Source of the DNA: Henckelia pumila
Taxonomy: Eukaryota; Streptophyta; Magnoliopsida; Lamiales; Gesneriaceae
Assembly (NCBI RefSeq): GCF_033568475.1
Contig: NC_133121.1
Span: 4,526,001-4,590,000, forward strand
Length of the DNA stretch: 64,000 bases
Reading direction: 5' to 3'
Positions 1-64,000 of the stretch are shown here, in pieces; position 1 is the first letter of the stretch; each line of letters starts with the position of its first letter. Position numbers and translations under genes: made by a program. The notes below the pieces were generated by a model. It was given only the letters and a program-made list of their open reading frames with translations, had not been told where the DNA came from and searched no databases.

Positions 1-1856
1 ACAGGTATGATTGTAAACCTTCAATCACAGCTTTTTTTCTCATTAAGAGATATCAAGGACTCTCAAATTTTATCTTTTTGGATTTACAGGGTTGTTTCCC
101 TGAGCTTTTGCTCTCGAAAAGATTGTTTTATATCAGGATCTCTTGATCGAACTGTTTTACTTTGGGATCAAAGATCAGAGAAATGCCAGGTGGCCATGGC
201 ATGGTGTTGAATTCTTTGTTTCTGCACTATTTTTCTGTACTCTCTGTTAAAATTAATTTTGTGTCTAGGGTCTTCTACGTGTTCAGGGAAGACCAGCTGC
301 AGCTTATGATGACCAGGGACTTGTATTTGCTATTGCATTTGGAGGCTATATAAGGATGTTTGATGCTCGAAAATATGAAAAGGTTGGAATTCAATATTCG
401 TAATGTGCTCAAGGTTGATAGTCAGGTCCTCTGATTTTTAATTTTTGAAGATGCCGACTTTTTATGATTGAAGGGCCCTTTTGACATTTATTCTCTTGGA
501 GGAGACGTTTCAGAAGCAAATGTTGTGAAGTTCAGTAATGATGGAAGACTTATGCTTCTGACATCCTCGAATGGGCATATTCATGTGCTTGATTCCTTTC
601 GGGGAGCCCTAGTGAGTCATTTATAGTTCTTTATTAATTTTAATCATGGTTATGTGGCTTGCACTGAACAGGAGTTTCCCTTTTTAATTTACTTGTCACT
701 TTTCTTGTAGTTATCGACATATAATGTCAAGCCAGTTTCAAGTAAATCTACTTTGGAGGCATCTTTCAGCCCTGAAGGAATGTTTCTCGTATCAGGTAAG
801 AGTATCTTGCTCTTGTGCCGGGCGGTAACTGGGATTCTGATTTGAATGGGCTAAATGTGTTTGAACTTCTAAAGGATCACTAATGATGTTGGGTTTATGC
901 TATTGGCAGGCTCTGGTGATGGTAGTGTTTATGTTTGGAGTGTTCGAAGTGGTAAAGAAGTATGGATATTTTTCTTTGTTCTCGTCCTAGATTATGCTTA
1001 AACATCTTTCTTAGATTTCATTGTCAGCATCTTAATTTATAGAAATATTAAATCAATTTGCAATTGCATTATAATACCTTTTTCCTAAACTATACTTTGT
1101 ATGTTCAGAGAAAGCAAATGCTAGATGTAGTTTTGAACTGATGTTACAAAATTACACCTTTCTCACGTGCTGTAGATAGTTGAGCCCCTTCAATTATCAG
1201 GTTGCAAGCACAATACGCCATCCTTTTTTTTTTTTTTTTTGCAAATATGTCTTCAAATGAGAAGAAGCTCAACAAAACAATGTTAGCTTTGAATAATTAT
1301 GATATTCTTGGTGAAACTGAAATCCTCGTTGCTCAACCAACATCCTTGTAAGAGTTAATAGAAAGAAAGTATTGTATGTTCAGAGAAAGCAAATGCTAGA
1401 TGTAGTTTTGAACTGATGTTACAAAATTACACCTTTCTCACGTGCTGTAGATAGTTGAGCCCCTTCAATTATCAGGTTGCAAGCACAATACGCCATCCTT
1501 TTTTTTTTTTTTTTTGCAAATATGTCTTCAAATGAGAAGAAGCTCAACAAAACAATGTAAGCTTTGAATAATTATGATATTCTTGGTGAAACTGAAATCC
1601 TCGTTGCTCAACCAACATCCTTGTAAGAGTTAATAGAAAGCAAGTATCTAGACCTCCCATCGTAATTCTGGAATATCATTATATTTATTATTTTGACACT
1701 GAAAGTTTTCAGGTAGCCAGTTGGATGAGTACTGAAGCTGAACCACCTGTAATAAAATGGGCTCCTGGAAGCTTAATGTTTACAACAGGGTCATCGGAAT
1801 TATCATTTTGGATTCCAGACTTGTCTAAATTAGCAGCTTATGTTGGAAGGAAATAA
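1..1856 (+). CDS. S2L: SWD2/WDR82-like WD40 protein, COMPASS subunit (3' part)
   Basis: Partial gene cut by the left edge. Exons by splice sites and phase: 1-4, 90-189, 269-382, 474-611, 711-795, 910-959, 1713-1856 (TAA stop). The reading contains WD40 blades such as FISGSLDRTVLLWDQ, VFAIAFGGYIRMFDAR, SNGHIHVLDSFRG and SGSGDGSVYVWSVRSG, and ends DLSKLAAYVGRK. This matches the SWD2-like family (yeast Swd2, animal WDR82, Arabidopsis S2La/APRF1 and S2Lb), a nuclear beta-propeller that supports H3K4 trimethylation by COMPASS and, in other eukaryotes, transcription termination. The exon phases agree at every junction, which makes the model firm. The last intron (960-1712) carries a 275-bp tandem duplication. 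The sequence looks closer to S2Lb than to APRF1, but this is recall only. The N-terminal blades lie outside the window. Confidence 0.93.
1099..1648. repeat. 275-bp tandem duplication in the last S2L intron
   Basis: Copy 1 runs about 1099-1373 and copy 2 about 1374-1648, with a constant offset of 275 bp. Both include the same 17-T run. I see only two substitutions between copies (ATGTTAGC/ATGTAAGC and GAAAGAAAG/GAAAGCAAG). The near-identity, including the T-run length, points to a very recent duplication or to gene conversion. Confidence 0.95.
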
Positions 1857-4150
1857 GGATTTATTTGGTGCTAGCATGCGGGTGCTAGATACAAGGACCA
1901 AATAAATTTTGGGCCCTTGGATGATAATGCCCTCGTGCTAGCATTTCATTAACCGGTGATAAGATTTACAATGGTAACTCCTCCATTATCTTTTCCTACT
2001 GTGGTCACTAGTTTATTTGCTCCCTAGTCCTCCCTCCCCCTGGAAATTCCCTCTTCTAGCCTATAATTTTCACCAGATTTGTGTGCTTCTATTCAGCTTG
2101 TTCTTGCTTGATTTGTTCGAGCATTTGATTGCAGATGATCACGTAGGTGCTCCGCATGGGTGCTGTGTATGCCATATGCAAGATTTCTTCGGTTTGATGG
2201 CGCGTTCATATGGTTTGAAGTAACGAAAAGGCCTTAACTGAAGGTGGAAAACCGAGGTCTGCAAGGAAGAAGTAAATGTATATATAAAGAGATGGTGTGG
2301 AGAATGACATCTGGGAGAGAAAGCTTGCCATACTTGATGATAAAGTTACGTCGAAACTTTGTGTCAAGGTTATGTTTGTTTTATAAAAAATTGTTTGACA
2401 TCTTTTTTTCACGTGAAACATGAAAGGTCCTTTACTAAATAGTGTTTCAAGGGTGAAAAAACTTTGAATTTTAATAATTGTTTTTATATATCTATTATAT
2501 CATTATGTAAGAAAACCTTAGAAAATGATATATTATAATATTTTTAAATTAGTAATCTTTAATTACAAAACAAACTCTCAAACTATCAAATTGCTAGAAA
2601 AATTAATATTGTATTATATACACACAATGCATTGTGTTTATATATTAATCGGTAATTTGGTGGTCAGGCTCTGAACCCAAACATAAATACATGCTCAGTC
2701 TCCTGTCAAAAAAAAAATCGTTTAAACTATCGGGCCCACATGTTTTTTTGGATGAAATTTGATACAAAAACGATAAAAATATGGTATGAATGCATAATAT
2801 TTGAGTATCAACTGTTTCAAATCTGGTACAAATGTATGATTTTTGAGTACTCAAACATGTAAACAAATATTGATATTAATGACATATTTATTTTCTTTAG
2901 ATAAAAATCGATACAAAATATCAAAAATATGATATTAATATATGATATTCGAGTATCAAATATCAACCTCACTCTTGTGGAAAGTCATAATCCTTTTAGG
3001 ACGATGACAATGCATAATCGGCAAGCTTTAAAGTTTGTTGGTGAATTCCTTTCAAGTTTTTTTAAAAATTCGTAAAATACGCATCGAATTTATTGAACAA
3101 ATTTTTGTATTCATGAGGTTTCAATGTGGAGGATCTTGTTTCGGAATTTCTTGACTCGATAGAATGAATCGAATATTTGATAACGAGGAAAGCTCTAATA
3201 TTATTTTTTAGATAAATTAAAGAGAGCCCCCACTAAATTTGACATTCAAATCTACGAAGCTCAAGAACCAAGCACGTGCGCATATCCATCTTAAGCCAAA
3301 TGAAATATAAATAACAATTCCAAAAAACAAAATCGATAACAAATATCAATCCACCGCAACCTCAAGCCTAATCCAAGTATGAGATTTTACAGGATATGAC
3401 CGTTCAATTTGGTCAGTTTCAGTCTTAAAATAAGAGGCAAATAATACAAAAAATCAACTTAAACACGGAGTGTTCCATCAATCTTGATTTGATACCCAAA
3501 AAAATAATAAAAATAATTGTACAAGTGAGGCCTAATGTTGATTCCAGGTATAGAAACGAAGAAAATAGTTTCCGGTATTTTCCCTCATCAAATATGTGAT
3601 GGCAACCAACAGGAATCCAGTTTTCTGGTAAACACTTTCAGCAAATTTGATAAGTTCAAGTTCAACCAAGCTGACAAAACATGAAGGAACAAGTAATATC
3701 AAAGCTTTTCTAATCGGAAAAGAACATAAAAAAGTGTCATATCAATCTATTAATAACAAAGAAGCAAGTCAATGCAGTTGGATGCAAACAGGATAGTCAT
3801 ACTCCAAATTTCATCAGTTTTTTTCTCTTAAAAACAGTCACCCCAACCCACCCTCCTGCTGCTGAAATCAATCACTAATGTGAACTTCCCCAGATCATAT
3901 TCCACATAAAAACTACTGAAGTCAAAACACAAGCACAACTCACACGGTTGCTTCAACTATATGCCAAGCAAACATTTTGCTGTGATGAACAAAGTGATAC
4001 CTGATGATCCCTTGAGTGGATAACCAGTATATTCGAAACAATTGTATGCAAACTACCTCCCTTTCTCACCCAAAAACAAGATTAAAAAAAATGATAGAAC
4101 ATGTTAGAGCTTCAATATAAATATTCACTTTATCAAATTTCCACATCAAC
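1857..4150. other. Convergent intergenic region, 3' flanks of S2L and ALKBH9
   Basis: Holds the 3' UTR of the S2L-like gene and, on the other strand, the 3' flank of the ALKBH9-type gene. An AT-rich patch at about 2640-2990 repeats variants of 'gagtatcaa' and 'atacaaa' and looks like a decayed repeat. I see no supported gene; the short open frames here are chance. Confidence 0.6.
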
Positions 4151-7100
4151 TCAAGATCTTCGCCTGCTGGCTGAACCTCCTTGTTGGATTTGACCTGAAT
4201 GACGAGCATCTGGATGTACATTATTCGATCCCCTACCTCTGTCTACCTGCTCTCTTCCGCCAGCTGCCTTACTCGTAGAACTTTTGGATCTTGAAGCACT
4301 ATATTTCCTCGATTTATCCACTTCATCTGGCAGCGGATGCAGCCCTTGCAGATCAGGTTCAGGGACATAATCGGCGGGCCATTTAGTTCTATCCATTTTC
4401 CTAAAGGTAATTGATATCCTGGCAGAACAAATAAGATTTAGCATGGTTGAAAAAAAGTGATAACAGAAAAAATATATGTTTAAAGAATGGTACCTTTTTG
4501 AGGGAACTGCAGGCACAGAGTGTTTAGCCACATCAGCCCCATTTCCATTGAGAACAAGAACAGACCTAGAGAGGTTTGAAACAGCTGATCAGTTAAGGAC
4601 AAAAACCAAACACATTTGTTTATATAAAATAAAGGCTTACCCGACTGGTAGGGGAATAGAAAATGAACCAGCAAACTCGCCAGCACCAACTATTTTCAAG
4701 TTTGATCCGAATACTATTTTACACTCACTGAGAAACGAAACTGTACAAAATGGTCTGACAAAATCATGATTATCAATATGAGGTGGTATGCAGTCTCCTT
4801 CATCATAAATATTGACGATACAGCTGTCAGGAACACAAGACGGAGGTAGAACATGCCACCTAACAAGCCTTTTTATCATAACCTTGAACAGATGAGGTAA
4901 AGGATCTACAATTTCATTCCTGAGGATGCCTGGTGGATTACCAACTTTATCCTGTCACCAGCAGAGTTAAGTGAGGGCTGATAAAGTTGTCTTATGGGAG
5001 ACTAAAAATATTTCTACGGCCAAAGCAACAAGAAACTTACAGTGGCATAATTGTAACAGCAACCAAATTGGAGTGTTACACGTCCCTTTCCCCGCATCCA
5101 CTTACGAGGCTCAGAATATGTGCGATCTGAAAATAGAAAGGAGAAAGCAGAACAAATTCGTTATAACTTTGAAAATATTGCATATAACTCCTAGGGTTGG
5201 GTCCACAACAAAAAAAGAAAAATAATTGAAAAGAAAAGAAAAGAAAAGAAAAAGAAAAAGAAAAAACAATTAAGTGCAGAATTGCATAACTTAATATACC
5301 AGTGTCCTAATCAATAAGATCCATGTAATACTTTAACAAATGAACAGATTTGGTTGACTAAGCCAACATAAGACTGGAAAAGAAATTTTATCAATATCCA
5401 TTGGTTCAAATTGTGCCATCACCCTCCTGTCCATATTTATTATCCTCTTTGATGGCAATGACAACAAAGTTCAAGAAAATATATTCACAAATTCCATGTC
5501 GCAATACTAGCCTCAAAACAATCGATAAGATTCACATACCATTGATAACTTTAACTTTCAAAAGGAAAAAACTAGGTTAGACTCATCACCATGAATAGAG
5601 AAAGCATCAGACATAACATGGAAAACTCCGTTTACGAAATTAGAAATAAAAAAAGGGACAGTAAAGGAATAACAAGTACACGATATTAACGAGTAAAAAT
5701 CTGAATCAAGTAATTAACCTCATAAAGGAAAATTCACAACCAGATTTAACTCTTGAAGTTGAAAATTCAGTTTCAGCCATTAAAAACGACCTATTGTATT
5801 ATTTTTAGTTGTTACCAAGAAGTTTAGTGTAGGCACATTGTTTTATAATACCAAGTCATTGCAATATTTATCATCTCAATAACCAAATGCGAACAAATAT
5901 TTAATTTTTAGTTTTCAGCTTTGAATAGCATCAGAATTGGTTTCATCTTGGTATTTTTTTCTGTTTAATACCAAAACTGAACAAAGGCTTCATATGAAAT
6001 GAAACGAAATTAAAAGAAATTACACATGGAATTGCAAATACACATTTCAGCAATCCAAATTCGCCATTTTGAGCCATTCCAGTTTGGTTCGATTTTTATA
6101 ACATTCGAACAAAGGTTTCATGTGAAATGAAATAAAAAAAATTATCACATGAAATTGGAAATACAAATTTCAGCAATCCAAATTCGCCATTTTGAGCCCT
6201 CTCAATTACATCCTTCCATCTAGGGCATTCAAGTACGGTTTGGTTCGATTTTTACAGAAGTTCGAAAAAAGGCTTCATCATTTATCACATGGAATTGCAA
6301 ACACAAATTTTAGCAATCCAAATTCGCAATTTTGAGCCATCTCAGATGCATTCTTTCATCTAGGGTGGTCAAGTACGGTTTGGACCGTATGGTTCGACTT
6401 TTACAACATACGAACAAAGGCCTCATTATTTAGCACATGGAATCGCAAATACGAATTTCAATAATCCAAATTCGCCATTTTGAGCCCTCAATTATATCCT
6501 TCCATCTAGGGGTGTTCGTATAAGGTCTGGTTCGGTATTATAAGTATTCGAACCAAGACTTCTTATGAAATGAAAAAAGTGAAGTAAAAGAAATTATCAG
6601 ATGGAGATGCAACTACAAATTTCAGGAATCCACATTCGCCATTCTGAACCCTCCCAATTACATCCTTCCATTTAGGGGTGTTCAAGCATAGTTTGCTTCT
6701 ATTCATATAAAAGTTCGAACAAAAGCTTCTTACGAAATGAAAAAAAAAATAGAATTATTAATAACCAAACTAAGATTATGATTTGGTTCGATCATTTCGA
6801 AAATGATCTCAAATTCAATGACTTAATTATTGTTAAAAATGTCTAATCTGTCTAATCTAATCTATCTAATTATTATCATAATTATAAATATACAAATATC
6901 AACATATATACAAAAATATAAAGCATTGTAAAACATTACAAGTTTAACATAAAAAATATAAATATTCAAAATCAGTTACTTTACTTTCAAAAAACTCCAC
7001 TAACACATTATAGTTCAATTTATTTAAAATTAACCAAAAAGGCAAAAACCAATTAAAACCATGCGGCTAGGTTTGATTTATCAGTTTCTGAACATCCCTG

Positions 7101-10100
7101 CTTCCATCATCCACTAGTTTCAGCCATATAAGGATTCATGACAGGAGTATGGCCAGGTTGTAGCATTGGATAGAATGGAAAACGTAGTCAGAAAAAAATT
7201 GGATGAACTTTGGAAGCATAGGGTAAAATATTATCTTCAGGATAGTTGCCAAAAGCGCGAGTTCAGTGTACTCCAAAGCGCTTTCATTAAACGCCCGCTT
7301 TTGTGCAGTTTGCTACAAAAAACAGATTTTTTTGCTTAATAAAATCTGACGGAGGAGAAATCACCCATTGAAGACTTGAAGTATGATTTCTCCTCTATTT
7401 ATTAAAAATAAGAGCAGAGTAAAGCCTAATATCGAATTGCCTCCGCCCAACGTCACCTCTGCCCTTTGCCCTCCATTTTACTGTATGCTACTTGGAAGAT
7501 GAGAATGATGATGATTTCAACATTTGATATATCATGTTTCATAATTATTTTAAAAAAAATTATTTTATTTTTATCTTTTTTGAATATTTTATTCAATGTT
7601 GTAAATGATGGTAGGCCGTGGCGGGGCGGTCACCTACCGCCTCGGCCAACTAGGCTGTTGAATTTAATTAAACTAGTTTTTATAGATAATTATATATAAT
7701 CATTAATCATGCCATATATCCATAAATTAAATGATGTTTATGCATAAATAAATTTCAAACAATATAATATAATTTATACAAATAAATATATAAATGCAAC
7801 TAACAAGAAAATTAAAAAATATTCATCACCATATTAATACTAAAAAAGTAATATACTAATATCTAACCTAGTGGGCGGTGGTGGTCATGGTGGTGGTGGC
7901 GGCGGAGGCGGAGGCGGAGGCGGTGGCGGTTTGAGGCATGGAAGTGGGCGAGAGCTTGCGAGACTACTGGGTGAATGTGTTGGACTTGGACCTGGATATT
8001 ATGTTTGAAAAGCTAGGGTTTTTAAAATTTTCAATTTTGATGACTAACTCTTTGACTTCCTAATCACCTGCCTCTCTGCCCGCCTCAGCCACCTCGCCCA
8101 CCTTCGACCAGCTACGGCTGCCTCCTTCACCACATTAGGCAAAAGCGATGTGGCCGAGGACCGCCTAATGCCTAGGCACCAACTCGGCCACCATTTAGAT
8201 CACTAATTTTAGTTATTGCGCTTTATTGGTGCCTAGGTGTCCGCCTCGGCTGCCATTTAGAGCACTGATTTTATTTATCGCGCTTTACTTCCGTAAATTG
8301 TGCACTTCGCTGTGCGTTTTAAGCCTCAAGACACCTGAGCGCTTTAATGCGTCTTGCGCCTTTGATTATTATGATCATCAGATTTGAAGGTGTCATAATA
8401 AGATGGTGATAATATTTTATCCCCAAAATTTTAGAAGGCAGGGTAAAGATTACGCTAGGAAAAAGTTACAACTTCGTGATGACAAAAGAACAAGGAGCCA
8501 TCAAGTTTGTAAAAAAAGGCTTTAATCCAAATGCACAATTCAACTTATATTTCTTGGTGATGGTGGATTCCGGGCAAGTTGGCTCGATAAATTACTTCAA
8601 CCTGAATCAGTATGATCTCGAGTAGGATAGTGATGCTATGGGTTAGGAGCAAGATTTCACTGCAATACAGTATTTGAAAGAATTTGATTGTCTTACCTTA
8701 AAAAATTCACAAAATATGATCCAGGTTGTACCTTTTAGATTGTGAGATCAATCTAGATCCTGACAATCATGAGTATGACTAATAACCAAAATGCTAAGGT
8801 GCCTATTATTTTCATAACTCAAGGGCTAAATTGCAAGTTTGTGAAAACAGAGCAACACATCACCAAAGATGATTCATCCAATTCTTTACATCTAGAAACA
8901 TAAATTAAGTCCACACAACTAGATTGATTTTTTCCTGACCGCCAAATCTATAGAAAAAGTTCTTAAACTTCTAATTCTGATTGTTATATATAAATAGGAT
9001 TTCAAGAGACCTAGATCTTAGGCGGCAGAATGACAAAGGACCGTGAAGCATGAAAATGAGGGCCACATCATGAAAAAGATCATTTACTCTCAAACAAACA
9101 CACAAAATCAGAAAAGAATGCATAAAATTGGTCAAATTCAGCAAGTTAGCCACTCCTTCTGGACAAAAAAAAATTCAAAATTCATGTAGCTTAAATAATG
9201 ATTAAGACAATTAGATCCATAAAATGTAGACTGATAAAAAATTTATTTTCTATTTTATCCAGACAAACTGAAGCATCACCGTGCAATAAAAACCAAGCCA
9301 GCCAATCAAAAAACTATAACGATAAGGAAAACGAAAAGCATATACTATTTTGCATCACCAAACTTCTAGAATGTTAGTGAACTATATGTCAAGAACTCAC
9401 CTTTCAACTGATTATTCCTTCCCTTCTCTTGAAGCTGTTCGACATATCGAACAATCCGTGTCTGCTCTGCAGCACTGAAAACTCCAGTATGTAACTCCAG
9501 CCCATCTAGTATGTTTACTATTTTACCATTTATCCTTTCCAGACATATGAAATCCTTCTTCCTCTTCACATTGCCAAAGCGAATGTGTTCTCTTTGATCC
9601 CTTGACAATTCCACCTTCGGCTTTGCTTCCTTTGGTGAAGTCCCATCCCCTGTAAAATTGTTGGCATTGGCAAACTTATTATTCTGTTCGTCCTCTTCGT
9701 CTTCCTCAAGCTCAGCTTCCTGAGCCATATCAGCCCAAGACTTTTTCACCTGTGAGCTTTGAGCAACATCATCCCAAGACTGTTTCACCCCAGGGCTTTG
9801 AGCCACATCAGCCCAAGACTTCTTCACTGGAGTACTCGTGAGAGGTGCTGACTGGACAAAGTCGCTAGTTGATGACTCTTCAACTGCATGTTCTGACAAC
9901 CCATCTGCCTCATCTTTCCAACTGCCCAATGAAAAAGTTTCTGCGCAATCATTATCATCCACACTATCTTTCCTACTTTCAGTCGAATGGGTACTACAAG
10001 TACCCTGATGTTCCATGCAACCATGATGATCCACGATAACAGGAGTCTTAACAGTGACATCGGCTCCTGTTTTCAAGAGTTCAAAATTATCAGCTAATGC

Positions 10101-10936
10101 ATTCGTTGTCAGCATTCAATCCCGGTAATTCAAAATAAGTAATTGATAATTGAATATAAGGGGATAAAAAGAATGATGATAAAAACAAATTAATGAAAAG
10201 CACAATAACAAATGAATAAATCAAAGTGTGAAGGGGCATTATGCAATGACAGGATCATCAGAAAATTCTAAAAGATAAGCACTTGGATTTTGTTTTAAAC
10301 TCCGTATCTATATCACTTTTCCATTGGCTTGTTAAGTCATAAATCTACAACAGAAAAGCTTAAAAGCAAATGCATAATTGAAAATTAATTGAATCCTCAT
10401 AAGCAACACGCTTCACCTAGAAAGTGCATTGTACCAGTCAGTAACTTGAAAGGTAAACAAACAAACTTATCTTAAATATCAGGAAGAAATAACTAATTTT
10501 TAACATTTATAGACCCTTTACACCCAAAAAAAAAAACCAGCATCGTAGATCTACCGTTGAAACCCAATTAAACCCCACGATTCTTCTTTTTTAATGATTT
10601 CACAAAGGGATAGCATAAAAAATCTTCCAATTTACATTAGTTGTGACCCGAAAAACTCAACTTGCACAATTAAGAAAAAAGATTGCCGCTACAAATCCAG
10701 TGAACAGGCAGAGAAAATCCCAACTTAAACACGCGCATACACACAAGTTAGAAACACTACATAAACAGAGCAAGTAAACCTGAATCGAGAGATCGGATGC
10801 GATCGGAAAGCGTTAGCGTGCAGGGCTTGCAGAGGCCCGGGGACAGAAAAGGCAGCCAATTGGACAAAAATTCTGCGGCAATTCTGAGTTCTTCAGCGTT
10901 GTACTTAAACAGAAATTCGTCCATCTCTGAGGCCAT
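4151..10936 (-). CDS. ALKBH9B: ALKBH9-type RNA demethylase (2OG-Fe(II) oxygenase)
   Basis: Six exons on the minus strand: 10780-10936, 9401-10066, 5041-5126, 4641-4951, 4494-4565, 4151-4418; all phases agree and give 519 aa. The catalytic domain carries the iron triad: PPHIDNHDF supplies His361 and Asp363, and VAKHSVPAVP supplies His422; SKRISITFRK supplies the 2-oxoglutarate-binding arginines (431/437). Plant ALKBH9 proteins remove N6-methyladenosine from RNA, and Arabidopsis ALKBH9B acts in cytoplasmic granules and on viral RNA. The start ATG at 10934-10936 (MASEMDEFLF) is chosen because the longer frame upstream begins at TTG. The N-terminal half is acidic and low complexity, with three 13-residue repeats around KKSWADVAQ (about residues 131-170). 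The C-terminus is an Arg/Ser/Gly-rich tail. 9B versus 9C is not resolved. Confidence 0.93.
5224..5268. repeat. AAAAG microsatellite
   Basis: Runs of GAAAA, shifting to GAAAAA, inside the large ALKBH9 intron. Confidence 0.9.
5980..6745. repeat. Degenerate tandem array, units of about 120-165 bp
   Basis: Five diverged copies share 'aatccaaattcgccat' followed by 'tttgagcc', at about 6050, 6175, 6315, 6460 and 6630. Each is followed by 'atccttccatctagg', a 'ggttcg' block and 'gttcgaacaaagg' with variation. Spacing grows from about 120 to 165 bp by indels. The recurring 'taggggtgttc' resembles hAT-type MITE ends, so the array may derive from tandemly amplified MITE sequence. Confidence 0.8.
7250..8370. 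repeat. GC-rich dispersed-repeat block with internal duplications
   Basis: Islands rich in 'gcctcggc' and 'gccgcc' stand out from the AT-rich intron. They include a GGC/GGA microsatellite at about 7875-7932 and a 61-bp imperfect tandem pair (8170-8227 and 8231-8288) starting GCCTAGG and ending GCGCTTTA. Both outer flanks carry 'aaagcgc/gcgcttt' motifs. It looks like one or more old non-autonomous elements, but I could not define terminal repeats or a target duplication. Confidence 0.55.
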
Positions 10937-11429
10937 TGATCGATGAACAGCAAACGAATTAGGTCGGATCAAAATCTGAACACGACGAAGACTTTGATTT
11001 GAAAATCCAATTTTATTTTGCGAATTTTCACGCAGGTGTTTGAAAAATCTGAAGACGACGAAAAAATTTCACGCAGGGATTTTACAAATATATGACGGAG
11101 TCTTAAAAGGTAAGCCAAAATCTCCAACTCAAATTCAGAGTTTATCGAATTCTACTCAGCCATCTGCACATATATATAATGTGTGCGTATATTTATTTAT
11201 TATTATTTATATTTACTATATTATATTGGGGTAAAGCCATGTTTTCGTGTATATATATGTATATGTAGATTACATATTTATTATTTATGGAAATTTTAAA
11301 GTTTTTTTTTAAGTATGGAAATTTTAAAGTTATGTCTACATAAGAAAAGAATTATACCATAATTACACCTCTTCATAAAAAAAAAAACTAAAATTTCCAT
11401 AATGACAAATTTACAAAAAATTGTATTAA

Positions 11430-11770
11430 GCTATCTCACGAGTCACGAATCAATTTTATAAAAACAGATATTCGATTTGATTCGATCTGATTTAGTAAAA
11501 AAATATATTTTTAATAAGTATCTTATGAGCTGATTTCACGGATTTTTATCACTGAGACAATTCAATCCTACTCATATTTATTTATAATAAAAGTACCAAA
11601 AAAATCATGAAATGGTAAAACGGGTCAATTTTATGAGATGGATCTCCTATTTAAATCATTTATTGAAAAAAATATTATTTTTTATTTCAAAAATATTATT
11701 TTTTTAAAAAAATGGATAAGGCTAACTAATCTCACAACTAAATATTCATGAGATCGTTTCAGAAGAGACA
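11430..11770. repeat. Copy of the GAGACGG / TTTATAATAA dispersed repeat
   Basis: Shares with other loci here (about 14737, 22643, 44566, 46500, 52390, 53690) the modules 'tctcac/gtgaga', 'ggatctcctat', 'aaaaatattatt' and 'catatttataataa'. The modules occur on both strands, as expected of a MITE-like element with inverted ends. Confidence 0.65.
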
Positions 11771-11771
11771 T

Positions 11772-12371
11772 AGGGTGTTTGGAAGAGCTTTTTTAAGCTC
11801 TTAAAAACAGCTTTTAAGCTGTTTTAGAGCTTAAAAGCTCTCCGAATCTGTTTGATAAATTTTTTTAGAAACAGCTTATAAGCTGTCAAAATAAGCTGTT
11901 TGACAGCTTATAACTTATATGTTGTTTTTAAAAAAGTAAGAGGGGAGGTACTTTTTTCAAAAAGATATTATTTTAACATTCTATCTCTCTAAAATATCCT
12001 TAAATATTTTAATAAATCTCCATCATATCCTCCACCCATTAAATATTAAATATTATTTTTTAAAAAAATTTCAAATCACATAAATTGTTCTAAAATAAAA
12101 TATTATAAAAATTTTATTTTTAATATATGTTTATTCTAAAACTATTTTCATATATGTATAACTCGAAACATTATTTTCATATAATTATACCATTTTTGGT
12201 AATTTCGACGATAAAAAGATCTTATAATACCAAACACATCAACATCTTTAAGTTATTTAAAATAAATTTATCCAAACACTTTAACAGCTTATTTTTAAAA
12301 TAAGTTCTAACAGTTTATAAGCTCGTAAAACAGCTTTTAAGCTATAAGCTCTTTTTAATAGTCAAACACCC
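11772..12371. mobile_element. MITE with GGGTGTTTG terminal inverted repeats
   Basis: Starts GGGTGTTTGG and ends CAAACACCC, about 600 bp. Both subterminal regions are packed with inverted 'agctt/aagct' motifs (AAGCTCTT, CAGCTTTTAAGCTG, CTTATAAGCTG), so the ends can fold into hairpins. There is no coding capacity. The ends and subterminal hairpins suit a hAT-type MITE. I could not see a clean target duplication. Confidence 0.75.
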
Positions 12372-12587
12372 TCTTACTCATTTTTCAACCTTTGTTCCAT
12401 CTCAAATTTATATGAACTTAAAAAACAATTTTGAGAGCTAGAATAATAAAAGTTCCTATTAGCTCTTAGCCTAAGGGTGCCCGCATTGGTCCCGATTAAT
12501 ACACATTATTCCACCTTTCACATCCTCAAAAAGCGTGAGATCCACATGCCACATATTTATCATATTAACAATTTCTCATTATTAAGA

Positions 12588-12655
12588 GCACCCACATTGG
12601 TGTATTATTTGTTGATTAATAACACCAATTAATGTTCATGCACCAATGTGGGTGC
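12588..12655. repeat. 68-bp inverted-repeat element
   Basis: Two perfect 15-bp arms, GCACCCACATTGGTG and its reverse complement, flank 38 bp. Another 'gtgcccgcattgg' lies at about 12476, so this may be the 3' end of a MITE of about 180 bp. Confidence 0.7.
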
Positions 12656-14356
12656 ATGAATTATTAATCTGTCAGCCCAAAAATTCATACATATTAATCA
12701 TGTTATACACAATAAATTTAAAAAAAAATAGAGGAACAGGCGGCGTGAAAGCACGTTCCATCAATTTTGTAATTAAAAAAAATTAAACAACAAAGAAATT
12801 GTAGCCGTTTGTTTGGAATTAAAATGTATTTTTTTTAATATAAAATAATATGTAGTAGATCGTGGCACTCATAAATAATGAGTGTTGATATTAAATGGAT
12901 GTGAGTGTGTTACAAGCAATCAACAGTAGTCGCGAAAATCTTGAAAAATAAATTTAGTTAAATTAAGTTTTTGAAAAATAATCTTTCTTGAGGCACTAGA
13001 GAGAGTTAGTTTCTAAAAAAATATTTCAACAATATTATTTTGTTAACATAGGTCAGCGAAACATCCCATCCAATTCGAGTACATTGTAATATATTATAAA
13101 ATAATTCAATTATGTCACGATACAAATTGACTATTAAGACTAATTTTTTCAATAAGAATTTAAATTTATTTATTTTTTACAAATACTTACATATCGTACA
13201 CAAATTATAATGGATAATTAATCTAGTAATGATCAACGATTTTAATGCATACTCGACTTGTCCAATTAATTTCTTATTAGGATACTCAAATACGAAAAAA
13301 TAATATTTTTTTATGGATTGAATAAGAGATAAAAAAAAATGAATCATGAAATAATCTCAATTGAATTTTTGTGTTTAATAACATCCCCTAAAATTAACCA
13401 ACCAAAGCAAATTAATTCCCGTGACTTGATTTAATAATCTTAACAAATAAAGTATTGATTTAATTGAACACAAAACAACTTCCCAAACCACCAAAAAAAA
13501 AAAAGGGCCTGAATCGTTTTATTTTCGTGAATGAATCGATTGTCCATTGTTAATGATCACGAGTAAATTGGTTTCGTTTGCAAAAAATTGTGATATTAAT
13601 TTGACACAATAACTCATATGAAACTATTTTATATGTCAATTTTGTTAAACGAGTATTCTATTTTAAGTTATTTATGAAAAATATTGTTTTTATTGTAAAT
13701 ATTAACCTATTTAATTCTATAATTTTTACTTTAGTTTTATGACTCTATCCTACTATTAATTGTGTCAAATATTTGTCATACATAAAATTGATATGTTATT
13801 TCACTTTTCATTTTTTTCTAATATTAATTGTGTCAAATTTCCATACATACATTTTAAATATTATTATATGATTTTTTTTTTCATTTCGTCCATGTATTTG
13901 CAATATTCTAATAAAATATGAATATAAAAATAAAGTTTTTGCATGATCTATATACATATTTACCCTTTCTAATTTAAGTAATTCATGAAAAAAAATATTA
14001 TTTTTATTATAAATATTAACGGAATTGAGCATTCACACTTATATGTACGAATCAATTACTTATAAATAGATTTTCATTATATATAGCTTTAAATGCTATT
14101 TCGAAACCGACCATAAATCTATCTCCCTCGTTTAAACACAACTATTTATGCAAACAAAAACCATTCTTCAATTGGAAAAAACAAAAAACAAATTTAACAT
14201 ACAACACACCAGCTTCCAAAGAGTCTAAGCACCAACACTAACAGATGTCCAAACTTCTAATTTCTTTCTTTTTTCCCTAAAAAATGCGTTCGTCTACTTT
14301 TCGAAAATAAGAACAATATAGTACACAACTAGTAATTAGCCCTTCATACTAGTGAA

Positions 14357-17300
14357 TTATGCAACACTCACCGCCTCAGCAATTGCATCATCTCTCTCAG
14401 TTTTGCACCTGCAAATTAAATAAAAGCAAGAAATAATGGAGTTCAATGTACTGTATCTCACTGAATTGATCGTCGCTATTATTTTTCTGAGTAAAATTAT
14501 GAGTTCTCAATGCACAGAAGAAAAATGCCAAGAAATTTGAGAAATAATAAAAGCAATTAAATCTGACTGGGACCCAGTTTCGTAACGTTTACACCATAAT
14601 TTGTTGATTAAGTGGATACCACGAGGAAAGTTACTAGTGAACCAAACCTTTTTGCTCCTAATCCAGAATATTGGCAAATGCATTCAAAATGTTACTTTCC
14701 ATGCATTCTTTTGCAATATAAAAACGTAAAAACGTGATTAGATCTCATGTGAAACGGTCTTACTCTACTCATATTTACAATAAAAACAACAATTTTTTAC
14801 ATTAAAAAATAATACATTTGACATAATAACTAATAAGTAGGTAACCCAAATAAAAGATCTGTCAGCGTGTTCTTTGGTCATTCTGTCATTGACAAGTTGA
14901 TGGTCAAGTACAATGTACACATGCTAGGAAATTATCGGCTAGTGAAAAATATATATGTTTTGGTTCCATCTATCACACTCACCTGTTACATTGAGCTCGA
15001 GATGCATAATTGTGATTGTTACAATTTGAGCACATCCAATCCCCATTACGCCATTGCTTTGCTCTGCAGATACAAGAGGCATTTATCATTACTACAGATT
15101 AACGGCGAAAAATAAGTGGAATGGGGATATATGCTTCTCTTCTCCATGAAACTTTCAGACGATGGCTTTGATGAGAGCAGGATTTACTTTAATGGCAATA
15201 CTATAGTTGTATATTCCAAGACCTATTGATGTAGCTTGCAAATAATACAAAACGAAAAAATAACAAGAGAAGAAAGACTCCAAGTAGAAAAGAAGAGGAA
15301 CAAGCACCCAATAAAAAAATTGGATGATGATCTCCTTTGAAAATATACACAAATATGCTACTAACAGTTACATCTAATAGGATCATGTGATTCATGTTTT
15401 ACCCTTTCCCCAGGAGCATGGGTGCTGGTGATACTGGCAACATTTGAAAATTGACTTGCAAATTTGAAGCCATTGCCGTGCTTCCACAGGAAATGGTGGG
15501 GTAACCTGACACTTGGAATGGCTCCAGTGCAGAGGATGCTTGCTGCATCCCATATGCCTGAGAGTTCATCAAATAAATCATGTGAGAGAACCACGTGAAA
15601 ATTAAAGTTTCAATCTTTCAGCATGTGAAATGAATCCTATGATTGAATCAGTCTCTTACTCGTCCTGCATTCAGTCTCTTGCTATCCCAGTTGTGCGCTT
15701 CTTCAGATGCCACACGTTTTGTTCCAACAGCTTCAACAGAAGGAAAGTGACATAAGATTGTGTGCTTGCTTAGATAATAAGGTCAGTCCAGATATGCAGA
15801 GGAAGACAAGCACAGTTTTGAAATATTTCACACAAAAAGGTACTTAAGTGAAATTATAGCAAAATTAGCAGAAGGTTTATACAATATAAATAAAGAGTAC
15901 AAGTGCAATGAAAATTAGGAGAACGTCACTGATTTCCCCTTACATATCTACATACACGACAAAAGCCTGACGGCCTCCACTGCCTCAAACCACAAAGAAT
16001 CATTCCTTCCTCAAAACCACCAGACCAAAAACCACCAATACCACAGCATCATATCTTTTCAAAAATTGCAAGAACTTAAGAAACCATATAAATCTGACTC
16101 AAGAAAACTTTGCTCAGCAAACACACTAGTCAGTGGGTTACTATTTATCTTAAAGTTTTCAAGATGGCGATCTGAAGCCTGTATCAGCCCATGACACCGT
16201 GGAGTTGAAGACAGTGATTGCAGGAGTTACTATTGTTCCAGTTATTCCAGTTTTCCTGTCTCACTGCAATTTTACTGTTTCATTAGAAGCACTGGTAAAC
16301 AAAAGTGGTTTTGGAAGCAAACTACAATGGAGTTCTTTTTTATTGATTGCAACAGAAAGATATGTTGGACAGCATTGTTCGAATTCCTAATTTGCTTATT
16401 TTTCTGTAAAAAGTTAAAAACAGCTGACCTATTGAGGATTATGGTTGACTACTCAATTAAGACACGTTGAAATCCCAGTAGTTTATGAATCATCAAAACG
16501 TGTGTTGTCTATTCAAATGCCAACTGATAATATCAGTGAGGTAATATCGAATGCATACCTGTGAGGTGTAATGGCAAGAATTTAGACGAAGGGAACTAGT
16601 GAAGGAAATAACTGATGTCTTCGACGCTAGGAGTCATTAGGAAAGTGAAATATCCATGGGAAAAAATCAAACAACACTCGGCAAAAACAATTTTAAATAG
16701 TTGTCGGGCAAGAAGAATTCAACACTAAACCCCCTTAAGCAAAAGAAAATAATACAGATCGTGATGTTAACAGGATATTCGGAACTAAATAATTTGTCCC
16801 AAAGCAACATTGACTTTACAGACCTCATCAACTATTACGTAACTATAAGCAGATATAATGAATAAACAAACCTGTAACCGCAGCATTCATGAGAGATGAA
16901 GATGTCTCTGTTGGCGTAGGAGCATTGCACTTTTTGCACTAGAAATACGGCAAACAATGCACATGAGAAATATAACATCGTCAAATATAGAACTTTTGCA
17001 CAAAAGGTAAATTAGTTGAATTTGTTTCACTCTCAAGAAGGTACAATATTTTAATGAGATTTATTGGTATAAAATTACACATCCTTTAAGTTCTTCAAGC
17101 TATATACACTTGTAATTGGCAGCCTAGTTAATCAATTAAATCAATAACTTCCCTCCATCTTGACATCAATAATTAGCACAGAATAAATTATAACTTTCAA
17201 TATGATGTCTGTCATTGTCGACTTTAGAATCTACATCTTGAAAAATGACTTTCCTACACCACAACATATAACACTCGGCATACCTGTACACGTGAAGAAT

Positions 17301-18468
17301 AATTGTGGTAGCCACAAGGGCACAACCAATCACCTGCCCGCCATCCATTTGGAACAGAATTCATGTTATCTGGTTTATTAGAAAATGGAACCATGGGCAT
17401 GACGTTCCCACCCAAAGACCATGTAGGTTGAAGACTATATGGATCAGCAGAGTGGATTCCATACTCATCAGTCCCTCCGAGAGGCCAACCAGAGCTCAAA
17501 GATTGTTGGACAGATCCAATACCTAACATTTGTTCCACCCCTCTTTGAACCCTGGCAAAATAATTTGGATGAGTAGGGACTGACGCTCCAGGCATTGCAA
17601 TTGCTGGCATTGCTGCTACCTCCTTTGGTTGCCCACACTTTTTGCAGTTTACTCTTGATGCATAATTGTTGTTAGTGCAACCTATTGATCCATAGTATAC
17701 ACACCCACACCAATTGCAGCCATGGAGAAGACACATGCGAGGAAAACGCACGCCAAACCGCCATCCAATACCAAAATACACATTCAGAAAACACAAAACA
17801 ACTCAACCAATTTGAAATCAAGTTTCTTGATTGACAGACTTTAATAAGTAACACGGATTGAAAAAAGAGATTCACCACGTTTTCCCACAGATTCTAAAAG
17901 AGATTCAAATTATTTACAGTTACACAGATTCATAATTACTGGTTCACTCACTACATGTATAAGTAGCAAAGAAAAAAGTTCTTCAAAAACAGTTAAAAAA
18001 ATAACGCAACCACCAACAATTTTTTTTGTAGCATCAAAGCAAGACATTTAAGTGGAGAAAAAACTACTAATATTTATATACCAGTATAAAGTTGAGTTAC
18101 TTCCACATATTTACTGATAAGCATGGAAAGGAGCAGTGCTTCGGTGATTAATTGACGATCATTTCAAAAAAAAAAACACACACACAAAACTACCAGTAAA
18201 TTAGCATTTTACAAGCTTTCCTCAGCAAAACAATGCTGCCGTCATTAAAGGCGACAAAATTCGAAATGAAATTACCAGTGCAGATCCAATCGCCGATTCG
18301 TGGAAGCCACTTGGAATCGGAGGGAGTTTTGGTATCAACGAGAAGACGGGGCTGTTTGCACCGATTGCAAAATGATCTAAAGGCGTAGTTTCTGTTGCGG
18401 CAGCCATTGCACTCCCAGTCCCCTTCTCTTCCACCTCCGCCGCTTCTGCCTCCTGCTTCGCTACCCAT
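14357..18468 (-). CDS. RanBP2-type zinc-finger protein, four fingers
   Basis: Seven exons on the minus strand: 18276-18468, 17284-17681, 16872-16938, 15660-15730, 15403-15557, 14983-15063, 14357-14408; all phases agree, giving 338 aa. Four RanBP2/NZF fingers are visible: GDWECNGC (Cys 20, 23, 34, 37), GDWICTGC (63, 66, 77, 80), GDWLCPC (185, 187, 198, 201) and GDWMCSNC (306, 309, 320, 323). The GDW starts and the N-x-A/S-x-R before the second cysteine pair are typical of fingers that bind single-stranded RNA. Finger 3 has C-x1-C instead of C-x2-C. The linkers are rich in Pro, Met, Ser and Gly and likely disordered. No localisation signal is evident. The exact plant orthologue is not recognised. 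Fingers 2, 3 and 4 are each split by an intron. Confidence 0.9.
14737..14850. repeat. Partial GAGACGG-family repeat
   Basis: Carries 'agatctcatgtgaaacggtct' and 'tactcatatttacaataaaa', related to the copies near 11.4, 22.6, 44.6, 46.5 and 52.4 kb. It lies in the last intron of the zinc-finger gene. Confidence 0.55.
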
Positions 18469-18707
18469 CCTCGTTATCTAACCTAGAAATTTTCCGACTC
18501 CTTTCAAATTGTAAAGAGTGGAAATTGTTTGCTTCTAACTCAGGTCTACATTTTTGTTTCGGTGTTTCCCATGTTTTTCAGTCAAATCAAATCATTTAAA
18601 ATAAATAAACAATTTTTTTTTATAAAAACAAAAAACAAAATTTATTTATTGATTTTAAAAAGTCTATATTTATTTTGTGTTTTTATTTTTTTATGTGAAG
18701 GATAAAG

Positions 18708-21700
18708 TTTTTTTTTTTAAAGAAACACCACCGGAAGCGGGTAACATACATAATCAATACAAGGAAATCCTAAAGGATGAGGGCTACTAGGTCAAGACCT
18801 CCTTAACATGCTATACAATGAAAATAGTCACATCCAAACAAGTATGGTATCAGAAAAAATACAATCAAGACAACGGATAATTCGATGCTACCCTGAGGAC
18901 ACTGGTGAATACAAACAAAATATCAGTGACAATTAAGATATCATAAGCAGAAGCCATCCCGAGTAGCAAAAGGACAGCAAAATCCACAACTCAAGCTAGG
19001 CAAGAGAGTCACAATCAGATGCATAGTCACTGACCAAAAGAGGTCGCACGGAAAAAGGAGTCGCAAACGCCAAAACAGGCAGACCAAGCGCGACCACCAA
19101 CCAGAAGAATCGGATGAAAAAGTAGCAAGGATATGGCGTAGAGAGCCCAAACCAAATCCTAAAACCCGAGTAAACATGAAGACTAAAAAATAAGAAGGCA
19201 TGTAAATCTGCCACCGTATACCACCATCCAAAAGAAAGAGTCGGTCAAGGGGAAACCACAGTGAGCGCCCTATCTCCCTGAAAAATCAACTCGATCGGGC
19301 CCGGGAGACTAGTTAACTCCAAAAGAATCCGAAAGGAGGCCGGAGAGCTGTACCTGCAAAGAAAAATAGATATCTACATATATAAAAAAGGTCTAAACAG
19401 ACATAGAACAAGAGAAGAAAAGAAAGAAAGCCCAAAAGAAATGGCAAAAAAAGAGTAAAAGGATCTAGGTAAACCTAGATCTAAGGTATGGAATCCCAGA
19501 TAAATCAGAACGGGCCAAGGCAGCGATGTGAGTGGTTAGAGGAACACCAGTCTCCAACAAACACTGCATATGGTCATGAGCAAGTCGCGCCAGCGCATCT
19601 GCTACCGAATTCCCTTCCCTATAGATAAGCGAGAAATGAACCGGCTTATCCCGCATAAAACACGCGTCCTCGACACAATATGGTCCAAATTCCAACGACA
19701 CCTCTGAGATCGAAGAATCTAAATGGCTATCTGGGAGTCGGTCTCAATCCAAAGGGGAAAAAGGCTAAGGTGAGAACAGAGAAGGATACCCCTCCAAACA
19801 GCCCAAAGCTCTGCACGGACATTGGACCTCACACCGATGAACTCACTGAAAAACGTTAGAACGCGGCGAGAAGACTCTCTAACAACCCCATCCACAGAAG
19901 ACTCACCCGGGTTCCCTCTCGAGCTCCCATCAACATTGAGCTTGAAGAACCCAGGCGGCGGCCTCAGCCAACGGACAATCGCAGTCTTATGAATTCATTG
20001 AAGGCCAACTGAGAAACCCAATGTCTGGGCAGCCTGCAAAGCCCCAATCCAAAGGCGGGGCTTGATAGTGGCCGCCGAATGAGAAAGTTTCAAATATCAC
20101 AAAATATGAAATTTGACCTTCTCCACATAAGAGGATAAGTGACGGTGTTTAGCATCATTACGTGCAGTCCAGAGGAACCAAATCACGACAAACGGAATGA
20201 ACTCCTTCACATTACCCACATGAGACCAATCACGACCCCGTTTCCAAACACTGAGAAACAACCGAAAGTCCTCAGTGATGGGGATGCGGACATGGAAGAT
20301 GGCCCCAAAAAAATGCCACACAGAACGGGCAATGGGACCGTCGATGAAAATGTGGGTGAATGTCTCCGACATCTCACAACACTGACACTTGGACACAAGT
20401 GTAATACCACGCTGCTGGAGCACCTCATCCACAGGCAACCACCGATTCCAAAATCTCCACATGAAGATGGACATGGTGGGCCTCATCCAGCGCCCCCAGC
20501 AAGGAGTCAGGATATACGAGACCGATCCTCTCTGTCTGACCTGCTCACACGCAGATCTCACAGAAAAAGCACCATCGATGTTGTGGATCCAAATGGCCAC
20601 ATCCGACTCATCAATCAAAACAGGGATCTGCACAATCTCCTCCGCCACCGAGGGAGCGACGACAGCATAGAGGATATCAAAATCCCAGGCTCCCTCCAAC
20701 ATGAAGCTAGAAACACTCACTCTATGGTCCCCTCTGACATCACACCTGCTCGACAGAGGGGCATCACCCAACCAGGTATCATCCCAAAAAGATACCTCAC
20801 CGTGACAAGTCCTCCACCGGATACCACTCTTCGAACGAGGCCTAATCTTGAGCAATCGCCTCCAAGTGGGAGAAATGGTTCCACGAGATAGAGCACAGAT
20901 GGGGCTCACAGTTCGGCAATACTTCCTCGAAAGGAATCTCGCACAGAGAGAGGAACCCTGTCTGAATCTGAACCACAGCTTCATAGAGAAGCTGTCAACA
21001 ATGTATTTTAGCCTGCGAAAGCCAAGGCCCCCTTCTTTCACTGGGAGGCAGGCGCAAGACCAGCGAGACCAATGTCACTTCTTCTCCAATGGTCTAGAGC
21101 CCCAAAGAAAAGCATTAAAAATAAGCTTCAGTCTCTTCAACACAACCAAAGGAGGCTGAATCACCTGACATAGATAGATCGGGATAGAGAAGAGCACACT
21201 ACTAATCAGGGTCATCCTACTCCCAGGAGCAAGGGAGCGATTCTCCCAGCCCTCTAGCTTTTTTCGGACCGACTACAGAAGAGGCTCGCTCAAACAAAGA
21301 GCATTTTCATTTTTCACGGAAAAGCGGAACTCCAAGGTATCTCATGGGCAACTGTCCCTCCGCAAAACCTGTGATGCGTAGCAAACAGGAGCGGTGACGA
21401 GGGGTCCAATCCGTAGGAAATATCATGGCACTCTCGTTCACATTCACCAATTGACCCGAGCAGTTCTCATAATGGGCCAAGAAATTTTTGAGGCACTGCA
21501 TACCTCGAGAGCCCCCATTGGAAAAAATGATGGCATCGTCAGCATAGACCAGATGTGAGATAGACAGATCACAACCAGAACGATATCTCGTATCAGGATT
21601 CTAAACAAACAGCCTGTCTAGACCACGGGACAAGTACTCCGCCCCCAGAATGAAAAGGAGGGGGGACAGAGGGTCTTCCTGTCTCAAACCCCTCGAAGAA

Positions 21701-22620
21701 GCAAAGAAACCAGCGGGGGTACCATTCACATTGACCGAAAACTTGCAAAAAGAGATGCAATCCCGCACCATCCTCAAGACCTGCTCAGAGAATCCAAAAC
21801 GTCTGAGTACCTCCAAAATAAACGACCATTGGACTCTATCATAAGCCTTAGCCATGTCCAATTTCAAAATAACATTGTCACCACGGGCAGGGAGATTAAA
21901 ACTGTGAGTAAGCTCTTGTGCGAAAAGGATATTATCAAAGATCATCCTACCCGGCACAAAGCCACTTTGATTCTGAGAAATAATTCTCCCGACCACATCC
22001 CTTAATCGAGAAGACAACAACTTCGAAATGATATTATTCGTGACATTGCACAAGCTGATAGGACGGAAGTTCGTCCAAGCTTGCGCACCCTCGACTTTTG
22101 AAATCAAAGTGATTGTGGTGGCTGTAAAGCCCTGGGGCAAAGGAGAGCCCTGAAAAAGTCAAGGACTGCGTCCATGACATCCTGCTGCACAAACTCCCAG
22201 AAGCTCTGGAAAAAAAAAACAAGGAGTACCCATCGGTCCCGCCACATTATCCCGAGGTATTGAAAAAACAATCGAGCGAACCTCCTCCAAGGTGGGCACA
22301 GTCGCGATGCTTAAGTTTTCCTCCTCTGAAATTTCCGGGGAAAAACCAGAAAAATCTGGAAGATCCAGGACAAAAGGCTCCCCTGTGAGAAGGCGCTCGA
22401 AGTATGCAGCCTTCGGACTGCTTAATGAGGACTGGGGAGGTGAGACAAATCTCGTCTTCCCAAATACGGAAGATCTGATTCATCACATGTTTCTTTTTAA
22501 CCATATTGTGGAAGACCTTCGTATTTCGCTCCTCATCCTCAAGCCAATTACAAGCAACTTTCTGCTTCCAAAAATCCACCTCCATGGCGGTTATTCAAGT
22601 TAGCTCCTCGTTGTACCTGG
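18708..22620 (-). mobile_element. L1-type LINE, 5'-truncated and decayed
   Basis: A minus-strand non-LTR retrotransposon with its 3' poly(A) seen as an 11-T run at 18708-18718. Reading its own direction: an ORF2 linker (22585-22247), reverse transcriptase (22140-21307 and around 21550, where SHLVYADDAIIF gives the YADD active site), the zf-RVT region (21041-20097, with CQCCEMSETFTH), an RNase H remnant (19760-19465, VHFSLIYREGNSVADALARL) and a 3' UTR of about 0.7 kb. The endonuclease and ORF1 are absent, as expected of 5' truncation. Frames change between the blocks and stops interrupt the RNase H part, so it is dead. Higher GC than its surroundings marks its extent. I could not find a target duplication. 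Confidence 0.93.
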
Positions 22621-22642
22621 ACAAAAGAGTTGACAAGTCTCA

Positions 22643-22760
22643 TGGAACTTTAGCTGTGAGATTGTCTCACAATAGAGCTACTCTGACATAAATATTATTT
22701 TTTATTGCATGTATGAATTAGCTCGACCCATTTCACGGATATAAATTTATGACTTTGTCA
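22643..22760. repeat. GAGACGG-family relic
   Basis: Has 'tgtgagattgtctcacaa', 'aaatattattttttatt', 'gctcgacccatttcacgga'. These modules recur in the family copies near 44.6 and 52.4 kb. Confidence 0.5.
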
Positions 22761-23489
22761 TATGAAACTAATCGTTTATTTTGTTACACTAGGTAGATAC
22801 ACATGTTTAATTATATTTTAAATTACACATATTTGATAAGATTATTAAATATTTTTATTAAAATTAATTTTAGATTCAAAAAAATTATAAAATTAATTTT
22901 ACAATTAAAAATTAAAAGTAAATTATAGTAATTTTGTAATATTCATTTGCGATGTTATTATTTGGACCGGGAGCGGTGATATTTTTTTATTTTAGATTAA
23001 TGTCTCTCTTTACGATAATATATAACTGACTAAGAAAAAAAATCTCAAACATCATGTAGAATGGTCTCACAATGCTAGCAACTTCTCACGAACTACTGAT
23101 GTCGTTTTCGAAAGAAGTTTGCTAAAGGCCGCCATCATGTGACCCTCGTAGTTGTGATAACTCCTCTTAAAGCTATATATCACGCACTTAGTGCATGATA
23201 TCTCACACCTCACATCATCCAAGCATGACAAACAAACTCCTCATGGTCGTAGGATTGCTCGCTCTTAAGGGACACTCCATGATATCAAAATGATTGAAAC
23301 ATCGAGCTTCGAGGATCCTTGCAACTAAATATTTGGGTTTTCCAACGATTCTCTCAGTTTGTGTGAAAATCAGAGTTTTGTGAAAAATTTTCAAACTTAC
23401 TAAAACTCAAACCCCCTCCACTTCGGTTTACAGAATAATTCTTCTGTCATCTTTACCTGCATTTGATATCATAGTCTCAAACTTAGACT

Positions 23490-23656
23490 ACGCTGCTACT
23501 CTGCCGCTCATTCTTTAGCTAAATTTGCTAATACTTGCATTGATTGTATTTCTAAGAACGCTTGGTCGGGTTTCTCTTCTTGGTTACAAGAAATTGTATT
23601 TTCGGATTTGGTGTAGTAATGTATGGTATTTAATTCAAAAATTAAAAAAAAAAAGT
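23490..23656 (+). mobile_element. LINE 3' relic with A-tail
   Basis: Plus strand encodes AAHSLAKFANTCIDCISKN, then WLQEIVFSDLV and a stop. This is the usual C-terminal end of plant LINE RNase H domains (AN-x-x-AH-x-LA ... W ... DL). About 25 bp after the stop comes an A-rich tail (to 23656). It is a short 3' fragment, typical of an aborted LINE insertion. Confidence 0.7.
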
Positions 23657-24369
23657 TATTGTTGATATTTAAGCTCGTAAATTAAGTGAGATTTCTATTA
23701 AAATTTATAAACTCTCGTGTTTTCTAAGAAATTGGAATTTCGATAATCTTCAAAGTCGGTATTTTCTTCCAAAAAATAAAAAGTAAAAAAATAATATTCA
23801 GTTTCAAAATATAATATCGATTCTAATAATTTTATCGAGTTATTAAAGAAAATCAATTGAAAAATATGTTTCCCAAAATTTAGAAGAAATGCGAACAAAA
23901 TATCCCTTCGGGCTTGATGCACAAAATATCATTTCGAAGCACTAGATGACTTTCTAACAATCGATCTGATTGATTAACAACATATTTTCACAATAATTTT
24001 GTAAAATATTTCAAGCACACGACGTTGTTCCATAAAAATTAATTAGAGGATGGAACATGAACTCATATCTTAGGATCTTGTATAGAATATGAAAAAATAA
24101 TATGAACATAACATTTAATTGTGATGTGGTAAATTTAATCATTAGTTCGGATCCAGAAATACAGAAGGGAAAACAATTCAATTATGACGCTAAAATGATC
24201 ATAATTTGATGATGTAAGATCATATTTTTTCGAACAAGTCAAGTTTCTGAATCTATCTGATTGCAATTCTACAAAAGAAACTGTACACAACCAAATTCTA
24301 CTTATAAAAACGAAAAAAACTAGCCTGCTATTGTAAAATCCTCATCTTGTGATGTTATCTGCAAAGATG

Positions 24370-26288
24370 TCAAACAGGGTGGTTCTTTGGGTCGGTAGAC
24401 GCTACTGTGATTGGCGCGATAGAAGATTGCAGTGTTTCTGGTCCTTCTGCGGCTATTCTCTTGCACAATGCATCGCAGTTGCTGATGACTTCGGTCAATC
24501 TACCTTTCAACTCTCCGAGTTCTACTTGCAAGGCATGAACTGGGAAATTTGAACAAGATTATGAAACCGTGATATTTACTGCAAAGGCTCCACGGTTCAT
24601 AAAATATTACAGAAACTGATGACGATGTTGCAATAAACAAATTTTTTAATCATAAAAAGCATGCCAGGATAATGGAATTCTCTTCCTCGATGCCACTATT
24701 TTAGATCATCAAATTTTATGTGGTGCACAAGACACACCACTGGAGCAAAAAAATGTTTTTTATGCTTCCTCTATGCTTGAAGAATCGAATAAAAACTGTG
24801 GCTGTCAGCTTCATGGGTTATACGACGCATTTGTAAGCAACAATAGTCATATCTACTGATTACCAACACATACACCAATGTAATCAGTAAATATTTTTTT
24901 TTATCAACAACCCCAACTACCTGCATTGCATTAGATGAGTGGATTCGGTACCTTCAGACAGATGATGAGAGGTAGTCTTCATTGCTGACGCTGAGTAATT
25001 AAAACGTTGGAGAAGCTTAACTGCCAGAGCATCTGCAACTTCTATCTTGTTTTCAATCTCTTCCTGTTGAAAAGAACACATATTAACTATTTAAGAACAA
25101 TTGAACTCACCATATTCATACTCATTCCAAAATAAAAACTACACGTGTAATAAACTTGTTTCCAGGTCTGAAGATAAATTGAATCTGTTATGGGGGTACT
25201 TAAGTTCTCATAGCATCAAACCCAAATCAAAAGTATGATGGTGCAATTGAGATATGGCACAAACCCAATTCAGGTAATAAAGCTTCAGATTCTAACATGC
25301 TGCATGCCTCTTAGACATGGCCTAGTTACCAACTTCTAATTTTTTTATAAGTTTTGATTCCCTTACATAATTATACATGTCGATTGAAGAAAAACAAACA
25401 TTTAAGAATCGATTAGCATCGAACAACAGATGCATCTATGGAATATTTGCGGTGACCTATTCCAACCTGTCTTTTACTAATTTTGCTGGCCTTCTGTTCT
25501 TGCCAATCCCGATACATCGAGAAGAGCTCCAGTAGCACATTAGGATTTACGGTACCTAGTCCAAAAACAACAAGAAAACAAAAGATTGGCAATTAATCAG
25601 ACCATTTGGATTTATAAAACATGGGAAAGCAACAAGATTGTAAAGGAAACGAACGATGTCATAGAGTGAGTTAGTCAAAAAAAAAAAACAATTAACAGTT
25701 TGCCTTTCCAGTCTACTATTGTTTCAAAAATTTTCTTCATCCACAATCAACATGCATTCATAAACAGAAAAACAATTAACAGTTTGCCGCAACAAAATCA
25801 ATGACAAAAGCAGTGACAAAATCACACCAGAAGTGGAAGAAGAAGATGGTTTCCTGACAAGGATATCTGTCAAACTACTCTCCCCCGGAGCAGAAGTCAG
25901 TATTGGCGCCGTCTGTTACAAATTGCAATCAACCCCCCACCCAGAAAACAAAAAGAGAGAATCATCAATCATACATCAATGGAATTAATACATCTTGACA
26001 GAGGTTTGATGAACAAGGAACTCACAATTTTGAGGGATTTCAGCTTCTCCAATATCGGGTCCCCAACTTCTGTCCGCTCCGAGACAGTGGTGATCTCATC
26101 ATCCAGATTCTCCCCCTACAGATGCATACATTATACATAAATGCTTTCAGAGAAGAATCACTCACTGCACAAGGAACATTTAGCATTTGGGGCAGCAATT
26201 GAGATTAGGGCTTTGTAGCTGAGGAATTACGCATTGAAGCTGGAGAATCTACCTGAGAGCTGGTGAGAGCCGATTCGGAACCTCCCAT
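24370..26288 (-). CDS. Small coiled-coil protein, function unknown
   Basis: Six exons on the minus strand: 26253-26288, 26026-26115, 25828-25912, 25467-25555, 24952-25063, 24370-24539; every splice phase agrees and the product is 193 aa. It starts MGGSESALTSSQ, has a Ser/Thr-rich region, and then a predicted helical section from about residue 72 (NPNVLLELFSMYRDWQEQ) to about 170, with heptad-like spacing in KLLQRFNYSASAM and VHALQVELGELKGRL. No signal peptide, membrane segment or catalytic motif is visible. Small helical proteins of this kind occur in tethering or BLOC/BORC-like complexes, but I cannot assign it and that link is only a suggestion. The short exons and preserved frame across five introns argue for a real gene. 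Confidence 0.8.
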
Positions 26289-27400
26289 CGAAAATCGAAG
26301 AAATAATTCGGCACCACGATTGATGAATGATGATGTTTCTTGAGTTTTCTTGTGTTTGTATGAACATTTACGTTGGTCGATAACAATTTTGATAATAAAA
26401 TAACAGTAAATTGGCAAAAAATCCCAAATGTAAACACCTTTTACACTACATTCCTTTACCACTTTTTTGTACCATAATTTTTATTAATTTGTATCATATT
26501 TTATATGATTTTATACTACATGATGTATGATGTTGTACCACATTTTATGAATAAACAGTCCAAAACAAAACATGTTTGCATATGAGATTTTTGGGCAAAT
26601 TGTCCATAAAATAATGGGTAAGTTATTAATTTGTAAAAATAATTGATAAATATCGTGTTTAATACTGAACAAATCTAATTGCTACTTAATTACGTTTTTC
26701 TTCAAGATAAGTTAGAAAACATACCTAATTTCTTATTATTAATAAAGTTATAGAGCTTAAGGCTACCTTTGGTATCAAATGCCAAATCAAAAAAATATTT
26801 TTTTAAAAAAAATAGTGTTTTTTTAGTTTCTAAAATTGTTTGGACGATCATTTAAGTGTTAAAAAACACCTTTTAAAGCTAAATTTAGAGTTTTTTCAAA
26901 AGCCCAAAATTTTCAAAAGCCCAAAATAAGAGCTTAAAAAAGAAAAAAAAATTTAAAAATGTTTTTTATTTTATAAAGTGTTTGGATGATCATTTAAGTG
27001 TTTTAAAAAATATTTTTTAAGCCAAATTTAAAACTTTTTCAAAAGCCCAAAATTAAAACTTAAAAAAGCACTTTTTTTTAAAAAATGGCTACTAATACCG
27101 AACGGGTTCTAATTATGACCATTTTAAATTATTATCGTTACTACTATATTTCATAATTTTGATCCTTGTTATTCTTTTGAGAATTTTTTTTAATCTCAAA
27201 ACAAAAGAAATATTATTAACAATTATTGGAATTATTACATAGCTGATCGAAATAAGAAAAGCTAAAATTCGGAGTCTCACTCCAAAGTGTGGGAGTAACA
27301 TAGGAGCGGAAGGCTTTTTTTCAAAACATGAGCACACTTGTTCGATTGTCACTGGGCAAAAACAATTGAGAAATCATGCTCACTTCTGATTATATCTTTG
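26289..27400. other. Promoter side of the coiled-coil gene, then MITE-rich DNA
   Basis: Upstream of the minus-strand coiled-coil gene. Contains one MITE candidate (26762-27108); the rest is AT-rich without a supported gene. Confidence 0.5.
26762..27108. mobile_element. MITE candidate, about 350 bp
   Basis: Left end 'ggctacctttggtatcaaa' and right end 'ctaataccgaacgggttct' are imperfect inverted repeats of the common 'tttggtat ... accaaac' type. The interior repeats a 'gtttggatgatcatttaagtgtt' module twice (about 26847 and 26981) and poly-A/T runs. No coding capacity. A target duplication is not clear. Confidence 0.55.
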
Positions 27401-27408
27401 CATTTGTG

Positions 27409-28053
27409 CAGTGGTGGAGCTACATGGTCCCGAAATGGTGAGATCGCCCCCCTCAAATTTTTAAAAAGTTTAGTACTATATATATAGGTAGTGTTTGGGA
27501 GAGTTTTTGGGAAACACTTCTCAACTTTTCATTAACAAAATTTTCAAAAGATCTCCCAAACACTACCATAATATCTTTTTAAAATACAAATTTTAATTGT
27601 GCAATCTCCTCCTCAATAACAAAAGAGTCACCTCCATTTTGACTACCATGATAAACTTTGAATAAATAGTAGTAAAGACGGATTTGGAGATCACAATTAA
27701 ATACTGAAAAAAGGATCATCTTAACAAAAGCTCTCTATTATCGCCTAATAGAAAAAAAAAACATCAATATTTCATTTGATATATTTACTTTGAAAATTAG
27801 TATTGTTATATATCCGTTGTAACTATAGTAAATAGCTTTTTTGAGTAATGAAAATTATTAAAACATCACTTCGTAATCGGTTGAAAAATGATTAAATAAT
27901 TATTTGGTATCTTATGAAGTATTTTCAAAGCATGAAATTTGAGAAAATGTATTGCAAAAAACATATAAAGTTAATATATGATATTTATTGTATTTTTTAA
28001 AAAATCTATTGAATTCACCCCCTATGATAAAAAAAATTATGGGTACGCCACTG
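27409..28053. mobile_element. hAT-like non-autonomous element with 8-bp target duplication
   Basis: Begins CAGTGGTGGAGCTAC and ends GTACGCCACTG; these ends are imperfect inverted repeats of the CAGTGGCG type common in plant hAT (Tip100-like) elements. A perfect 8-bp direct repeat CATTTGTG lies immediately outside both ends (27401-27408 and 28054-28061), the length expected of hAT insertion. The 645-bp body has no transposase. An 81-bp MITE sits inside it. Confidence 0.9.
27487..27567. mobile_element. Miniature inverted-repeat element, 81 bp
   Basis: Perfect 16-bp terminal inverted repeats GGTAGTGTTTGGGAGA ... TCTCCCAAACACTACC around about 49 bp, nested in the hAT-like element. A relative with the same right end ('ctcaaacactaccatagtatctt') lies at about 43958-44065. 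Confidence 0.85.
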
Positions 28054-28061
28054 CATTTGTG

Positions 28062-28690
28062 CACAATAAAACTAGATTATGAGATATCAAATCTACGCAG
28101 AATTTTTCGTGTCCACTACCCCCTTCTCATCAAGTTCAAAACATACTTTCTTTCACCTCAAACTTCGAATCCATGAGAGAGCTTCAAGAAGTATCATTGT
28201 TTCACCGTCCTTTATATCAACCACACCATTAGTAACACAAGTCCAACATCTCATAAATCGCCCTTCTTCATCCCTCAAAATGCATCCAAGCCCAATCTTT
28301 TGCTCCTCAGATAAAAACGTAGCATCCACGTTGCACTTGATAAAGAGTGTGCAGGTTTATGCCACAAAGTACATGATTCATTAATATTTTCATGGGTACT
28401 AATCTCATTGACCATCTGTTTGGCTCCTATCCAATCACATAGATAATATTGTGCAAATCTAACTGTTTGGCTCGAGTTTTTGCTACTATTGTTCCACACT
28501 TTCTCATTTATTTGCCGCCAAATACTCCACAAGAACATACAAAACTTAGCCCCCTTGCAGCCCTCCAACTCTGCCAAAAACGAGAAGAATAACTCCAAGA
28601 AGGATTCAGCCGTTAGTGGATTATGCCTCATGCACTCTTGTGCAAAAGGGCACAAAATGAAGAGATGACGTCTATTTTCTATCCTTGAGC
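28062..28690 (-). mobile_element. LINE/RNase H-type relic
   Basis: Minus strand encodes FLWSIWRQINEKVWNN, the end of the zf-RVT region of plant LINEs (W-x-x-W-x-x-RN-like), then, in another frame, NVDATFLSEEQKIGLGCILRD and an RNase H (RVT_3) segment ending LLEALSWIRSLR. The change of frame between the two halves shows decay. It directly abuts the target duplication of the hAT-like element. Confidence 0.75.
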
Positions 28691-28747
28691 TGCAGAAGTC
28701 TCACAACGTTGGCTAGTACTAGAATGCAACTTTGTTGTAGCTTATCC

Positions 28748-28871
28748 TGTCAGCAAAGGTGGCTCAATATTGGTCAAAGATGGTGGGTGGTTTGAATGAA
28801 GGAAACGTGCATGTTTTTTTCATTCAAACCACCCACCATCTTTGACCAATATTGAGCCACCTTTGCTGACA
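28748..28871. repeat. Palindrome of the Copia LTR start
   Basis: The first about 50 bp of the LTR (28748-28799) is followed, after about 20 bp, by its reverse complement (28821-28871). This is the junction where the plus-strand LTR meets the inverted partial copy. Confidence 0.93.
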
Positions 28872-30961
28872 GTCTCCCATTTGGAGATTTGATTGAGAAT
28901 CAAACACATCTCCACATATCCTTTCAAACTTGTCATTCCTGCTGCTTACGTTTCTGCTGGGCCACTTGAGGATCTACACCACTCAAACTTATCTGTGTTC
29001 ACTGGCTTGGTCAGAAAATCAGATATGTTATCCTTCGTATGGATCTTCAGCATGTCCACACTTCCTTCCTCTACTAATTCTCGTACAAAATGATATTGAA
29101 CTCCAATGTGTTTAGTCCTGGAATGAAAGGCTGGATTCCTTGCAATGTGCAAGGCACTCTGACTGTCACAAAACAGAGGAATCTTTTCTTGTTTGTGCTC
29201 AAGCTCCTCCAATAACCTTTTAATCCATATTGCCTCCTTGCAAGCTTAAACTATGGAAATTGAAGAATAAATAGACACCAAGATTTACGTGGAAAACCCC
29301 TAAAAATATTATTAGGGTAAAAACCACGGGCAAGACCAATAGATTTCACTGTAATATTTGGAGAATTACAAACTCTCTCTGTGTTTCCAAAGAGACACAC
29401 ACTCTCTTAATACAGGAGAAAACCTATCTCATAAATATATAAAAATAACCAAGGAGAAAGAAGAAACTCAAGTTCGGATGATTTGCTTCCAAGGAGAAAG
29501 AAGAAACTCAAGTTCGGATGATTTGCTTGAGAATGGGATGCAGAGAATGCTGAGGAAATAGCTCAATTTATAGAGCTAATCCCTCGGTGTGAACCTGCAA
29601 AGCAAATCAATTTTTAATTTGCTTTGCTACATTTGCTACACGTTTTTTCTTCATTCAACTTGTTGTCATTTGCCAACTAATCTATTTGACTTTTCAAATC
29701 TCAATTCAATGCCAATTGCCGACATTTCTCCCACTTGGAGAATTGATTGAGAATCAAACACATCTCCACACATTCTTTCAATCTTGTCATTCCTGATGCT
29801 TACATTTCTGCTAGAACACATGAGGATCTAAACCACTCGAACTTCTCCGTGTTCACTGGCTTGGTCAGAATATCAGCTATGTTATCCTTCGTATGGATCT
29901 TCTTCATATCCACACTTCCTTCCTCTACTACTTCTCGTACAAAGTGAAATTGAACTCCAATGTGTTTAGTCCTGGAATGAAAGGCTGGATTCCTTGCAAT
30001 GTGCAAGCCACTCTGATTGTCCAAAAACAGAGAAATATTTTCTTGTTTGTGCCCAAGCTCCTCCAATAATCTTTTAATCCATATTGTCTCCTTGCAAGCT
30101 TGAGTAGCTGCCATGTATTCTGCCTCCGTGTAGATAACGCCACAACTGTTTGCAGTTTTGAAACCCAGCTGACTGCACCTCCTGCAACTGTAAATACATA
30201 ACCAGTAGTAGATTTTCTTTTATCTGGATAACCTGCGTAATCTGAATCCACAGAGCCCCTGACTGTAAAATCTAATCCTCCAAAACATAATGCAGCATCA
30301 CAGGTATCCTTAATCTACCTAAGGATCCTCTTAACCGTGCTCCAATGCTCTTGTCCAGGATTTTCCATATACCGACTGACTGCTCCCACTGCTTGTGCAA
30401 TGTCTGGTCTTGTACAAATCATGGTGAACATTAAACTTCCCACTGCTGATGCATACGGTACTCGAGACATCTCCATCCTCTCTGCTTCACTGCTAGGACA
30501 CATCTCAGAAGATAACTTGAAGTTAATATGAAGAGGGGTTGAAACTGGCTTACTATCTTGCATGTTGAAGCGTTGCAAGACTTTCTTCAAATAATTTTTC
30601 TGAGAAAGCCAAATCTTTTTATTGCTTCTGTCTCGGTGAACTTGCATCCCTAGAATCTTGTTTGCTGGTCCCAAGTCCTTCATATCAAATTTCCTAGCCA
30701 ACTGTGCCTTCAATTCTTGGACCCGATCTTTGTTGGGGCCTACTACCAACATGTCGTCCACGTACAACAGCAAAATGATATAATCATCATCACCAGACCT
30801 CTTGAAATACGTACAAGGGTCTGCACTGAGTCTGTTGTACCCAAGGCTCATAATATAGGAATCAAATCTCTTGTACCAATAATTTTTAATTTGCTTTGCT
30901 ACATTTGCTAACCACTCTATTTGACTTTTCAAACCTCAATTCAATGCCAATTGCCGACATT
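28821..30961 (-). mobile_element. Inverted partial Copia copies inside the fossil
   Basis: Minus-strand order of parts read along the window: start of an LTR with the pol 3' end (28821-29247), a nearly whole LTR (about 29250-29725), RNase H and reverse transcriptase (about 29727-30883), and the start of another LTR (about 30884-30961). Sequence is closely related to the plus-strand element. It is broken in several places. Both inverted segments lie within the single TATCC duplication, so they were not separate TSD-flanked insertions as far as I can see. Confidence 0.85.
29449..29528. repeat. 40-bp tandem pair inside the inverted LTR
   Basis: A 40-bp unit starting CCAAGGAGAAAG occurs twice in a row (29449 and 29489) with no mismatch that I can see. 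Confidence 0.9.
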
Positions 30962-31020
30962 TCAATTTTCATAGTTTCTATCTCGTAATGCCGCACTTGG
31001 GACTAACAAGTGGTATCAAA
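30962..31020 (+). other. Plus-strand LTR end and primer-binding site
   Basis: The end of the plus-strand LTR (ending GGGACTAACA) is followed by TGGTATCAAAGCC, close to the initiator-Met tRNA complement used by most plant Copia elements. Confidence 0.8.
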
Positions 31021-34000
31021 GCCTTGGCATAAAATTTCTTAAAATTCTGAGTATGCTATGTGGTTGCAGCTTTGACTGATCTTCCACATCAGAAAAGATT
31101 TTTTGAAGATTTTATAAGGCAGGATTCTTGTAGTCAATATGACGGCAAAATACAAGATAGAAAAGTTCAACGGGAGCAATTTTTTGCTGTGAAAATTGAA
31201 GGTGCAAGCAATTCTAACAAAGGAGCGTTGCTTGGAAGCTATTGGAGATAGACCGACGGATGTCACGGACGATCAAAAGTGGAACGAGATGAATCACAAT
31301 GTTGTTGCCAATTTGCACTTGGCTATAGCGGATGAAGTTTTGTCAAGTATCTCTGAAATAAAAAGCGTAAAAGTTAATTGGGATACTCTGACAAAATTGT
31401 ACGAGGTCAAGTCACTACACAACAAAATTTTCCTAAAGAGAAAGCTTTATACTCTTCGGATGGCTGAATCCTCATCGATGACCGACCATATCAATACACT
31501 GAATACTCTATTTTCCCGGCTCACGTATATAGGGCATAAAATAGAGGAAAAAGAACGTGCGGAGCTTTTTCTTTAGAGTCTACCAGATTCATGCGATCAG
31601 CTCATCATCAATGTTACCAATAATGTTCTTTTGGATAATTTAAATTTTGACGATGTCTTAACTGCGGTTCTTGGAGAAGAGAGTCGTCGAAGGAACAAGG
31701 AAGATAGGTTGACAACATCGAAGCAAGCAGAGGCTTTACCGATGACGAGAGGAAGATTGACGGAGCGTGACTCCAGTGGGAGCCACAGATATGGTAGATC
31801 CAAGTCAAGAAGTAAGAAGAAGAATATTTACTGCTTTAAATATGGCGGTAAATGGCACTTCAAGAGAGAGTGTACGAAGAGCATCGAGAAGGGATCTCAA
31901 GGAAATGTGGCCAGTACTTCATAAAGTGGTGAAATACTATTCAGCGAAGCAGCAACAGTTGCAGAAGGCAGACACAAATTTTATGATGCATGGATTATGG
32001 ATTCAGGAGCGACATGACACATGACGTCAAGGAGAGAATGGTTCGATCATTATGAACCAGTCTCAGGAGGATCTGTATTCATGGAAAATGATCATGTCTT
32101 GGAAATCGCTGGGGTCGGTACCATCAAAATCAAAATGTTTGATGCCACTATTCGCACCATACAGGAGGTACGACATGTGAAGGGCCTGACAAAAAATCTT
32201 TTGTCTTTGGGGCAATTGGATGATATTGGGTACAAAACCCGTATCGAAAAAGAGATCATGAAGATTGTGAAAGGCGCGCTTGTGGTTATGAAGGCGGAAA
32301 AGATTGCTGCAAATCTGTATGTATTGTTGGGGAAAACACACAAAGAGACGGAACTAGCTGTTGCATCAATTGGTTCGTGGGAAGAATCTACAGTGTTGTG
32401 GCATAGAAAGCTTGGGCATATGTCAGAACGAGGAATGAAGATTCTCTCAGAACCGAAGCTGTTGCCGGGGCTTACAAAAGTGACTCTACCCTTTTGTGAG
32501 CATTGTGTTACCAGTAAACAACACAGATTAAAGTTTGGCTCATCTACTGCCAAAAGCAAAGGCATATTGGAGCTGATTCATTCTGATGTTTGGCAAGCAC
32601 CGGTGCTATCCCTATGAGGAGCAAGATATTTTGTCTCGTTTATTGATGATTTCTCTAGGAGATGTTGGGTGTATACAATCAAGAAGAAGTCAGATGTTTT
32701 CGAAGTCTTCAAAGTTTTCAAAGCGCAGGTTGAACTTGATTCTGATAAGAAAATCAAGTGTTTGAGGACTGACAATGGAGGAGAATATACCAGTGATGAA
32801 TTTGATGCATTCTGTCAGCATGAGGGCATCAAAAGATAGTTCACGACGGCTTACACGCCTCAACAGAATGGAGTGGCAGAGCGGATGAACAAAACTTTGT
32901 TGGACAGAACAAGGGCCATGTTGAGTACTGCAGGTCTACCAAAGTCATTTTGGGCAGAAGCAGTCAAAACCGCTTTTTATATCATCAATCGTTCTCCTTC
33001 AGTGGCGATTGATTTGAAGACTCCAATGGATGTGTGGACTGGCAAGCCAGCTGATTATTCTCGGTTACATACATTTGGAAGTCCGGTGTACGTGTTGTAC
33101 AATGAACAAGAAAGATCAAAGTTGGATTCCAAATCCAGAAAGTGCATCTTCTTGGGCTATGCTGATGGAGTAAAGGGGCTTCGCTTATGGGATCCTACTG
33201 TCCACAAGCTTATCATCAGCAGAGATGTTATCTTCGAGGAAGATAAAGTGAAGGGAGACAAAGGCACACTGAATTCAGAAACTACTATCATTCAGGTGGA
33301 AAATAAGACAGACGAAGATCAAGTTTCTTATGAAGCAGTACCAGAGCACGAGGAACAAGAACCAGTTGAGTCAGAGGTTTCCAAAGTGAGGCAGTCAACT
33401 CGAGAGAGAAGACCACCAGGTTGGCTTTCAGATTATGTCACTGAAAGAAACATTGCATATTGTCTATTAACAGAAGATGGTGAGCCATCGAGTTTCCATG
33501 AGGCTACTCAAAGCTCGGATGTATCCCTGTGGATGACAGCGATGCAGGAAGAATCGAAAGCATTGGACAGAAACAAAACTTGGGATCTTGTTACACTACC
33601 ACGAGGGAGGAAAGCTATCCGTAACAGATGGGTCTATAAGATCAAGCGTGATGGTAATAACCAAGTGGAGCGGTATCGTGCGAGATTGGTTGTCAAAGGG
33701 TATGCTCAGAAAGAAGGTATTGACTTCAATGAGATATTTTCTCATGTGGTTCGACTTTCAACAGTCAGAGTAGTGTTGGAATTGTGTGCGGTGTTTGACC
33801 TACATCTGGAACAGCTAGATGTGAAAATAGCATTTCTTCATGGCGATCTTGAAGAAGAAATCTATATGCTCCAGCCAGAAGGTTTTGCAGAAAAAGGCAA
33901 AGAGAACTTGGTTTGCAGGTTGAATAAATCTCTGTACGGTCTCAAACAGGCGCCGAGGTGTTGGTACAAGAGATTTGATTCCTATATCATGAGCCTTGGG

Positions 34001-35041
34001 TACAACAGACTCAGTGCAGTCCCTTGTACGTATTTCAAGAGGTCTGGTGATGATGATTATATCATTTTGCTGTTGTACGTGGACGACATGTTGGTAGCAG
34101 GCCCCAACAAAGATCGGGTCCAAGAATTGAAGGCACAGTTGGCTAGGAAATTTGATATGAAGGACTTGGGACCAGCAAACAAGATTCTAGGGATGAAAGT
34201 TCACCGAGACATAAACAATAGGAAGATTTGGCTTTCCCAGAAAAATTATTTGAAGAAAGTCTTGCAGCACTTCAACATGCAAGATAGTAAGCCAGTTTCA
34301 ACCCCTCTTCCTATTAACTTCAAGTTATCTTTTGAGATGTGTCCTAGCAGTGAAGCAGAGAAGATGGAGATGTCTCGAGTACCGTATGCATCAGCAGTGG
34401 GAAGTTTAATGTTCGCCATGATTTGTACAAAACCAGACATTGCACAAGCAGTGGGAGAAGTCAGTCGGTATATGGCGAATCCTGGACAAAAGCATTGGAG
34501 CACGGTTAAGAGGATCTTTAGATATATTAAGGGTACCTCGAATGTTGCATTATGTTTTGGAGGATCAGATTTTACACTCAGGGGCTATGTGGATTCAGAT
34601 TACGCAGGTGATCCAGATACAAGAAAATCTACTACTGGTTATGTGTTTACAGTTGGAGGAGGTGCAGTCAGCTGGGTTTCAAAACTGCAAACAGTTGTGG
34701 CGTTATCTACAACGGAAGCAGAATACATGACAGCTACTCAAGCTTGCAAGGAGGCAATATGGATTAAAAGGTTATTGGAGGAGCTTGAGCACAAACAAGA
34801 AAAGATTCCCCTGTTTTGTGATAGTCAGAGTGCCTTGCACATTGCAAGAAATCCAGCCTTTCATTTCAGGACTAAACACATTGGAGTTCAATATCATTTT
34901 GTACGATAAGTAGTAGAGGAAGGAAGTGTGGACATGCTGAAGATCCATACGAACGATAACATATCTGATTTTCTGACCAAGCCAGTGAACACAGATAAGT
35001 TTGAGTGGTGTAGATCCTCAAGTGGCCTAGCAGAAACGTAA

Positions 35042-37912
35042 TGTGGGGACCCGGGTCGCTAATCTCATCATAGGGAAATTAACGATTAATAAACAATTAA
35101 TCGAACAATAAAAAAATATTCAAACCAAGAGCTAAATTTTTATTTTTTTTTAAAAAATCTTAGCACCTCGCTCGATCGGGTAAACTCACCCGATCGAGCG
35201 AGCAAGAAAATCCTGCTCTCGGGTCTGAATTCATATTGGCCTCGCTCGATCGGTGTAAATCATCCGATCGAGCTAGCCCAAAAACTCACTTCTCTGCTTT
35301 GGAAAATCACAGGCCGCGCTCGATCGGTGGAGTTCACCCGATCGAGCGGGCACTCTGTCCAGAAAAATAAAATGAATCTTGTTGTACAATGTGATTCCAA
35401 AACTTATACAACTTTCATATAAATTTCTAAACATGCTTCTAGCTAATTAACATGCATTCAAACTAATATCAAGTGATCTAGAATACATGAACTCTCAAGT
35501 ATAAATCAATACTTGACAAAAACAACCTATACAAAGGTTCTTGCTTTCTAACATGTTTATCAAATCATAATTACATGTTATCTGCTTAAAACCCGAATCA
35601 CCACATGCTATCTCTCTTCTCAAGCTATCCAAGCCAACTCTAGCTTGATCTTGCCCCAACCTGATGCAATGCACACATACAAACAAAGCAACAGCCGGAT
35701 AACTCCGGTGAGAATAAATCTCAGTATGAATAACATGTATATACATCATTTAAGCATATAACTCATTCATATCATGAACGTTACATAATAACATAACATG
35801 CTAGCATTTACAAACTCATATTCTAAACCATATAAATCTCTAGGTTAATGCATAAATGCAATGCATGTGCCAAGGAATAGGCTATCAAATCTGATATCAA
35901 TAAATCGTAGTTCTGGGATCCCGAGGAAATAAAATCTTCAACAAACACCAACTCACCCAATCGAGGTGAAGTTGAATACTTCATTTTCTCTGACTTTGGT
36001 GCAACTATAGTGAGTCTTCTGGCTTTGGAAGTAAGTCTACATTCCGTGCCACTCAACTACAGCCCTCCAAACGTCATATGCACTCTAGGCCTTTCAACCC
36101 TCTGTGCTTTACTGGCTGGAGTTCAAGATGAATGCAATATGTTCTGTATGCATTAACTGCTATAAAACACCTTGAACACATCAATCATATAATTATATGA
36201 ACATATAATCACTCAACGATACCGACAAATCTGTAAGTATCACATGTAATACATAAAACATGTTCAATACAGAAAATACTATAAATCAAATCAGACAAAT
36301 AAACATTTACATAAATATTCTGCGACTTCAAGAAAATAGCTATCTTGAATAATCTATCCCATTTATGTAAACGTAAACCATAACATATATGAAAACATGC
36401 ATGTATGTGATTTTAGGCAACTCGATAATCAAAAACAAACTCGAGTTATTCTGCCCATCTTATTAATGTCTATTCATACCTTTCATCGCGATTCAAACAT
36501 CTTGAATCTGTTGCCAATGCTGATCATCTCAAAGCTAGCCAAATCAGTCATACAATTCTACTCATTTCAATCAATGCTACTTGAAGGTATTTATGATTCA
36601 ACTTCAAATACTTCAAGTCATTCGAACTCGAACTCGTCGATTCAACTTCGATAATCTTAAATTCAAATCTGAAATATATTATAACATATCTAAACATCAA
36701 TTTCCAATCTGAATCGATGATTATTTAGAGCTTATTCTGTTCAAATCTTGCTAAGACAATCAGAATTCAAACCGACGTCGCAACTATTCGAGTCCGATAA
36801 GTCTTTCGATTCAAATATCATCATATCTACATTCTCAACATAATCTCATATTAAATTCATTCACAATAAACTTGAAGATGAGCTCTAGATATGTAGAATG
36901 CATATCAATTCAAAATCTTGAACCGGCGGCGTAACGGTACGATTTCGGTCTTTCTAAAAGCATAACATCAATCTTACTACTCATCTCAACTCAAAAGCAA
37001 CACAATTCATCAACACAATTTCGAAATCATCAGCCCTAAAAATTCAGAATTATGAAAAATCTTTCAAAAATCGAAAACATGTTCAAACGACGATCTTTTC
37101 TCGATCCATCTTAGATATGCTATCGTCGTACATGCTAGAACACGTTTATACAATCAAATCTTAATTCTAACAACATCATAGAATTAAAACATGGTAGAAC
37201 TTCATAAAACTTACGTCAAAACGAAGTACTAAGAGCTGTGATCGCAAATATACGATCAATCGGAAATTCTACCGGGCGGATCAAAAGTTATTGGAGATTG
37301 AACGGAAGAAAATGGACTTGGAAAGTTTCTTCTCCATTCTCACAGTGTAATCTGATCTTGGGAAGCTGAATCATCTGATATTTCAACACACTACACGTAT
37401 ATACATATCAAGTTGCAAGAAAATTGTACTTTAGTCCCTGAACTTTGGCCTAATTGCAAATTAGACCCCGGACAAGTGATTTAATTCAATTTTAATACTA
37501 AATAATTTAAGAATAATAGAATTTAATTCTAAACTCTAAATATTCTCAAATTAAATATTTTCGGATTAAAATTAAATCATTTCAGACCTTATCGCATTTT
37601 AGTCCTTGAATTGCTCAATATTTGCAAATGGGTCCTTTCTCGGATTTCATCCTCAAATTCAATCTTTGATATTTATCATCTTGGAATTCACATCTTAAAT
37701 TCCATAAATATCAATTCAAATATTTTTAATCTTTTAATTTAAGAATTCCGGATATTAAAATCTTAAAATCCGAAAAATCCTCAAATTAAATATTTCTGAC
37801 CCGAAATTGAAATCTTCAATTTCCATAAATTCTTTAATTCATCTTTTCTATTTTATTCGGAATTTAAATCTTAAATCCCGTAATTAAGAACTTAATATTT
37901 TCGGGCCTTACA
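35042..37912. mobile_element. Solo LTR, long, nested in the Copia fossil
   Basis: Starts TGTGGGGACCC and ends GGGCCTTACA, flanked by a perfect 5-bp duplication CGTAA (35037-35041 and 37913-37917). The Copia sequence continues uninterrupted across the two sides. There is no coding sequence in the 2,871 bp. TG...CA ends and a 5-bp duplication fit an LTR; the length and wording suggest a Ty3/Gypsy family, which is inference. A small non-coding derivative (LARD-like) is the alternative, but I see no second pair of repeats inside. Confidence 0.85.
35165..35352. repeat. Three CGATCGG hairpins in the solo LTR
   Basis: Three successive imperfect palindromes of the form GCTCGATCGG-(about 9 nt)-CCGATCGAGC occur at about 35170, 35245 and 35315, spaced about 75 bp apart. 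They are GC-rich in an AT-rich LTR, so each could form a stable hairpin. Confidence 0.9.
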
Positions 37913-37991
37913 CGTAAGCAGCAGGAATGGCAAGTTTGAAAGGATGTGTGGAGATGTGTTTGATTCTCAATCAAATCTCCAAGTGGGAGAA

Positions 37992-38458
37992 TGTCAGCAA
38001 AGGTGGCTCAATATTGGTCAAAGATGGTGGGTGGTTTGAATGAAGAAAACGTGCATGTTTTTCATTTGGTCAATCATGTGCAGCTGAAGGAAATTCATTA
38101 TGAATTTCCTGGCCTTCACGCGTTCACAACCCAGGGGGAGCTCTATAAATAGAGCTCTCCTCCAGCATTCTATATATCCCATCTCGAGTTCAATCATCTA
38201 AGCTTGAGTTTCTTCATCTCCCTTATTTATTTCTATATATATTTGTGAGATATGTTTTCTTCTGTATTAAGAGAGTGAGTGTCTCTTTGGAAACACAGAG
38301 AGAGGTTGTAATTCTCCAAATATTATAGTGGAATCTTTTGGTCTTGCCCGTGGTTTTTACCCTAATAATTTTTGGGGGTTTTCCACGTAAATCTTGGTGT
38401 CTATTTATTCTTCAATTTCCATAGTTTTTATCCCGTGATGCTATACCTGGGACCAACA
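37992..38458 (+). repeat. 3' LTR of the Copia fossil
   Basis: 467 bp from TGTCAGCAAAGG to GGGACCAACA. Preceded by the purine-rich 'caagtgggagaa' (polypurine-tract position) and followed by the TATCC duplication. Carries a 'ctctataaatagagct' TATA region near 38140, a plausible old promoter. Confidence 0.9.
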
Positions 38459-38463
38459 TATCC

Positions 38464-39650
38464 TTCAATGGTAGACAGTTTATTGCAAGTCTCCAGATAA
38501 AAATTTTCACTTTTGGTCCAAGCTTTATTGCCCATAACATTTTACAATCTCTCTGAATAAATATTTTGAATATTACTATGTTTCAATTTGTTATGCCATT
38601 AACATTATTAATGCTATTATTTATATAAATTTTATAAAATAAAAAAAACATATTTGGATAGCATGTTGGTGGATTTATTATTTTAAATATTGGTCTTCTC
38701 TCACTTTATAATATTTAAAATCTTTAATATAGTCAAATTTAAAAATAATATGTTAAATTATTGGACAAAGAAAAACTCATTGACAAATATTATATTTTAA
38801 TAATTGTGGGTATTTTTGTCATTTGAGTTAATAAAAAGAATTGATCAATTACATTTATAGGTTCATATTACTATAATTTACAACTTTCATCGTTTTTAGA
38901 TTATTTTTTGAAAAGTTAAGGGCAAGTTAATTATGTTTTATAAAAATTTTTGTGCTATATAAGAATTTCACAAAAGATTACAACTTCATCACTCCAATGT
39001 TCTCACATCAATTCTTTCGATGCTAGTCATACACTTGATTTTGACATTTTGAATTTAGAATTGGATTCATTCGATGCTAGCTTTTGGATAGTGACAATAA
39101 TCGAATGAACTAATTTGAATTTGCGTCCCATTGACAAATGAAATTGGGAAATGAGAATATAACAATTCATTTACAAATCACTAGTCGCATTTCTCTTACG
39201 TTTCCAAGTTACATGAAAGCAGGGTCAATACAATCCCAAGTTACATGAAAGCAGGGTCAATACAATCCCAGGTTTCTTCTTCTTCTTTGGAATCGAAATA
39301 ACACACAATCAATAATATTGTGATTATGAAAACAAAACATTTATAAAAACCATTTTTCTCCGCTACCAAAACAAATCCAATTCAGCACCATTTCCCCAAA
39401 TCCAAACTACATTGTCAAAAAAAAAAAGCTCGCAATTTAAATCTCATTTAATTTCTAAATCCGAATAAAATAAAAATCCGCAAAAAATAAGCCCCCATAT
39501 TATACCAAGAAAACACACACATGTTCCCCCTAATCTTATCGGATAAGTATGGCACCACCAATCCAATTCAAACAAAGATCAACGTCCAGGAGAACCGCCA
39601 CGTGTACGTTCCACAATCCCCCTGCCAAAGAGCATTAATCCGCGTCAATT
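38464..39650. other. Intergenic region upstream of histone H1
   Basis: AT-rich. A 32-bp tandem pair ('ccaagttacatgaaagcagg...') occupies about 39206-39267. No gene before the H1 promoter. Confidence 0.6.
39206..39267. repeat. 32-bp tandem duplication
   Basis: Two head-to-tail copies of a unit starting CAAGTTACATGAAAG and ending AATACAATCC, identical as far as I can see. Confidence 0.9.
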
Positions 39651-39725
39651 CAAATGGACCAATCAGATTTCAGTTTTCCACTGGGCAGAATCTCGCTCCC
39701 CGCTTATATATTCTGGAGGGGAGTT
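39596..39725 (+). promoter_or_regulatory. Histone H1 promoter: G-box-like, CCAAT and TATA elements
   Basis: CCACGTGT (about 39598-39605, G-box/ABRE-like core), a CCAATCAGA CCAAT box at about 39658 and TTATATA at about 39714, about 90 bp before the ATG. The spacing is normal for a plant class II promoter. The ACGTG core could give ABA or stress response; that is inference. Confidence 0.6.
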
Positions 39726-39805
39726 TTGCTGCCATCGCAGAATCTAAAGCAAAGCAATTTCCTCATACTTCTTCATATTTTTCTGTTCCAATCTTGATCG
39801 GAGAT

Positions 39806-40497
39806 ATGACTGTCACCGCGGAAGTCCAGAAGGCGACGGCGGAGAAGAAGGCGCCTGCCGTGAAAGAGAAGAAACCCAAGGCGGCTGCCAAAGTGAAGAA
39901 GCCCAAAGTGGCTAAAACTTCTTCTCACCCTCCATACTTCGAGGTATGATATGATATTTTCTCCATTTTTTAATCTTTATTCGCCATTGGAGTTGTAATT
40001 CTGAGTATGGGTTTGAATTTGATTACATGCAGATGATCAAGGAGGCTCTGTTAGCATTAAATGAGAAGGGTGGATCCAGCCCCTACGCGATCGCCAAGTA
40101 CATGGAAGAGAAGCACAAATCCGTTTTACCTGAGAATTTCAGGAAAATTCTCGGCCTCCAATTGAAGAACTCCACCGCGAAAGGAAAGCTCATCAAAGTC
40201 AAGGCTTCGTTTAAGCTATCGGATGCCGGAAAGAAGGGTAACCCCAAGCCCACGCCCAAGCCCGCCGCCAAGAAACCTGCCGCCGTTGTTAAGAAAACTG
40301 CTGCCACCACGAAGAAACCTAAAGCAACAGCAGTGAAAGCCACGGCTGCCACCGTGGGGACAAAAAGGAAGGCGGCGACGAAGAAGACGGAGGGTGTGAA
40401 GAAGGTGGCTCCGAAGAAGGCAGCCGCGCCTAAGCCGAAACAGCCAAAGAGTATTAAATCGCCTGCTGCAAAGAAAACGAAGAGGGCTAGAGCTTAG
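39806..40497 (+). CDS. Linker histone H1
   Basis: Two exons, 39806-39943 and 40033-40497, giving 200 aa. Residues 1-40 form a short basic head (AEKKAPAVKEKKPK). The winged-helix globular domain spans about 41-112 (HPPYFEMIKEALLALNEK, then SPYAIAKYMEEKH, and the GKLIKVKASFKLS strand end). A Lys/Ala/Pro tail with KPAAKK-type repeats fills the rest. It binds linker DNA at the nucleosome dyad in the nucleus. The single intron lies inside the globular domain after residue 46. The start ATG follows the TATA box by about 90 bp; the open frame upstream is 5' UTR and promoter. At 200 aa it is close to the short, stress-inducible plant H1 class, and a G-box-like element is present, but subclass is not proven. 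Confidence 0.95.
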
Positions 40498-41804
40498 GGA
40501 TTGTGTAATTGTGATCTAACAGTAAATTCGTAGGTTTGTGAATAGGTTTCATGATCATGATGGTTTGTTTTCTGGTTTTAATGTAATTTTTTTTCCAGCA
40601 GAATTAAAGTAAGGGTATTTAGTTTCAGTTTTGGTCTGGAAGAAATTTTATCTTTCATTTGTCTTCTGCATCTGAGAATTAAAAACTTTGTTTTGTCTCA
40701 AAAGAAATTTCAATAATCTAGCATATAACATGCAATTTATAGTTCAAAAAACCGTGAAGAAGAACAGAGAAAAAAGAAGTAATAAAGATTCTAAAACATT
40801 TGGTTGTGTTATCTAAACTATTTGGATTAGATAAGTTTGCATGCAATTACTGAATATATCTTAGAAAACTCAATTCAAAACTTAAATCAATTATTTTAGA
40901 TCAAGCAACTTTTATTTAAACATTAATCAATCACTATTATGTTAAAAAAACATTCATCACTTCTATTTAATACATCAATAAACCATTTAAGTTTTTCGGG
41001 TACCAAAATCAGTAGTCGAGTTATTGGTTTTTTCCAAATAAAAAAGAGGAAAACTATAATGGATTTCAAAACTTGTGTTCAAAGTCATCCCAGTTGAAGG
41101 TACCTTTGAAGAAAGTGCGTGGGTTTGATTCTTTACTGCATTTCTCAATCATGGGACTTGCAAATACTATGGGAAAAAGGAGATGTCTACAGTTATTTTT
41201 GAATTCGTGAATACATTGAACATTCAACAATTGTCTATTGAGGAATCAAGCTTGTGCAAAAGGTTCCAACATTATTTCATTTCCTAGAGATCTTGCTTCT
41301 TCTCTAGGACTAAGCTTGGTTTCTTTCGTAAATGCCGATGAAAGATGAATTGTTTCAAATCCTATGGACATGCAACTTTATCAGTAACGGCAGTAAGACA
41401 AATTACTTGTCATGGCCATAAGCAGCACTATTCGCGCGCCATACTCGCAAAAGACTACCAGCACCTTTCCCAGCATCCCAGAGTTCCAAATACTTTGGCT
41501 TTATGTCTCCAGATTGATCGGATCAAATCATCATTCTGCACCACCATACGCAAGTAGTAATGCAAGAGAATTCAATGTTACCCCCAACAGCAGATGGAAT
41601 ATAGAAAACAGTAAAAAAAAAAAGAAAAAAAAAAGAAGAAAAGTAATCAAGTCTTACCAGTTGAAAGCCATGGTAAGACTTCTCCGCCCATAACAATACT
41701 TGCAGATCACATTTCATCATCCACGCAGTAGCTCAATCATAACTTAGTGTGAGCACTCTTTTGTCTGGGAACTCATTACTCCGGTGTTACTTTCCGATAA
41801 AAAA
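40498..41804. other. Convergent intergenic region, H1 to PPR gene
   Basis: 3' flank of H1, then AT-rich sequence. About 41100-41360 is less AT-rich but has no long frame. An A/G-rich tract lies at about 41611-41645. No gene is supported. Confidence 0.55.
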
Positions 41805-43802
41805 TTATGGAAAACTGGAATTCACACTACTATAACCTCGTTCTTTTTTTATATTGTTTCTCTCCATCAAGACCCTGATCTCATCAGCATCATTCCATCT
41901 TCCGGCATCGGCATACATGTTGTATAGCAAGACATAGGGACCGGAGCTTTCTGGTTCAAGTCTCATCAATGCTTCAGCCGCTACTCTTGCATACTCAACA
42001 TTGTTGTGCACCCGACAAGCACCCAACAAGGCCCCCCACACAGCCTTGTCTGGCTCAATAGTCATCCAGTTAATAATATCCATGGCCTCCTCAACCTGTC
42101 CATGCCTGCCAACAACATCCACAAGGGAGGCATAGTGTTCCACTCTACGTTCAATACCAAAATCTTTAACCATGGATTTAAAATATGACTTGCCTTGTTC
42201 CACTAGGCCAGAATGAGCACATGCATTCAAAACCGATATAAACGTGATATAAGTTGGCCGTACTTTCAACAACTTCATTGACTCGAAAAGTTCGATGGCC
42301 TCCTTAGCGAATCCATGAGATGCATATCCTCCTATCATGGCGTTCCAAGAGATTACATTCTTCTGAAATTTAATCTCGTTGAAAACCTTTTTTGCTTCAA
42401 ATATTGCCCCACATCTTGAATACATGGTAATCAGAGCATTATTCAATGGTATGTCGGGTATAACGAATTTTGTTACCAGCTGATGAATCTGGATTCCAAG
42501 TGTTTGAACAACAGATTCTGCGCAAACACTAAGAAGAGAGGACAGAGTGAATCGATCAGGTTTCTCTCCTACAGACTGCATCTGAAGAAAATGATCCGTT
42601 GCTTCTTTGTAATCCTCATTTTTCTCAAATCCAGCTATTATGGTATTCCAAGAAACCTTGTTCTTGTTAGGCATTCTCTCAAAGAAATCAAGAGCGAGCT
42701 CCATCTTTCCTAGCTGAGCAAAACCCGATATTATTGAATTCCATGACAATGAATCAGGAGCTGGCATCTTAGTGAAGAGATCTGTAGCCTCTTCCATGGT
42801 CGAAACATGAACATAGCCACTAATCATTGTGTTCCACGTAAAAGTGTCTCGGTCTTCCATCTGATCAAATAAGTCCTTGGCACGCGCCATATCCCCTGCT
42901 TTCACATAACACATGATCATTGAGTTCCATGACACAACATTCTTTTCAAACCCCACAAGTTTCCCATTTTCCTTGCTACTACGTGGAGGTATCAAGTTAA
43001 AAAGAAAACGAGCATCCTCCACCCTTCCCTTCTGACCATACCCTGCAATTAAAGTATTATAAGCATGAACCAAGTCTTTTTTCTCGTCTCCTATTTCTTC
43101 ATATTCAATTAAAACTTTTGCTGCCTCATCCAATTCATTGTTCTGAATCAATCCAGACACAAACGCACTCAGAGACGCAGCATCTCGCTTTGGCATTCTC
43201 TTAAATATATCAGTGGCGCTCTCAACATCGCCATTATTCAAAAACCCCGTGATCGTTGCATTCCAAGAAACCACATTCTTCTCCGGCATAATATTGAACA
43301 GCTTCAGAGCATCATCCATCCTACCATTCTTTGCATATCCACTGATCATGGTATTCCAAGAAACAGAATCCCTCGCAGGCATTGCATCAAACAAGAGCCT
43401 ACCTTCGTCCACATACCCCCTTCTGTAGCATGACATGTACCCTGAAATCATCAAATTCCATGAGATAATGTCCCTTTCCGGCATTTCATCAAAAAGTTTC
43501 CGCGCTCTTGCAATATCCCGATTTTGAACATACCCTGTCAGCATGGAGTTCCAAGTCACGGTATTTCTTTGGGATAATTTATCAAACAACGTTCTTGCAT
43601 ATTGGAGGTTGCCACTTCGGATCATCTGGGAAATTTTCTTATTCGTTTTATATAGTTCTGGAGGGAAATGAGAAGGGTTGATTTTCAGTGTTGAGAATAT
43701 TCGATCGGTACTAGATTGCCACCATTGCACGGTCCGAAAGTTGAATATTTGCGAAAACGAATAACTTCGAAAAATTTCCAACCCCATCCCATGAAATTTC
43801 AT
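41805..43802 (-). CDS. MEF9: PLS-class PPR protein, MEF9-like (At1g62260 type)
   Basis: Intronless, 665 aa. The start is the ATG at 43800-43802 (MKFHGMGLEIFRSYSF); the frame extends further only to a TTG. The N-terminal about 50 residues are rich in Arg, Ser, Phe and Gln and look like a mitochondrial presequence. About 13-15 PPR motifs follow from about residue 57, with recurrent NTVTWNSMLTGY, DIISWNLMISGY and NVVSWNAMIGGY helices. The C-terminus has E motifs (DKAVWGALLGACRVHNNVEYA and WNDADEIRVLMERN) and stops at SSVNSSFP with no DYW domain. Such E-subclass proteins specify single C-to-U editing sites in organelle RNA and recruit a deaminase in trans. In Arabidopsis MEF9 edits nad7; the assignment is from memory of the At1g62260 family. 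Confidence 0.88.
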   Translation of the reverse strand: MKFHGMGLEIFRSYSFSQIFNFRTVQWWQSSTDRIFSTLKINPSHFPPELYKTNKKISQMIRSGNLQYARTLFDKLSQRNTVTWNSMLTGYVQNRDIARARKLFDEMPERDIISWNLMISGYMSCYRRGYVDEGRLLFDAMPARDSVSWNTMISGYAKNGRMDDALKLFNIMPEKNVVSWNATITGFLNNGDVESATDIFKRMPKRDAASLSAFVSGLIQNNELDEAAKVLIEYEEIGDEKKDLVHAYNTLIAGYGQKGRVEDARFLFNLIPPRSSKENGKLVGFEKNVVSWNSMIMCYVKAGDMARAKDLFDQMEDRDTFTWNTMISGYVHVSTMEEATDLFTKMPAPDSLSWNSIISGFAQLGKMELALDFFERMPNKNKVSWNTIIAGFEKNEDYKEATDHFLQMQSVGEKPDRFTLSSLLSVCAESVVQTLGIQIHQLVTKFVIPDIPLNNALITMYSRCGAIFEAKKVFNEIKFQKNVISWNAMIGGYASHGFAKEAIELFESMKLLKVRPTYITFISVLNACAHSGLVEQGKSYFKSMVKDFGIERRVEHYASLVDVVGRHGQVEEAMDIINWMTIEPDKAVWGALLGACRVHNNVEYARVAAEALMRLEPESSGPYVLLYNMYADAGRWNDADEIRVLMERNNIKKERGYSSVNSSFP

Positions 43803-44565
43803 ATCTGGACAATGCCAGCAACGAACATTCAAATTTAGATATGAGGAGATTATATAATGGGCAAATTGATCTTGCTTTAAGTTGGAATAAATAAAAATAT
43901 ATAAAAGATAAATTATAATTCAATGTCTACTTAAATAATTAAGATGTAGGTTACAAAATTTTTAGGAAGTATTTCTCAACTTTTTTTTAATAAAATTTTG
44001 ATAAATTGTTAAGAAAAAGCTTAAAAATTCTTTCTAAAAACTTTCTCAAACACTACCATAGTATCTTATAATTTTTCATTTGGAACTTCAAAATATATAT
44101 TTTCAAGCCTAACCTCAGTCTTAATTTTTAAAAAATAAATAATATGAAGAGTAATGCTACATGTACAACGAAATTTGTAAACCGTACAAAATTCAATACA
44201 AAAATTTAATTTATCAAATCTCATAATATATTGAAAGCAAAATTTCACGATATAATATTAAAATCTCACGAGATAATAGCAAAATATCACGACATAATTA
44301 TTGTAAATATCGTTACATGATATATTGGTTGGTACCTTTAACATTATTCTAATATGAAAGGTATGTTTAAGAGTAACACAAATATTTATTAATGAGATGA
44401 GTCAATCATGCTCATACTTTGAATAAAAATTAATTTTTTCATGTGTAATTAAAATAAAAAAAATTTCTCAAAAAATTGATACAAGCTATCTCATAAGAGA
44501 AGTTGTATTCTATTTATCATCAAGAAAAAGTTTCAATCCAAAAAATATATATTTCATGACAAAAA

Positions 44566-44860
44566 CTCTTATGAGACGGTTTCAATTGTCATTTTTTTTA
44601 GACGGATCTCTTATATGGGTTATCCATTAAAAAATATTACATTTTATGCCAAAAATATTACTTATTTGAGTAACACTCCTGTGAGACTGTCTCATCCATG
44701 AGACAGATCAACCTTACCCATATTTATAATAATAAGTAATATTTTTGACATAAAAAATGACCTTTGAGATCGTCTCATAAAATTTTTTTTGTACTTATTA
44801 TTATAAATATGGGTAAAGTTGACCTATCTTACGGATGATACCATTTCAACGGAGTATTAC
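44566..44860. repeat. GAGACGG-family repeat, two inverted modules
   Basis: Clearest copy here: 'cttatgagacgg', 'agacggatctcttatatggg', 'aaaaatattac', 'gtgagactgtctcatccatgagac', then the inverted module 'catatttataataataagtaatattttt' and 'gagatcgtctcataa', then 'acttattattataaatatggg' again. Two copies appear head to head. Confidence 0.75.
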
Positions 44861-45785
44861 TCATATTTCATTACTTTCAAAATTTAAAGAAAGAAAAATT
44901 ATTCGGCCACCTAAAGATCGGTTAGGAATTGGGATGCAACCTTAGGTGTTTTTTAACGGGAAAAGGCCAATAAACACTTTTTGACCGGTTTCTAACTGTT
45001 GTTAATAAATGGAATAGAAAATTATTTTAAGGAAAAATATATCAATATTGGAACATTTTTATTCTCATTTATCAGCGGGAATTTTTTTTAAAGAAATTGG
45101 ATTTTGAAATTGACATTTTTTAAAAAAAATTAAATTTAAATTAAGAAAATTAATAGTTTAGACTCTTGTCTTTAAAGATGATATGCTTTTTTCCTCTAAT
45201 TTTTCAAAATTGTATGTTTTTCATGTAACTTTGTTTTTTGGTAATTTTTAAAGAGAATGTTGATGTGACATCAAATAAATGATCAAATTTTTGATTCGAT
45301 ATTATGTCAATATTTTCTAGTATCCTACCACTATTTTTGGATTTCAAGTTAATGTTTCGAAGACTAAAACCAACAAAGCGCAAAGTTGTAAAATTAAAAC
45401 ATAACTTTGACGAAAATTAGTCAGTACTAACGTAATATTTAAAATTATTAAAAAAATATGTTTGAAAAAAACTCAAAAATACTTTTTTAAGCCATTTGAA
45501 ACATTATCTAAATCAAATCAAGCACCAACCCGGGTCACAACCATTGAATGTGACACTACTTGTGCTATTTCAGCCCCATATCATATGTAAGCAGGCGTAC
45601 CATCATGAATCCCCAATTTATTGCTTTGTGTCACGTACAATTGTCCGGTATTATCATTATTGTCATGCTTCTCTTTATGAAATTTTTCTAAATCTTTTTT
45701 TTTCTATTAAATAAAATATGAAAACCAAATACGGAAATGGCATTTATGCATGTAGCCCAAATAAGTTATGGACCTAAAAGTAGAG

Positions 45786-46321
45786 CCATCAATTTGGGTT
45801 AGGCTCGTCGGGTCGATCCGGCTCGCCACACAATTTAAGTGGGTTGGGTTGACATTTTTTCAACCCAACAAAAAGTGGGCCTAGATGGGCCAACCCGCCA
45901 AGGCCCGCGACCCGCGCGGGTTGGCCCGCCGCGGGCCTGGAGGATTATTAATTTATTTTTATTTTTATTATGATATATGTATTTTTTAATAAAAGTTATG
46001 AATTTTTTTTGTATTAATTACTTTATATAAAATTTACACACATGAAATCAATAATTTAAATTTTTATTAATATATTTCTATTAATATTTATTTATGAAAT
46101 TATATTTATAATTAATTATAATTTTTTTTATTTATTTTTATTTTTCGTGACCCAACCCGTGGGCCGGCCCGCTTAACCCGCAACCCACCTTGAGTTGGGT
46201 TGGGTTGAGGATTTTCGACTCGCCAAAATGGTGGGTCGGCCCACCATCGACCCGCCAAAATGTGGGTTTTTGGTGGGCCGACACGACCCGCCATGGGTTG
46301 ACTCGTTTGACAGCTTTGCCC
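45786..46321. mobile_element. MITE-like element with GGGTTGGGTTGAC subterminal repeats
   Basis: GC-rich arms 45786-45945 and 46145-46321 flank an AT-rich core. Left starts 'agagccatcaatttggg', right ends 'gactcgtttgacagctttg', a weak inverted pair. Both arms are packed with 'aacccgc', 'gggttgg' and 'ggcccgcc' in both orientations, so the element can fold. This design is common for short plant elements of uncertain superfamily. The open frames across it are compositional. Confidence 0.6.
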
Positions 46322-46499
46322 AAAAGCTACTCGCATATTATTTGAGTTTGTTGAAATTCGGTGTCCACCTATTATCCATCTACACAGTTGGATGAACCAA
46401 TTCCACACATTTTTTTGTCCCTTGATCCCTAAAAACCACAATATAATAAACATATTTTCCCAAACATGCAAGAAGGGCAACTAATGAGATGCTCGTATA

Positions 46500-46640
46500 A
46501 GGGAGAAAGAACGGTTTCATTCGTAACAAAGATCAACTTTACCCATATTTATAATAATAACTAATATTTTTTTACATAAAATGTAATAATTTTTAATGAA
46601 TAACTCATATAAGAAACCCGTATAAAAAAATAACCCTTGA
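46500..46640. repeat. GAGACGG-family repeat fragment
   Basis: Has 'agatcaactttacccatatttataataataac' split over modules shared with the copy at 44.6 kb, then 'aatgaataactcatataagaaac'. Confidence 0.6.
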
Positions 46641-47422
46641 GAATATCACTTCGCACCAAATCAAATAAAACGACCGGTCAGAACGTATTTAATGGCACGG
46701 GATCCATTTTTTCATCGCAGCGAGATGATTCAATACATTTTTTAACATCAATATCTTTTTAAGCATGTAATGAGAAAGTGTATAGTTTAGGGTGGATCCA
46801 ATCATCCAAATGGGCACCATAATTCATCCTCAAGTATATATTAAAAAAATAAAGCAAATTTATTAAAAAGTTTTAAAATTTGACCACCCATCGTCCCATT
46901 TGAGCCCACCCCCCACAATCTTTGGTACACCCTGGAATCTGGATACTACCCACCAAGCTCTGGCAATTATTATTTTTTATTTATCTGTAGCATTAACGGC
47001 TATAATTTTTGGTGTCGGGCCCCAAAAGAAGCTTTCAAAATCTTGACTGATAAAGAAAATCATAAATTTAATGAAAAACAGAACAGATCATATGAGAAAG
47101 CCCACAACAAATGGAGCAAACTACCCACGTGACAGCAACAAACAAAGTCCTTTCCTTTTGTCCAAATCATTTGACTTTCAAACACACTTTTGAATTTAAC
47201 ATATTAACTTCCAAGCACTTCACTTTCCCCCCATTCAAATGTGGTCCTGCCTACAAGAAGAAAAAAAAAAGAAGAAGAAAAAGATGCTGATGGCGATTGG
47301 CGGCAGGCAAGAGTAAAGAATCCCAAAAGCAAGAATCTTTTTACTCTAAAGAAAAACAAAATCATTAAGACAAATGGATGTAAACGAGCTCGGGTTTACT
47401 GGGTCCGGTATAACGGGGTGGG

Positions 47423-50400
47423 TCAAGCCGGAGAAGGCAGGGAAGTGGGGTCAGCTGATGAGTGGATGTCGGGTCCAACCCGGCATCCTTCGAGCATGAA
47501 CACGATATCGGTCATTGTGGGTCGTTCCGATGGATCGGATCCGGTGCAAAGCAATCCGACTTTTATTCCTAGCAAGAACTCTTCCCATTCTGATGATTCA
47601 GGGTCCAATTCAAGCAAACCTGGTTCTAAGAGCTCTGAAATTTGACCTCTCTGGAGTTGCCTTTTCACCCACTTCACTATATCTTCATCTTCAGTGAACA
47701 TTATGGGCCTTTTGCCGGTCAAGAGTTCTAACAAAACAATCCCAAAACTATAGACATCTGATTCTTTAGTCACTTCATTTGTTAGTGCTGCTTCTGGTGC
47801 TACATAACCTAGTGTTCCAACAGATGCTGAGGTGGATGGTTCGGATGATGGGGAGATGGTGAGCTTGTCTAATCCAAAATCGGATAAATGGGCTTCGAAA
47901 TCGGCATCAAACAGCACGTTTTGTGGCTTCACATCGCCATGAACCATTGAGTTTGTGTGGAGGAAGGCAAGGCCACGGGATATGCCAAGGGCAATGAGGT
48001 GCCTCATTGGCCAGTTGAGGACATGGCCATCTTGGTGTGATGCTTCTTGAAGCAAGGTTGCGAGGTTTCCATTAGGCATGTAGTCGTAAACGAGGAGTCT
48101 AAGGTCGGGTGATCCAGCATAGTATCCACGTAGAACAGTTAAGTTTCGATGCCTCACTCTGCCTAGAGATTCAGCTTCTTTCCTAAATGTGTTCATGTCA
48201 AGGGATCCATTAGGGAGTCTACGAATAGCAAGCACCATTCCATCGTTGTAACACGCCTTGAAAACTACACCATGTCGAGTTCGGCTGAGGACGTTTTCTT
48301 CATCAAATTGCCTTGTCGCTTCTATTGTTTCTGCCAATGTTATCTTGTTATTGAAGATAATAAGCTTGGGTCCACTACTTTCGCTGCTTCCACGACCACC
48401 ACTCGTTCTTGAACTGGCAGTAGTTGGGCTCGGCTTCTTTTCACCGTCGTTGCCTTTTCGAACCCTCTCACGCCACCGCAAGAAACTGTAAATGTAGAAG
48501 CAGCAGCAAGATAACATCAGAAGGATTCCACTGGCAGCAACAGCAATGAACAAGATCAGCCTATTTTTCTTGTTGCCATTATTACTACTTCGCTCACATT
48601 TCTTATCCAGTGGCATCCCGCATAGTTCCTGGTTACCCGCAAAAGCCGACTGATTGTTGAACCTAGAACCTAACGTCACTGGAATTTCACCGGATAAGTC
48701 ATTGTTGGACACATTGAAATTGAAAAGGCTGGCAATTAATGTGAGATTGCCTGGAATATATCCGGTCAAATGATTTGAGTCGAGTAAAAGAGATGTCAGT
48801 GAAGAGCAATTAGAAAGTCCTTCTGGAATTTCTCCTGTAAGATTGTTCTTTCCTAGATCAAGCACCCTCAACCGCGAGAGACGTGAAAATTCAGTCGGGA
48901 TCGAACCACTCAAAGTATTTGAACGGAGCTCAATAACTTCAAGAGCTGAACAATTACCCAGTTCCGAAGGAACAGATCCAGAAATGTGATTATTGGCCAA
49001 GGACAGTACATCTAATGACTTCAAGAAACCAAACGTGGAAGAAATTTGACCCGAAAATGAATTGAAAGAAAGATTTAAATACCGTAAACCCAACAAGCTA
49101 CTTAAACCTTCAGGAACTTCGCCCGAAAACATATTCTCTTGAAATGCAATCACTTGCAGATTAGGCAAACCAACAAGATTATTAGGCAATATCCCAGATA
49201 AATTCTGTTTGCTCAAATCAAGAACTGACAACTTGAACAAAGTCCCAATACTTTCTGGGATAGAACCCGAAAAACCATTGTTACTAAGATTTAAAACAGT
49301 AAGCTTCTTTAAATTACCGATGCTTGTTGGAATAGCCCCAGATAACTTGTTCCAGCTCAAATCCAATGAACTTAAATTGCTCCAAACCATTATTTCATCA
49401 GGCAATTCTCCTTTTATCCCAGCGTTGCTTAAATTCAGTCCTTCGAGGGCCGATAAATTACCGAAACTGGAAGGGATTGAACCAGAAAAGTTACTCCCTC
49501 CAAGATTCAAAACATTCAAACTTTTCAACTCACCCAAGAATGCCGGGACCACTCCAGCAAATAAGTTCCCCTCAAGATCAAGAACTTTTAAATTCACACA
49601 TTTTTTTATGCCACCGGGAACTACTCCACTAAACGAGTTATATGCTAATTTCAACTCTTCCAATTTCCCCAAATTACCAATCTCATCATCCAATGAACCA
49701 GAAAAGAAATTCCCAGACAAATCCAACGAAATTAGTGTGAAAAGATTGGTCAGAAACTGCGGAAATTTCCCACTGACCTTATTCTTTTGAAGATCCAAAA
49801 CTTGAAGAGCACTAAAACACGCAGCAGATGCTGGCATACCAATCTCAGTAAGCCCATTGAATCCAAGCTTCACTATTCGAATCGATGGGGAAGAACTAGA
49901 CTCCTTGCACAACAAAGAAGCCGGCACTGGGCCGGATAAATTATTGTGAGACAAGGAAATGACTTGAAGCTTAGGTAGCTCCCCTACCGGCGCCGGTACG
50001 ACCCCACCAATTGCATTCCCCTCGGCGCTGAAATGAACGAGCGCTGAACAGTTAGCTAGAGTCGAAGGCAACTCTCCCTGCAAACTGTTGTGGTCCAACC
50101 AAAGATACTGAAGATTCTGAAGCTCCCCAAAACTGGAAGGAATCTCACCGGAAATCTTGTTGTACGACAAATTGATGAGCTGAAGCTGAGACCCGCTCGA
50201 AATATTTCCAGGTATCTCACCCGATAATGCATTCGATGAAAGGTCCAACAAGCGGAGATTCCCGGGCAGCTCGCCGGGGATTTCACCGGAAAGTTGATTG
50301 CCCGCGACGTTGAGAATCAAAAGGCTGGTGAGATTCGAGATCTCCGGCGGTAGAGGGCCGGTGAATGAGTTGTCTTGGAGGAAGATTGAGCGGAGGAGCG

Positions 50401-50749
50401 TGCACTGGAAGACTGACAAAGGAATGGTGCCATTGATGGAGTTGGAGCGAAGACTAAGCTTCCGCAGCATTCGCAGGTTAGAGATTTCCGGGGAAAGAGC
50501 ACCCCCCAACTGGAGGCTAGGCAAGCGGAGCTCCGTAACCCGTCGGCCGTCGCATGCGACGCCGCGCCAGTCGCAGGGAGCCGCCGGAGTCAATGGGTCC
50601 CAGTCAGCGAGCGCGCCGAGTGGGTCTTGGAGGCTGAGCTTGATAGAAGTCAAGGCTTGGATCTCGGCTTGAGTGTCGGCATTCAACACGGCGCAGGTTA
50701 AGAATGGGGTGTAAATCACCACCATGAACAAGATAGCGACGGCGGCCAT
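47423..50749 (-). CDS. LRR receptor-like kinase, At4g36180 type
   Basis: Intronless, 1108 aa. The ATG at 50747-50749 (MAAVAILF) is used because the frame beyond it reaches only TTG. A signal peptide of about 24 residues is followed by an LRRNT domain with CDWRGVAC, more than 20 plant LRRs (L-x-x-L-x-L-x-x-N-x-x-SGxIP), a transmembrane segment near residue 730-750 (LILFIAVAASGILLMLSCCC), a Gly/Ser-rich juxtamembrane stretch and a kinase domain (about 815-1090). The protein should sit in the plasma membrane with the LRRs outside. The kinase keeps DFG and APE (VAPEAA) but has LAIRRL where the ATP lysine is expected, a degenerate Gly loop (SRTRHGVVF) and HGD for HRD. The same departures occur in At4g36180 as I recall it, so they are family traits and the kinase is probably weak or inactive. 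The ligand is unknown. Confidence 0.95.
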   Translation of the reverse strand: MAAVAILFMVVIYTPFLTCAVLNADTQAEIQALTSIKLSLQDPLGALADWDPLTPAAPCDWRGVACDGRRVTELRLPSLQLGGALSPEISNLRMLRKLSLRSNSINGTIPLSVFQCTLLRSIFLQDNSFTGPLPPEISNLTSLLILNVAGNQLSGEIPGELPGNLRLLDLSSNALSGEIPGNISSGSQLQLINLSYNKISGEIPSSFGELQNLQYLWLDHNSLQGELPSTLANCSALVHFSAEGNAIGGVVPAPVGELPKLQVISLSHNNLSGPVPASLLCKESSSSPSIRIVKLGFNGLTEIGMPASAACFSALQVLDLQKNKVSGKFPQFLTNLFTLISLDLSGNFFSGSLDDEIGNLGKLEELKLAYNSFSGVVPGGIKKCVNLKVLDLEGNLFAGVVPAFLGELKSLNVLNLGGSNFSGSIPSSFGNLSALEGLNLSNAGIKGELPDEIMVWSNLSSLDLSWNKLSGAIPTSIGNLKKLTVLNLSNNGFSGSIPESIGTLFKLSVLDLSKQNLSGILPNNLVGLPNLQVIAFQENMFSGEVPEGLSSLLGLRYLNLSFNSFSGQISSTFGFLKSLDVLSLANNHISGSVPSELGNCSALEVIELRSNTLSGSIPTEFSRLSRLRVLDLGKNNLTGEIPEGLSNCSSLTSLLLDSNHLTGYIPGNLTLIASLFNFNVSNNDLSGEIPVTLGSRFNNQSAFAGNQELCGMPLDKKCERSSNNGNKKNRLILFIAVAASGILLMLSCCCFYIYSFLRWRERVRKGNDGEKKPSPTTASSRTSGGRGSSESSGPKLIIFNNKITLAETIEATRQFDEENVLSRTRHGVVFKACYNDGMVLAIRRLPNGSLDMNTFRKEAESLGRVRHRNLTVLRGYYAGSPDLRLLVYDYMPNGNLATLLQEASHQDGHVLNWPMRHLIALGISRGLAFLHTNSMVHGDVKPQNVLFDADFEAHLSDFGLDKLTISPSSEPSTSASVGTLGYVAPEAALTNEVTKESDVYSFGIVLLELLTGKRPIMFTEDEDIVKWVKRQLQRGQISELLEPGLLELDPESSEWEEFLLGIKVGLLCTGSDPSERPTMTDIVFMLEGCRVGPDIHSSADPTSLPSPA

Positions 50750-52295
50750 GGAAAGAGCCAAAAGCAATGTCAGAGCTTATATATATTCGTGGGTGTAGGA
50801 TATCGGAATGCGCGACGGGGGCGTAAATTAGTGCGTGCCCGCGGCGACTATTGGCAGAGAAATGGAGGAAAGGGGGATTGCCATATGTTGCGCCAGTATG
50901 CGCATGCATCACTCTATTTCACACTTCTCCTCTTGCTCTCTCTTTTTATTACTGTTTTGGGGTTACCCTTTATTTGTGAGGTGTAAAGTTTGATGCTACA
51001 CCTTTTCTTCTAACACTGGCTTAATTATTATTATTATCATTTCGACCCCTCTTTAATTTACATTAAAAAACTTCGGTTTTTTTTTCAAAAAATAAGAATA
51101 AAAATTGGTTGCTTGGTTTCAAATTTATAGATTTTAATTATGCTCAAAAAATTTTTTAATAGATTTTAAATAAATTTTTGTTGTTTATAGAAGTAAAGAT
51201 CATATACCACTTGAAATTCATTTCTCACGTATATTTTATTTTAATTATTATATATTTCAACTACATCTAATAACAATATCATTTTAAATTCATTATAATT
51301 TGTAATTGCAAATAAGTAGCGGGTGAAATTAAAATTCTATATATTATTTCATCTTTGTAAGCGCCAATGACAATATATATAATTAAAAAACATTAAACAT
51401 AGCATGTAATATTGTTTTTGAACGTGTGATGTAACAGTGAAACTGGTTCACTTTTTCGCCAACTCATTGATTTGACCATTGAATTCGCATTATGTTATTT
51501 GTCGTCTTATTTAATTCTTCAATTCAAAATACAACAATGCCATTCAATGCATTTATATCATAAATTAATAAGAATTATGGGTTTAAATTTTTTTTTAAAA
51601 AAATGTCCATATCTAAGGACCATGCAGATTTACATTTTAAACACTCTTTGCAAAATAGCTTATATGGAAAACTCAAAATCTAAACAACCGGATGACTGAT
51701 TTATTTTGCTCAAAAGTAACAAAATGCATATTATGACCTAATTAAAGTTAATGCATATTACATTTTTGTTGAAGAAAATGAGTTCATTGAGTTGCATCAA
51801 ATGATCAATGATTTTTTTGGAAAATTCGATATGTTTTTGATACTGTAATTTCGATATACTGAAAATTCAATATTTTTTCATATCTCTCTTGTGTTCAAAT
51901 ACACTTAAAAACGTAATTTTTTATCTTTTTCATGGATCATTTAATAATATGATTTTCAAATTCATCGTGTAATGAAAATGCTTTATATATCCTATGAGAT
52001 AGGATGTTTTGTAAATATTCGTTTGTCGTGCATGTAAATCATGTCATAAGTTTTTAAAAAATAAATTATGATACTGAGAAAAATAAAATTTATGGGTTTT
52101 GCGCATTGATGAATATTTATTATTTTTATTAAATTTTATTTATTTTTTCAACGTGACGTTGATTTGATAACATCGATACTAATAAAATGGTGACGTATGT
52201 AGTGCAAGTGCTACTATACCAACAATCTCGTTCAAAAATAATTGAAATTTCCAAACCATTAGATATTTGATGAAAAATGAAATCTGATAACATAG

Positions 52296-52296
<1 letters not shown>

Positions 52297-52327
<31 letters not shown>
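52297..52327. repeat. TA microsatellite
   Basis: About 15 TA units in a row. Confidence 0.95.
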
Positions 52328-52331
<4 letters not shown>

Positions 52332-52389
52332 ATAAAAGTTTTCCTAAATCGAAATTTTGATCCATGATAATAATAATTAAATAAAAACT

Positions 52390-52530
52390 TATAAGAGGCT
52401 GTATCATAAGTCAAATTTATGAGACGAGTATCCGATCCAAATCGACTCATGAAAAAGTATTACTCGTACAAAAAATATTACTTTTCATTACAAATATGAA
52501 TGTGATTGATCCGTCTCATAGTTTTATAAA
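52390..52530. repeat. GAGACGG-family repeat fragment
   Basis: 'ataagaggctgtatcataag', 'aaatatgaatgtgattgatccgtctcata' and 'caaaaaatattac' match the modules of the copy at 44.6 kb. Confidence 0.6.
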
Positions 52531-54210
52531 TATAAATCCATAAAATTATTTCATATCATATTACATATATACCTGATGATAACTATGGAAATGACGATTA
52601 AAATTATATTACAATTAAAATTATATTACATACTTTGAGAAAAAGAAATCAAGATTTTTTCAAAGCAGATTCTAGATCGAGTCAGCTTAATTTATATTTA
52701 ATCAATCAAAATTATGGACTAGACCTCGTAGCTAATGGTTAGTCACGAGTGAAATTAATATAATATAGAGTTTATTTTAATAAATCTATGGGTCCAATAT
52801 TTATCGTATCGAAGATAATATTGTAAATCTCTAGATCGACTTGGTTTGATTCCCAATGTTTAAAGAAAACCAATATAAAGATATAGTGGACACGTAAGAA
52901 ATTAAATGAAAATATCCATTTCAGCTTAGTTATCTTATTTATTAAAATTCAGTTAATTATTTTACACGTTTTACAAAGTTTTTTTGAGGATAAGTTTTTT
53001 TATAAAGTTTTGAGTTTAGGCATGATGTAAGTATGCATTTGGTAAATATATATATATTATACACGTAAAAGTAAGTAAGTCAGACTACTTAACAATATAA
53101 AATATAAATATTTATGTATTAATTAATGATAACTTTAAGATTTTCCTATGTTATGCTTGGATTGATGGTTTTAAAATGATATAATCTAATTTTTTTTGAT
53201 TTATTTAGATGAAAACAATTCAAGTAGTTAAATTCGCATTAAATTATGCAATTTCAATAGTAATTGTTATGTATTTCAAATGCATTCTCCGATTCTCGTT
53301 TGAGATCTATATTATTTATCAAATTGAATGTCTCTTTCCAAAAACAAAGCCACTAATCCAAATGCAATCGAAATAATTGTTCCCTCATCAACAACCAAAT
53401 TATTGATTGTAGAAAATACGAAAACAATTTCCAATCAAACCTTCATATATTCAACAATTATTTCAACATATTCCCAAAAAATAAAGTCTAAAGCTGCATT
53501 TGAATTGATTATTGAAACATGGACTGATTGATTGGAAGCATGAAGGACTGGTTAGAAATTTGTTTGTTTGGGTTAACCAAGCTGAATTTCAAATCTTCAT
53601 CTATTTATTTTTCGAATCATTATAATTAATTTTGTATTTTTCTTAATTAGCACGATGCATTGCATCTAATTCAATTGAAAATTTTGACGCAACAAAACTC
53701 ACGTGAAGCCATCTCGTGGGTCAGTTTTGTAGGTTATATTTCTTATTTAATCATAACTATAAAAATTCATTATTTTTTTTATGTCAAAACTATTATTTTT
53801 CATTATAGTAAGTTTTTTGTACGATTTAATCGCGACGACGACACTAAATCTGAAATCTCATCATGTCCCCTGTGAGCAGCGAATGTCCTTTATGCCATTT
53901 TGGATGCGACACTACAGGCCATGCATTAGTCTGGTGCACTATGGTGAAAGAATGTTAAGGAAAGACACACACTTCTGGTCTCTTCTTAAGCAGGTTCGAC
54001 ATTTAGACATTTTGGATGTGTTTCTATGGATGAAGGAGATGTTGGACAGAAAGGACTTCGAGGAATTTGCGATCCGATCTTGGGCTTGTTGGAGTGAAAG
54101 AAATCGAATTGTTCACAAGCTAGATAATGTTGGGTCGAGGCTATACGTGGAGTGGAGTGTCTCTATGCTTCAAGAGTTCCAGTTTGCGCGTTGATCCTCT
54201 TAGATACATC

Positions 54211-55085
54211 TGATGCGATTATCATAAAATGGGTACCCGGGGGTGGGTGAATTCCCGAGCGAAATAGAAGGCGAGTTTCTTGTCTTCTTGGAGATGAAAC
54301 CTATACACTGAAAAACCAGGAAACTCGTCAGTGGGGAGCCGGAATGGTTTCCGGCATCGCCACTCCGATGCTTAAGTTAGATTAAGATGTATAGAGTGGG
54401 CTTATGATATTTAGAAAAATTGAAAGTGTAAATGTGAAGATGTCAAAGAACGTAAGAGAACATAGAAACATACCATGACCAGGACAGGGAGCCTGGTATT
54501 TATAGGAATTCCGGAGAGATCCCAATAATTGTACGTTATGGGTTTCTGACATCTATTAAATGTGATTAGATGTTTTCCGTGATTTTTGGACAGTGCTCAT
54601 GACTACTCATTATTATTCTCTGTCATTTTCAGATGGTGCCCATGTTGTGGGACCCGTGTTATGATTTGGCCTGGAAAGGGTCCTCTAGCCTGGATGACGG
54701 GGTGCTCAAGGCCAGGGTGCTGGATGCCAGGATGCTAGATGCCAGGATGTTGGGAGGCCAGGGTCCTGGACGCTAGGGTGCTGGATGCCAGGATGCTGGG
54801 AGGCCAGGGTGCTCGGGGCCAGGGTGCTCCGGAGGGTTCTCTGCCTAGGAAGGGAGGATACCTCTTGGCAAGGCAAGAGACCTCTTGGCAAGGGAAGACT
54901 CCTCCTGCCCAGGGAAGGAAGGACACCTCTTGGCAAGGGAAAAGACCTCTTGGCAAGGGAAGGGGAGACACATTTTCCCTGTTTCGCTGATCTTCTCTTG
55001 CCACTAACCTAAAAACCATCTCGCGTCCGGGCACTCGACAATCACTCGGGTTTGGTGATAACCCGGGATATTTCACGGGGTATCA
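54211..55085. mobile_element. Solo LTR (875 bp) in the LINE relic
   Basis: Starts TGATGCGATT and ends GGGGTATCA (TGAT...ATCA ends), with a perfect 5-bp duplication ACATC at 54206-54210 and 55086-55090. GC-rich with tandem repeats inside. No coding domain. TG...CA ends plus a 5-bp duplication indicate an LTR left after loss of the element; the family is not determined. Confidence 0.88.
54690..54970. repeat. Minisatellites inside the solo LTR
   Basis: First block (about 54690-54835): repeated 'gctggatgccagg' and 'ggccagggtgct' variants. Second block (about 54855-54965): repeated 'cctcttggcaagg' and 'gggaagg' variants. Long frames across both strands are products of the repeat. Confidence 0.85.
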
Positions 55086-55311
55086 ACATCCAATCATTCC
55101 AAGCACTTTGGCTCCAATTAGATGGGTGGCGCCTCTCCTAAACCGATTGAGATTGGATGTTGATGCGTCATTTAATCATACCTCAAATTCTTATGTTATT
55201 TTTGCGTGGGTGGGGGTGGGGGTGGGGTTGATCCATGGCCATCAAGGGTAGATGATATTTGCTTTTGGTCGGAGAATAGAGAAGCCGTCCTATGTTGTGG
55301 TAGCAGAACTA

Positions 55312-55995
55312 GGGAGTATTTTCAAAAGATTATGATTTTGTAAAAATAATTAATGGAGTGTTTGCAATCACTAAAAAAAGTGATTGTTAGCTTTTAGCTT
55401 AAAAAAATCATTTTTGTGTGTTTTTTAAACCTAGATTATGTGTTAGCTTATGCTTAACTTAATTGAAATCCAAAAGCTAGTCATGTGATAATTATGATTC
55501 TCCAAAAGTGATTTTAATAAGAAGGTCATTGTTAAAATCATTCTAATCACTTGTTTATCAAATACTACCAAACTTTAATTTTTAGATTTCCACATTTGTT
55601 TCCAAACACTACCAACTTTTGATTTTTCTTAACTTTTTTATAATCTATAAATTAATCACTTCCACAAAAACAAAATCTACTGCAAACACTCCCTAAATTT
55701 ATAGATTATAAAAAAGTTAATAAAAATCAAAAGTTGAAAGTGTTTGGAAATAAATGTGAAAATCTAAAAATCAGAGTTGAGTATTGTTTGATAAATAAGT
55801 GATTAGAGTAATTTTAATATTAATTTTTTATTAGAATCACTTTTGGAGAATCATAATCAACATATGACTAGCTTTTGGATTTCAATTAAATTAAGATAAG
55901 CTAACACATAATTTGGATTTAAAAAACACACAAAAGTGATTTTTTTAAGCCAAAATCTAACAATCACTTTTTTTATAGTGATTACAAGCACTCCC
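55312..55995. mobile_element. Foldback MITE in the LINE relic
   Basis: Two arms of about 300 bp (about 55357-55665 and 55697-55995) are imperfect reverse complements, roughly 85-90% alike by eye, with a short loop at about 55665-55697. Ends are GGGAG ... CTCCC. The flanking CTA (55309-55311) and TTA (55996-55998) are near-identical 3-bp repeats, as for PIF/Harbinger MITEs (TWA target). It contains no gene. Internal 'gcaaacactcc' repeats suggest it arose by head-to-head doubling of a smaller element. Confidence 0.85.
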
Positions 55996-56498
55996 TTAGA
56001 GGCGATAAAAGAGGGCTTGAGGTTAGCACAACTCATAGGTCTACCGATTCACGAAACATCAACAAATTCGCTCTTAACGGTGCAAGCAGTCACTAGATTT
56101 GAGACGGACTTCCGTTATAATGGTTCTATGGCCGCAGAAGTAAGACATTTAGGAAAACCGAAATTTTCATTCTTTGTTGGTAAAGCTTGTATCGAAAGAT
56201 TTGAATTTGGTTTAATAATATATCACGTATTACCATTAAAAAAAAGTCTTTTGTACGATATCGAATCTAAATTTGTAATATGTGATACGGATTCATTGAT
56301 CTATATTTATAATAAAAATAATAATATTTTCAAAGATAAGGCGGTAAGTTTTTGCATTTACATCTCAAAAATTGTATATCCTACCCGAATTCAGTTCCGA
56401 TTCCAAATCCATCCCGCTTATAGCTTGACTTGCACGCACTATTTACTAGATTCGCGGGCACGCACCGAAACATTACTCAAAAACACACACACCGGAAA

Positions 56499-58223
56499 AT
56501 GGGGGTGACGAAGGAGCAGGTCGAATCAACCCTAAAGTCAAAGATGAATCCATCTCATCTTGTAATCGCTCTTATCTAGTATTGTTTGTTGTTATACGTG
56601 ATTTATGGATTTTTATTTCGTGGGTTTTGGATTTTAGCATTATTATAATGTTGGAAATGTTCGTAGCACTGCATCTGATTGACACAATTAAATCGATTCT
56701 CCAATTTGTTTTCAGTTGGCAAGCTTTTTGTGTGTTAAATTTAGTTAAACTCTGTTCGATTTGCGTTTTTTTTCCTGTGTATTGTGGGAAAGATTGGAAT
56801 TTTCTGAATCTCCAGTCTACAGTATACTTATTCAGCGAAGTGGGACTTGTTAGTATTTTATTCGTGACAGATATTATAAAGTTGATTGCTTTGCTTGTAT
56901 CCTTCAGAATAAGCTTGTAGATTTAGAAAGGCTTTCTTTCTTTTGCGTGATTAATGTATTGGTAGACGAGGCTGAACCTACCCATGCGCTTAACTCCACA
57001 TAACTCCACATTCTGGTTCTAACAACGGTGGCCGAATCCTTCTGTTATGACAATCATAATCAATATGACTTTACATCATAGAATTGAATGAAATATCTGA
57101 GTGTTTTTTAGAGAAAGAGGAGGCTTAAGAACTGGAAACTGGCCATATCACGACTTTGTGTAACGTTTTGATTAAGAAAAGAGGTCTGTGGCGCGAATTT
57201 TTATGGCGGACGAGGGCCATAATGCCATGCCTTGTAAGATTTCTTTGTTCTGTCTGTTAGCGAAGAAAAATGTATAATTTACTGTGTGATCCGATGACCA
57301 GTTTGTGCTGGATCGAATGATTTCTAGAGCTATGTCTGACATGGAGATGGATCGCCACGAATGCATGGGAGGTGTTGGAGTTGGAGGGGATATATTTTGA
57401 ACCACCCAAGTTTCTATTAGCTTATGCTTTTTTTATTATCTGGCCATCCTACAGAGTCCAAGTCTATGTTTTTTTGTCGAATTTTATGGTGTTTCTGAGT
57501 GGAGAGCTAAAGGTTAAAGTGCTACCTTAAATATGTTGCCTTCCCATTGGATATGTTTCTTCGTTGAAATGTCAGATGTGGGGGATATGCAGGGGAATGG
57601 GTTACGGGTTAGTATGGATCCTGAAAATAACACGAGACATAAGGGGGATTGGAGGGCAATTGCCCCTATTTTGGGTTTGTCTGGATGCAACTTGGAGTCG
57701 TAGTGACCTGGAGCAATGGCTTGTATAGCCCACACACACACATATATATATATACTTATATAGCACCTACATTAAGTGAGAAAACTATCTGTATTAAATT
57801 TTTCAGAATGCGCTCCATCTTTCTACTACCACCATTTGACGTAAACTCTTGTTGATCCATTCTATCCTGGTTTTATATCTCATTTTTTCACACTATCTTG
57901 TTTTTTCCCCTCATTTCAGGAGGTCGTCGACATATCCGGAGGGTATGTTCTCACGTGATTCACTTTTTAGGTTTACTTTGATTCTTGATAGGTTCATTGT
58001 ATAAACAATCAACATCTGTTTTGCTCTCAGATGTGGTGCAAGCTTCACAGTCGAGATTGTCTCAGAACAATTTGTGGGCAAAAGATTGCTGGAGAGGCAT
58101 CGAATGGTGAACACTGCATTAGCGGAAGAGATGAAAGAAATTCACGCCCTTTCCATAACTAAAGCTCTGACTGATGAGCAGTGGGAACAACAAGAGACCC
58201 AAAAGTCCCAAGCAGCTACTTGA
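56499..58223 (+). CDS. BOLA2: BolA-like protein 2 (class II BolA)
   Basis: Three exons: 56499-56561, 57920-57942 (only 23 nt) and 58031-58223, giving 92 aa. The protein reads MGVTKEQVESTL ... EVVDISGGCGASF ... KRLLERHRMVNTAL ... EIHALSITKALT. It has the BolA fold signature, including Cys30 in the GGCG loop and His67 in the IHAL motif, which together with a monothiol glutaredoxin ligate a [2Fe-2S] cluster. Class II BolA proteins in plants are cytosolic and nuclear and pair with GRXS17. No transit peptide is present. The first intron is 1.36 kb. A LINE relic ends only about 320 bp upstream of the ATG, so the promoter is short or overlaps it. The neighbour downstream is FBN5. Confidence 0.95.
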
Positions 58224-59033
58224 ATATGGTTGAACAGACTTTACAAAATAAATTGTGCTTTCGATTGCAAATGCTGAAGCTCAAATTCAAACAACTTGCG
58301 CTCTCTCGTTTACTTGACAATGATGAAAGTGCATATTAGTTACCTAAAATAAAATAAAATGATGCTTGCAATATTATCTGCTTATAATGTATCCTCACTT
58401 TTCTATTATGCTCCAGTCAATATGAATGGGATGTGCCATGGATATGGTTGAAATATATGAGATTGTGGCATCAAAATATTTCCACCTTTTAGATTAGATG
58501 TTAATTAAACAAAAGACATATACTCCCAAATCCCAATGCTCTGTTACACTATTTTCGTCTGTCTTGGATGTGGTAAATATAACTCGAACTTCAACTACGT
58601 ATGTGGTTTTATTTAGTATTGGATTATTAATTCTATTATTGTGGGCTATGGCTATTATCAACCTGTTTTAGTGATTTTTAGTTTGGTTTTTTAAATCTTC
58701 CACCAAAACATCTATGTTTAGGAATTAGGATATTCAAATTGATAAAACTAGTCAATTATCGTAAATCTTCATAATGAGCGGGTTTCTTTCTGGTAAGACG
58801 GTAATGATTTGTGAGATTGATTAGTTTTACTCGAATTTTCAATAAAAAATAATATTTTAAACCCAAAAAAAAAATAACACATGAACTCTCTAAATAAGAA
58901 TTTAGAGTCAGCCAACCCAAGGTGATGAAATAGATCAAATTTGGTTATTATTGAGTGGCTTGCCTCCAACAACCATCTTCTGCCATACATACTTCACTTC
59001 TATCCATTCAGTCAACCACAAAAAAAACAGCAC

Positions 59034-59056
59034 AAACCAAACCAAACCAAACCAAA
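59034..59056. repeat. AACCA short tandem repeat
   Basis: About four to five 'aacca' units upstream of FBN5, probably in the promoter or 5' UTR. Confidence 0.8.
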
Positions 59057-59265
59057 CGCCAAAATCATTCCACCAATTCTTTGTCTGGATTTCTTCATTC
59101 ATTGTATGCTTTTCATCACAATCATCTGGCTATGGTGGCAATCGTGAGTCTGTATAAACTGGATCTGCCGAACCAGACATCTCATTTGCTTCCATAATGC
59201 CAGCCTACGAGGTCGGACTAATGCCCGCGACAGCTCCCCACGTGTTCCCGCCCAGTTCAACCAAT

Positions 59266-60688
59266 ATGGCGACGAAGCTCCCATTAATGGCCGCCCGATA
59301 CAGTTTCATCGGATTTCGAGACAACCCTTTTCGATTTTGGTATCATTCTTCCCTCAAAGTTGCAGAACAGACCCCGCACTTGTCTGCTGCAGATGAAGAA
59401 CTGTCTGATTACGGGTCTCCTGCCCAAATCAAACGAGACCTTTATGCTGCATTACAAGGTGAGAAATTCCAGTGGTATTCAAAAATAAAGACACTGAATT
59501 TGTTGAAGCTTAAGGTTTATCTGTTGTTGGAGAAATAAAAGGAACTAATGCATTATGATAGGCGTTAACAGAGGCATATTTGGGGTCCCGTCTGCCAAGA
59601 AAAGTGAAATCGGAAAATTGGTCGAGCTTTTGGAGTCTCAAAATCCCACTCCTGAACCCACTCTTTGCCTAGAAAAGGTGCCACCCATTTGTTCTTTTCT
59701 TTTCATTTCTTTTCGAACTTGTGAACTCATCATTTGCTACAATCACAGGTTGCTGGAGCGTGGAAGCTCATCTTTAGCACCATTACGATTCTGGGTTCAA
59801 GAAGAACTAAATTGGGATTGAGAGATTTCATCAACTTGGGAGATTTCGTCCAATCTATTGATCTTGCCGAGGTATAACGCAAGAACGCTTCAAAGTATAG
59901 CATCAAAATAAGAACTAAAAGGTGATAATATCTATTTCCCGGAAATGTGTACTAACATGTCCAGGATTTGTGATGGCAATGGAGGGTAAAGCAGTTAACG
60001 TGATCAAGTTCAGTGCCAGAGGCCTCACTCTGTTGAGTGGTCAGCTCACCATTGAAGCCTCGTTCAAGACTACTTCGAAATCAGTGAGTTTTTACACCGT
60101 TGAAATCGGAATCCGGCTTAATATAATCTTTTGATGGCCTAAATTCCCTTTGCAGAGAGTTGAGATAATATACAAGAAGTCCATTATCACTCCAGACCAG
60201 GTACATTGCAGAAAACAGACTTAAAAATGTATGTCTCATAAGATATACTTGCTCCCCTATTCGGATTCGCTTCCCTTGTCGGATTTCGCCGCCTGTTCAT
60301 TCATTCATACGACTGCAAAACATTGAAAATCCCAACTTTGGTTATGATTTTCGAGTCCCCACCTGATTGTTGTACAAGATTCTGTATTCTTCCTTAGGTT
60401 CCAATCATGTGATTAGTATTTTGGCAACTGATACATTTTGTGTTCGTGGGAATTCGACAGTTGATGAATGTTTTCCGCAAAAACTATGACATCCTTCTTG
60501 GAATCTTCAACCCCGAGGGTTGGCTGGAGATCACGTATGTTGATTTAAGCTTTCTTGTAAAGATTTATAGAGTTTTTTTTTCCACTCGACGAATAATTTT
60601 TTGTTACGACGGCAGATATGTTGATGATTCATTGAGGATAGGGAGAGATGACAAAGGGAATATCTTCATCTTAGAAAGAGTGGAATAA
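59266..60688 (+). CDS. FBN5: Plastid-lipid-associated protein, fibrillin 5
   Basis: Seven exons: 59266-59458, 59562-59677, 59749-59871, 59985-60083, 60156-60200, 60461-60534, 60616-60688; phases agree and give 240 aa. After a basic, Ser/Phe-rich chloroplast transit peptide ([17 protein letters not shown]) comes the PAP/fibrillin domain: [17 protein letters not shown], then [35 protein letters not shown] and the lipocalin-like end [19 protein letters not shown]5 is a stromal fibrillin that binds solanesyl-diphosphate synthases and supports plastoquinone-9 synthesis. In-frame ATGs at 59197 and 59221 would lengthen the transit peptide; I prefer 59266, but this is uncertain. The acceptor of exon 4 (ATGGAG|GGT) has a weak pyrimidine tract but is the only one that keeps frame. 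Confidence 0.93.
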
Positions 60689-61310
60689 GTGGAGGATGAT
60701 CCCTCAAGATTCATTAACAGTATTTGGTTTCAGATTCTTTGATATGTAAATCTAATATTTCTTGTATCTCCCTCTTCTTCCATCAAGTTATCATAGTTGT
60801 ATATTTGGCCATTCATTATGTTCCTTCTTTTAGAGCAAACTGCTTGATCTTTGTTCTTTTCAGTGAAAAGTGGCTTCACTCGCATCATTTGGAACTGGAT
60901 GTCTTTTTTTTCAGATTTATTAAGTGCAAAACATTTTATACACGGTACGAGATTATCGAAAGAGAGATGTGTAATATGAGTAACAACAAATTAATGGATA
61001 TTGATAATTTATGCAGCTTGATTGGTTCATATCATATGGTGTTTGATGTTTCGTTGAGCGTGAGTTGAATAATCAATGATTTTTTTAAAAGTTTAAAAGA
61101 GACCGCAGAAAACCAGTTAAATCAAATCGAATTAAATATTTCAGTATGTTATGAAAATAATTGAATTTTCCGAAGAAATTTCAAAATTCGAAGTTTTATG
61201 TAGAAAAATTTAATATAACATGACCTTATGAGTTACAAGTTTTACTAAAAAAAAACCTAATTATTGTATTAATGCTATTAAATGTAAGTTTTCATTCAAA
61301 ACTTTTAAAT
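60689..61310. other. FBN5 3' flank
   Basis: 3' UTR and AT-rich sequence with no supported gene. A run of open frame to about 61068 shows no recognisable domain. Confidence 0.55.
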
Positions 61311-61320
61311 TTAAATAATG

Positions 61321-62652
61321 AGTTATTTGCACTAAACATCTTTGTAAAATATTGAAAATGCACACTTATCTCATGTGAAATTTTAATAGTCATCTTCAAC
61401 TCTAACCTTTTATAAAATTAGTACACGTCGTCCCTTCATATGAGCGATTGTTGCGCACAAGCCCCTCATGCGACTGAGTCAATATTTTGATTTTTTTCAC
61501 CAAATACCCCTGTGAAATATTAAAATTACATATTTGACCCCTTGAGAGTATAATTTTTAAATTTATTCAACCCATAAGATCCAATTATAAAATATTTGTC
61601 AAACATTTACATTTTATGATTTTTTATTTTTATTTTAAATTTATTATTATTTATTAATTTATTTCTAAAAAAATATTATTACTTTTTCTTGATATCATTA
61701 TTATATTAAAACACTCTGTGTTTCCAATTTCTCCATTAAACATGCATTCATAAACAAAGATTTAAATACTTAAACGTACCAAAATATTGAATAAACATGA
61801 TAAACTCAAGCATATTACTTTTTCAATTTAAGACTATATATGTTTGAACTAAATCTAAATTTTTCGAAAATATGTATTGCACAATTTGCAGTAAATAATA
61901 AAAAAATAAAGTGGTTATATAATGATAAAATTTACTATTAAAATATATTTTTTGTATAACTAATACTAAGATAAAATAACTAATATTTTCATAGCTATTT
62001 TTATTTAATTAAATATAAAATTAATAGTAAATTTTATCATTATACAATTATTTTATTTTTTTATTATTTATTGCAAATTGTGCAATGCATCTTTTCAAAA
62101 ATTTAGATTTTGGTTCAATACTATATAGTCCTAAATCGAAAAAGTAATATGCTTGAACTTATTATTTTAATTTGTTTAATATTTTGGTACTTTTACGTAT
62201 TTAAATCTTTGTTTATGAATGCATATTTAATGAAAAATTTGGAAGCACGAAGTAAGTTTAATAAAATAATGATATCAAAATAGAGTAATAATATTTTTTT
62301 AGAAACAAATTAATCAATAATAATAAATTTAAAATGAAAATAAAATAAAAATTCATAAAATGTAAATGTTTAATAAATATTTTATAATTGTATCTTATGG
62401 ATTGAAAATATTTAAAAATTATACTTTCAATGAGTCAAATATGCAATTTTAATATTTTACAGGTGTATTTGGTGTAAAAAAAATCAAAATATTTGTCCAA
62501 TCGCATGAGGGGCGCGTGTGCAACAATCGCTCATATAAAGGGCACGTGTGCTAATTTTATAAAAGGTCAGGGTTGAAAATGCTTATTAAAATTTAATATG
62601 AGAGAAGTGTGAATTTTTTATATTTCACAGGGGTATTTGGTGCAAATAACTC
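61321..62652. mobile_element. 1.33-kb foldback element, Mutator-like
   Basis: Almost the whole element is one inverted repeat: left arm about 61321-61960 pairs with right arm about 62015-62652, around an AT-rich centre. The ends GAGTTATTTGCAC ... GTGCAAATAACTC are perfectly inverted for 13 bp. A perfect 10-bp direct repeat TTTAAATAAT lies outside (61311-61320 and 62653-62662). Matched landmarks in both arms include 'gagcgattgttgc/gcaacaatcgctc', 'catgcattcataaacaaagattt' and 'tgcacaatttgca'. No gene is inside. The long terminal repeats, ends beginning with G and a 9-11 bp duplication fit a non-autonomous MULE. Confidence 0.93.
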
Positions 62653-62704
62653 TTTAAATAATATAAATTCAGATAATAATAAACTACAAACGGTTATTTA
62701 ATCA

Positions 62705-63348
62705 GGGGTGGGCATTTAGTATCGTGTATCGAATACGAGTCGGGTAGTTTTTAAAAATATCGGGTTCGGGTAGCACCGAAACCCGATATATTGTATGTCG
62801 GGTTGGTGTCGGGTAGTTTTTTTACTACCCGATCAGATATCGGGTACCCGATATTTTTTTTAAAAATAAATTATATTATGGACTTATGCATGTTAAGGGC
62901 TATGACAATTAAATTTAGGCAGCCCACCAATTCATCTTTCTTTTCTTATCAATTTTCTTTTCCCATCTAAGCCGACCCATCCTCTCTCCAATCGGCAATC
63001 TCCATTCGCTGAGCCATTTGAATCGGGCATTGTGTCACTCTCTCGGTGTTAATCTCTTGTTGGTTCCTGGTTTATTGTTTTTTTTTTTTTATCAAGTTTA
63101 CTCAAGGATAATTATTCTCCTATCAAATTATCAAAGTTGGTTTTTTTTTTTTTTATATAAAATATATGCTATAATTTTCCGGTACCTGTTGGTCGGATAC
63201 CCAAAACTACCCGACATTTTCGGGTACCCAACAGTCGGGTTCTCGAAAGTTTTGGATTGATGTCGGGTAGACAAATTTTCTACTCGACATATCGGGTACC
63301 CGACCCGAATTATCCGAACCCGATTTTACCTGACTCGACGCCCACCCC
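62705..63348. mobile_element. hAT-like MITE with GGGGTGGGC ends
   Basis: Begins GGGGTGGGC and ends GCCCACCCC with a few mismatches beyond. Both ends are dense in 'cgggta', 'acccga' and 'gtcgggt' in either orientation, giving hairpin-rich subterminal zones. Between them lies about 290 bp (62880-63170) of different composition that may be captured host sequence or another insertion. A flush 8-bp duplication is not seen, although 'tttaat' occurs near both sides. Confidence 0.75.
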
Positions 63349-63970
63349 TAAATTTAATAAACGAAAAAACGTTAAATACCTTTAAATATATAAATTTATC
63401 CTCCCTCATTTAACTTCTCAAGGAGACGGGGTTTGTCCGCAAATTCGTCGAAATATGTGGTCAAAGTTTAATTTATCTTAAAGTAAGGGGCAAATGTGAA
63501 TTTTGGAAAATCCTTTAATCAGGGTTTGTGTTATACTTATAAATCTCTTTTTATTTTTATTTTTTATGATAAACTTTTATTCTGTTTTTATTTATCGATC
63601 ACTCTTATAATTACATAGAATCTGAGACGAGGTTATTCTCAAAAAAAAAAAAAAAAAGAAAAATTATATTTTTACCAAAAAAATCTATTTTTTTTTCTAA
63701 TCTCTAATTTTTAAATTAAATGTTTGTTTATTTTTTTATACCTATATACCATAATAATAATTAAAAAAAATATAAGTATTTTGATTCTTAAAATTAATTT
63801 TATTTAGTATAAAAGGTTTTCCGCAGAACTGCAGAATCTTGCTGGTTTTTTTTTTTTTTTTGAAGAGTATATATTTGCTGTTTGCAATTCATCAATTCTC
63901 CTCAGAATATTAAATTATTACAGGCAATCGTCCGGAGTAGTCTACCGTCTACGGCGGCGCGAGGAGGATA
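63349..63970. other. Promoter and 5' leader of the last gene
   Basis: AT-rich with poly-A and poly-T runs (about 63640-63660, 63847-63862). 'tattacag|gcaatcg' just upstream of the ATG could be the end of a 5'-UTR intron. 'tagtataaaagg' near 63809 is a TATA-like site. Confidence 0.45.
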
Positions 63971-64000
63971 ATGGCGGCGAAGAAGGGAACCAAGGGAGGA
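63971..64000 (+). CDS. Start of a gene cut by the window edge
   Basis: ATG GCG GCG AAG AAG opens a frame MAAKKGTKGG that runs off the edge. The upstream leader turns GC-rich ('cggcggcgcgaggaggataATGGCG') and the ATG has a good plant start context (purine at -3, GCG after ATG). Ten residues are too few to name the product. Confidence 0.5.
   Translation, partial: MAAKKGTKGG

Follow-up and report, generated by a model that had tools for sequence, protein, structure and literature searches.

The window analysed here (G000:C2:4526001-4590000, a stretch of 64,000 nucleotides) carries a Ty1/Copia LTR retrotransposon, as identified by its order of Pfam domains (Retrotran_gag_2, Pol_BBD and gag_pre-integrs, SH3_retrovirus and RVT_2) and by TG...CA LTRs, a PBS, a PPT and a 5-bp target duplication (TSD). 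Base-level reading of the assembled sequence, together with self-comparison, showed a 2.1-kb block of inverted pieces in its 5' LTR. Between the left TATCC duplication (28743-28747) and the block, the start of the 5' LTR, of U3 subfamily A, runs on the forward strand from 28748 to a turn-round at about 28824. Beyond the block, the forward strand resumes with the U5 end of the 5' LTR (30964-31008), followed by the PBS, gag, integrase, RT and RNase H in normal order (31009-35041, domains from Pfam); this coding region is split into several stop-free stretches. The end of the internal region with the PPT (37913-37991) and a 3' LTR of U3 subfamily A in normal order (37992-38458) complete the element on the same strand, up to the right TATCC duplication (38459-38463).

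The block itself is composed of three pieces, all on the reverse strand. P3, from about 28825 to 29247, holds the U3-A start, with its terminus at 28871, the PPT and the RNase H end of an A-type element. P1 begins with a subfamily B LTR from which the last ~33 bp are missing (29248-29724) and continues into a PPT, RNase H and a portion of RT (29725-30879). This second part is contiguous with its LTR-B, as in an ordinary 3' end, and P1 is colinear with such ends, query positions 504-2135 matching other copies at 85-91% (40 of 866 candidates scored). A single extra base at 30880 stands between P1 and P2 (30881-30963), which consists of a U3-B start (30881-30959) and 4 nt of PPT (TTTC). P1 has a 40-bp tandem duplication in its LTR-B and P2 a 37-bp deletion between short (7-bp) repeats, both absent from the two other B elements; copy-choice errors would give changes of this kind. 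Missing from the middle of the 5' LTR are ~345 bp, corresponding to LTR-A positions about 76-419. The inverted arms returned by self-comparison measure 751 nt (95% identity), 330 nt (90%) and 302 nt (97%), far above chance, and with the base-level reading they bear out the order of pieces proposed in an earlier, sequence-only reading of this DNA. Inverted LTR starts do lie at both sides of the block, as that reading had it, but they belong to different subfamilies, A on the left and B on the right. Setting aside the solo LTR described below, all of the rearrangement falls in the 5' LTR, after its U3 terminus and before the PBS.

The outer borders of the Copia element are those of a single clean insertion. 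Its flanks are themselves repeated elsewhere in the genome, and four related stretches of flank sequence (L066 to L069) were taken for comparison as empty sites. In L066, from the same genome, the joined flanks run uninterrupted at 77% identity over 493 bp, with TGTCC present once. L068 and L069, also from this genome and resembling copies of one another, are uninterrupted at 67% and 66% over 379 bp, with TATCC once. L067, unlike these three, has an interruption at the flank junction. The three uninterrupted sites, with TATCC or TGTCC once, thus support the borders, and the claim that one TATCC duplication bounds the whole structure holds.

A second insertion, overlooked in the claim of a single duplication without one, interrupts the Copia body near its end. 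It is a solo LTR of 2871 bp with TG...CA ends on the forward strand (35042-37912), read at base level and flanked by its own CGTAA duplication at 35037-35041 and 37913-37917. Its family is very common (3686 first-look candidates, 40 scored), and among the 40 scored, relatives are in several cases paired ~6.4-6.6 kb apart; the solo LTR is therefore an ordinary later insertion. The window holds other repeats as well. Two palindromes, at 61316-62656 and 55351-55998, have arms of about 660 bp and 320 bp that are ~84-85% alike. The first is a fold-back repeat of high copy number: 40 of its 898 first-look candidates were scored, and both arms were present in many. A ~275-bp unit occurs twice in tandem, at 99% identity, at 1097-1647, and a diverged tandem array with units 68-80% alike occupies 5979-6745.

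At the turn-round, the stretch 28748-28824 and the next 47 bp form a palindrome with 62-bp arms, identical at 59 of 62 positions, and no spacer. A normal U3-A start reads TTCATT-TGG at this point, whereas here TTCATT-CAAACC is found, a copy of the opposite side of a hairpin stem with two extra T. We folded three normal U3-A starts as DNA (L037, L031 and the window's own 3' LTR), and the hairpin, with stem AATGAA/TTCATT, was present at the turn-round position in all three centroids. The stretches fold modestly better than shuffles (z -1.57, -2.54 and -1.62), and this hairpin is not the strongest of the LTR, ranking 42-47 among 432 windows. Two readings of the palindrome fit equally: a fold-back turning at 28824/28825 with two extra T, or a perfect mirror at 28809/28810 followed by three C-to-T changes, whose turn lies in the same hairpin.

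The inner junctions carry little or no homology. None is seen at 29247/29248, one extra base is present at 30880, and P2 and U5 overlap by 3 bp (TTC, 30961-30963). The pentamer TTTCA stands at both block sides (28818-28822 and 30960-30964), so the earlier claim that no inner duplication exists is not literally correct. We do not take the pair as a signature of nesting, because on its left the block does not end in an LTR terminus, and its two flanks are ~345 bp apart in a normal LTR. Ordinary nesting would show an inner TSD, LTR termini at both inner borders and a contiguous target, and despite TTTCA this combination is not found.

The Copia body belongs to a large family (1439 first-look candidates, 40 scored). 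Among 40 candidates scored out of 483, U3-A occurs at nine other places at 82% identity or above, of which three may be duplicates of a single one. Three A-type copies at G000:C3:138125986-138163629 and G000:C97:15039-19773 share the same spacing and nearly equal scores, and look like a duplication plus an alternative contig. L010 and L025 are the two other elements in which U3-B was found, with 6 of 6 candidates scored in one search and 40 of 598 in another. The inverted material does not all have one source; its U3 types show at least two, subfamilies A and B. The direct body is a patchwork whose nearest relatives change from tile to tile, and an assignment of it to A or B ancestry was dropped for this variation. 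Across L002 to L030, bodies and R-U5 are closely alike and U3 is often very different, as if U3 types had been swapped.

Comparison with the B elements constrains the origin of P1. Its LTR differs from the 5' and 3' LTRs of L010 at 18 of 437 positions each, while those two LTRs differ from one another at 16 of 468; L025 is more distant from the P1 LTR than L010 is (45 of 436). Sites were counted as polarised where three outgroup LTRs agree, which held, with the P1 base present, for 10 of the 15 sites at which the L010 LTRs differ. P1 is ancestral at 9 of the 10 and has the derived base of the L010 3' LTR at 1. Because of the nine ancestral states, L010 is an unlikely donor of P1; their relation looks like that of sisters similar in age, unless P1 was copied while L010 was still very young. 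Two states (alignment columns 83 and 110) that the direct copy has in common with L038, an A copy, are missing from P3, and the templates of P3 and of the direct 3' part may therefore have been different A elements. One rare state (column 49) is common to P3 and the direct copy.

The two ends of the element also disagree in U5. Normal reverse transcription yields identical U5 in both LTRs. Here the U3 starts of the outer LTRs are identical at 70 of 71 positions, and 9 of 45 sites separate the 5' U5 from the 3' U5. Other elements showed 0-3 differences over 49 sites in 23 of 25 U5 pairs; of the exceptions, L004 scores 10 through a comparison shifted by a short deletion, with 2 differences towards the end, and the 3' end of L006 could not be used. 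When set against 58 tails, the 5' U5 is nearest to the A copy L038 (1 difference), followed by L037, also A, and others (2 differences). The nearest tail to the 3' U5 is L047 (4 differences), followed by at least nine tails at 5, L010 among them; on these distances the 3' U5 could not be assigned to B or L010. The two U5 ends are thus of different haplotypes, but of the nine differences about five, four of these in the 3' U5, resemble later single changes, and about four would remain as haplotype differences.

The inverted and direct parts resemble one another in private mutations. P1 has 14 in 1080 positions, the direct RT-RNase H 11 in 1081 and the direct body 37 in 2952, together at the high end of the range in other copies (0.19-1.30% in RT-RNase H of 29 copies, 0.14-1.25% in the body of 31 copies), which were the best matches to the window element and no random sample, so this range does not describe the whole family. 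Over the RNase H stretch, P3 and the direct copy each have 2 in 302. The loads are similar, and the very different ages that would have spoken against a common origin were not seen. Elements of types A and B with a comparable load show LTR divergences near 4% (L031, 20/465; L036/L037, 17/467; L010, 16/468). At a rate of 1.3 × 10^-8 substitutions per site and year, 4% divergence would be about 1.5 million years. The B copy L025 is young (LTRs 4/475 apart). Divergence is higher in the A copies L038/L039 (46/463) and L034/L035 (50/390), whose LTRs are 10-13% apart and which may be chimeric or further recombinant insertions.

The genome, 884.7 Mb in 133 contigs, was searched for the same block junctions, and they were not found elsewhere among the candidates scored (40 of 866, 40 of 300 and 6 of 6). 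With the junctions unique among these candidates, there is no sign of a propagating lineage in the assembly. An inverted RT-RNase H-PPT piece of at least 150 bp in the 1.5 kb before U5 occurred in 0 of 29 other copies. In most of these, the upstream 1.5 kb gave an ordinary LTR match to the copy's own 3' end; the exceptions were L014 (no match), L006 (only 188 bp), L011 (an internal deletion in the 5' LTR) and L029 (a divergent 5' LTR).

We propose that the cDNA was rearranged by template switching and fold-back during plus-strand synthesis, on A and B templates, before one integration, a reading to which we assign a probability of about 0.64. Both A and B RNAs would have been present in one virus-like particle. 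There the plus strand forming the left LTR would have started at the U3-A terminus and folded back at the natural hairpin ~75 nt in. The folded-back strand would then have copied plus-sense templates, first A (U3, PPT, RNase H), next B (LTR, PPT, RNase H, RT) and then B again, from U3 to PPT. From there it would have jumped to a minus strand within U5, with 45-48 nt of the LTR left, and completed synthesis through the PBS in the normal way, after which integrase would have inserted the rearranged product and generated the TATCC duplication. Such a detour would affect the left LTR only, because plus-strand strong-stop DNA becomes the left LTR and the right LTR keeps the first copy. It predicts what is observed, namely a correct U3 terminus, a correct U5-PBS, a normal right LTR and one TSD, and it allows a U5 from another minus strand. 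In its favour are the clean outer TSD with three related uninterrupted sites, the confinement to the 5' LTR, the mostly ancestral bases of P1, the similar private loads, the mismatched U5 ends, the hairpin at the turn-round, and the short homologies and copy-choice-like changes at and near the other junctions. The identity of the strand, the presence of the RNA templates in one particle and the order of the jumps are parts of the model that we infer; two co-packaged RNAs are suggested solely by the two U3 subfamilies. Points against the model include the one derived base in ten common to P1 and the L010 3' LTR, the need for a template longer than the strong-stop strand when copying past U3-A into RNase H, and the similarity of the junctions to those left by break repair with copied filler. 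The two states that P3 lacks, the later changes that seem to account for about five of the U5 differences, the modest folding of the U3 starts, the patchwork body and the selection of comparators by similarity weigh on the same side. Of the origins considered in the sequence-only reading, template switching before insertion is the best supported. Later inversion alone is excluded, as it removes no LTR-A positions about 76-419 and brings no B pieces. Self-integration would at most be a detail of the junction 30959/30960, at the U3-B terminus, where one extra mutation is needed.

The main rival, which we consider unlikely although it keeps about a quarter of the weight, is host break repair soon after a normal A-type insertion. 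A break in the 5' LTR would have been repaired with filler from other Copia copies, by synthesis with template switches, losing ~345 bp of LTR and gaining 2.1 kb. Junctions with 0-3 bp of homology or one extra base suit end joining with filler equally, and the outer TSD would be preserved; the rare state at column 49 and the derived base that P1 has in common with the L010 3' LTR also speak for it. The difficulty lies in the donors. No good donor of P1 or P3 exists among the copies examined, L025 being too distant and L010 having to be copied before almost all of its present LTR changes. The similar private loads of inverted and direct parts also weigh against filler, the different U5 haplotypes would oblige the filler to cover U5 as well, and restriction to the 5' LTR would be chance.

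An assembly error fusing reads of different Copia copies is improbable. Palindromes and repeats are difficult to assemble, but among the candidates scored (40 per search, out of several hundred or more) no other piece of the element of at least 150 bp was placed elsewhere at above ~98-99% identity that could have been misjoined, and P1, P3 and the direct parts each have private mutations. Slightly less probable still is that an inverted B element nested in an A element's 5' LTR, or one end of the cDNA integrated into itself, and that deletions came afterwards: the right inner border lies at most 4 nt from the U3-B terminus and TTTCA stands at both sides, but the left border is within U3-A at no LTR end, and the flanks are non-contiguous in a normal LTR. 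For the right border, the 4 nt of PPT and the TTC overlap suffice without any mutation where an integrase joint needs one, and several further deletions are required.

Template-switching complexes are known from grasses, where LTR elements, two of them Angela-like Copia, have an extra internal LTR within a single 5-bp TSD; the explanation given is that reverse transcription switched abnormally between two RNAs packaged together (Sabot and Schulman 2007, PMC1950507). The window element is like them in its extra internal LTR and single flanking TSD, TATCC, which the related unoccupied sites corroborate. It differs in that the two complete cores and three LTRs of those complexes all point the same way (PMC1950507), whereas here the extra pieces are inverted, partial and in the 5' LTR only: the internal LTR-B is inverted and nearly whole, and the second core is an inverted part of RT with RNase H. 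The outer LTRs of the grass complexes are highly similar; those of the window element agree closely in the U3 start (70 of 71) but less so in U5 (9 of 45 sites different). New Onsen copies are described as mosaics of family members, arising by high-frequency recombination through two co-packaged RNAs (Sanchez et al. 2017, PMC5668417). The present element is likewise a mosaic of family members, but Onsen recombination is presented as occurring between members without inversion, and the main text of that paper contains neither "inverted" nor "palindrom" (PMC5668417). Our element would thus work like the grass complexes and the Onsen recombinants, but it departs from them in orientation. In autointegration of retroviral and retrotransposon cDNA, the cDNA is rearranged before integration. 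The same is proposed here, but no integrase signature is seen at both inner borders.

Among titles and abstract openings, with subscription journals mostly outside this scope, the literature yielded no inverted mosaics confined to the 5' LTR. We tentatively suggest, at somewhat less than even odds, that the element records a distinct accident of LTR elements, in which plus-strand strong-stop DNA folds back at a U3 hairpin, takes a detour over several templates and so leaves an inverted mosaic in the 5' LTR only, still with an integration-competent end. If this is true, a single integration can bring in structures that would readily be taken for nested insertion with rearrangement, and many "odd" plant 5' LTRs would be expected to contain inverted PPT-U3 pieces with mismatched U5 ends. 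The signature, an inverted PPT-U3 in the 5' LTR, mismatched U5 and one TSD, would be simple enough to count in any genome, and the element would be a datable fossil of strand-level reverse-transcription errors in a plant retrotransposon.
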